A stretch of DNA of 35,594 nt from a virus. The notes under the pieces are model-generated. The model was given only the letters and a program-made list of their open reading frames with translations, had not been told where the DNA came from and searched no databases. The translations under genes were made by a program, and so were the position numbers. The DNA lies in IMG/VR virus record IMGVR_UViG_3300032753_000100, positions 1 to 35,594 of that record. One strand, given 5' to 3'. This document shows positions 1-35,594 of the stretch, one piece after another. Numbering within the stretch: position 1 is the stretch's first letter; each line of letters begins with the position of its first letter.

Positions 1-116
1 TTAAGTGCTGTGATTGGGGTTGATACCATATCTTTTTTTGTGAAAAACTTCGATGATGATAGTATCGAAGAATCTTTAATGGTACTACTCTTTTTAATAC
101 GTTCCAATAAACTCAT
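1..116 (-). CDS. uvsX: UvsX RecA-like recombinase, N-terminal fragment
   Basis: Only the first 38 codons lie in the window; the gene continues past position 1. The ATG at 114-116 has a good ribosome site (AGGAAT) just upstream. The peptide has the T4 UvsX N-terminal layout: a short Ser-rich lead followed by SSKFFTKKDMVSTPITALN, which matches the conserved SKFF..KD.V.T.I stretch that precedes the RecA core. In T4, UvsX is the strand-exchange protein that forms presynaptic filaments with UvsY and gp32. It follows gene 43 by 14 nt on the same strand, the usual T4-like order. No Walker motif is visible because it lies outside the window, so the call rests on the N-terminal motif and synteny. Confidence 0.8.
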   Translation of the reverse strand, partial: MSLLERIKKSSTIKDSSILSSSKFFTKKDMVSTPITAL

Positions 117-130
117 GGTATATTCCTATG

Positions 131-2698
131 TTAATTAAAAAAATCATCTAATGTGCTTACCTTTTCAGGATTCCAATTCATACAATCCAATATAACTTTA
201 ATTGGATCTATGAAAGTCTTCTCATACTGCATATTATAATCCACATAATTGTCCAACCCAAATTCTGTTGGTAATCTACCTGGATATGATATAACATCAT
301 TCTTGATAGGGTTAGGCATTTTGAGATATACAAATTTCAGTTTTTCCCCCTCTTGGATATATGGATACTTCTTATCTAGTCCCAAATCTTTTAGGAGTAG
401 ATTATACAGTAATGCACCTCTAACATGAATTGGCGTTCCTGATTTGTATATTGACAAAACACTTGCATATTTTGTCAACCCATTAACACCTCTTGGAAAA
501 GATATTTCTTCTGGTGGTAATTTGAAAAAATCTTCTTTGAATGTCGCAATGAACTTATGTATATCATGCTCAGTACCATTCAACATAATCTCGATAGATT
601 TCTTCATCTTTTCCCTAATTGCTGATGGTGTTGATGATTTCACCATTTCCAATCCAGTTACTTTGATATGAGGTTCTGCATATTGTACACCTTCATTGTT
701 ATATACATTTAAGATGTATCTTTTCTTTGCTGTCCAAATACCTTTGTCACATAACGCCTCACGTTTCATAACCATCTTTTGCTCGTATGCATGAACATAG
801 TCCGCAAGTTCTTGATATGATTCATCAATATATGGTTGTATCTTTTGTTCACTAACTTTATCCATGAATTGAATAACTTTAGATGTTGGTATGGAAATTT
901 TACCATCAACACCATATATTTTATTCACAAGTTCATTCAATCTCAAGTACATACTATCAGTATCACAATATATGACATAATCAACATCATTAGTTTTCAA
1001 TAATGTATTCATATATTCATTCATCTTTTTCTCTATCCAACGAATGGATAGTTGACCAGATGTTGTTACTGCTATCGCCATCCTGATATCAAAGAATCTA
1101 AAGTATGCTGACCCTAATGCACCATAAGCAGAATTTAATGATACTTTCTTAGCAAGTTGTAGATTGTTATACCTAGCAATCTTCTTCTCTAATTCGTGTT
1201 TAGTGAATGGATCAGTTTCGACCTCATATTCGCATTCAGCATCTAACATCATATTTTTGAATTTCTTACGATCCAAATACATTTCATGCATCATCTTCGG
1301 TAAGAAACCTTGAATATCAGTTCTAAAGAATTGGCCATTTGGTGTGAATGTCACACCTTTCAATTTAGATGTGTCGATCTCTTTATGTAGTAATCTTTCA
1401 ATATGACACAATGAAGCAATATCTCGCATTTCTTGTGTATAGTTTTCAGGTTCTATCAATGTTTCAGGTGAAATATTATATTGCTGAATCAAATGTGGAT
1501 AAAGGCTATTTAAGTCAAATGATGCTACCCAATCATGTTTACCAACCTGTGGGTGTTTAACAAAAGCACCTTCGTATAAAGCATCCTTTTCCTTATGAAC
1601 GTTCGGTGGCACAATAATATTTTTCTCTAACAGATATGAATATGTAAGAGAATCCCACATACGAGTTTGTGTGAATATGTCCTCAAAATTAGATTTAGTA
1701 TCATACGAAAGAGTCATTGCCAATTCCAACAATTTCAACTTCTCTTCTAACATTAATATTAGTTTAACATCTTGGATGTTATACTCTATAAATTTTTGAT
1801 AATTCAAAGAATATAATTGATGTAAATTTTCAAACTCATCATAAGATAATTTACTTTCCCCTAACTCAATATTAGCAATGTTATCTAATCTGTATGATTC
1901 TTGCGATTTACCACCAGGAGCAAACCACTTATACAATTCAATGTAATCTAGTGATGCAACACCCATAATTTCATAAGTGGTTTGTGTTCTACCCAGTACA
2001 GTAAGATTTCTCTCAGATACATTATTCCAAGGTGATAATTTCTTAGTTAATGGTTCACCGAGAATTTTATTAAACCTATTCACAATGTATGGGATATCAA
2101 AAAACTTGGTATTCCACCCAGTTATGATGTCTGGGCATTTCATCATCCAAACATGAAGAAACTTTTTACATAAAGTATACTCATCTTGGCATTTAACATA
2201 TATTTCATCACCTTGAGTAACGTAATCACCACACCCAAACACATAAGTCTTATCACCGATATAATGTATAGTAATTGCTGTGATAGCCTCATCAGCTTTA
2301 TCTGGATTTGGAAACCCATTATCTGACATGGTCTCAATATCCACAACAGCAATGATAATATCACCCTGATCCCAATCAATCATTCCACTATATTGCTCAC
2401 CAATATAAGCATACTCATAACGAGTATTGCCATATATTGGTGATGCATTACAAACATCTTCAAACTGCTTTACATAATCTTTAGCTTCACGAATACTATC
2501 AAACTTCTTTTGTTCAAGAAACTTACCCTGTAGGGTTTTAAAATCTGTTGGTTTATTAGATTCGATATAGAGTGATGGCTCATAATCAATCTTCATCTTA
2601 ACACGTTTACCGTTTTTTATTCCGCGATAAAGAATGTTGTTCCCCCATGATTTTATGTTAGTGTAGAAATCTTTTGACACATCGACTGAATTACTCAT
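131..2698 (-). CDS. 43: DNA polymerase (T4 gp43, family B)
   Basis: An 855-residue family B replicative polymerase, slightly shorter than T4 gp43 (898). The 3'-5' exonuclease motifs are intact: Exo I with D120 and E122 (DIETMS), Exo II around N196 and D201 (GWNTKFFDIP), and Exo III ending in D310 (YNIQD). Polymerase motif A is at about 393-402 with D395 (SFDLNSLYPH), motif B at 517-530 (KKVSLNSAYGALGS), and motif C at 577-582 with D579 and D581 (YCDTDS). The C terminus (VSTLDDFFN) resembles the clamp-binding tail of T4 gp43, so it probably docks on gp45. The ATG is preceded by AGGAAA, and a sigma-70-like promoter lies just upstream. No intron or intein interrupts it. Confidence 0.97.
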   Translation of the reverse strand: MSNSVDVSKDFYTNIKSWGNNILYRGIKNGKRVKMKIDYEPSLYIESNKPTDFKTLQGKFLEQKKFDSIREAKDYVKQFEDVCNASPIYGNTRYEYAYIGEQYSGMIDWDQGDIIIAVVDIETMSDNGFPNPDKADEAITAITIHYIGDKTYVFGCGDYVTQGDEIYVKCQDEYTLCKKFLHVWMMKCPDIITGWNTKFFDIPYIVNRFNKILGEPLTKKLSPWNNVSERNLTVLGRTQTTYEIMGVASLDYIELYKWFAPGGKSQESYRLDNIANIELGESKLSYDEFENLHQLYSLNYQKFIEYNIQDVKLILMLEEKLKLLELAMTLSYDTKSNFEDIFTQTRMWDSLTYSYLLEKNIIVPPNVHKEKDALYEGAFVKHPQVGKHDWVASFDLNSLYPHLIQQYNISPETLIEPENYTQEMRDIASLCHIERLLHKEIDTSKLKGVTFTPNGQFFRTDIQGFLPKMMHEMYLDRKKFKNMMLDAECEYEVETDPFTKHELEKKIARYNNLQLAKKVSLNSAYGALGSAYFRFFDIRMAIAVTTSGQLSIRWIEKKMNEYMNTLLKTNDVDYVIYCDTDSMYLRLNELVNKIYGVDGKISIPTSKVIQFMDKVSEQKIQPYIDESYQELADYVHAYEQKMVMKREALCDKGIWTAKKRYILNVYNNEGVQYAEPHIKVTGLEMVKSSTPSAIREKMKKSIEIMLNGTEHDIHKFIATFKEDFFKLPPEEISFPRGVNGLTKYASVLSIYKSGTPIHVRGALLYNLLLKDLGLDKKYPYIQEGEKLKFVYLKMPNPIKNDVISYPGRLPTEFGLDNYVDYNMQYEKTFIDPIKVILDCMNWNPEKVSTLDDFFN

Positions 2699-2726
2699 GA
2701 ATTTCCTAGCTTAATGTTAATCCGAC

Positions 2727-2754
2727 ATTATAACACAACCCAACTCAATATCAA
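2727..2754 (-). promoter_or_regulatory. Early-type sigma-70 promoter for gene 43
   Basis: On the minus strand TTGATA (2754-2749) and TATAAT (2732-2727) are separated by 16 bp, about 30 nt upstream of the polymerase start. The -35 overlaps the last codons of the Sm-like gene, so this would give 43 its own start in addition to read-through. Confidence 0.5.
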
Positions 2755-3062
2755 CTTAATATCAATTTTTTCTCAGGAACTATGATACCAGCACCAAATA
2801 TTTGATTATAGTTGTTTATAAAATCGTCAGCGGGTACATATGAATAAACAATATGTATGTACTCAAACCCAATTTCTAAATCTTGTTGTGGTTGTGAGTG
2901 TAATGGGAATGGGGAAAACCCAATATTAGTGCCCCCATCTTTACCACGAACAACTGCTATACCAACAGCATTTTTTAATCTGATTCCGGTTTCCGGTGAG
3001 TTATCTAAAAGTTCACCTAAGATGTCTTCACCAGTAACCAATTTCAATGCAATTATATTCAT
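2751..3062 (-). CDS. Small Sm-like fold protein, paralogue 1 (function unknown)
   Basis: A 103-residue protein I cannot name. It begins MNIIALKLVTGEDILGE, continues with a short strand ending in a LKNAVGIAVV-type hydrophobic segment, a FSPF turn, and then an IHIVYSYVP strand followed by an Asn/Tyr-rich helix. This order matches the 101-residue protein at 15987-16292 (MNIKILRMHDGLDIITE, VKNPM, ILCVYEPTD), so the two are probably paralogues. The five-short-strand pattern and size suggest an Sm/Hfq-like barrel, which is inference only. The gene overlaps the end of the phosphoesterase gene by 4 nt (ATGA) with a strong GGAGAAAG ribosome site, so it is translationally coupled to it. An RNA-binding role is possible but not shown. 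Confidence 0.6.
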   Translation of the reverse strand: MNIIALKLVTGEDILGELLDNSPETGIRLKNAVGIAVVRGKDGGTNIGFSPFPLHSQPQQDLEIGFEYIHIVYSYVPADDFINNYNQIFGAGIIVPEKKLILS

Positions 3063-4645
3063 ACTTTCTCCTTATGTTTTTCAATTCTCCACTTACCACC
3101 AATAATGGTTATAAGTTGGCGTTTACCATTTTTATGGATAATACAATGTGTGTGTAACCAACTAGATGGCCCACGAGTATAATCCATCTTCTTTACAGAT
3201 GATGTACCAACACACCACAACCCACCAATAATACTAGGGGTGTGAGAATGTCCAATGATGGATTTTTCCCCAATCTTAGACAAATTTTGAGCACTACCTC
3301 TAGACCCATTTGGTCCAACATCACCATGCATTGACAATGTTATCCCATGCAAGGAAAACCCCTTTTCAATGAATTTAACGCGATCATTATGAAAGATGCG
3401 TTTATCTACTTTATATACGCTTTCTAAGTATATTTCTAGTGCGGATCTACCGAGACCCTCTTCAATATCACGAAGTTTAAGGTACATTAGTAAGTAATAA
3501 ATTTTAGCATTTACATAATCAAACTTAGGATCACTAATATTCAACCACTTATCGATATGATCATCATGGTTAGAATTAACAATAAGTGTTTTGGAAAAAA
3601 GTGGTGTCGTTTCAAACACATGATCTATAGACAATTTAAGCTCATCTTCTAATGATCCATTTTTCGTCACTTGGTGTTTTTTCCATCTAGTAAAAAAGTC
3701 ATTAGCATGATGATGTGAAATGCTATAACTATCTATGATGTCACCTCTAATAATATACTCTGGTCTTAATGCTTCGACTATACCACGCTTACCATAGGTC
3801 GCATCAACAACTTCACGATCAGCAAATAGTACATGTTCATCACCGGTGTATATTGCTTCAATATTGCTATTTCCAACAAACCCTTCTTTATTCCATTTTT
3901 CATCTAGGTCATAAAATATCCCAGATTTATCTGATAACAATTGTCTAATGAAAAACACATCATCAGTCTTATCAATATCAATAACAACAGCACCAAAACA
4001 ATGATGGAATTGTGCTCTATGTCCAGCTTTAGTTGCAGTATAGTTATTCTTTAAAGATATACTACCAGTAGAGTGTAATATGATGCTATCTCTCCACTCA
4101 TTGACCGCAATTGATCTCATCTGAACTACAGGATGGCCAACAATTGTTGTCATACCTTCACAAATACCATCAATACCAGTTAGTGGATTGGTCGCAGTTG
4201 CTTGTATATTACAATCACCTATGATCTTGAACTTATCCTTATATTTAATGTTATTTTTCAAAATATATGGTTTTGCTCTATCGGGCCATTCAACATCAAG
4301 ACTGGTCATTGTCGGATTTCGATATCTATTTCCAATAATGAATAACACATGGTTCTTTTCGTCGCAATATTTTTCCAATCCAGATAGGAATTCATCGAAA
4401 ATTTCAGTATCATTTAGACAAGAAGTAATAACAATACCATCGTATTTTGAATATATGTCTTCAAATTGTATGGAATCATTACCTATAATTTCTAATGGGA
4501 AATCTTGTTTCTGTACTGGGGTTGGGGGGTCATAGAAATTAACAGAGCAATCCTTGCACTTATATCTTTGTCGTAATACACCACCAGAGAATTCGGTCCC
4601 TTTTTTTATAAAATTGGGTGAATTACAATTAGGACAATTATTCAT
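3059..4645 (-). CDS. Zinc-ribbon metallophosphoesterase, T5 A1-like
   Basis: A 528-residue two-part protein. The N terminus has a zinc ribbon (C4, C7, C30, C33) of the kind seen in InsA-like DNA-binding proteins. The rest carries a full calcineurin-type set of metal-binding motifs in order: DEH at 270-272, GDIID at 302-306, SNHDDH at 359-364, HGD at 441-443 and GHSH at 466-469. The architecture recalls phage T5 A1, a pre-early protein needed for host DNA breakdown and host shutoff; that link is from memory and unverified. A consensus early promoter and AGGTAT ribosome site precede it, which fits a takeover role. Alternatives are a nucleic-acid-specific nuclease in DNA metabolism or an RNA phosphatase. 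The start at 4645 is well supported because the zinc ribbon begins at residue 4. Confidence 0.7.
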   Translation of the reverse strand: MNNCPNCNSPNFIKKGTEFSGGVLRQRYKCKDCSVNFYDPPTPVQKQDFPLEIIGNDSIQFEDIYSKYDGIVITSCLNDTEIFDEFLSGLEKYCDEKNHVLFIIGNRYRNPTMTSLDVEWPDRAKPYILKNNIKYKDKFKIIGDCNIQATATNPLTGIDGICEGMTTIVGHPVVQMRSIAVNEWRDSIILHSTGSISLKNNYTATKAGHRAQFHHCFGAVVIDIDKTDDVFFIRQLLSDKSGIFYDLDEKWNKEGFVGNSNIEAIYTGDEHVLFADREVVDATYGKRGIVEALRPEYIIRGDIIDSYSISHHHANDFFTRWKKHQVTKNGSLEDELKLSIDHVFETTPLFSKTLIVNSNHDDHIDKWLNISDPKFDYVNAKIYYLLMYLKLRDIEEGLGRSALEIYLESVYKVDKRIFHNDRVKFIEKGFSLHGITLSMHGDVGPNGSRGSAQNLSKIGEKSIIGHSHTPSIIGGLWCVGTSSVKKMDYTRGPSSWLHTHCIIHKNGKRQLITIIGGKWRIEKHKEKV

Positions 4646-4674
4646 AATATACCTATAGATTATTTAAAGATGTG

Positions 4675-4704
4675 ATTATATCACAATGATATTGAGTATG
4701 TCAA
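4675..4704 (-). promoter_or_regulatory. Consensus early sigma-70 promoter for the A1-like gene
   Basis: On the minus strand TTGACA (4704-4699) and TATAAT (4680-4675) both match consensus exactly with an 18 bp spacer. The ATG of the A1-like gene is 30 nt downstream. No other minus-strand promoter in the window matches consensus this well, which suggests strong expression immediately after infection. Confidence 0.75.
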
Positions 4705-4720
4705 ATTACCCAATAGGAGA

Positions 4721-4746
4721 GGTGTGTCGGAGAATATCGACACACC
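4721..4746. terminator. Perfect 9-bp hairpin between the 67-aa gene and the A1-like gene
   Basis: GGTGTGTCG at 4721-4729 pairs with CGACACACC at 4738-4746 around an 8-nt loop. A GTTTTAC tract follows on the plus strand; the minus strand has only a pyrimidine-mixed tail. Placed just upstream of the A1-like promoter, it may end read-through from the genes at 4824-9258, block antisense transcription, or both. The GGTGTGTC arm recurs in the terminator after gene 23. The rest of the 4646-4823 gap shows only a weak A/T hairpin near 4801-4815 and no ORF. Confidence 0.45.
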
Positions 4747-4823
4747 GTTTTACAAAACATATAACTTATAGTGCTAGTTGATACCAACACATACTATACA
4801 AAAACAAACTCCATTTGTATTGA

Positions 4824-5027
4824 TTATTCTTGGGGTTCTTGCAATTGAGAAATTGCTTGTTGTTGCAGTGTATCGATGATGCCTCTACTCAATTTATGGG
4901 GAATCTCATCTAATGCAGCAAGAATAATATTAGCCTGAGAAAGTTTCAGCACGAATGTGAATTCTTTATCAACTGGTTCTTGTTTTGGTGCTTCTTCGTA
5001 TACAGCATCTTCAATTTGATCTGACAT
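4824..5027 (-). CDS. Small conserved-looking hypothetical protein
   Basis: A 67-residue acidic protein I cannot assign. The first 20 residues are rich in Glu and Pro and probably unstructured. From about residue 22 (KEFTFVLKLSQANIILAAL) it has a strand followed by two amphipathic helices ending in a Gln-rich tail. Small proteins with this 'strand then ANxILAAL.E.P' pattern are common in T4-like phages of aquatic bacteria, to my recollection, but have no known function. An AGGAAA ribosome site is placed well before the ATG. It is the last gene of the run that starts upstream at 5441 before the hairpin and promoter gap. No signal peptide or membrane segment is seen. Confidence 0.6.
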   Translation of the reverse strand: MSDQIEDAVYEEAPKQEPVDKEFTFVLKLSQANIILAALDEIPHKLSRGIIDTLQQQAISQLQEPQE

Positions 5028-5084
5028 ATTTTTTTCCTATTTCAATGTTAAAGTTAAATACCAATTCAGTTTGCACATTTTCGT

Positions 5085-5441
5085 CTATGCTTGACGTTCA
5101 AAATATTGATAGTTGATATTCTCTGGATCAAAGTAATCTTGGATTGCTTTAATAACAATATCTTTATCATACTCTTTACAACTAAAAATGTCAAGATATG
5201 CATCACCAGATGAATCAACAAAATGGCCAGCAATATTAGATGTTTCGATTAATTGTAGAACTGAATAACCAGCAATATCAGAGCCATTCCCAAAGTGTAC
5301 TACTTGTGGTTCCCCATATGCAGTCATGTCTATCAATTTAACTAAATTTTTAGTGAATGTGCTCAAAAACTCACCATCAGAGACTTTAGATTTATCACAC
5401 CCTTTTACATCCAACATTAGATGATAACCCCAATAACCCAT
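5085..5441 (-). CDS. speD: S-adenosylmethionine decarboxylase-like protein (SpeD family)
   Basis: A 118-residue protein of the small bacterial/archaeal AdoMet decarboxylase type. The N terminus GYHLMLDVKGCD matches the family's G.HL..D...CD. The catalytic region reads LIETSNIAGHF..SSGDAYLDIFSC, placing S68, H73 and C88 at the spacing of the pyruvoyl-forming Ser, catalytic His and proton-donor Cys of Thermotoga AdoMetDC (S63, H68, C83). The usual Glu before the cleaved Ser is Thr here, and the His after it is Asn, so self-cleavage or substrate choice may differ. AdoMetDC makes decarboxylated AdoMet for spermidine; some SpeD homologues are reported to have become ornithine or arginine decarboxylases. 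A T4-type late promoter lies 60 nt upstream. No spermidine synthase gene is in the window. Confidence 0.8.
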   Translation of the reverse strand: MGYWGYHLMLDVKGCDKSKVSDGEFLSTFTKNLVKLIDMTAYGEPQVVHFGNGSDIAGYSVLQLIETSNIAGHFVDSSGDAYLDIFSCKEYDKDIVIKAIQDYFDPENINYQYFERQA

Positions 5442-5500
5442 ATCTTTACACCCCTATTTACATTTTAAGAAAATTTAAATTATCGACAAAGCGATAAGTA

Positions 5501-5508
5501 TATTTATA
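5501..5508 (-). promoter_or_regulatory. T4-type late promoter (TATAAATA) before speD
   Basis: An exact TATAAATA octamer on the minus strand in the gap between regA and the SpeD-like gene. A small hairpin (TTATCG/CGATAA arms, 5480-5496) sits just downstream. The late sigma factor gp55 encoded at 15278-15814 would read such sites. Confidence 0.55.
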
Positions 5509-5509
5509 A

Positions 5510-5926
5510 TTAATGTTTTGTACGAGTGCCGATGCTATATTTGGGTACTAATTCCCAATTATCTTTATCATTGTACTTAATGATTTTTATTTGTGATATG
5601 TGTATTGGTGGTGGATCTAGGACATCATCTCCATTAACTAGTGTTAGCAACCCCCAATCACTTAAGAGATTCGCGATAGCATTCCTGCGCGATAGATCAT
5701 TTTCTGAAATATCTGTAGGTTTGCCATCAAGAGCAAATAGTTCTTTGAAATGGACTATAGCATATCTTCCTTGTTTATGTAGTATATGACATGATTGGTA
5801 TAAGATTTTATCTACCCTAGACGCAAACCCTATACGAGTCAAAGATTCTCTTATCTTTAAGAAATCATCACTTTCATTCAATGTTACTTCAACACCACAC
5901 CCTAAAAAAATATCTATTGGGTCCAT
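5510..5926 (-). CDS. regA: RegA translational repressor
   Basis: A 138-residue homologue of T4 RegA (122 aa). Shared landmarks run through its length: DDFLKIRESLTRIGFA near residues 20-35, KILYQSCHILHKQGRYAIVH at about 40-59, the RRNAIANLL.DWGLL segment and the C-terminal WELVPKYSIGT, which is almost identical to T4. RegA binds the start regions of early mRNAs and blocks ribosome entry; in T4 it represses itself and the 44/62/45 cluster it sits in. The position next to 62 is the T4 order. The ribosome site is AAGGAAGTG before the ATG. The N terminus is about 10 residues longer than in T4. An exact TATAAATA lies about 40 nt upstream, which is unexpected for an early regulator. Confidence 0.95.
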   Translation of the reverse strand: MDPIDIFLGCGVEVTLNESDDFLKIRESLTRIGFASRVDKILYQSCHILHKQGRYAIVHFKELFALDGKPTDISENDLSRRNAIANLLSDWGLLTLVNGDDVLDPPPIHISQIKIIKYNDKDNWELVPKYSIGTRTKH

Positions 5927-5964
5927 ACACTTCCTTCTTTTCCATTAATTATAAAATATAATCT

Positions 5965-5972
5965 TATTTATA
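5965..5972 (-). promoter_or_regulatory. T4-type late promoter (TATAAATA) before regA
   Basis: An exact TATAAATA on the minus strand directly after the stop codon of gene 62 and about 40 nt before the regA start. In an AT-rich genome a chance match is possible, but it falls in the only gap available to such a promoter. Confidence 0.45.
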
Positions 5973-5973
5973 A

Positions 5974-6360
5974 TTATTCAGAAACACCACCCTCCATAGT
6001 TTTTGCCCTAATATCAACCAACTGTTCTTCTGTCAATATTTTTAATGCTTGCTTAGCTTTGATACCAGAATACCCAAAATACTTCTTGACACATACTAAA
6101 TCATCAATATCACTATATTTTTGCCATTGTTGAAATTTTCTTTTCATCGATCTTACTGAATTCAATAAATATTGGTATTGCATATCTTTATCAATACCAT
6201 GATACATATTGATTTCATTAGCATAGAATATACAATCCATATGATATGAAAGTGCTCTATTCACTATAAATGGGACATACTCCTTCCTATCTAGCTCATC
6301 ATTTATGACACATTTCTTTGTTACTAATATTGAATGTATAATATCCTTAAATAGATCCAT
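5974..6360 (-). CDS. 62: Clamp loader small subunit (T4 gp62)
   Basis: A 128-residue protein in the position and with the general character of gp62. It starts MDLFKDI, like T4 gp62 MSLFKDD, and has a helical middle with YVPFIVNRALSYHMDCIFYANEIN that fits the T4 region [21 protein letters not shown]. T4 gp62 is longer (187 aa); T4-likes of aquatic hosts carry a short form. It forms the loader with four gp44 subunits to place the gp45 clamp. I chose the ATG at 6358-6360 rather than the one at 6364-6366, because GAGG is 8 nt from the former and almost touches the latter. Its start lies inside the last codons of the endonuclease VII-like gene, so it is coupled to it. Confidence 0.85.
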   Translation of the reverse strand: MDLFKDIIHSILVTKKCVINDELDRKEYVPFIVNRALSYHMDCIFYANEINMYHGIDKDMQYQYLLNSVRSMKRKFQQWQKYSDIDDLVCVKKYFGYSGIKAKQALKILTEEQLVDIRAKTMEGGVSE

Positions 6361-6763
6361 TATCATTACCTCTTAAATAGTCGATTGCTCTATATAATAT
6401 CTCAATATCATCATCAAATACACCAAGACCTCTATTGCAATTATGACACAACCAGCCCCTAAATTTTTCAGTTTTATGGTCATGGTCAATCACCCAGGGA
6501 CTAATTTGTGATGTACCTCCAGCATGTATTAACGAACCCCAATCAGAATTACATATTGGGCATATGTAATCTTTTCCGGGTTTTCCATGTTGGGCTAGTA
6601 AATATTTCCTAGTTTTGCTTAAATGGCTATTACATTTCCTACACTCTGTTCGTAGATAATTTCCACCACTACTCTTCGGATATTCAGAAAAGTGTTTTTT
6701 CTTATTACACTTAACACATGTTTTATATTCGTGTGATGTATCATTGCCCCAAAGATCTAACAT
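6347..6763 (-). CDS. Endonuclease VII-like His-Me finger nuclease
   Basis: A 138-residue nuclease of the recombination endonuclease VII/HNH type. An N-terminal CxxC pair (C16, C19 with C41, C44) is followed by the catalytic unit: C68 and C71, DHDH at 93-96, then C106 and C109 (RGWLCHNCNRGLG), ending in the typical DDIEILYRAIDYL helix. T4 endo VII (gp49) has the same Zn-bound DH core but also a C-terminal dimer/junction domain that is absent here. The gene sits between 44 and 62, overlapping the first by 1 nt (TAATG) and the second by 14 nt. That placement, in a cluster normally contiguous, suggests a freestanding homing endonuclease; a true junction resolvase is the alternative. Confidence 0.85.
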   Translation of the reverse strand: MLDLWGNDTSHEYKTCVKCNKKKHFSEYPKSSGGNYLRTECRKCNSHLSKTRKYLLAQHGKPGKDYICPICNSDWGSLIHAGGTSQISPWVIDHDHKTEKFRGWLCHNCNRGLGVFDDDIEILYRAIDYLRGNDNGSI

Positions 6764-7692
6764 TATCTAAACTCACAATCTATCATTATTTCTGTCAAAC
6801 ACGCTATGATGTTTATTTCAAGATCACTAACAAATGCTGCCTGATATTGATACTTAGCCAATATCAATACTAATTGTGGTACTGACGATGGTGTTAGCAC
6901 CTCATATAACCCATCGTATAGCGATCTAAACACTTGTGCAACTTCATCATTGTTCTGGACAACCCACTTTCTGCAAGATCCAAAATCTTTATTTTTTATT
7001 GAATTTATTAACTCATTAATTTGTAGTTCACCTACATTTGCCAGTATTCCTTTATCTATAACACCAGAAGCTGAATATCTTTGTAGTTCATTTAAAACTC
7101 TACGATTATCCGGGCAATGTTTGCTAATGATGGCAGCCACAACTTCTTTACTATATTCAATGTTTTCCTGCTTAAGAATCCACTCAACTCTTTTAAAGAA
7201 TTGTGCCGCCATCTTAGCTTTGTTGGTCAATTTGAAATCAATAACAGAACAACGTGAATGGATAGGGTCAATAATACGATTCTTATAATTACACGTGAAT
7301 ATAAATGAGCAATTAGACGAAAACTCTTCAATAGCACCCCTAAGTGCTGGTTGAGTTGAGTTCGCATTTAGATAATCTGCTTCATCTATGATTATTACTT
7401 TCCTACCACCAGTTAGAGATATAGACGAAGCATAATTCTTAATCTTGACCCTAAATGTATCTATTCCAGATTCATCAGACCCATTGATCACAATATAATC
7501 ACACCCAACTTCTTCACATATTGCCTTAGCAATTGTGGTCTTACCAACACCAGCACTCCCCGATAATAACAAATTAGGAATCTGTTTATTATTGACATAT
7601 TCTTGGAATGTGGCTTTTATATCATCAGGAAGTATACATTCTTCCACAGTCTTTGGTCTATATTTCTCAACCCACAAAATCTCAGTATTCAT
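6763..7692 (-). CDS. 44: Clamp loader large subunit, AAA+ ATPase (T4 gp44)
   Basis: A 309-residue AAA+ protein matching T4 gp44 (319 aa). It opens with WVEKYRPKTVEECILP, the hallmark of clamp loader subunits. Walker A is GSAGVGKT at 45-52, Walker B is DEAD at 103-106 (VIIIDEADYLN), a sensor 1 Asn lies in TCNYKNRI, and the trans-acting SRC motif is at 146-148. A C-terminal helical collar follows. Four gp44 with one gp62 open and load gp45 on primer-template DNA using ATP. The ribosome site is GGTGAA. It is separated from its T4 neighbour 45 by the oxygenase and DsbA-like genes. Confidence 0.97.
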   Translation of the reverse strand: MNTEILWVEKYRPKTVEECILPDDIKATFQEYVNNKQIPNLLLSGSAGVGKTTIAKAICEEVGCDYIVINGSDESGIDTFRVKIKNYASSISLTGGRKVIIIDEADYLNANSTQPALRGAIEEFSSNCSFIFTCNYKNRIIDPIHSRCSVIDFKLTNKAKMAAQFFKRVEWILKQENIEYSKEVVAAIISKHCPDNRRVLNELQRYSASGVIDKGILANVGELQINELINSIKNKDFGSCRKWVVQNNDEVAQVFRSLYDGLYEVLTPSSVPQLVLILAKYQYQAAFVSDLEINIIACLTEIMIDCEFR

Positions 7693-7711
7693 AATTCACC
7701 ATAATTTAATT

Positions 7712-8308
7712 TTAACCAAGTACCATGTTGATGATAACTCGATAATCACTTATTGCCGGACAACACCCAGAATGTATTTGGTGGGAATCAAATATAACAG
7801 CCCTACCTTTCTTCGGTGATACTGTTTGCTGCCTTGTTAACAGTCCGACCTTTTCACCATCATAATATTCATTATATAAAACTGTATCACCATCACCACC
7901 ATTAACATAATATAGTAATGTTTTCTTACCCTTTCTGTTTGGTTCACTAGTAATAAAATCAGTATCATCAATGTGAGGAACCTGCAAATGAGGACCGTCT
8001 TGTTTCATTAGTAAATTAGATTTTATTCTTTGAATATTAGATATCACCACACCAGTTTTCATTTCAAAACATATTGTTAATGGTTTTAGGTATTCATAAA
8101 ATTTGCTATGAATATCATTATTATTAACAAACATGTGTCTGAATTGAATATGTTCCTTTGTCGGGACATCCGTATAGTAATCAGTTATAGGCCAACCACT
8201 AACAGAATATGGGTGAATATTCCAAGGGAACTCCGACCCAGTAAGCATATCAAGAATAGAATCTTGATACTCTACTGGTATAAAATCATCAATGATTATC
8301 GGGGACAC
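7712..8308 (-). CDS. 2-oxoglutarate/Fe(II)-dependent oxygenase
   Basis: A 198-residue oxygenase of the prolyl-4-hydroxylase-like type. The iron ligands appear as H112-x-D114 (PHIDD) and H179 (HQIHSG), with R190 (YRVIIN) as the 2-oxoglutarate-binding Arg. The IIDDFIP opening is typical of phage and bacterial members. Substrate is unknown; family members hydroxylate proteins or nucleic acid bases. The start is an unusual GTG at 8306-8308: TAA lies two codons before it in the same frame and no earlier start exists. No clear ribosome site is visible, so translation is probably coupled to the DsbA-like gene whose stop is 4 nt upstream. It is inserted between genes 45 and 44, which adjoin in T4. 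Confidence 0.85.
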   Translation of the reverse strand: MSPIIIDDFIPVEYQDSILDMLTGSEFPWNIHPYSVSGWPITDYYTDVPTKEHIQFRHMFVNNNDIHSKFYEYLKPLTICFEMKTGVVISNIQRIKSNLLMKQDGPHLQVPHIDDTDFITSEPNRKGKKTLLYYVNGGDGDTVLYNEYYDGEKVGLLTRQQTVSPKKGRAVIFDSHQIHSGCCPAISDYRVIINMVLG

Positions 8309-8311
8309 AAC

Positions 8312-8587
8312 TTATGCCATTTTTGTAATAACTTCAAATAATGCTTCAAATTCACTAAATTCAGCAACCTCTTCTTGGAAAGATTGTTTATATCTAGCCT
8401 TAGCCATTTTGCGAAGAATCTTCTTTGGAATACTCAAAGAGTCATGTGTCGCATCAATAATGTCTTTCATAGCAAGTCTTTGTGCTTCTTGCTTCTCCAT
8501 CACAACGATCATTTCATCAATAGCACCATTTAGTGCTCGAAGTTCTTCGTCATTAAATGTTCCAAATAAAGTTTGAATAGTCGCCAT
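8312..8587 (-). CDS. dsbA: DsbA-like double-stranded DNA-binding protein
   Basis: A 91-residue, highly helical protein. Its length and pattern fit T4 DsbA (89 aa): a central DIIDATHDSLSIPKKILRK segment aligns with the T4 stretch KDIRIRAKDELGVDGKMFNR, followed by an acidic C-terminal helix ending FEALFEVI. T4 DsbA binds dsDNA and favours late promoters. The ATG at 8585-8587 is used because AAAGGT lies just before it; the longer frame starting at 8626 runs deep into gene 45. It directly follows the clamp gene. The match is weak at the sequence level, so an unrelated small helical protein remains possible. Confidence 0.5.
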   Translation of the reverse strand: MATIQTLFGTFNDEELRALNGAIDEMIVVMEKQEAQRLAMKDIIDATHDSLSIPKKILRKMAKARYKQSFQEEVAEFSEFEALFEVITKMA

Positions 8588-8589
8588 AA

Positions 8590-9258
8590 TTATACCTTTG
8601 ATTCCTTTGATTCGAATGCAATCCAATACTGAACATCTTCGTCAGTGTTTTTGAAATGCCCAATACCTTTAAATGATATATTAACTTCATATGTACCAGG
8701 TATCATTTTAATATTCTCTACCTTAAACACCACCAAATATGATTCACCATTCGCCGCACCAACTTCAATTGAATTGGTGTGTGATGAGTCATCATTAGCA
8801 TCGAATGTGATGATTTCAACTTTTTCACCATCAGATTTAATACCAATGTGTGGGGATGATAGCACAGAACATGTTTTCATTACCCAATCATAATCATCAG
8901 CAGTTAATGTGAATGAACAATCAACAGATGGTAATGTTATCCCATTTTCCGGGGGTAAAATAATCATCTCCGGTGCAGTCATTCTATATTTGATTTTAGA
9001 TCTACCAGATTTAAATATTATATTAGAGTTATCAAACTCCAATTCGACAGAATCTTTAAATAAAGAATACACAGATAAAAACTGTGTAAGATCATACACA
9101 CAAAAATCTGTAGGGAACTCGTCAGTTAAAACTGCATTGGCTAATACTGTTTTCCCTGATGATATAGTTGCTAATTTACTACCAACCTTAAATTGAATCC
9201 CTTTATTGATAGTACTAAAGTTTTTCAGTATGGCTAGAGTTTGATTTGATAATTTCAT
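8590..9258 (-). CDS. 45: Sliding clamp (T4 gp45)
   Basis: A 222-residue processivity clamp, against 228 in T4. The N terminus MKLSNQTLAILKNFSTINKGIQFK is nearly the same as T4 MKLSKDTTALLKNFATINSGIMLK. The mid segment VYDLTQFLSVYSLF matches T4 IYDLNGFLGILSLV, and the C terminus ends with a strand like T4's VVALEADS (WIAFESKE). Three subunits form the ring that tethers gp43 and also activates late transcription by contacting gp55. Both of these proteins have acidic-hydrophobic C-terminal tails here. The ribosome site is GGAG 6 nt before the ATG. No exact promoter was found in the 40-nt gap upstream. Confidence 0.95.
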   Translation of the reverse strand: MKLSNQTLAILKNFSTINKGIQFKVGSKLATISSGKTVLANAVLTDEFPTDFCVYDLTQFLSVYSLFKDSVELEFDNSNIIFKSGRSKIKYRMTAPEMIILPPENGITLPSVDCSFTLTADDYDWVMKTCSVLSSPHIGIKSDGEKVEIITFDANDDSSHTNSIEVGAANGESYLVVFKVENIKMIPGTYEVNISFKGIGHFKNTDEDVQYWIAFESKESKV

Positions 9259-9297
9259 GTATTACTCCATAATATAAAAATGTATTGTATCACTTTT

Positions 9298-9789
9298 TTA
9301 TTCTGTTAGCAAATCTTTCTCTAACAAGAACATCAAATTGCAAATTGCATGGGCTAAATGATTCTTTGATGTTTCTTCATCAAACCTATCACCACATTTC
9401 CAATCCCACAAATGTCGCATTGCAGCATCAAAATATCTGCGTTTCCCATCAGGTACATATTTCCAATTATCTCGGTCATATTTTTGGGCACCTAGTGTTA
9501 GGATCTCTACTACTGATTTGAATCCAATTGGTGGCACTAACCCATATTCCAACTTATTACCATCGAATTTACGGCCACCAGTAGTTGCTGTTTGTGAACT
9601 TTTAACAGCATCCACATCTTTTGTTTCTTTGATTACCATCCCACCACAACCAGCACCCATATTAGGTAGCGTAAATGATCCTGTTAATGAACCTGTAGGA
9701 CCAGGTTCTTTACTAGGATTGTAGTAATTTGGGTACATTTCAACAACATTAGTGTCGTTTGGATCATATGCAGCACCATTACCAGTCAT
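9298..9789 (-). CDS. dATP/dGTP diphosphohydrolase-like (MazG/MazZ-type, DUF5664)
   Basis: A 163-residue protein. The first 50 residues are Pro/Gly/Asn-rich and probably disordered. The rest fits the DUF5664 'dATP/dGTP diphosphohydrolase N-terminal' family: GGRKFDGNKLEYGLVPP, LGAQKYDRDNW, AAMRHLWDW and HLAHAICNLMFLLEKD in order. The charged positions of the last two segments are the metal-binding helices of MazG-like all-alpha hydrolases. Family members include the cyanophage S-2L enzyme that hydrolyses dATP and dGTP. The start at 9787-9789 has GGAG at a good distance, inside the last codons of the glycosyltransferase; the earlier ATG at 9807 would overlap the ribosome site. A role in dNTP pool control or (p)ppGpp removal is inference. 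Confidence 0.75.
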   Translation of the reverse strand: MTGNGAAYDPNDTNVVEMYPNYYNPSKEPGPTGSLTGSFTLPNMGAGCGGMVIKETKDVDAVKSSQTATTGGRKFDGNKLEYGLVPPIGFKSVVEILTLGAQKYDRDNWKYVPDGKRRYFDAAMRHLWDWKCGDRFDEETSKNHLAHAICNLMFLLEKDLLTE

Positions 9790-9790
9790 A

Positions 9791-10588
9791 TTACATTTCT
9801 CCAACAAAGTTTGCTACAGCCGGCATATCACCTTTGAAATGATATGTACCAATATGACTAGTTCGCATCCAAGGACATAACCAAATTTCACCACCCATGT
9901 TACGCCAGAATTGGCAGAACATATAATCTTCACTCAAATATCGTTCAGAATCTTTATCGATAATAGTATCAAAGTAAGCATGAATATATCGTGTGCCGTC
10001 AAAGTTAGCTTGGCCAACATGATCTGGTTTATATCTAAGTGTCGGATATTCTTTTTCGAATTTAGGAAAAACTTCACGGTTAACCATCATAAACCCAGTA
10101 CCAATTTCCAAAACTTCTAATGGTTCAGTAACAGTAAATTGTGCTGTCCCTTTAACGGGATTGAATACATAATCACCAACAACATTCTCAAGTAATCCAG
10201 GTTCAATATCCGGATTTTTAGTTAAAGCCGTCTTTACTGATTTCCATTTTATTGATTTCTTTGGGTATGGTGCACCAATAACATCTTTATCCAATGCCAA
10301 CAGAGTTATGACATCTCTAGGATCGAAATGAATATCAGAATCCAAAAATAATAAGTGTGTACATGTTGACCTATGTAAAAATTCATCAACTAGATAATTT
10401 CTAGCACGAGTGATTAATGATTCATTAAACAAGAACGAGAATTTAACCTCAACCCCATACTGCATACACAAACCCTGAAGATCTAAACAAGACTTCATAT
10501 ACAAACCGTGATTCATACCTCCGTACATCGGCGTCGCTATGAACAAACTTTTCTTCTGTAAGTCTTCTTTCTTAATACTTATTTCCAT
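9791..10588 (-). CDS. GT-A type glycosyltransferase
   Basis: A 265-residue protein resembling phage glycosyltransferases with a GT-A fold. It opens with a strand (LFIATPMYGGMNHGLYM), and has the acceptor-side segment ESLITRARNYLVDEFL. The metal-binding DxD element is at about 83-85 in LLFLDSDIHFDP, followed by a VIGAPYPKK strand. An acidic stretch SEDYMFCQFWRNMGG near the C terminus would supply the catalytic base. The donor sugar and acceptor (DNA base, virion protein or cell surface) cannot be told. It is preceded by an early-type promoter and by a TATAAATT element. The stop codon overlaps the ribosome site of the DUF5664 gene. Confidence 0.75.
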   Translation of the reverse strand: MEISIKKEDLQKKSLFIATPMYGGMNHGLYMKSCLDLQGLCMQYGVEVKFSFLFNESLITRARNYLVDEFLHRSTCTHLLFLDSDIHFDPRDVITLLALDKDVIGAPYPKKSIKWKSVKTALTKNPDIEPGLLENVVGDYVFNPVKGTAQFTVTEPLEVLEIGTGFMMVNREVFPKFEKEYPTLRYKPDHVGQANFDGTRYIHAYFDTIIDKDSERYLSEDYMFCQFWRNMGGEIWLCPWMRTSHIGTYHFKGDMPAVANFVGEM

Positions 10589-10618
10589 AACAGTTCCTTA
10601 TCGATTCATTAATTTATA

Positions 10619-10648
10619 ATTGTACAGTATTGTACTATAGTATGTCAA
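10619..10648 (-). promoter_or_regulatory. Early sigma-70 promoter for the glycosyltransferase
   Basis: On the minus strand TTGACA (10648-10643) and TACAAT (10624-10619) are 18 bp apart, about 30 nt before the glycosyltransferase ATG and overlapping the end of the deformylase-like gene. A near-late octamer TATAAATT follows at 10618-10611. Confidence 0.6.
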
Positions 10649-11216
10649 GTTTCATTTTCATGCCATATTTTTTCAAAGTTTTTCTTTGTTTTTTTATGGC
10701 ATATTCTAAAGCCAAAGGTTTTGCTTTACTATAAAATGGTATACCATCCAAATTATCCAATTGTTGTTGAATTAATCTAGCAGATATTCCACCATATATT
10801 TGTTTGTGTAATTCTCCATTAAAATCTTGATATTCCACTTCAACAGTTTTAGGTCTAGTAAGTTTTAATTCAAGAAAGGGTACCGTCAAAGAATTTTCAG
10901 CCATCTTGATAGTACTATCAGATTCAGATATAATCTTAGGATTAAAGAATGCCACATATTCATCACCAGCCCCCATAACAAAAACTCTATGCGGAAACCC
11001 ACATTGATTTGCTGATAAACTCAACCCACCATTTTCTTTGCAAGTTTCAACTAATACTGATGCGAATTCATTAGCTTCTTTACCATACTTTTCAAAATCA
11101 AAATCAGGTAACACTATATCTCTAATGTGTGTATACACCAAATTAAATATTTTTGGTTTTGGTGTGGGTGCTGGTTTAGCGAGTTCTTCTGTATCAAATT
11201 TTATCACTTCACTCAT
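10635..11216 (-). CDS. Peptide deformylase-fold protein, catalytic residues lost
   Basis: A 193-residue protein with the three landmarks of peptide deformylase, each altered. Motif 1 (GxGLAAxQ) is GLSLSANQCGFP at 64-75. Motif 2 (EGCLS) is ENSLT at 107-111, with Ser109 instead of the metal-binding Cys. Motif 3 (QHExDH) is QQQLDN at 150-155, so both metal-binding His and the catalytic Glu are Gln, Gln and Asn. Surrounding positions (AR..Q, LDG) are kept, so the fold is probably intact. Deformylase activity by the known mechanism should be impossible. Phages of aquatic bacteria often carry active deformylases; this one may bind N-formylated chains, the ribosome exit or host deformylase. The frame is open with an AGGAAA ribosome site, so it is not a decayed pseudogene. 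Confidence 0.8.
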   Translation of the reverse strand: MSEVIKFDTEELAKPAPTPKPKIFNLVYTHIRDIVLPDFDFEKYGKEANEFASVLVETCKENGGLSLSANQCGFPHRVFVMGAGDEYVAFFNPKIISESDSTIKMAENSLTVPFLELKLTRPKTVEVEYQDFNGELHKQIYGGISARLIQQQLDNLDGIPFYSKAKPLALEYAIKKQRKTLKKYGMKMKLDIL

Positions 11217-11227
11217 ACTATTTCCTA

Positions 11228-12946
11228 TTAAGGTTTAACAATTCTTGAGAAATTACCATGCTTCTCAAATTTTATAACTGATCTAAATCGATCAAACAAA
11301 TGATCGCCGCGATGACTTATAACAAACAGATTGGTGTCATCATCAAAATCATCAAATATTTTAAACAGATTATCTATAGACGCATCATCCATAGATGAAT
11401 CCAATATCTCATCCATAATTAATATGTTTGTATTAGTGGAATTTTTAAGTTTAGCAATCTGTCTCCAAGTCAGTAACAGACTTAAATCGATCTTCGTCTT
11501 TTCCCCCTCAGAGAAATTAGTATACTTAAAATCATCGCGATGTCTAGATTTGATAGTCTCATCAAAATTCTCGTCTATATTGAAATTCACAAAGAAATCC
11601 ATAGAGGCTAGATACCTATTAATGAGTTTGTTCATCACCGGCAAATACTGTTTAACTATCTTTGTTTTGATCCCAGTATCTTTCAATAAATTTGATGCAT
11701 ATTCATAATACTGTTTCTCATTAGCCAACCTTTCTTGTTCCGCCACAATAGATTGTAAATGATCAACCATTTTAACAAGTTCATCATTATCATTCTCTAT
11801 AGTATCTTTACGAACGGACAGTAAATCAATTTCTTTATTTATCTTAGTGATGTATTGATTTATGGCAGATATAGTTGAGTTGTTTTTAACCATATCATTG
11901 TTATGCTGAGTTATTTGTCTATTAATACCTTGTATTTCCGACAATCTGTCATTTAACTTTTTAATCTCGTCAGAAATCTCACACATCCCTTTATGTATTT
12001 GATCTCTCTTCACAGTCTTTTCTCTAACCTGATTGGCCTTAAACTCACCATCAAGTATTTGTCTGCATGTGGGACAATCATCATTTTCATCATAGAAGGC
12101 AATATCATTATCTATGCTGGCAATACTAGCTTCTAGTTTAGCCTCCATTTGAATCATCTTTTTAGATTTGGACTCAACTGATAACTTATCGTCAATCTGT
12201 TTCTGGAGTTCATCTATATGATTTTGTATTATAATACCATCAGCAAGTAGACGTTCATTTTGTAGTTGAGATGTTGTAATCTCTTCCAGTTTTCTTTCAA
12301 TTTCTTCATCATTGTGTTTTTTGTGTTCATCAATATTCTTCTTTTGTAGTTTTATCTTCTCTGAAGTTACGTTGAGTTCATACTTGTTATTATTTGTTTC
12401 ATCTTTTATGTTAGATAATTTCTCTTTAACCAATACATTCATCGAAGAGAAAATTTGTATGTCTAAAAGATCTTCGATAATGGATCTTCTATCTGAAGCA
12501 GATAATTGCATAAAAGGCACAAAGGATGCTGAGCCAAGAATGACAACTTGAGTAAAAGATTTAAAGTTTAATTTAAGAACAACCTTCTCGAGGTATTCCT
12601 GATAATCTTTAGTTTTCGCATCCTGATTGACTAAAACACCATCGCAATAAATCTCAAATACATTTGGTTTAATGCCACGAATAATCTTATATTCTTTAGT
12701 GCCTATAGAAAATTCAACTTCAACAACACCATCAGATGCATTGATACTATTAAGTATATTACCTTTGTTGATCTTCCTAAATGGTTTCCCAAACAACACA
12801 AAACATAAAGCATCCAACATAGTACTTTTGCCGGCACCATTGGTACCAACAATTAATGTGTTTTTCGATGTATTCAAACATATTTCAGTAAAAGTGTTAC
12901 CTGTACTTAATATGTTTTTGTATCTCAATAATTTAAAAACAATCAT
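11228..12946 (-). CDS. 46: Recombination endonuclease subunit, Rad50-like (T4 gp46)
   Basis: A 572-residue SMC/Rad50-type ATPase. Walker A is GTNGAGKS at 34-41. Two long coiled-coil arms flank a zinc hook with C291 and C294 (CPTCRQ). The ABC signature NFSEGEKTKIDLSLLL and Walker B (NILIMDEILDSS) lie in the C-terminal lobe, followed by a switch His in VISHRGDH. With gp47 it forms the end-resection nuclease needed for recombination-dependent replication and host DNA degradation. The gene overlaps 47 by 4 nt. Length matches T4 gp46 (560 aa). Confidence 0.97.
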   Translation of the reverse strand: MIVFKLLRYKNILSTGNTFTEICLNTSKNTLIVGTNGAGKSTMLDALCFVLFGKPFRKINKGNILNSINASDGVVEVEFSIGTKEYKIIRGIKPNVFEIYCDGVLVNQDAKTKDYQEYLEKVVLKLNFKSFTQVVILGSASFVPFMQLSASDRRSIIEDLLDIQIFSSMNVLVKEKLSNIKDETNNNKYELNVTSEKIKLQKKNIDEHKKHNDEEIERKLEEITTSQLQNERLLADGIIIQNHIDELQKQIDDKLSVESKSKKMIQMEAKLEASIASIDNDIAFYDENDDCPTCRQILDGEFKANQVREKTVKRDQIHKGMCEISDEIKKLNDRLSEIQGINRQITQHNNDMVKNNSTISAINQYITKINKEIDLLSVRKDTIENDNDELVKMVDHLQSIVAEQERLANEKQYYEYASNLLKDTGIKTKIVKQYLPVMNKLINRYLASMDFFVNFNIDENFDETIKSRHRDDFKYTNFSEGEKTKIDLSLLLTWRQIAKLKNSTNTNILIMDEILDSSMDDASIDNLFKIFDDFDDDTNLFVISHRGDHLFDRFRSVIKFEKHGNFSRIVKP

Positions 12947-14001
12947 ACTCTCTCACTGTTCAATGCCTCAACATATATTTCATGTAGTATATTTTTAAGT
13001 CTAACATTGTCGATATTATCTTCTCGTATAGAATCAACAAACTTATTCAATATACTTAATGTATCTTCCGATTGTGTTACTTCATCATCACTAACATTCT
13101 CTATAAGATCAACAGCATCCTCAACTATAGTTACATCAGTAGGATTAACATTATAAAGGTCATCCATAAACTTGTCAAACTTATAGGGGTCAGTTTTGTT
13201 CAAAACCACCACTTTGACAAATCTATTAGTATAATCAGAAAATGTGTACTTAGTATCTAGAATAGTATCATCATATACAATCTTAACGAACATCTCATTT
13301 GGATTTGGTATAAAAGTTAGATCAAAATTTTGAATATCATACACATGAAACCCACGAGTATCATCATAATCAGACCAAGTTAACTGATATGGGTTGCCAA
13401 GATAGAATATACTATCAGCACTAGATCTGTGGTGGTAGTGTCCAGAAAATGTGTTGAAGAACTTTCTGAATAGTGCTCTATCTAAACCCTCATGCGCTGC
13501 CATTCCTTTATACATGGAAAATCCAGATATCTCAAAATGCCCCATACATATAGGTGCTTTAGTGTTTTTAATTTCATCCAAACATTGTTGATAATTTTCA
13601 GTACATATCCAGGGTATCATACAAATATATTGCCCACCAACCATAATAGTTTGTGGGGCGTCGATCACAGTAACATTAGGATATTCATTCAATAACAAAT
13701 CTACCGAATTTACATTATTAGAATTTTTGTGGAACGTATCATGATTTCCAGCCAACATGTAAACTTGTATATTGAGTTCCAACAACTTATCGAAGAACAT
13801 TTCCTTAGTTCTCTTCAGCGTCAAAAAGTTTACATATTTCCTACGGTCAAATGTATCCCCAAGTATCAATAATGTATGGATGCCATTTTCCTTGAGTTTT
13901 GGGAAAAAAGTACCATCGTAAAATTGTTGATAGAAATCTAGGAATGTCACACTATCATTCCTAGCACCAAAGTGTTGATCTGTTATAATAGCTACGTTCA
14001 T
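12943..14001 (-). CDS. 47: Recombination endonuclease subunit, Mre11-like (T4 gp47)
   Basis: A 352-residue phosphoesterase (T4 gp47 is 339 aa). The Mre11 metal-binding motifs are complete: D8 and H10 (ITDQHFG), GD at 48-49 (LGDTFDRR), GNHD at 85-88, a GHFE motif in the CMGHFEISG segment and GHYHH shortly after (FSGHYHHRS). The C-terminal part is acidic and would contact the coiled coil of gp46. The pair makes the nuclease that resects ends for UvsX loading. The gene is coupled to 46 by overlap, and follows the reductase gene after 2 nt with a weak ribosome site, so it may depend on read-through. Confidence 0.96.
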   Translation of the reverse strand: MNVAIITDQHFGARNDSVTFLDFYQQFYDGTFFPKLKENGIHTLLILGDTFDRRKYVNFLTLKRTKEMFFDKLLELNIQVYMLAGNHDTFHKNSNNVNSVDLLLNEYPNVTVIDAPQTIMVGGQYICMIPWICTENYQQCLDEIKNTKAPICMGHFEISGFSMYKGMAAHEGLDRALFRKFFNTFSGHYHHRSSADSIFYLGNPYQLTWSDYDDTRGFHVYDIQNFDLTFIPNPNEMFVKIVYDDTILDTKYTFSDYTNRFVKVVVLNKTDPYKFDKFMDDLYNVNPTDVTIVEDAVDLIENVSDDEVTQSEDTLSILNKFVDSIREDNIDNVRLKNILHEIYVEALNSERV

Positions 14002-14003
14002 AA

Positions 14004-14789
14004 TTATACTTTTAATGAGTTGATTGCAATTTCTAATGCCTCATCAATAGGCTTAAGTTTAAATATGGCATTCATCTTATCATTATTCAATACACAGTTT
14101 GATCTGGGTGAGACAACAGATGTTTTAAACTCTTCTTCAGTAAACCATTGCTTCTCCAACCCCATCATTTCAGCAACTTGCTTTGTGGTTTTTGAGCCAG
14201 GATTACAACAATTGTATATACCAAATGGTGGAAATTCTAGAGCAAAAAATATTGCAGCCTCAGCAACATCATTAACATAACTCAGACTATTCTCGAAGTC
14301 TATCAGTTTGTCATACATATTCAGCTTAGATAGATAATTTTTACCACAATCCTCATCACCAAACGGCATTCTTATTCTAAACAAATATGACTTATCAAGG
14401 TAGGGTTTCAATAAATGTTGTGCAAGATTTTTAGTAGCACTATAGAATGACCCATTATCAAATCCAAAATTTGGTTCATCATCCTCAGTCCAACCACCAT
14501 CTTTATACCCAGTATATACACATCCACTGCTAATGTGTACTATTGGGATGTGTGGATTATTAATTTCTAGTGTTATTGGAAACAAAACATTACCATCAAT
14601 AGTAGCTTGTTTCTTACTTTCACATGCATCAACATTAGGGACACCGGTATATCCAGCAGCATTAATAATAACTGTTGTTTCTTCTGGTATTTCATCAGTA
14701 TGAGAAATCCAGTTGTGCGCTATTTTTTTAGATTGAAGTTCTTTCTGTATACTATCACCAATATACCCATGACCAATTAGTGTAATCAT
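14004..14789 (-). CDS. RmlD-like NAD(P)-dependent sugar reductase/epimerase
   Basis: A 261-residue extended short-chain dehydrogenase. The dinucleotide-binding turn is GHGYIG at 6-11 and a strand INAAG follows. The catalytic region has HISSGCVYTG (Ser) and YSATK (Tyr-x3-Lys). The closest general type is dTDP-4-dehydrorhamnose reductase (RmlD), at the short end for that family. Substrate cannot be read from the sequence. It overlaps the cytidylyltransferase by 4 nt (ATGA), and together with it and the glycosyltransferase suggests production of an activated sugar for decorating DNA, virion or cell surface. Confidence 0.75.
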   Translation of the reverse strand: MITLIGHGYIGDSIQKELQSKKIAHNWISHTDEIPEETTVIINAAGYTGVPNVDACESKKQATIDGNVLFPITLEINNPHIPIVHISSGCVYTGYKDGGWTEDDEPNFGFDNGSFYSATKNLAQHLLKPYLDKSYLFRIRMPFGDEDCGKNYLSKLNMYDKLIDFENSLSYVNDVAEAAIFFALEFPPFGIYNCCNPGSKTTKQVAEMMGLEKQWFTEEEFKTSVVSPRSNCVLNNDKMNAIFKLKPIDEALEIAINSLKV

Positions 14790-15223
14790 TTATTTTTTCC
14801 CCTTCTAACTGCCTCAGCATCATGGACTCGTGCTCTCAATGATGAACTACTATATGGGTGCTCGCGTTGGTGGTAGTGTAATTCAATACCATTATCAAGA
14901 CACCATTGTTTACCTGTAAACTCTTTAGTCTTATACTCGTCACCAAGAAATCTTATGTCAATGTGTTGGGTTTTGAAGATATTCAACAATTCTTCTTCAG
15001 TTGAATATACAACAATCTCATCCACATACTTACATGAAGAAACTTCGACATATCTTTCATACATCGTTTGTACTGGTTTATTCTTGGTATCTGGTCTGTC
15101 GATAGTTGGATCTGTTTGTATGGCCACAATAAGATAGTCACAATGCCGCTTCTCTTCTTTCAGCATAGTAACATGACCAGCATGGAATAAATCAAAAGTA
15201 CTACAATTAAAACCTATTTTCAT
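14786..15223 (-). CDS. Nucleotidyltransferase, glycerol-3-phosphate cytidylyltransferase-like
   Basis: A 145-residue enzyme of the HxGH nucleotidyltransferase family. STFDLFHAGHVTML carries HAGH at 14-17 and the second signature is SSSSLRARV near the C terminus, corresponding to the family's (I)SSTxxR. Members such as TagD and RfaE join CTP or ATP to a polyol or sugar phosphate. The start at 15221-15223 has an excellent GAGGTGATT ribosome site; the frame is open 14 codons further up but that stretch is a promoter region, not protein. A sigma-70-like promoter lies 25 nt upstream. It is coupled to the RmlD-like gene. Confidence 0.8.
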   Translation of the reverse strand: MKIGFNCSTFDLFHAGHVTMLKEEKRHCDYLIVAIQTDPTIDRPDTKNKPVQTMYERYVEVSSCKYVDEIVVYSTEEELLNIFKTQHIDIRFLGDEYKTKEFTGKQWCLDNGIELHYHQREHPYSSSSLRARVHDAEAVRRGKNK

Positions 15224-15247
15224 AATCACCTCATAATAATGTACGTC

Positions 15248-15275
15248 ATAATAACACATATACAAAAAAAGTCAA
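15248..15275 (-). promoter_or_regulatory. Sigma-70-like promoter for the sugar gene pair
   Basis: On the minus strand TTGACT (15275-15270) and TATTAT (15253-15248) are 16 bp apart. It follows the end of gene 55 and leads the cytidylyltransferase, RmlD-like, 47 and 46 run. Confidence 0.45.
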
Positions 15276-15277
15276 CA

Positions 15278-15814
15278 CTACATGAAATTCTCTAATCTCT
15301 TTGCCTTCTTTGCTATAGTTTTTTTCATGAATAAAGATGCCTCAAATGTCTCTATAAAATTAGATAAATTATCATAAATTTCAAATTGGACGCCGGTGTC
15401 ACCAAATTCCATTAGATCATATTCATCATCCACACCAAATTGTGATGCTGATTTGTATTTTATGTATTGATACTTTTTTTCCTTGTATATCCTTCTAAGA
15501 AATGCATAGTAAATTATCTGAGTAAAATATGCAAATGGGTTTTGGGTCTTTTGTGGGTTGAAGTTTCTATAATACATTAAACAGTTTTCAATACCATCAC
15601 TTATCATTTCATCCCTGAACGTGTAGTTCATGAAGTTAGGTTTATGTGATAAACCCTCAGCAATCTTCATAAAACATTCCGCGATGTAAATAGGTATTTT
15701 TGGCTGTGGGCTTTTTGATAGCTTAGCATCTTCACATGCCTTAGAATGATTGGCTAATGCTTCTAGGAAATCTGCATTATTAACATAATTCTTTTTTGGT
15801 TTCTTGACTTTCAT
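15278..15814 (-). CDS. 55: Late-promoter sigma factor (T4 gp55)
   Basis: A 178-residue homologue of T4 gp55 (185 aa). The N terminus KKNYVNNADFLEAL matches T4 KYNYVNNKELLQAI. The core region IAEGLSHKPNFMNYTFRDEMISDGIENCLMYYRNF follows T4 IAEGLS..FNF..Y....EMIADGIE, and the segment NPFAYFTQIIYYAFLRRIYKEKK matches the T4 NPHAYITQ..F.AF..RI.KE. These are the sigma region 2 helices that recognise TATAAATA. The C-terminal tail (KRLENFM) is a plausible clamp-binding end, shorter than T4's. Seven exact TATAAATA sites in the window are its expected targets. No normal ribosome site or promoter is seen; copy 1 of the duplicated element begins 12 nt upstream of the ATG. Confidence 0.93.
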   Translation of the reverse strand: MKVKKPKKNYVNNADFLEALANHSKACEDAKLSKSPQPKIPIYIAECFMKIAEGLSHKPNFMNYTFRDEMISDGIENCLMYYRNFNPQKTQNPFAYFTQIIYYAFLRRIYKEKKYQYIKYKSASQFGVDDEYDLMEFGDTGVQFEIYDNLSNFIETFEASLFMKKTIAKKAKRLENFM

Positions 15815-15826
15815 ATAATTTCACAC

Positions 15827-15856
15827 TTGACAGGATTAAAAAAATAGTGTTATAAT
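15827..15856 (+). promoter_or_regulatory. Consensus sigma-70 promoter inside copy 1, plus strand
   Basis: TTGACA (15827-15832) and TATAAT (15851-15856) match consensus exactly with an 18 bp spacer. It points to the plus strand, against every nearby gene. No plus-strand ORF follows, so the product would be a noncoding transcript, antisense to the Sm-like and uvsW genes if it is not stopped. Confidence 0.7.
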
Positions 15857-15862
15857 GCCTTT

Positions 15863-15987
15863 CCACTAGAACTGTGTTGAAACTTACTAACACAACTACT
15901 AACACAACAACAGCACCTCAGACACGAAGTGGCTGATGCGAAGCAGTGTTGATAGTGTTACTTCGTAACATGAGCATAGCTCATGAT
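15863..15987 (+). ncRNA. Candidate phage small RNA, copy 1
   Basis: This is the predicted transcript of the promoter at 15827-15856; the 5' end is estimated and the 3' end unknown. A stem TGTGTT/AACACA and an unpaired CTAACACAAC-rich stretch come first. CAACA (15908-15912) then pairs with TGTTG (15947-15951) around two inner hairpins: TCAG-CAC/GTG-CTGA with a GAA loop (15918-15936) and TGC/GCA with a GAA loop (15937-15945). Two more hairpins follow, GTTAC/GTAAC (15957-15969) and CATGAGC/GCTCATG (15969-15985). No clean U-tract follows the last hairpin. Near-identity of the structured half in both copies supports a conserved function, but RNA synthesis is inference. Confidence 0.4.
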
Positions 15988-16292
15988 CAATGTAATGTAA
16001 GACTTTGCTTTATGAGATCACGAGTTTCTTTTTCTATAATATTGGTATAGAATTCCACTATTGCGTCTGTAGGTTCATACACACACAATATATCCCTATC
16101 CATAATAATAGTCTCGTTACTTTTAATGAAGTCGATTGGACTCCAATGCCTCATCAATAAATGAGGTTCAAATTCATCCTCATCATCTAGTAAAAACATC
16201 ATTGGATTCTTAACATAGTATAAACCAGATTTACTAATAACTTCTGTTATGATATCCAACCCATCATGCATTCTTAAAATTTTAATATTCAC
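15987..16292 (-). CDS. Small Sm-like fold protein, paralogue 2 (function unknown)
   Basis: A 101-residue protein that shares its layout with the gene at 2751-3062: MNIKILRMHDGLDIITEV, a VKNPMMFLL strand, a short turn, then ILCVYEPTDAIVEFY and a C-terminal helix. The spacing of Gly, the NPM turn and the strand-helix ending suggest an Sm/Hfq-like barrel with an added helix; this is inference. Translation starts at GTG (16290-16292), which overlaps the uvsW stop as GTGA with AGGA just upstream, so the protein is coupled to UvsW. Its stop codon touches the duplicated element. Such a neighbour makes an RNA-related role worth testing, for example stabilising the candidate small RNAs. Confidence 0.6.
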   Translation of the reverse strand: MNIKILRMHDGLDIITEVISKSGLYYVKNPMMFLLDDEDEFEPHLLMRHWSPIDFIKSNETIIMDRDILCVYEPTDAIVEFYTNIIEKETRDLIKQSLTLH

Positions 16293-17794
16293 TTTAATCC
16301 TATTTTATATAACTTGAAATTGAACTTTTCTTCAGTGTAGATTTTAGTACGCTCCATAAAATGCTTTAATGTAAAATTAACATGTTTTTTGTGTCTAATA
16401 TCATCAGCAATATCATATAATGTAGCAGCAACTTTACCCTCAGAATGTCTTAACCCTCTACCAATACTTTGTAGATTCCTAACACGACTTTTGCTTGGTG
16501 ACGCAAAAATAATATTATGTAGATTTCTAATAGAAACCCCGGTGGAATAAACACCAAAACTAGCCACTATAATTGCATTAGATTCTTGTTCTACGATTTT
16601 TCTTATATATTCTCTATCATCAGAGTCAGTTCCACCATGAACAAAGAATACTTTCCTATCACCAATATGCTTCGAATTCTTGATAAGATTATACAATATT
16701 TTACCGTGTTTGTCCACCATCTGGAAAAGGACTAATGTGTTGGATTTCATGCTAACTGCAAGATTTTTAATGAAATTGTTTCTAAGTTCATTACTAATCA
16801 AATACTCAATTTCTTCTTGATAAGTGCAAGACTTTAATAACTCACATGACTCATCCGGATGCTTAAGCACAAGACACTTTATATTAAGGTCTGCAATTTT
16901 TTTATCATCTATCAGTTCTTTTGTTGTTATAACTTTCTTGACAGTGCCAAATAATCCCTCAAGGACCCACTGATTGGTTTTCATACCAGACAATGTGCCG
17001 GTTAACCCAATTCTATATTTGGTCTCTGTCAACTTTTCCATAATATCTCGTATGGAATTTGCTTGTGCTAAATGAGCCTCATCACAGAACACATAATCAA
17101 ATTGATCCAAATAATCTTTATCTTGTTTATAAAGAGATTGCCATGTTGATATTACCAACTTCTTATCAGTGTTTTTCGACTGTCCCTGATAAATTTTATA
17201 TACATTATCCTCAACACTAAACCCATTATGGCTAGAGTAATCTTCAAAATCAGAATATAACTGTGTGACCAGATTTACTGTAGGTACAATGATAAGACCT
17301 TTTAGATCTTGGTAATCTAATAACTGTCTAAACAATAGATATATTATTAAACTTTTACCTGAAGATGTTGGGCTTAAAAGTAATGCGCGTTTCTTTTGCA
17401 TTGAATGTATGAATGCCACAACTTGATGATCATTCACTTTAATGGGTTTACCGTGTGCGTGTAAATTCAAACTCTCAAAAAAATCATTAGCAGTTTTTAG
17501 TGAAAATGGATCTTCTAAATCTGCTCTTGTTTCATCATATTCAAAAGTATATCCACGAGAAGCACAAAACTCTTCTATGTGTGGTATCAGGCCAAAGTAC
17601 AATAAATTAGTTTGTGTGTTAAGAAGCCTAATCTTGCCATCAAATATCTTGTTCCTGTATGATGGCATGTATTGATATCCAGGCACCATAAATGTCAGAC
17701 GGTCACTTAACTCTTGTGCTATAGCCCGTTCACAAGTAACTTTAGCATATACTTCATTTCTTTTAGATATGATAATGTCTGGTTTAGTTTCCAT
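16289..17794 (-). CDS. uvsW: UvsW superfamily 2 helicase
   Basis: A 501-residue SF2 helicase (T4 UvsW is 587 aa). The N-terminal domain (about 1-110) is the small UvsW DNA-binding domain. Helicase motif I is SPTSSGKS at 141-148, motif Ia is VPTVNLVTQ at about 170, motif II is DEAH at 238-241, motif III is GLTGTL near 268, and motif VI is QSIGRGLRHSEGK near 445. In T4 UvsW dissolves R-loops at origins and remodels forks and Holliday junctions, switching replication from origin to recombination mode. It lies between the two copies of the duplicated element, overlaps uvsY by 11 nt and the Sm-like gene by 4 nt. Ribosome site AGGTTTG. Confidence 0.95.
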   Translation of the reverse strand: METKPDIIISKRNEVYAKVTCERAIAQELSDRLTFMVPGYQYMPSYRNKIFDGKIRLLNTQTNLLYFGLIPHIEEFCASRGYTFEYDETRADLEDPFSLKTANDFFESLNLHAHGKPIKVNDHQVVAFIHSMQKKRALLLSPTSSGKSLIIYLLFRQLLDYQDLKGLIIVPTVNLVTQLYSDFEDYSSHNGFSVEDNVYKIYQGQSKNTDKKLVISTWQSLYKQDKDYLDQFDYVFCDEAHLAQANSIRDIMEKLTETKYRIGLTGTLSGMKTNQWVLEGLFGTVKKVITTKELIDDKKIADLNIKCLVLKHPDESCELLKSCTYQEEIEYLISNELRNNFIKNLAVSMKSNTLVLFQMVDKHGKILYNLIKNSKHIGDRKVFFVHGGTDSDDREYIRKIVEQESNAIIVASFGVYSTGVSIRNLHNIIFASPSKSRVRNLQSIGRGLRHSEGKVAATLYDIADDIRHKKHVNFTLKHFMERTKIYTEEKFNFKLYKIGLK

Positions 17795-18221
17795 CTACAA
17801 ACCTAGTCCAATCAATAAATGATCTCAATTCCCACGTTCTATTCTTTATTTCACCCATAATAGATTCAACAACAGAAACAATTTCATCGTGATACATTTT
17901 TCGTTCCAGTAATTTAATCAAGTCCGTATCTGATTCTAGATAATTTGGAATCTCATTCTTAAGTGGTTTTAGTCCAAATGGTTCCCAGTTATATTCATCT
18001 AGTTCATCTCTAGACAATTTTCCTGTATAATACTCACTCTTAATTTTTCTCATGCGAAGGTATTCAAAGTTTATTTTCTTTGACTGCAACTTATGTTTGA
18101 CTAATATTGTTAGATATTTGTTGTGGAGTTTTGGGATATTGATTAACTCATTTCCTGGTTGGTTTTTATCCATTTCAGCATCAACCGACCAGAACCCAAG
18201 AATTTCATCTAGTGTTTTCAT
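17784..18221 (-). CDS. uvsY: UvsY recombination mediator
   Basis: A 145-residue protein of the UvsY type (T4: 137 aa). Landmarks shared with T4-likes of aquatic hosts are INIPKLHNKYLTILVKHKL, the YYTGKLSRDEL segment (T4 YYSGR) and the C-terminal KNRTWELRSFIDWTRFVDG (T4 KSRGFAIKHIQDMRAFEAG). UvsY forms a ring that displaces gp32 and loads UvsX on single-stranded DNA. The start has GGAACT nearby. The gene is followed by uvsW, as a recombination-mode pair. Copy 2 of the duplicated element begins 27 nt upstream of its ATG, as copy 1 does upstream of gene 55. Confidence 0.88.
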   Translation of the reverse strand: MKTLDEILGFWSVDAEMDKNQPGNELINIPKLHNKYLTILVKHKLQSKKINFEYLRMRKIKSEYYTGKLSRDELDEYNWEPFGLKPLKNEIPNYLESDTDLIKLLERKMYHDEIVSVVESIMGEIKNRTWELRSFIDWTRFVDGN

Positions 18222-18248
18222 GATATAGTTCCAAATAATTATAAAGAC

Positions 18249-18278
18249 TTGACAGGATTAAAAAAATAGTGTTATAAT
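18249..18278 (+). promoter_or_regulatory. Consensus sigma-70 promoter inside copy 2, plus strand
   Basis: TTGACA (18249-18254), 18 bp, TATAAT (18273-18278), identical to the promoter of copy 1 including its spacer. Read-through would run antisense to the tube-like gene and then reach the plus-strand endonuclease gene at 19052. Confidence 0.7.
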
Positions 18279-18284
18279 GCTTTT

Positions 18285-18420
18285 CCACTAGAACTGTGTT
18301 AAAACTTGCTAACACAACTGTCATACAACTGCTAACACAACAACAGCACCTCAGACACGAAGTGGCTGATGCGAAGCAGTGTTGATAGTGTTACTTCGTA
18401 ACATGAGCATAGCTCATGAT
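18285..18420 (+). ncRNA. Candidate phage small RNA, copy 2
   Basis: The counterpart of the copy 1 candidate. It keeps the GAA-loop hairpins, including TGCGAAGCA at 18370-18378, the GTTAC/GTAAC hairpin and the final CATGAGC/GCTCATG hairpin. Here the last hairpin is followed by an A/T-rich ATTATTTATG, slightly more terminator-like than copy 1. The 5' half differs by an 11-nt insertion in the unpaired region, so the two RNAs would share structure but differ in the possible pairing region. Ends are estimated. Confidence 0.4.
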
Positions 18421-18423
18421 TAT

Positions 18424-18954
18424 TTATGCATCAATTATTTCGAATGATTGATACTTAAATGATACTTCTGCTGTGATAATATCATCAGATGATGATTTAG
18501 TATCTAGTTCTATACTTGATAATGATATTGGAAATGCATTGGTAAATTGTATTCTTGCTACGGGATTGTTCAATGCACTCAATATAGTAATAGTTAGATC
18601 CGAATAATTTGGTAAAGATTTATTAACAGTGTTACTCATGGCATTTGTTTTAGAAACTCTATCTGCTATAGATACTGGTGATGCAATTGCTAGAAACCAG
18701 TTATAAATTTGATTCCATGATTGTAATTGTTCATCCACTAGAAATTTTATATCTAGTGTTTCATATTCTATTTTATTACCCATTACTGGAATATCTACCA
18801 ATGGTGTATTATATGTAGTACTGCTTAGGCCAATCCCCGGAATATTAACTGTTTGGCAAAAATACTGTGTTGCTGGTATCTTATCGATTGTTAATAAAAA
18901 TTTAGTGGGTTGTAGTAGATTTGTGTTGCTGGGTGATCTATCTAGTGCTGACAT
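18424..18954 (-). CDS. Tail tube-like virion protein (gp19-type domain)
   Basis: A 176-residue protein. LLQPTKFLLTIDKIP, the NIPGIGLSS turn, a VMGNKIEYETLDIKFLVDE strand pair and SWNQIYNWF repeat the order seen in the tail tube protein at 26872-27417 (LFSVTLTFP, QLPGSSIGS, MKFAGNRTFADWSLQIINDE, NALEEWS). It is therefore probably a divergent tube-fold protein such as a tube initiator or baseplate hub part (gp54-like), or another tail completion component. The exact T4 counterpart is unresolved; the location beside uvsY and 23 and the 176-residue length would also fit gp3. A TATAAATA promoter 24 nt before the ATG marks it as a late gene. Confidence 0.6.
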   Translation of the reverse strand: MSALDRSPSNTNLLQPTKFLLTIDKIPATQYFCQTVNIPGIGLSSTTYNTPLVDIPVMGNKIEYETLDIKFLVDEQLQSWNQIYNWFLAIASPVSIADRVSKTNAMSNTVNKSLPNYSDLTITILSALNNPVARIQFTNAFPISLSSIELDTKSSSDDIITAEVSFKYQSFEIIDA

Positions 18955-18977
18955 GATAATCCTCGTGTGATATTACT

Positions 18978-18985
18978 TATTTATA
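18978..18985 (-). promoter_or_regulatory. T4-type late promoter for the tube-like gene
   Basis: Exact TATAAATA on the minus strand, 24 nt before the start codon at 18954, in the divergent gap with the plus-strand endonuclease gene. Confidence 0.75.
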
Positions 18986-19051
18986 CATAGAGATATTGAT
19001 AATCATTAGAATCATGATATACTTTGTATATTAAAATTTATAGGAAATGGC

Positions 19052-20551
19052 ATGAAATATTCTCAAGAACTTATCGATCTATGTCTATCCAAGACAACAC
19101 AGCAAATTTCAAAAACTCCACTATATCGTGAGTTATTAATAAACCAAACCAAATTCCTAGATAATGTGTCTGGAGTTGTGTTAGGGACTAGAAAATATTG
19201 TGTAAATAACAATATACACGAAATTCCTAAGTGTAAAAGTTGTGATAGTTTTTGTACTGTGAACAGACTTAATTCTAAACTTGGGTTCACTACATACTGC
19301 TCACCAAAGTGTTCTAGAGCATCAAAAACCGTCATTAAAACTGTGGAGGTGCTACTTAGTAATAGGGATTGGTTGTACAATGAAAGAATAGTGTTGAAAA
19401 AATCTAAGGAAGTTATAGCAGAAGATCTTGGTATCTCTATCACTCCTGTGAACAAGTGGCTAGGCATTCATAACATACCAAATATCAAATATAATTGCTC
19501 ACATCCAAGTGCCGTAATGAAATTGTCGGATAAAGATTGGATGTATGATGAGCATAAAAATAAACATAGAACATGTTCTGATATAGGAGTTGAACTTGGT
19601 GTTAGTAAAAGCATGGTATCTGTATGGTTGGCCACACACAATATAATGGCGAATGAAGCAAATTCATATGATAGATTATCCAATAAAAGTTCCGCTGAAT
19701 GTGCTGAAGTTTCTGATTACATAAAATCCATATATGAAGGGGAAATACAATTAGATAAACGTGGTGTTATCGGATCATTAGAATTGGATATATATCTTCC
19801 AGAAATAAAATTAGCCATTGAGTATAATGGATTATATTCACACATTTATAGGCCAGAAGAATCTAGCTTTTCTGGTAGAAAGGATAGTAACTATCACTAC
19901 ACAAAAACTAAACTTTGTAATGAACAAGGCATACAATTGCTGCACATATTCTCTGATTCTTGGAAAGAGAGGTCGAGTGTGTGGAAGTCTTTCATCAGCA
20001 ATAAATTGCACAACAATCAGTACAAAATATTTGCTCGTAAATGTATAATAAAAGAAATATGTGTCAGTGATAAGAATAATTTTCTTGATGATAATCACAT
20101 ACAAGGAAAAGATAAGAGTAGGTTTAAGTATGGTATGTTTTTTGGTGAAGACCTTGTAGCTGTCATGACGTTTGGGGTGTCAAGATATTCAAAGAAATAT
20201 AAATGGGAGTTGATTCGTTTTGCTATCAAGAAAAATTACTGTGTTGTTGGAGCATTCTCTAAACTACTAAAACACTTTAGGAAAAATAATGAAGGGTCTA
20301 TTATATCGTATGCCGACAGAACTTATTCCAATGGGGACGTATATATTAACAATGGATTCACATTAATAGCAACCAATAAACCTGGATATCATTATGTGGC
20401 CAAGAATGTCGAGAAGAGATTACATAGATCTAATTTTGTTAAGTCTAAGATTTCGGTATTTGGGGACACTAGAACTGAACAAGAGATTATGTTTGATATG
20501 GGATATTCTAAAATATATGATTGTGGTACGCTTTCTTTTGCTATTTGGTAG
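19052..20551 (+). CDS. Vsr-like homing endonuclease with HTH repeats and a GNAT-like C-terminal domain
   Basis: The only plus-strand gene, 499 residues. In order: a zinc finger (C61, C64, C83, C87); two similar DNA-binding modules at about 101-143 and 157-200, each with WLY/WMY-[ND]E followed by a helix-turn-helix (EDLGISITPVNKWL, VELGVSKSMVSVWL); a nuclease core from 242 (SLELDIYLPEIKLAIEYNG) with E244, D246, E257, H264 and H282, of the Vsr/EDxHD or PD-(D/E)xK type; and a C-terminal domain from about 340 (KYGMFFGEDLVAVMTFG, SIISYADRTYSNGDVYINNGF) resembling the Mom-like GNAT fold. Freestanding endonucleases of this sort spread next to conserved phage genes; this one abuts gene 23. AGGAAA precedes the ATG; a weak TTGATA/TATACT pair lies at 18996-19022. 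Confidence 0.75.
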   Translation: MKYSQELIDLCLSKTTQQISKTPLYRELLINQTKFLDNVSGVVLGTRKYCVNNNIHEIPKCKSCDSFCTVNRLNSKLGFTTYCSPKCSRASKTVIKTVEVLLSNRDWLYNERIVLKKSKEVIAEDLGISITPVNKWLGIHNIPNIKYNCSHPSAVMKLSDKDWMYDEHKNKHRTCSDIGVELGVSKSMVSVWLATHNIMANEANSYDRLSNKSSAECAEVSDYIKSIYEGEIQLDKRGVIGSLELDIYLPEIKLAIEYNGLYSHIYRPEESSFSGRKDSNYHYTKTKLCNEQGIQLLHIFSDSWKERSSVWKSFISNKLHNNQYKIFARKCIIKEICVSDKNNFLDDNHIQGKDKSRFKYGMFFGEDLVAVMTFGVSRYSKKYKWELIRFAIKKNYCVVGAFSKLLKHFRKNNEGSIISYADRTYSNGDVYINNGFTLIATNKPGYHYVAKNVEKRLHRSNFVKSKISVFGDTRTEQEIMFDMGYSKIYDCGTLSFAIW

Positions 20552-20584
20552 GAAATAAAAAGGGTGTATCCGAAGACACACCCT
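20552..20584 (-). terminator. Rho-independent terminator of gene 23 with UUCG loop
   Basis: On the minus strand GGGTGTGTC, loop TTCG, GATACACCC form a 9-bp stem (one G-U) closed by C-G, followed by TTTTTATTT. The stem is at 20562-20583. This is a textbook terminator directly after the capsid gene; on the plus strand it starts just after the stop of the endonuclease gene. Confidence 0.85.
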
Positions 20585-20593
20585 AAATTATGG

Positions 20594-20624
20594 GTTGGTT
20601 TATGGAAACTTCTTATAAACCAAC
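20594..20624. terminator. Second hairpin between gene 23 and the endonuclease gene
   Basis: GTTGGTTTAT (20594-20603) pairs perfectly with ATAAACCAAC (20615-20624) around an 11-nt loop, 6 nt after the gene 23 stop codon. With the terminator beside it this gives the capsid mRNA a double-hairpin 3' end, and may also stop transcription arriving on the plus strand. Confidence 0.6.
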
Positions 20625-20630
20625 AACTTA

Positions 20631-21956
20631 TTACATCAAATTTTTCACACCGAAAATACGGTAGTAAACGTTACTACGAGCATTTAATGCACCATTGCCT
20701 TGAGCTAAACCTTGAGCAAATGGGTTAGCAACCATGCCATATCTTGTCTTAAAGCCGATTTTAGGTTGGAAAGTATATTGATCAACTGCACGAACCATTT
20801 GTAAAGGAACATATGGGCAGTAGAATAAACCAGCATCATATGGAGAAGTACCTTTATAACCAACAGTTACTAATTCTTGGTTAGAAGTATAACCACCGAA
20901 ATAAGGATCGATGTAAACTTTGATACGACCATGTAACATACCAGCAAAAGTATTACCAGTATCGTCTACTTGAAGGTCAGCTTGTAAAGCAGGAGTATAA
21001 GATAATACACCAGCCATTGCCATAGCAGAAGCAACGTCAGAAGATACGATTAATACGTTACCTTTTCCTCTACGAGTTTGTTTTGCGATTACGTTAGCAT
21101 CACGTTCGATTTGGAAAATTAAACCTTTGAATCTTTCAACAGACCAACGACCATTAGAGTCAGTATCTAAGTCAAAATAACCAGCAGTAGTAGTACCATA
21201 TTGAGCACCAGCTACAGCAGTAGTGTAGATAGTACGGATAACTTCGCGGTTGATTTCAGCAAGAATTTCAGTAGAAAGAATGTTAGACAATTCAGTCTCA
21301 GCATCCAAACCATGAATTGCTTTCAAATCTTGTGCAAGTTCTAATGAGTATTCAGCTTTTAATGCACGAGATTGTGCAGTAACAGTAACTTTCTCAATAG
21401 AAAATGCCATTTGTTGGAATGAACCATCAGCAACACCTAATTGTTCTGCAGTAGCAGTAGGCATACCAATACCAGTAGTAGTAGCACCACTAGTAACATT
21501 TTGGAAAGTGTTAGCAGTATCAGTAGCTAAAGTACCTTGGAAGCCATATGGGTTAGCAGCAGAAGTAGCACCAGAAAATACAGTGTTTGCTTCGTTGAAA
21601 AATGCTTCAGCATTAGTGTTTGCTTGAGCATTATAACGTGCTCTCATTGCAAAGATCAAGCCAGTAGGACCAGTCATTGGTTGTACACCAGCAACGTCAT
21701 ATGCAATTAAGTTTGGAAGTGCTCTACGAACCAATGAAATTAATACTGGATCAAAGTTTTGTACACCACCAGCAACGTTAGTTGGACCAGCTTCAGTAGT
21801 TTCGTTTAATGCTTGGCGATCTTGTGCCATAGCTTGGTGTTGGTTTTCCAATACTAAAGCAGTAACTGCTCTTTTGTATGGGTCTTTAATGGATTCTAGT
21901 TCTGGGTGTTCTAGAACTGGTTGCCATTTTTTTTGTAATTCTTCAGTTAAATACAT
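20631..21956 (-). CDS. 23: Major capsid protein (T4 gp23)
   Basis: A 441-residue HK97-fold capsid protein. The region SLVRRALPNLIAYDVAGVQPMTGPTG (about 75-100) is the strongest match to T4 gp23 (MVRRAIPNLIAFDICGVQPMNSPTG). A likely prohead protease site is LNE at 50-52, fitting the gp21 rule (I/L)xE and the position of T4 cleavage before the mature N terminus; mature length would be about 389. C-terminal segments FQPKIGFKTRYGMVANPFA are also typical. The gene has somewhat different codon choice (more GCA, GTA, TTC-type codons and long repeats of 'agtagtag' style) from its neighbours, as expected for a very highly expressed gene. It follows 22 by 12 nt and probably shares its late promoter. 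Confidence 0.97.
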   Translation of the reverse strand: MYLTEELQKKWQPVLEHPELESIKDPYKRAVTALVLENQHQAMAQDRQALNETTEAGPTNVAGGVQNFDPVLISLVRRALPNLIAYDVAGVQPMTGPTGLIFAMRARYNAQANTNAEAFFNEANTVFSGATSAANPYGFQGTLATDTANTFQNVTSGATTTGIGMPTATAEQLGVADGSFQQMAFSIEKVTVTAQSRALKAEYSLELAQDLKAIHGLDAETELSNILSTEILAEINREVIRTIYTTAVAGAQYGTTTAGYFDLDTDSNGRWSVERFKGLIFQIERDANVIAKQTRRGKGNVLIVSSDVASAMAMAGVLSYTPALQADLQVDDTGNTFAGMLHGRIKVYIDPYFGGYTSNQELVTVGYKGTSPYDAGLFYCPYVPLQMVRAVDQYTFQPKIGFKTRYGMVANPFAQGLAQGNGALNARSNVYYRIFGVKNLM

Positions 21957-21968
21957 TTTTATCCTCGA

Positions 21969-23099
21969 TTATAATTTTAGACTTTGTGAAATTGATTTAG
22001 CATATTGTTCCATCAATGGATCTTGTGATTTAGGAGTTTTAGTTTCTTGTACTATTACAACTTCATCATCCAATCCATAGTTATCTGCTGTGTAGATACT
22101 TGTTGAGAAATAAGATTCTTTCAAAGTTTCTAACTTAGATTCAAACTCTTCGCTAGAAGTAAACTCAACACCTTCTGCAAGTGCTTTCATTTTTTCTACT
22201 TGTGTTTGTGATAAACCATCACACGCTGTGTGGATAGCTTCGTACTTCAATTGTTCGTTCAACTCTTTTTTCAATTCTATACCGCGTTTGATTTGATCAT
22301 TTAGAGACTCTTCTAGTTCTTCAACTTTCAAAGATAACTCTTCAACAACATCAACTTTATCGGAAGGAATGTCGATATAGTGTTCAACAAATAAATTCTT
22401 CAACCCTGTAATAAAATCTTCAGTGATTTCTGATTTTAAACCTTTTTCGATTGCGATCTCATTTTCAGACATCCATTCTTCTACCATATAATTTAAGTAA
22501 TCATCAATTTTGGTAGCAAGTTCTTCTTTGATGTCTTCCATCGCATTTTGCATTTCTTCGAGTAATTCGTTTTCAACTTGTTCAACGATGTAATCAACTC
22601 GTGCAGAAACTGCTGCTTCGAAAATTACTGTAGCTTTTGCTTGGAATTCTTCAGAAAGATCTTCGCCTTCCATAAGAGCAGCAACATCATCAGCAACACT
22701 AAATTCTTCACCATAAGATGCGAATGTGGCACCTGGGTTTTTAGACATTCTTTGTGTAGCTAATGCGCCAGGTTTACGATCACGAATTGCGTCATAACCA
22801 GTTTTTGGTGCTTGCACAACAGTTTGTGAAACTTCACTAGCTGGTTGGTCTTTTAATTTTTTCATTGGTTCAGAACCAACAGGTGGTGTAGCACCAGGTG
22901 GTTTTGCAGTAGGTGTGCCTTTTAAATAATCAGGTAATTGTGAATCTGTTTCATCTGGACTATGGCCAATTAAACCAGCTTCTTTAGTGCCATATGCAGC
23001 ATCATCTGTTAATTTTTTTGATTTATCTTGCTCTCTATCTTTTGCTGCTACATTTGCAGCAAAAATTTCCTTAGCGGCTTCGGTTAGACTTTTTGACAT
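21969..23099 (-). CDS. 22: Prohead core scaffolding protein (T4 gp22)
   Basis: A 376-residue, strongly acidic and helical protein between the protease and capsid genes, the place of gp22. About 130 N-terminal residues are low in structure (Pro, Lys, Gly-rich), then long Glu-rich helices with coiled-coil character follow, for example VEELSLKVEELEESLNDQ. The C terminus (MEQYAKSISQSLKL) resembles that of gp22 proteins of other T4-likes. Scaffold is cleaved into small peptides by gp21 during maturation; several LxE-type sites occur in the acidic part. It is longer than T4 gp22 (269 aa), as in cyanophage relatives. A late promoter is 29 nt upstream and GGAG precedes the ATG. Confidence 0.88.
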   Translation of the reverse strand: MSKSLTEAAKEIFAANVAAKDREQDKSKKLTDDAAYGTKEAGLIGHSPDETDSQLPDYLKGTPTAKPPGATPPVGSEPMKKLKDQPASEVSQTVVQAPKTGYDAIRDRKPGALATQRMSKNPGATFASYGEEFSVADDVAALMEGEDLSEEFQAKATVIFEAAVSARVDYIVEQVENELLEEMQNAMEDIKEELATKIDDYLNYMVEEWMSENEIAIEKGLKSEITEDFITGLKNLFVEHYIDIPSDKVDVVEELSLKVEELEESLNDQIKRGIELKKELNEQLKYEAIHTACDGLSQTQVEKMKALAEGVEFTSSEEFESKLETLKESYFSTSIYTADNYGLDDEVVIVQETKTPKSQDPLMEQYAKSISQSLKL

Positions 23100-23127
23100 T
23101 TTTTAAATCTCCATTAATTGTAATAAG

Positions 23128-23135
23128 TATTTATA
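23128..23135 (-). promoter_or_regulatory. T4-type late promoter for genes 22-23
   Basis: Exact TATAAATA on the minus strand in the gap between 21 and 22, 29 nt before the start of 22. No exact late octamer was found directly before gene 23, so this is probably the main promoter for both. Confidence 0.75.
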
Positions 23136-23137
23136 AT

Positions 23138-23782
23138 TTATAATTTCTTTAGAAAGTTTTCGAATATCTTTAGAGATATATGTTCAATTTCCTTCCTAGA
23201 TGCTTGTTTAATAAGTTGCTTAGATTCGTGATAATCACATTCTGTCCAAACACCTTCAACTAACATCCATTCTTTACCTTCCATAATACCTTGAACAAAT
23301 GCTCCTGGTGCAGAAGGGTCTGCTACAATATCAGCCGCTGTGGCAAGATAAAAATCTGGTTGTACTATGTTAACCCCATTAACATTCTTCAAAGAACCCA
23401 TACCTCGTGAAGATACTCCTAATTGAGCACCACCTTCTATCAGATTCCTTGCAATATTACCCATAGGAGTATCTAGTATCTTTGCCTTGCCAATCCATTG
23501 ATTTCCATCTTCTCTGAGGCCAACAATTAAATGAGATACTCTATCTAGATTGATGCTTGGTGTATCTGGGTGCCCTAATTCACCAAAAGCACGTTTTTTG
23601 TCAATATAAGCTTCAGTATAACGAGCAACTTCTTTACTCATCGTATGTTGTTCATATAAACGACCATTGCGGTTTTTTACACCAGCAACTAAAAACGGAC
23701 CTTCTATGAATAGAGATTTACTACCATCGACATCTTCTGTTAGGTAATTTACTGTTTCATGTATTTCTTTTATTAGTTTCAT
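23138..23782 (-). CDS. 21: Prohead core protease (T4 gp21)
   Basis: A 214-residue serine protease of the T4 prohead type (T4: 212 aa). The N-terminal block SKSLFIEGPFLVAGVKNRNGRLY is characteristic. The catalytic His is H71 in FGELGHPDTP and the nucleophile lies in GVSSRGMGS (S124 or S125). DFYLATAADIVADPSAPGAFV follows, as in other members. It cleaves gp22, gp23 and the other core proteins at (I/L)xE after prohead assembly. Ribosome site AGGGAT. It is preceded after 9 nt by the 183-aa structural gene. Confidence 0.95.
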   Translation of the reverse strand: MKLIKEIHETVNYLTEDVDGSKSLFIEGPFLVAGVKNRNGRLYEQHTMSKEVARYTEAYIDKKRAFGELGHPDTPSINLDRVSHLIVGLREDGNQWIGKAKILDTPMGNIARNLIEGGAQLGVSSRGMGSLKNVNGVNIVQPDFYLATAADIVADPSAPGAFVQGIMEGKEWMLVEGVWTECDYHESKQLIKQASRKEIEHISLKIFENFLKKL

Positions 23783-23791
23783 ATAAAATCC

Positions 23792-24343
23792 CTATGGTTC
23801 TACTGAGTATATCCCGAAATTAAATGCCGCCGGATCATTAAATTGTCCTCTTTGATACATTGCATTATCTTTTCTGAAACTGATGACTAATGTATAACTA
23901 CAGTTTGCAGTTGCTCCATTAGTGTAAATACCAATATCACCTTTACCACCAATTGAATTATTCATAATTGCTGGTTGTTGATCATTACCATATTCACCGT
24001 TATAATTTAAATGAAATATAGTTGCTGAATTTGCGTATTGAGCTGATGTGGTTGATCCAGCACCAGACCAAAATAATTCAACAGCGCCATTGCCTTGAGG
24101 CATATTTACATAGTATTGCAAATTGGTTAGTTGTAAATTATAGTATGGTAGTGCTGTATTACTTTTACTTAGGCCCGAATACAACGGAACACTATTGGCA
24201 TCTAGAGCACCATACAATGAATTTGCTGTTATCCTAGAAGTATTTGCTTCTTGACCAGAAGAGCCATCAAATGTACCAGTTAACTTAATAACCACATCTG
24301 TTGTTGTGTCCCTTAGTGTCTGATATGTGAATTTATTACTCAT
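23792..24343 (-). CDS. Probable virion structural protein, function unknown
   Basis: A 183-residue protein with no T4 counterpart I recognise. It is rich in Ser, Asn, Thr, Gly and Tyr, with alternating strands and no helix-forming stretch, which suggests a beta-sandwich. Phrases such as LTNLQYYVNMPQGNGAVELFWSG and SYTLVISFRKDNAMYQRGQ look like those of small structural proteins reported beside gene 21 in cyanophage-type T4-likes. Its place inside the head operon between the core proteins and protease suggests a capsid decoration or head-associated role, which is inference. AGGAT precedes the ATG. No signal peptide. Confidence 0.6.
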   Translation of the reverse strand: MSNKFTYQTLRDTTTDVVIKLTGTFDGSSGQEANTSRITANSLYGALDANSVPLYSGLSKSNTALPYYNLQLTNLQYYVNMPQGNGAVELFWSGAGSTTSAQYANSATIFHLNYNGEYGNDQQPAIMNNSIGGKGDIGIYTNGATANCSYTLVISFRKDNAMYQRGQFNDPAAFNFGIYSVEP

Positions 24344-24359
24344 TTGTTATCCTATTTAA

Positions 24360-24665
24360 TTATTCGTCTATATCCATAGATTCATCAACAGGTCCTTTAG
24401 ACCATTGAGAACTAGTATAAGGAACTGTTACATATTGATTGATCTTATCTGCGTAATATAGCGCAACTCTTTGATTGTTTGGAAATTGTCGTATGGATTT
24501 TCTTTTCATGACAATAACTGCTGGTGGATCCATAGAATCATGTTTAGCAGATTCACAAACATCAGGATTTACTAATTTAGGTTTTTTCTTCTTTGGAACT
24601 TCAGACAAATTACTGAAATGGTTTCCTATCTCATCTAATTGGTGAAATTCCTTGAATGATTTCAT
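24360..24665 (-). CDS. Small head-operon protein, possibly prohead core
   Basis: A 101-residue protein beginning MKSFKEFHQLDEIG. A basic KKKKPK stretch is in the first third, a middle strand region reads PPAVIVMKRKSIRQFP, and the C terminus is acidic (VDESMDIDE). The ATG at 24663-24665 overlaps the stop codon of the upstream gene as ATGA, so I prefer it to the start at 24695 which has no ribosome site. Its position between 20 and 21 is where T4 has the small core proteins 67 and 68, but I see no clear sequence match. LxE sites such as NLSE and LDE may be protease targets. Confidence 0.55.
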   Translation of the reverse strand: MKSFKEFHQLDEIGNHFSNLSEVPKKKKPKLVNPDVCESAKHDSMDPPAVIVMKRKSIRQFPNNQRVALYYADKINQYVTVPYTSSQWSKGPVDESMDIDE

Positions 24666-25072
24666 TTTTTTGTTACCGCTGGTTGGATGCCACATTCATA
24701 TTTTGCAGTACTGTGAGCATCTTCTTTATCATGTCCGTGATAAGAAATTGGACCTTCGCCTTGGTGTATCCCATTTTTATAATGGTGTACTTGATACTCT
24801 TTCCATTCTGGGCTATATCGAACTTCTGCTGTGTGGCCGCCTTCTCCATGATACGCAGCAATTTTGCGTGTACCACGAGTCGGACTAACCTTTGCTTCAT
24901 CCAATTCAACAGATTCTTCAACAGACTCTTCTTGTTGTCCCATGAAGTTACTGGCAATTTCTTGTTTTTTACCTTCAATAGCAGCAGCCACTTTATCGTG
25001 AATTGCTGCATATAATTCTTTTCTGAAATCTGTACCATTATCTTGGTATGCGTAATCTATTAAGTTTTTCAT
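24662..25072 (-). CDS. Prohead core-like protein
   Basis: A 136-residue protein directly after the portal gene. The first part, DFRKELYAAIHDKVAAAIEGKKQEIASNFM, is an amphipathic helix typical of small core proteins (gp67/gp68 position) in T4-likes. An acidic stretch EESVEESVELDE follows, then a basic, His/Tyr-rich C-terminal region (about 65-136) with strand character that is not expected in gp67 or gp68. It could be a fusion of a core-type helix with a small beta domain. GGAGAAAA precedes the ATG and an exact late promoter overlaps the end of gene 20. A 121-residue frame overlapping it is a shadow. Confidence 0.6.
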   Translation of the reverse strand: MKNLIDYAYQDNGTDFRKELYAAIHDKVAAAIEGKKQEIASNFMGQQEESVEESVELDEAKVSPTRGTRKIAAYHGEGGHTAEVRYSPEWKEYQVHHYKNGIHQGEGPISYHGHDKEDAHSTAKYECGIQPAVTKK

Positions 25073-25091
25073 AATTTTCTCCGTATTAATC

Positions 25092-25099
25092 TATTTATA
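25092..25099 (-). promoter_or_regulatory. T4-type late promoter between 20 and the core-like gene
   Basis: Exact TATAAATA on the minus strand, overlapping the stop codon of gene 20 and 20 nt before the next start codon. Confidence 0.7.
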
Positions 25100-26723
25100 A
25101 TATTCTTTTGATCGTGTCGAATGTATTAAAATCTTCTTGTTGAGGTGGTGTCGCCTCTACTGGTGGATCTAATTGATTCATCATTTGCTGCTGTGTGACC
25201 GCATTAGATACTTCAACCGGAACATCAAAACCACTTTCTTTTTCTTGTTCGATTTCTTTTTGCATATCTTCAATTTGAACGTCGGTCAACCTTAAAACGT
25301 TTCTTTGAATCCATCCCTTAGAATAATACGCACCAGTATAAGGATCCACCTGTCCTAACAACTCTAATCTTTCTTTCATCAACTCAGCATCTTTCATCTC
25401 AGCAAAGTTGTTATCTCTTATAAAGTCGTAATGGATATGTTCTTTAAAGTCTTCCCATTCTTCAGTAGTACAAATGCCCTTAAGTACGCATTGTGCTCTT
25501 AATGATTGATTGAATATATCTGAGAATTTATTTCTTAATCTATCAATAAATTTAGCAAATTTTAATTCGTCTCGTGTCACTTCAGATACCCGACCAATAG
25601 TAAAACTTTGATTTGGTTCTAATCGTGAAACTGGAACATTTAATGCTTTGTATAATTTTCGCTCAAAGTATTTAACGTCTTCGAGTTCACCAAGGTTTTG
25701 CCCACCAGGAAGTGTGGTGATCTCTGTACCTTTACCACCCTCTCTACGCGGCAACCAAAAATCTTCCATCATAGACATAAACTTTCTGTCATCACGGACT
25801 TCACCAGTTTGAGCATCATATACAAGTTTATTCTTGTATTTTGCCATAATGTCTCTTAGGTATTGTTCTGCTTTTAATTTCGGTAAATTGCCAACATCAA
25901 TATAGAAAATTCTTCGTTCTGGCGCTCTTGATATACGATAGATTACTGTTGCGTCTTCTATCATACGTAATTGGTTTAGTGGTTTAATTGCCTTATGTAG
26001 ATAAGACAGTACAATAGATCTGCGTGAATCCATTAAACCAGATACAACAGAAACCACAGAATCTGATGTGATTCTTACACCAGAAGGACCAAAATTCGAT
26101 GACCCACCACCAGCAACTTTATCATTATAAATGTAATATTCGTTAACAACATTCATCACATCAACACCAGTACGCTCATCCTTTTTCTTTTTGATCTCTC
26201 TAACTTTCCTTAGTTTTCTAGGATCGATGTATCTTAATGCCTTGATGCCTTCTGTTGGTTTTTCCTTATCGATAATAATTTGGTAATATAATTTCCCATC
26301 GATATAGTATCTACGGAAAATATCTTGTGCCATATTTTTATAGTTTAGTAGTTTTAATACTGTAGCAAACTCTTCCCTAATTGCTTTTTTAATCTTGTCT
26401 GGCTGTTTTAGATCGTCCAGTACGATATCTGTAATCCTACCATCGTCATTTATGCTAATTGCTTCATTTACAATATCATCGAGTGCCGATTCAATTTCTG
26501 GTTGCATTGCCATTTCTCTATAACGAGAAATTAACTCAACCTCATTTTTAGCGGTACCATCCATATCAACATATGTACCATAGTATGCAGCGGATGTGAT
26601 AGTAAGTGCCCCATCATCATTTGCTGGGGGGCTAAAACTTTGTTGATTCTTTTGTTCATCTTCATTTTTTTCTCGTGAAAATGTGAACCCAAAAAGTGAA
26701 AATTTATTTGCTGGTGATGCCAT
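25095..26723 (-). CDS. 20: Portal vertex protein (T4 gp20)
   Basis: A 542-residue portal protein (T4: 524 aa). Characteristic regions include LISRYREMAMQPEIESALDDIVNEAI near 85-110, YYQIIIDKEKPTEGIKALRYIDPRKLRKVREI, and LPGGQNLGELEDVKYFERKLYKALNVPVSRL. The last region is the signature of T4-type portals (LPGGQNLGE...YF..KLY.AL.VP.SR). Twelve copies form the channel for DNA and the nucleation site for the prohead. The ribosome site AAGGA is 9 nt before the ATG. Downstream comes the late promoter for the core genes. Confidence 0.96.
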   Translation of the reverse strand: MASPANKFSLFGFTFSREKNEDEQKNQQSFSPPANDDGALTITSAAYYGTYVDMDGTAKNEVELISRYREMAMQPEIESALDDIVNEAISINDDGRITDIVLDDLKQPDKIKKAIREEFATVLKLLNYKNMAQDIFRRYYIDGKLYYQIIIDKEKPTEGIKALRYIDPRKLRKVREIKKKKDERTGVDVMNVVNEYYIYNDKVAGGGSSNFGPSGVRITSDSVVSVVSGLMDSRRSIVLSYLHKAIKPLNQLRMIEDATVIYRISRAPERRIFYIDVGNLPKLKAEQYLRDIMAKYKNKLVYDAQTGEVRDDRKFMSMMEDFWLPRREGGKGTEITTLPGGQNLGELEDVKYFERKLYKALNVPVSRLEPNQSFTIGRVSEVTRDELKFAKFIDRLRNKFSDIFNQSLRAQCVLKGICTTEEWEDFKEHIHYDFIRDNNFAEMKDAELMKERLELLGQVDPYTGAYYSKGWIQRNVLRLTDVQIEDMQKEIEQEKESGFDVPVEVSNAVTQQQMMNQLDPPVEATPPQQEDFNTFDTIKRIL

Positions 26724-26841
26724 TATATAATTCCTTTCATTTTACATTTATCGATTTGTATATATATATTCATGCTGTATATCCAAGAAGATATAGTGTT
26801 TTGGTGCTGATACATCGCGACTAACACCTTTTATAAAGAAA

Positions 26842-26863
26842 GGAGAGAACCGAAGCCCTCTCC
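26842..26863 (-). terminator. Terminator after gene 19 with UUCG loop
   Basis: On the minus strand GGAGAGGGC, loop TTCG, GTTCTCTCC make a 9-bp stem (two G-U pairs), followed by TTTCTTTATAA. It lies 9 nt after the gene 19 stop codon and separates the tail operon from the portal gene. The rest of the 26724-26871 gap holds a GGTG/CACC imperfect hairpin and an A/T-alternating tract (26757-26770) but no supported gene. Confidence 0.85.
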
Positions 26864-26871
26864 ATTTTTCA

Positions 26872-27417
26872 TTAAGAAGTAGTATTAGATTCCCAGTATT
26901 GGTATGAGAAAGTAACGCCATATTCTTCGATAGCATCATTGTCTTGCCAACTTAAATCAATTGGTGCAATATCAACAGGAAACATTCCAATAAAGTTGTA
27001 TGTTTTTAAAATATCCCCAGTTTTTCCATATTGTGTTACTACAGCATCAACTGTATATGCAGAAGGACTTGTACTACCACCAGCAGCACGAATGTTACTG
27101 ACATGTGAATTGATTCCATTAGACCATTCTTCTAATGCGTTTCTTATTAAGAAATCTTCATCATTAATGATTTGTAATGACCAATCAGCAAAAGTTCTAT
27201 TTCCAGCAAATTTCATCTCACGACCAAAGTAATACATTGGTATAGAACCAATTGAAGAACCTGGTAATTGTGATGCTTTTGCCATAAATGTGGTTTTTTG
27301 ACCGGCAGCAGAGCCATTATTCACAAAAGACGGAAATGTTAAAGTTACCGAAAATAGATTGGGACGAGCACCGTCACCAATCAGATTCGAACGAAATTCA
27401 TTTACATTAAATGCCAT
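26872..27417 (-). CDS. 19: Tail tube protein (T4 gp19)
   Basis: A 181-residue tube protein (T4: 163 aa). MAFNVNEFRSNL..GARPNLFSVTLTFP and the KASQLPGSSIGSIPMYYFGREMKFAGNRTFADWSLQIINDEDF block are typical of T4-like gp19, with the conserved QLPG turn and the FADW motif. It polymerises inside the sheath to form the rigid tube through which DNA passes. It follows gene 18 after 22 nt, as in T4, and its transcript ends at the UUCG terminator. A likely paralogue is encoded at 18424-18954. Confidence 0.95.
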   Translation of the reverse strand: MAFNVNEFRSNLIGDGARPNLFSVTLTFPSFVNNGSAAGQKTTFMAKASQLPGSSIGSIPMYYFGREMKFAGNRTFADWSLQIINDEDFLIRNALEEWSNGINSHVSNIRAAGGSTSPSAYTVDAVVTQYGKTGDILKTYNFIGMFPVDIAPIDLSWQDNDAIEEYGVTFSYQYWESNTTS

Positions 27418-27439
27418 TTTTATTTCTCCTATCTTTTAA

Positions 27440-29185
27440 TTAGATTGCACCAACAACTTCAGAGAAATTGACTGCTGTCCCAACTGCTACAAAATTTAAT
27501 TTTATGAAGTTAATGCTTCTTGCTGGTTTAATGTAAATGTCACCAACAAATTGATCATTATCTATAACATAACCTGTGTTATTAGTAGTATCACAAACAA
27601 CTTTAAAGTCTGTGATGCCACGTCTGCCCTGAACATCTCTTAAGAATGGTGATACTAATGAGATGAATTGTGCACGAGTAAAATCATCATTGAATTCGAA
27701 CAATGAATATTTCGCAGCAAGAGCAATAGCTTTTTCCAACACTATAAACAATCTTCTAACATTGATTCTATCAAATGCTGATGGTTTTGCTTGAAGCGTT
27801 TTGTCACCATATAAAATGATGCCATTACCAGGGAAAGAAACAACTGGATTTACACCTTGTGGGTATAAAATGTCACGATTCATTTGGTTAGGATTCCATG
27901 CTAACTTAACAGCATTCTTGATATTACCACGATTATATCCAGCAGGTGACCACCAAGGATCTCGGATAGCATCCGTGAATGCGCATAAACCAGCAACATC
28001 ACCGTTTAATGGAACCCAACGATAAACATTATTGTACTTGTCATACATATATTTCCAACCAGAATCAACAACAGAATATGAAGATGATCGTTGTAACCCT
28101 GTTGATTGGCCTGTTAACCATGTTAATATGTTTGTTGCTTCAGAACCAGATTGGTTAGCAACAGCAGATAATGGTGGTGAAATAAATGCTACACTATCAC
28201 CGGAACGACCAACAACACTACCCGCAGGTGTTACAATATCATCAATAATGTATTGTAATACTGTAACATCCGCATCGCCTGTGATGATTAGTGATACATC
28301 AATTTGATCTTTATTCTCAAAGAGGCTATATGCTGAGATTAAATCCCCATCAGCAACAGCAGCATCAGTACCACCAGAAAGTTGGATGTCAGTTTCACCA
28401 TCAACACTATATGCTCTAGCGAAAGTTGTATTTGCTGCAGTAAGACCCCAAGTTGATGCTGTATTAGCATAATCGACTGGATCAATTGCATAGATGTATT
28501 TTGATTGTGATTCCAATACATTTTTGTAATAAGTAGAAACCCCATTGCCGTCAATAGCATCAATTGCTTTTGAAACATATGGATATACTTCTAAAATAGA
28601 GCCTTTGATGCCTGTGATTAAACCTAAAGAATCTGAAACCACAATATGGATTTCATCATTAGCACCACCAGCAGTAGCAACATATGAAGATGTTGTTGTT
28701 GGGCCACTAAAATTACCAGCAAACTCCCATGCTTTAAATAGTGTAGTGTTAGCAGAATCCCATACATCAATCAATAAAGAATTTCCTAATGCCCCAGCAT
28801 ATCTAGCAGCAAAAGCACCTAATGTATTTTGTGCTCCGCTATGGAAATATTGATAATCATAAATTGATTTATTTGCTATTTGCACATTTGTTGAAGATGT
28901 GTTAGCATCGGCATTATGACTATTAGCACTTAATGCACGAACAACTCTCAAATCATTACCATATGCTAGAAAACTAGATGCGGTCATGAATGAAATTGCA
29001 GTATTATTGTTTGGCGCACCGAAAGTTACCGATAATTGATTTTCGTCAGATACTGGTATTGCTTCTAATGCAGGTCCCCAAACAAAATTTCCAGCGAATG
29101 CGCCAGTAGATGAAGATACCGCAGGTACAACTGTTGTTAAATCATACTCTGTTACACTTACACCTGGAGATAACTGAATTGCCAT
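27440..29185 (-). CDS. 18: Tail sheath protein (T4 gp18)
   Basis: A 581-residue contractile sheath protein (T4: 659 aa). MAIQLSPGVSVTEYDLTTVVPAVSSSTGAFAG is the conserved opening and GAFVG-type strand. The middle contains a protruding domain rich in Ser, Ala and Thr, and the C-terminal core has RDPWWSPAGYNRG, NQMNRDILYPQGVNPVVSFPG and FDRINVRRLFIVLEKAIALAAKY, the classic sheath signature. It ends with the strand region that links subunits. A late promoter lies 53 nt upstream with an AGGGGA ribosome site. Confidence 0.96.
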   Translation of the reverse strand: MAIQLSPGVSVTEYDLTTVVPAVSSSTGAFAGNFVWGPALEAIPVSDENQLSVTFGAPNNNTAISFMTASSFLAYGNDLRVVRALSANSHNADANTSSTNVQIANKSIYDYQYFHSGAQNTLGAFAARYAGALGNSLLIDVWDSANTTLFKAWEFAGNFSGPTTTSSYVATAGGANDEIHIVVSDSLGLITGIKGSILEVYPYVSKAIDAIDGNGVSTYYKNVLESQSKYIYAIDPVDYANTASTWGLTAANTTFARAYSVDGETDIQLSGGTDAAVADGDLISAYSLFENKDQIDVSLIITGDADVTVLQYIIDDIVTPAGSVVGRSGDSVAFISPPLSAVANQSGSEATNILTWLTGQSTGLQRSSSYSVVDSGWKYMYDKYNNVYRWVPLNGDVAGLCAFTDAIRDPWWSPAGYNRGNIKNAVKLAWNPNQMNRDILYPQGVNPVVSFPGNGIILYGDKTLQAKPSAFDRINVRRLFIVLEKAIALAAKYSLFEFNDDFTRAQFISLVSPFLRDVQGRRGITDFKVVCDTTNNTGYVIDNDQFVGDIYIKPARSINFIKLNFVAVGTAVNFSEVVGAI

Positions 29186-29237
29186 TTTTTTCCCCTTGAT
29201 TAAAATTACTATATTGATACATTAAATATCATAGTAT

Positions 29238-29245
29238 TATTTATA
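29238..29245 (-). promoter_or_regulatory. T4-type late promoter for genes 18-19
   Basis: Exact TATAAATA on the minus strand in the 75-nt gap after the terminase gene, 53 nt before the start of gene 18. Confidence 0.75.
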
Positions 29246-29260
29246 TAAAACTTGTTCTCA

Positions 29261-31048
29261 TCAATACATCATCAACTCACGAAAAAACCCAGCATATACT
29301 TCACCACTATCAGCCTTTTCCCAGACATCACCATCCATAACTTCAAATGTTGTTTTCATCCCATCTTCTATGATTGGTGCCGGTAAAGTTTCATCATCAA
29401 CTTGATTCATATTCTCAAGTTGAATTTGTTTTCTTATGTCATGTGCTACAATATCTCTGAAATATTTTTGTGTTGTAACCCACGCAAATATGACAAGTGT
29501 CATTGCTAAATCATCATTTGCATCTGATTCTGCTGCAAATGATGTTTTATTAGCTACAAATGTTGTTAATTCTGATATAGTTTCAAAATCAGTAACTTGT
29601 AATTTATTCCCTTCGATGAGTGTCTTTAGATTAGAACAACCAATTCTCTTAACTGCTGGGGACATTTTAAGTCCCATCTGAACACCTCTACCAAAACCAC
29701 CACATAATTGCTGTGGTTTCTTATTACCAGTAAAAATCTTGAATAAGTTCTCGTATTCCAGATCTTGGTGTATGATGTCCGCGACTTGAGGATTATTATT
29801 TATCTCAACTAATATATATGCGTCATTATATAATCTGGCTGCATTGTAGATTACTGTGGGGAATAATATTGGTGATATATTAGCATTTGAATATGTTGCA
29901 ACTTGTCTATATGGTGTTGATGAAATGTCAAAAACCGAGAACGCTGAAGCATCCATATTTCTGCCTTCCGAAACATCAACAGCGATACAATATAGATGAT
30001 CTTTTGCATTATCCTCGTCCCCTCTAATTGGATGTTCGTATATTTTTACGTCATCATGTTGTGTTATTGGGTCTAGGAATGATAATTGTTGCAGCTTAGA
30101 ACTTGATATTAGGGTGTTTGTACTACCCAAAAAGTTCGTATTAAATTCTTGGTCAAAGTTATGGTCACCAATATTTTTTCGAGTTTCTTCTTCCCAGACA
30201 TCATCACGACCAGGAACTTGTGACCAGTGAACTTCAAATGGGACATAATTATTACGTTTATTGATAGCATCTGTCCATAACTTATAGAACAGGTTCATGC
30301 CATTTGGTGTTGAAACTATGATAATCTTTGTTTTAGTACCAGCGGTAATAACCGGATACACAGATTGCATAAACTCATTAGCAATGCTTGAAGGAACGAA
30401 GGCAAATTCATCCAAAAATACTAGATTATATGAGCCAGATCTAGCTGCTGATGATGATGTTGATGAAGCAACAATCTTTGAACCATTTTCTAATTCAATA
30501 AAACTCTTGTTCCATGTTACGATACCTTGCTGGAGCCATATCGGAAGATTTTCGTATGCTAGTTGAAGACGAGCAAGAATATCTCGCGCAGTTTGTCCTT
30601 TATTGGCAAGTATTGCGGCTGAATAAGAATCTTGAAATAATATACACCATAATAGAAATGCAACAGAAGTTGTGGTGTTGTGTGATAAGATATCATTTGT
30701 ATAGAATCTATGATTTGCAGAATCTACGGTGATATCATACATATTCTCATCATATCCTAAATTCGACACCGATATTACTAATTCAGTACCACATTTAGTG
30801 ATAATTTTGGATTTTCCTGGTGATAGATCCTTTACAAAAATCTCTTCATAATCTTCTGTGAATACTATATGGTCATCAGCACAGTCTAAAATCAAACCAG
30901 ATTCGGTTACTAACCTATAAACTGTATATGCTATTGTTTTGTGGATTTGTGTGACGTCATGCCAACCAGTATCAGTTTCTATTTCCCAATCGGAGATATC
31001 AAAAGATTCTTCGAACTTTCTCGTTACTGTATCAGAAATTGTATGCAT
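29261..31048 (-). CDS. 17: Terminase large subunit, C-terminal part, preceded by a split-intein C fragment (T4 gp17)
   Basis: 595 residues in two parts. Residues 1-124 are the C-terminal piece of an intein: block B is GLILDCADDH (H60), block F is ENMYDITVDSANHRFYTND (102-119), block G is ILSHN with H123 and N124. The next residue, T125, starts the terminase extein with TTTSVAFLLW. From there on the protein is gp17: Walker B NLVFLDEFAFV, coupling motif IIIVSTPNG, and the RNase H-like packaging nuclease IAVDVSEGRNMDASAF, VEINNN and NDDLAMTLVIFAW. The Lys and upstream half of the P-loop are in the gene at 31117-31494. The frame differs from that gene's, and TAA stands directly before its ATG, so it starts afresh; the ribosome site (AAGAAA) is weak. 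Confidence 0.93.
   Translation of the reverse strand: MHTISDTVTRKFEESFDISDWEIETDTGWHDVTQIHKTIAYTVYRLVTESGLILDCADDHIVFTEDYEEIFVKDLSPGKSKIITKCGTELVISVSNLGYDENMYDITVDSANHRFYTNDILSHNTTTSVAFLLWCILFQDSYSAAILANKGQTARDILARLQLAYENLPIWLQQGIVTWNKSFIELENGSKIVASSTSSSAARSGSYNLVFLDEFAFVPSSIANEFMQSVYPVITAGTKTKIIIVSTPNGMNLFYKLWTDAINKRNNYVPFEVHWSQVPGRDDVWEEETRKNIGDHNFDQEFNTNFLGSTNTLISSSKLQQLSFLDPITQHDDVKIYEHPIRGDEDNAKDHLYCIAVDVSEGRNMDASAFSVFDISSTPYRQVATYSNANISPILFPTVIYNAARLYNDAYILVEINNNPQVADIIHQDLEYENLFKIFTGNKKPQQLCGGFGRGVQMGLKMSPAVKRIGCSNLKTLIEGNKLQVTDFETISELTTFVANKTSFAAESDANDDLAMTLVIFAWVTTQKYFRDIVAHDIRKQIQLENMNQVDDETLPAPIIEDGMKTTFEVMDGDVWEKADSGEVYAGFFRELMMY
30677..31048 (-). other. Split intein, C-terminal fragment (124 aa)
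   Basis: Codons 1-124 of the gene above. It carries nearly all intein blocks (B, F and G) and ends in His-Asn before the +1 Thr. Only the region around block A is missing, which lies on the other gene. This proportion fits the atypically split inteins described in phage terminase genes (such as AceL-TerL), where the N fragment is very short. No homing endonuclease domain is present. Confidence 0.88.
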
Positions 31049-31116
31049 TTATCAATTGTTTCTTGTTTATCATTATTATAATCAACTTAGCCTATGTGTA
31101 ATACTTAATAGTTTCG

Positions 31117-31494
31117 TTAATGATCGTTCGACAAATCTGTACTATGTTTAATGCTATCATAAAAATCTCCTATAGAGGTTTCTATTATGTCACCAGTTGA
31201 TTTATTCCTCAACTTTATAGTAGAATTTATACATATACATTTTCCAGATTGGCGACCCAACTTGGAGATTATAAATCTATTATCATTAAAAGTTCGAATC
31301 ATATCTTTCTGGAAATCATACATTTCATACGGCACTAGGCCATGATCCAATGTTATGATTTTCATGTATTTAGAGAAGTATATTGGATCTCTTGAACATT
31401 TTACATATTCTTCTACCTGTTCCTGTGTATATTGTACAGAAACTCCAACTTTCTTTAAATTACCATTATCGCGATATGCTGTAGACACTGCCAT
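31117..31494 (-). CDS. 17: Terminase large subunit, N-terminal part, fused to a split-intein N fragment (T4 gp17)
   Basis: 125 residues. Residues 1-85 are the N-terminal part of the packaging motor: DPIYFSKYMKIITLDHGLVPYEMYDFQKDMI, then ISKLGRQSGK, the first half of Walker A. C86 then begins an intein N fragment (CICINSTIKLRN, block A, to residue 125). After splicing to the gene at 29261-31048 the P-loop reads GRQSGKTTT, and the whole protein is about 556 residues (T4: 610). The gene ends in TAA at 31117-31119. The ATG overlaps the gene 16 stop (TAATG), so the N part is coupled to the small terminase. Confidence 0.93.
   Translation of the reverse strand: MAVSTAYRDNGNLKKVGVSVQYTQEQVEEYVKCSRDPIYFSKYMKIITLDHGLVPYEMYDFQKDMIRTFNDNRFIISKLGRQSGKCICINSTIKLRNKSTGDIIETSIGDFYDSIKHSTDLSNDH
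31120..31239 (-). other. Split intein, N-terminal fragment (40 aa)
   Basis: Codons 86-125, starting with the nucleophile Cys directly after the P-loop Lys. Only block A (CxxxxxTxIxLRN) is contained. The break comes before block B, unlike the usual split near the endonuclease site. The remaining 28 residues are polar and end in an Asp/Asn/His-rich tail that may help bind the C fragment. Confidence 0.85.
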
Positions 31495-31895
31495 TATTCA
31501 CCTTTTAATAATTTGGATAGCTCTGATGTTGAACCTACAAAGATGGCTTTGTCTATCTTTGTGCCAGATTCTTTCTTGTTGTCCATTTCACGCATTTGTT
31601 TTTGCGTGGCAATCAATTCTTTATTAGCCTCTACTACATTTTTTAATAATGTACCAAATACCTCAAATGCTCTTGGTTGCTCGGATTCTTTTGCTATTCT
31701 CAAAATATCATCAAGTGCGTCTTTGCCTTGATATATGATATCCTGAAGATTGTCGCGAGACTGTTGATATGCATCAGATAGATCTTGTTCTAGATTTATA
31801 TGTGGAGTATAATCTTTTATTATTATCGGTTTATCTTCAATAATAGTAGGATTGATATCAAATATCTTTGACATTGAATCATCAAATTTAGTCAT
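31494..31895 (-). CDS. 16: Terminase small subunit (T4 gp16)
   Basis: A 133-residue protein (T4: 164 aa). The coiled-coil core DLSDAYQQSRDNLQDIIYQGKDALDDILRIAKESEQPRAFEVFGTLLKNVVEANKELIATQKQM is characteristic of T4-type small terminases, with the E.PRAFEV segment conserved in cyanophage versions. It forms a ring that binds phage DNA and stimulates gp17 cleavage and ATPase activity. The C terminus (TSELSKLLKG) is a short helix. It precedes gene 17 by overlap and follows gene 15 after 2 nt. Confidence 0.92.
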   Translation of the reverse strand: MTKFDDSMSKIFDINPTIIEDKPIIIKDYTPHINLEQDLSDAYQQSRDNLQDIIYQGKDALDDILRIAKESEQPRAFEVFGTLLKNVVEANKELIATQKQMREMDNKKESGTKIDKAIFVGSTSELSKLLKGE

Positions 31896-31897
31896 AA

Positions 31898-32635
31898 TTA
31901 ATTATATTCTTGTATTGTTACGTTTGCTGTCCAAGAAGAATTTGCTGTTGCATCTAAAGGATTTGGAACTATATTTATTTTCACTCTTTCAGCATCATTA
32001 TCCATGTCTATCACATTTGTAATTGCTTGTTTAATCAATCCGGCAGTAGTCACATCTCTATATAGGAATGCTTTTGCTTTGAAATTCAATGTCCATATAA
32101 CCATTCTTGTGTCAGATTCACTATCACCTTCATATGTTATATCATAGCTAGTGTCGGCTAATATAATAGGGATCTCTTTAGTGATATTCATTTCAGGTAT
32201 CAGATCAATCTTTATCGTGTAATCTGGTGTGAAGAACGGTAATATATATTCTATGATTTGAGTACCATCTTCAATATTTCTAACATAAATGTATAATGAA
32301 TAATCTATATCATAGGGGACTGGGTTATATTGTGTATTGATGGTACCAGAACCAACCTGATTGAAATTCTTAATATTTGTGTTTTGCTTTCTCGACGCAT
32401 CATAAGAAATACCGGTCATCTCAAATGACATTCTTGGTAGTGTCATTTGGATTTTCTTGTCCGCATCAGGATCACCTTGTAACCTCATCACATATAATTC
32501 TTTTCCTGCGTGTGCAATAGGTACTATAAAACGTTCTTGTTCAGTTTCATCTGGATGGTAACGAACCAGAGTAATATTCGAAAATAGATCAGAAAACACT
32601 GTAGTGATATTGCGAATAACTCTATTGTATGCCAT
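31898..32635 (-). CDS. 15: Tail sheath stabiliser / proximal tail terminator (T4 gp15)
   Basis: A 245-residue protein (T4: 272 aa). DLFSNITLVRY..DETEQERFIVPIAHAGKE matches T4 DLFSNIQIKRQ....KFIRVPITYASKE. TLPRMSFEMTGISYDASRKQN matches TLPRINLHLVDFSYNAPFKTN. QYNPVPYDIDYSLYIYVRN and the QIIEYILPFFTPDY segment complete the alignment. Six copies cap the tail tube and join it to the head. The late promoter at 32667-32674 lies inside the end of gene 14 and 32 nt before the ATG; the start overlaps the gene 14 stop (TAATG). Confidence 0.94.
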   Translation of the reverse strand: MAYNRVIRNITTVFSDLFSNITLVRYHPDETEQERFIVPIAHAGKELYVMRLQGDPDADKKIQMTLPRMSFEMTGISYDASRKQNTNIKNFNQVGSGTINTQYNPVPYDIDYSLYIYVRNIEDGTQIIEYILPFFTPDYTIKIDLIPEMNITKEIPIILADTSYDITYEGDSESDTRMVIWTLNFKAKAFLYRDVTTAGLIKQAITNVIDMDNDAERVKINIVPNPLDATANSSWTANVTIQEYN

Positions 32636-33516
32636 TATAATGATCCAAATGAATTGATTTCAGATGTATTTATAATATTACTAGCTGTTGTATTAATGAA
32701 AGAATTGTCATAATTCTCTTTAATAGCAGGAGATTGTAACGGGTCAAATGTTGTTAATAAGTACTGAGCATTACTAGAACTTCCTATGATATTTTCATCA
32801 TCATAGAATTCACCAAAGATATTAGATACTGATAATATGCGGGACGATGGTATCCAAGATTGTACTGTACCAGAAGCAGTAGCATTAGCTAATGTATTGT
32901 CTGGTGATTGGAACACTATTTCTTTTATTGCGTATGTCCCAGTGCCCATACCCGTATTCAAGTGTAATGTATATGCTGAATCTGTAACGACAGAATCTAT
33001 ATCTGGCATACCGGTGTTGATAATCTCTTGTGAATATTTGAATTTTTCCATTTCCAATTCATAAAAGTATGGCACCTTTCTACCAAGCATATTGAAGTCT
33101 TTGTTCTGATTAGTGAACTTTATTTCATACAATTCACCAACACCATTGGTAACTGGTATGTAAACGAGATCTCCTTCTCGGGGTCTTGTGAATGAATTTT
33201 GTGGCACTCTCTGTGAGAATGCCCGTTTAGATAAAATTACACTGACGGTGTTCTTAATTTCCAGACCAAACTTAGAGAAAAAGTCCTTCTCTCCACCGTA
33301 GTCTGATATGTTAGAGAGATACATCTCAACAGCAAATGCTGATTCGAATTTCTTTACTGGATCTTCTCCGTATAGCAAATCTCTTGCTTGGTCGTTGTCA
33401 TTTGCCAAATAGAACGCATCAAATCCCATGATTTTAATGCTTTCACAAATCAAATCCTCGATGATTCGTTGCTCACCCACATTATTGTAATTGCCGAAGT
33501 AATGAGAAATTGCCAT
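32635..33516 (-). CDS. 14: Neck protein (T4 gp14)
   Basis: A 293-residue neck protein (T4: 256 aa). The opening IIEDLICESIKIMGFDAFYLAND, GEDPVKKFESAFAVEMYLSN and the GGEKDFFSKFGLEIKNTVSVIL segment match T4 LVAESIQMRGVECYYVPR, GEDLKNKFTKAWKFAAYLN and GAKSFFSNFGMQVQDEVTL. PREGDLVYIPV and the LYEIKFTNQN strand follow in the same order. The C-terminal 130 residues are more variable and acidic. It forms the neck with gp13 and closes the packaged head. A TATAAATT element (33535-33542), one base off the late consensus, is 19 nt upstream; AGGAAT is the ribosome site. Confidence 0.93.
   Translation of the reverse strand: MAISHYFGNYNNVGEQRIIEDLICESIKIMGFDAFYLANDNDQARDLLYGEDPVKKFESAFAVEMYLSNISDYGGEKDFFSKFGLEIKNTVSVILSKRAFSQRVPQNSFTRPREGDLVYIPVTNGVGELYEIKFTNQNKDFNMLGRKVPYFYELEMEKFKYSQEIINTGMPDIDSVVTDSAYTLHLNTGMGTGTYAIKEIVFQSPDNTLANATASGTVQSWIPSSRILSVSNIFGEFYDDENIIGSSSNAQYLLTTFDPLQSPAIKENYDNSFINTTASNIINTSEINSFGSL
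32667..32674 (-). promoter_or_regulatory. T4-type late promoter for genes 15, 16 and 17
   Basis: Exact TATAAATA on the minus strand inside the 3' end of gene 14, 32 nt before the gene 15 start. Confidence 0.65.
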
Positions 33517-33546
33517 AAATATTCCTAAGTTATTAATTTATAATAA

Positions 33547-34320
33547 CTAATTAGTGAAAAATTCTAAAGGAGAGCCAAAGTTCATTTCCATTTCACGCTC
33601 TAATCTTTCAATCTCAACAAGCGCTTCATCATACATTTTTGTGCCATTCAATGAAACACCACCAGGTAATTGTAATCCTTCGAACTTAGACATATTAGAA
33701 CCCCAAGTTCTTTTAATTAATGCGGTGCAATATTCTTTGAGCCAACGATCGCTCCAAACACCAGAATATACATCTGGATTAATTGCTGCATAACACTCAG
33801 CAATAACAACAGTACCAACGGGACATTCTTGTGGTCCCCACGCCCAATCAATGTACAACTTTTGCATATGTCGTTGGAACCGTATTGGAACTTCTCCAGT
33901 AAACATTATCTCTAGAGATCGTAGATGTTGTTGTGTTAGTGTATAATTAATATAAGATGCTGATGTAAAGTCATATAACTCATTCAATCTGAGTTGATAT
34001 CTTAGATCAAACATATTAACAGTGGATTGTGAGTCTGACACAGGGAAAATACGAGTAACACCAACTATTTCCATTGGATGCCCATCAGCATCAGTTGATC
34101 CACTTAAATCTAAATACTTTTGGTCTATGTCAGATTGCAATATCTGTTTAATGTAGTATACTTTTTGCATACCATCAAAATGATAATCCGTCCAGTACTG
34201 GAGGGCATCATCTATACGATCTTCTATTTGATCTTCGTCCACATTTATTTCAATTACTGGAGCACCTAATCTTCTTAGACAATATTGTTTAAATTCTTCT
34301 CTACTATCTATTGTTGCCAT
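33547..34320 (-). CDS. 13: Neck protein (T4 gp13)
   Basis: A 257-residue neck protein (T4: 309 aa). MATIDSREEFKQYCLRRLGAPVIEINVDEDQIEDRIDDALQYW is the conserved opening of the gp13 family. YHFDGMQKVYYIK follows, then LRYQLRLNELYDF and FQRHMQKLYIDW with the W-WG-type helix. The C-terminal part has LIKRTWGSNMSKFEGLQLPGGVSLNG, which is also typical. It binds the portal after packaging and, with gp14, recruits the tail. The acidic C-terminal helix ends the chain. Confidence 0.95.
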   Translation of the reverse strand: MATIDSREEFKQYCLRRLGAPVIEINVDEDQIEDRIDDALQYWTDYHFDGMQKVYYIKQILQSDIDQKYLDLSGSTDADGHPMEIVGVTRIFPVSDSQSTVNMFDLRYQLRLNELYDFTSASYINYTLTQQHLRSLEIMFTGEVPIRFQRHMQKLYIDWAWGPQECPVGTVVIAECYAAINPDVYSGVWSDRWLKEYCTALIKRTWGSNMSKFEGLQLPGGVSLNGTKMYDEALVEIERLEREMEMNFGSPLEFFTN

Positions 34321-34349
34321 TTTTGATGATCCGGTAATATTTGATATAA

Positions 34350-34574
34350 CTATTTATTAAACACTAGATTAAACATTTTTTGTACTAATTCTTCTTCGTT
34401 GGTGGTGTCAGAATCTTGTGTTAATCCATAACTATGTTGAGTACAAACCGGCAACATATCATCAGTGGGGTCGTCCACAATAACATCATATTCCACAAAT
34501 AATTGGGCTGGCATTGGGTCTGGATATACATTATATCTAATACTTTTTAATTTCAACGTTTTTGTGATTGCCAT
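34350..34574 (-). CDS. Small protein of unknown function between tail fibre and neck genes
   Basis: A 74-residue protein not recognised. It is predicted as two or three strands (KTLKLKSIRYNVY, AQLFVEYDVIVDD) and an acidic C-terminal helix (EEELVQKMFNLVF). The AGGAAA ribosome site before the ATG is good. It is 1 nt from the tail fibre stop and 29 nt from gene 13, so it belongs to the late neck/tail operon. A fibre-assembly chaperone or minor virion protein are possibilities but there is no direct evidence. Confidence 0.55.
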   Translation of the reverse strand: MAITKTLKLKSIRYNVYPDPMPAQLFVEYDVIVDDPTDDMLPVCTQHSYGLTQDSDTTNEEELVQKMFNLVFNK

Positions 34575-34575
34575 T

Positions 34576-35594
34576 TTAATTTCCTTTGTTTATAATTTGT
34601 TTCAGTTCATCAATTTGTATTTGTTGTTCTTTTATTGCTTCTATCAAGAGACCAACCATATTCCCATAAGCTACAGAGTAAATTCCGTCTTCATTTTGTA
34701 ATACTGCTTCTGGTAATACTTCTAATACTTCTTGAGCCAAAACACCGGTTTGTCTACCACAATCAATATCAATTCTATCGAATGTATACCCATTTAATTT
34801 AGAAACTTTTTCTATCGCATTATCAATGTGGGTGATATTCTTTTTAATGCGTTTATCTGAATATGCGGTAATGTTACTTGATGCGATAATAGTACCGGTG
34901 TTGGCATTGGCAACACCAACACCTAATGCATTCATTTGATAGTTATTACCAGTTGCAACAGCATTGGCTGTTGCCGCAGTACCTGTGCAAGAACCTGAAG
35001 AGCCTGTGACGTTTATACCCCAAGTTCCAGAAGCACCTGTACCTGTTAATGTAGGTGAGTATGAGTTATAGTTACTAGAATGCAATATAGTAGACCAAGC
35101 ACCCCACGTAGTATCAATACCTGCTCTTATTTTTAATGTTGGTGCTGCCGTTGAGTTTGCTGCTGCGGGACTAAACAACAAAGAATAAGATGGGTCTCCT
35201 GTCGATCCAGTTGTTCCTAGCCACGGTGAATATGTAATTAATCCCGAATAATTACCGGTTGAGCTATATAAACTAGAGTTCTTGAATTCTGAAAATAAAC
35301 CCCAGTTGTAAGTATTTGGTGCTAAATCCAACCCTCTACTACCAGATGTTGTTATCGCTTGTACCGGTGTATAAATAGAAGTACCATCAGTTTGGCTTAA
35401 GAACGCTGCTGCTGTTGCTGTTGCAGCAGTACCAGTAGTGTTTTGATTTAGTGTTGGGAATGTACAGTTAGTCAATGTACCAGAAGTTGGTGTACCTAAT
35501 ATAGGGGTAACTAATGTAGGACTTGTACTTAATACAACACTCCCAGTACCCGTAGATGTCGTAACACCAGTACCACCAGATGCAACTGCTAGTG
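34576..35594 (-). CDS. Tail fibre protein with self-cleaving S74 chaperone domain, 5' end outside the window
   Basis: At least 339 residues; the frame stays open through the window edge, so the true start is outside. The N-terminal part has Gly/Thr/Ala-rich repeats typical of phage fibres (LGTPTSGTLTNC, TGSSGSCTGTAATA). The last ~95 residues are the intramolecular chaperone of the S74 peptidase family: SDKRIKKNI with a Ser-Lys dyad at the usual spacing, then GVLAQEVLEVLPEAV and a C-terminal coiled coil (LIEAIKEQQIQIDELKQI). In this family the domain trimerises the fibre and then cleaves itself off just before the Ser. It is probably the receptor-binding or side fibre of the virion. Confidence 0.85.
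   Translation of the reverse strand, partial: LAVASGGTGVTTSTGTGSVVLSTSPTLVTPILGTPTSGTLTNCTFPTLNQNTTGTAATATAAAFLSQTDGTSIYTPVQAITTSGSRGLDLAPNTYNWGLFSEFKNSSLYSSTGNYSGLITYSPWLGTTGSTGDPSYSLLFSPAAANSTAAPTLKIRAGIDTTWGAWSTILHSSNYNSYSPTLTGTGASGTWGINVTGSSGSCTGTAATANAVATGNNYQMNALGVGVANANTGTIIASSNITAYSDKRIKKNITHIDNAIEKVSKLNGYTFDRIDIDCGRQTGVLAQEVLEVLPEAVLQNEDGIYSVAYGNMVGLLIEAIKEQQIQIDELKQIINKGN

What the first reader, a model, noticed from the sequence alone, without database searches (positions are those of the whole stretch)
30677..31239. Packaging ATPase split inside its P-loop by an early-split trans-splicing intein
Gene 17 is in two genes. The first ends with GRQSGK followed by a 40-residue intein N fragment starting with Cys; the second begins with a 124-residue intein C fragment ending HN followed by TTTS. 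The cut falls exactly between the Walker A Lys and Thr, so no ATP-binding loop exists until the proteins splice. The split before block B is of the rare, early-split kind known from phage terminase inteins. The two reading frames are separated by 68 bp with stop codons in all relevant frames, so it is not a single sequencing indel.
Basis: partly seen in the sequence, partly recalled or inferred. Interest (0 to 1): 0.9.

Follow-up and report, generated by a model that had tools for sequence, protein, structure and literature searches.

The report
Terminase split by endonuclease-less trans-splicing intein
A T4-like phage makes its DNA-packaging motor as two separate proteins that a split intein should stitch together in the middle of the ATP-binding loop; it is a good new example of a known kind of element, here one that has lost most of the selfish endonuclease gene that once sat in the gap.

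Summary
Gene 17 is in two reading frames: 85 residues ending GRQSGK plus a 40-residue intein N piece, then a 124-residue intein C piece ending SHN plus TTTS and 471 terminase residues. Intein-free relatives (L027, 84% identical) run straight through GK-TTT. Related inteins sit at the same Lys|Thr/Ser point in many phage terminases: in one piece in Ackermannviridae, in two pieces in dozens of metagenomic phages, and also in gp46-like, DnaB-like and Clp-like ATPases. Most split relatives carry a 320-430 codon homing endonuclease gene overlapping both halves. The window does not. Its 68-bp spacer and flanks keep the first ~22 and last ~19 codons of such a gene, so the middle was deleted. The nearest terminase relatives show the other two states: L118 (90%) with endonuclease, L027 without intein. 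Splicing residues are conserved, the C piece is under purifying selection, and its model matches VidaL and Cat, atypical split inteins. Best reading: a working, early-split class 1 intein that lost its endonuclease. It is a new member of a known kind ('fractured genes'; GOS-TerL and AceL-TerL are similar but have Cys at +1, so another site). Splicing itself is untested.

The parts
31240..31494 (-). TerL (gp17) N-extein, 85 aa, ending in Walker A GRQSGK
   Evidence: phrog_5989 terminase E 6e-19; aligns to intein-free TerL L027
31120..31239 (-). intein N fragment (IntN), 40 aa, starts with nucleophile Cys1, block A CICINSTIKL
   Evidence: 45-71% identical to IntN of relatives
31117..31119 (-). 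stop codon of the N gene
31049..31116 (-). 68-bp spacer between the two genes, stops in all frames
31092..31160 (-). remnant of homing endonuclease gene start: MIALNIVQICRTIINETIKYYT* in the frame overlapping IntN and spacer, like MNILEITQICQTIAKETNKY of L118
   Evidence: 0 of 1000 shuffles as good for L002 or L118
31024..31086 (-). remnant of homing endonuclease gene end: VDYNNDKQETIDKCIQFLIQ*, overlapping the start of IntC, stop at the same offset (+24) as in most relatives
   Evidence: profile E 2e-9; 0.003-0.004 with the overlapping codons left out
30677..31048 (-). intein C fragment (IntC), 124 aa, blocks B (ADDH), F and G (SHN)
29264..30676 (-). TerL C-extein, 471 aa, starting TTTS; rest of ATPase plus nuclease domain
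   Evidence: Pfam Terminase_6N 1e-14 and Terminase_6C 4e-8
31494..31895 (-). gp16, small terminase subunit, directly upstream (context)
   Evidence: Pfam DNA_Packaging 3e-10

Best explanation
The large terminase is made as a 125-aa and a 595-aa precursor. The 40-aa IntN docks into the 124-aa IntC to complete a HINT fold. Cys1 attacks the Lys-Cys bond, the chain is passed to Thr+1 of the C-extein, Asn124 cyclises with the help of His123, and a 556-aa terminase with a complete Walker A loop (GRQSGK-TTTS) is released. This is the class 1 route with Cys1/Thr+1. The element came in as a 'fractured gene' with a homing endonuclease gene nested between the halves; here the middle of that gene was deleted while splicing was kept, because the terminase is essential. 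Shown: two genes, exact insertion point, intein homology, conserved catalytic residues, purifying selection on IntC, endonuclease scar. Inferred: splicing, its speed, and essentiality.
For: Exact Lys|Thr insertion against empty relatives. IntC invariants in 15 relatives include A57 D58 H60 and S122 H123 N124; A57, D58, H60 and SHN also hold in the contiguous phage inteins. In every family member where the N piece was found the junction is GK|Cys/Ser and IntC...SHN|Thr/Ser. The same intein is in one piece at the same site in Vibrio phages Kuja, VAP7, VPALA and Dickeya phage LIMEstone1, so the N and C pieces belong together. AF2 model of IntC pLDDT 90; best PDB matches VidaL (2.5e-7), then gp41-1, with Cat also found. 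Profile hits to VidaL 2.5e-12 and CatC 7.5e-9. dN/dS of IntC about 0.07-0.24 against relatives, dS near saturation. Endonuclease scar. No RNA intron. Nearest terminases: L118 (C-extein 90%) with a 431-codon endonuclease gene, L027 (84%) empty.
Against: No splicing experiment. The window is one metagenomic contig of 35.6 kb, so another intact terL elsewhere in that phage cannot be excluded. Block B has Ala where most inteins have Thr (ADDH), though all relatives share this. IntN is too short for a firm dN/dS (0.3-0.95, 28 codons).
Confidence: 0.9

Rival explanations
1. Decayed element: the intein no longer splices and this terL is a pseudogene; the phage is defective or uses another terminase.
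For: The endonuclease gene has clearly decayed. Only part of the genome is held.
Against: Both extein parts are full length and conserved, IntC shows low dN/dS and all splice residues are intact. Flanking genes gp13-gp23 are intact.
Confidence: 0.05
2. Assembly or sequencing artefact that broke a contiguous intein-containing terL or dropped the endonuclease gene.
For: Single metagenomic contig; contiguous versions exist in other phages.
Against: Different frames with several stops; endonuclease ends on both sides in the right order; other terminase contigs (L141, L142, L173) and Agrobacterium phage Atu_ph07 are split with short gaps too, and phage PhiW-14 looks alike.
Confidence: 0.03
3. The insert is removed at the RNA level (group I or II intron) rather than by protein splicing.
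For: Phage ICP1 splices its terminase mRNA (PMC10448857).
Against: No Rfam match on either strand in 28000-33500; 492 of the 563 bp code for conserved intein protein.
Confidence: 0.01
4. The split is kept as a control: the packaging ATPase stays off until both precursors are made or until conditions allow splicing.
For: The cut removes the complete ATP loop from both halves, so neither precursor should hydrolyse ATP. Similar regulatory ideas are discussed for mycobacteriophage TerL inteins (PMC5050341).
Against: Scattered presence with closely related empty sites (L027), spread over unrelated ATPases and association with endonucleases fit a selfish element.
Confidence: 0.07

Closest known systems
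Fractured genes: split inteins with an endonuclease gene between the halves (Dassa et al. 2009; cited in PMC11766414, paper itself not held)
   Same: Phage genes broken at an intein, halves in separate genes; most family members here have an endonuclease gene in the gap, some with a Vsr-like/MTES_1575 C-terminus.
   Different: In the window that gene is deleted down to its two ends; the split is between blocks A and B.
GOS-TerL and AceL-TerL split inteins (and engineered Cat)
   Same: Terminase hosts, early split (37/115 and 25/104 aa; here 40/124), class 1 chemistry.
   Different: Those use Cys at +1; this one has Thr+1 at Walker A Lys|Thr. L013 carries both kinds: this one at GK|T and a CatC-like one (3.8e-8) at |CEFQGS.
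Contiguous TerL inteins of Ackermannviridae (Kuja, VAP7, LIMEstone1)
   Same: Same family (42-46% identity in IntC) and same Lys|Thr site.
   Different: One open reading frame, no split.
Mycobacteriophage TerL1-a inteins (PMC5050341)
   Different: Contiguous, other terminase family; sequence relation not tested here.
VidaL and gp41-1 split inteins (PDB 6vgv, 6qaz)
   Same: Best matches by fold and sequence.
   Different: 20-27% identity in the fold alignments; their insertion sites were not compared.
Delftia phage PhiW-14 and Agrobacterium phage Atu_ph07 terL
   Same: Isolated phages with terL in two adjacent frames or genes at this intein and no endonuclease between.
   Different: Far in sequence (IntC about 40%); Atu_ph07 starts IntN with Ser.

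Membership tests
class 1 intein | Nucleophile Cys or Ser at position 1 | tested here: met
   Cys after GRQSGK; Cys in nearly all relatives found
class 1 intein | Block B TxxH or equivalent | tested here: met
   ADDH60; His invariant, Thr replaced by Ala in the whole family
class 1 intein | C-terminal His-Asn and Cys/Ser/Thr at +1 | tested here: met
   SHN|TTTS; invariant SHN, Thr or Ser at +1
class 1 intein | HINT fold | tested here: met
   AF2 model of IntC pLDDT 90, Foldseek to many inteins, best VidaL 2.5e-7; the N piece could not be folded together with it
naturally split intein, atypical (early) split | N and C pieces in separate genes, cut before block B | tested here: met
   40 aa / 124 aa, different frames, stops between
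naturally split intein, atypical (early) split | Trans-splices | not testable with these tools
   needs co-expression
fractured gene (split intein plus endonuclease gene in the gap) | Endonuclease gene between the halves | tested here: not met
   68-bp gap; only the two ends of such a gene remain. Relatives such as L118 and L002 meet it
GOS/AceL-TerL subfamily | Same insertion site, Cys+1 | tested here: not met
   Thr+1 at Walker A; known ones have Cys+1

The most novel reading that the evidence does not exclude
This is one family of early-split inteins specialised on the Lys|Thr/Ser step of the Walker A loop. It moves between unrelated phage ATPases (terminase, gp46-like, DnaB-like helicase, Clp-like), carries exchangeable endonuclease genes in the gap, and several lineages, the window among them, have independently dropped the endonuclease yet stayed split.
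Probability: 0.7. Interest if true: 0.55.

Novelty: new member of a known kind. Interest (0 to 1): 0.42.

Why it matters
It gives a clean snapshot of the homing cycle in one small group of terminases: empty site (L027), intein with endonuclease (L118), and intein with the endonuclease deleted but its ends still readable (window). It also offers a new early-split intein with a short N piece and Thr+1, of practical use for protein labelling, and shows that once split, a gene can stay split after the endonuclease is gone.

Tried and rejected
RNA intron: no Rfam match. Frameshift or single indel: all frames have stops. Free-standing endonuclease at 19052-20551 as the partner of this intein: no blastp similarity to the gap endonucleases, so rejected. 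A near match in isolated phages: none over the region. Folding N and C pieces together was not possible (a joined sequence is not the window's own). Dassa et al. 2009 is not in the held library, so details of that paper rest on citations. A first Pfam call failed on wrong ends. The first endonuclease-end profile held a few wrong rows and was rebuilt from 27 clean ones. 'No N piece found' for 13 loci reflects a strict pattern and contig ends; several (L117, L128, PhiW-14 L111) do have it on inspection.

Full report
What is there. On the minus strand, between gp16 (31494-31895) and the tail sheath-like gene (27440-29185), gene 17 is in two reading frames. The first (31117-31494) has 85 terminase residues up to GRQSGK and 40 more starting with Cys. 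The second (29261-31048) begins with 124 residues ending ILSHN and goes on with TTTS and 471 terminase residues in all (Pfam Terminase_6N and 6C; PHROG terminase). The insert is 563 bp. The spacer is 68 bp with stops in all frames.

Empty site. TerL genes from other viral contigs that are 70-84% identical run without a break through GK|TTT. The closest empty one is L027 (84% over the C part). So the insert boundaries are exact and the insertion point is Walker A Lys|Thr.

It is an intein. The C piece matches Pfam Intein_splicing weakly and TIGR01443 above its cut-off, gp41-1 by single-sequence search, and VidaL, gp41-1 and CatC by profile. The AF2 model of the C piece (15 sequences, pLDDT 90) is best matched by VidaL. 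The same protein family is contiguous in Ackermannviridae: in Kuja, VAP7, VPALA and LIMEstone1 the terminase reads ...RQSGK-C...SHN-TT... in one frame. That shows that the two pieces in the window are one intein cut between blocks A and B.

The family. With the C piece and with an alignment of its relatives I fetched about 100 loci, partly the same contigs. Among distinct C pieces whose N piece was found, 43 were split with a gap of 0.9-2.5 kb, mostly holding one endonuclease gene of about 320-430 codons that overlaps both halves; 9 were split with a gap under 400 bp, including the window; 5 were contiguous. Of the nine, the window, L115, L141, L142, L163, L166, L173 and L192 have gaps under 100 bp; L149 has 363 bp. 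All sit at GK|Thr/Ser. Hosts are terminase, gp46-like (AAA_23/SMC), DnaB-like helicase, and ClpB/ClpX-like AAA proteins. So this is a P-loop intein family in unrelated ATPases.

The scar. In the window the reading frame that starts at 31160 reads MIALNIVQICRTIINETIKYYT and stops; the endonuclease of L118 starts MNILEITQICQTIAKETNKYNK and that of L002 MNKQKIIQICQQICNETNKYNK. None of 1000 shuffles scored as well for either. The frame that ends at 31024 reads VDYNNDKQETIDKCIQFLIQ and stops 24 bases past the IntC start, as in most relatives. A clean profile of 27 endonuclease ends finds it as the single strong hit in the six-frame translation of the whole window (E 2e-9; next 0.8). When the codons that overlap IntC are left out, it is still the best hit (E 0.003-0.004). 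Part of the N match also overlaps IntN coding sequence; the part past the N stop is NETIKYYT against NETNKYNK. The two remnants are 5 bp apart. The middle of the gene, roughly 1 kb in relatives, is gone.

Relatives by tree. IntC of the window groups with L118, L002 and L117, all terminase inteins with endonuclease genes (96/99 support). The first 80 residues of the C-extein put the window beside L027 (empty) and L118 (with endonuclease), support 93/86. Over 469 residues the window is 90% identical to L118. The window's scar looks like an L118/L002-type start and a Vsr-type end; L117 has such an end.

Is it still working? Substitutions in IntC fall mainly on third positions and dN/dS estimates are 0.07-0.24, with dS near saturation. 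Catalytic residues are intact. IntN is too short to judge. The second gene starts at the same place as in relatives. No T4-type late promoter (TATAAATA) was seen in the spacer, so both halves are probably on one transcript (inference).

Compared with what is known. TerL split inteins with short N pieces are known and have been shown to splice: GOS-TerL 37/115 aa with Ser1/Cys+1, AceL-TerL 25/104 aa with Cys1/Cys+1 (PMC11766414). P-loop Lys|Thr insertion is described as a classic site for contiguous inteins in mycobacteriophage TerL (PMC5050341). Split inteins separated by an endonuclease gene are the 'fractured genes' of Dassa et al. 2009 (cited in PMC11766414 and PMC7090010; not readable here). 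What is particular here is the combination: P-loop site, early split, and the endonuclease reduced to readable ends. I found no paper that describes this family, but the library lacks most subscription journals, so I do not claim it is undescribed.

Verdict. It is ordinary in kind, good as an example, and its most interesting aspect is the homing-cycle triad (L027, L118, window).

Noticed in passing
window 19052-20551 (+): Free-standing homing endonuclease gene (499 aa, PHROG 3339 E 8e-99) on the opposite strand between a 176-aa gene and gp23; not related by blastp to the endonucleases of the terminase inteins.
   Followed up: partly
window 6347-6763 (-): 138-aa Cys/His-rich protein with an HNH/endonuclease VII-like look (CPICNSDW...DHDH...CHNCN) between the gp44-like clamp loader and a 130-aa gene.
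   Followed up: no
L044 3176-5806, L054 392-3022, L055: A different, contiguous intein with Ala at position 1 and LAGLIDADG-like motifs (looks class 3) at the same GK|TTT site of close terminase relatives: the site is invaded independently.
   Followed up: partly
L025 1484-4516 and 1830-2786: A 318-codon Vsr-like endonuclease gene lies in another frame wholly inside one open 1010-codon terminase-intein frame; about 330 codons of the intein linker are the endonuclease read out of frame without a stop.
   Followed up: partly
L002, L013/L015, L114 (Campylobacter phage CP21): Terminase gene interrupted at more than one intein; L013 is in several pieces, with a third site at |CEFQGS whose C piece is like CatC (E 3.8e-8).
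   Followed up: partly
L003 2838-3425; L025 891-1484: A second, diverged terminase-ATPase-like gene of about 195 codons just upstream of the split terL (in L003, tblastn 25-33%); its P-loop looks degenerate (RQIGMTSA, RRSGITTM).
   Followed up: no
L010, L183, L172, L192: Same split intein family at Walker A Lys|Thr/Ser of gp46-like, DnaB-like, ClpB-like and ClpX-like proteins.
   Followed up: partly
L111 (Delftia phage PhiW-14), 1900-2900: Isolated phage whose N half of terL (with intein N piece) is unannotated; the two halves are in the same frame separated by two stop codons.
   Followed up: partly
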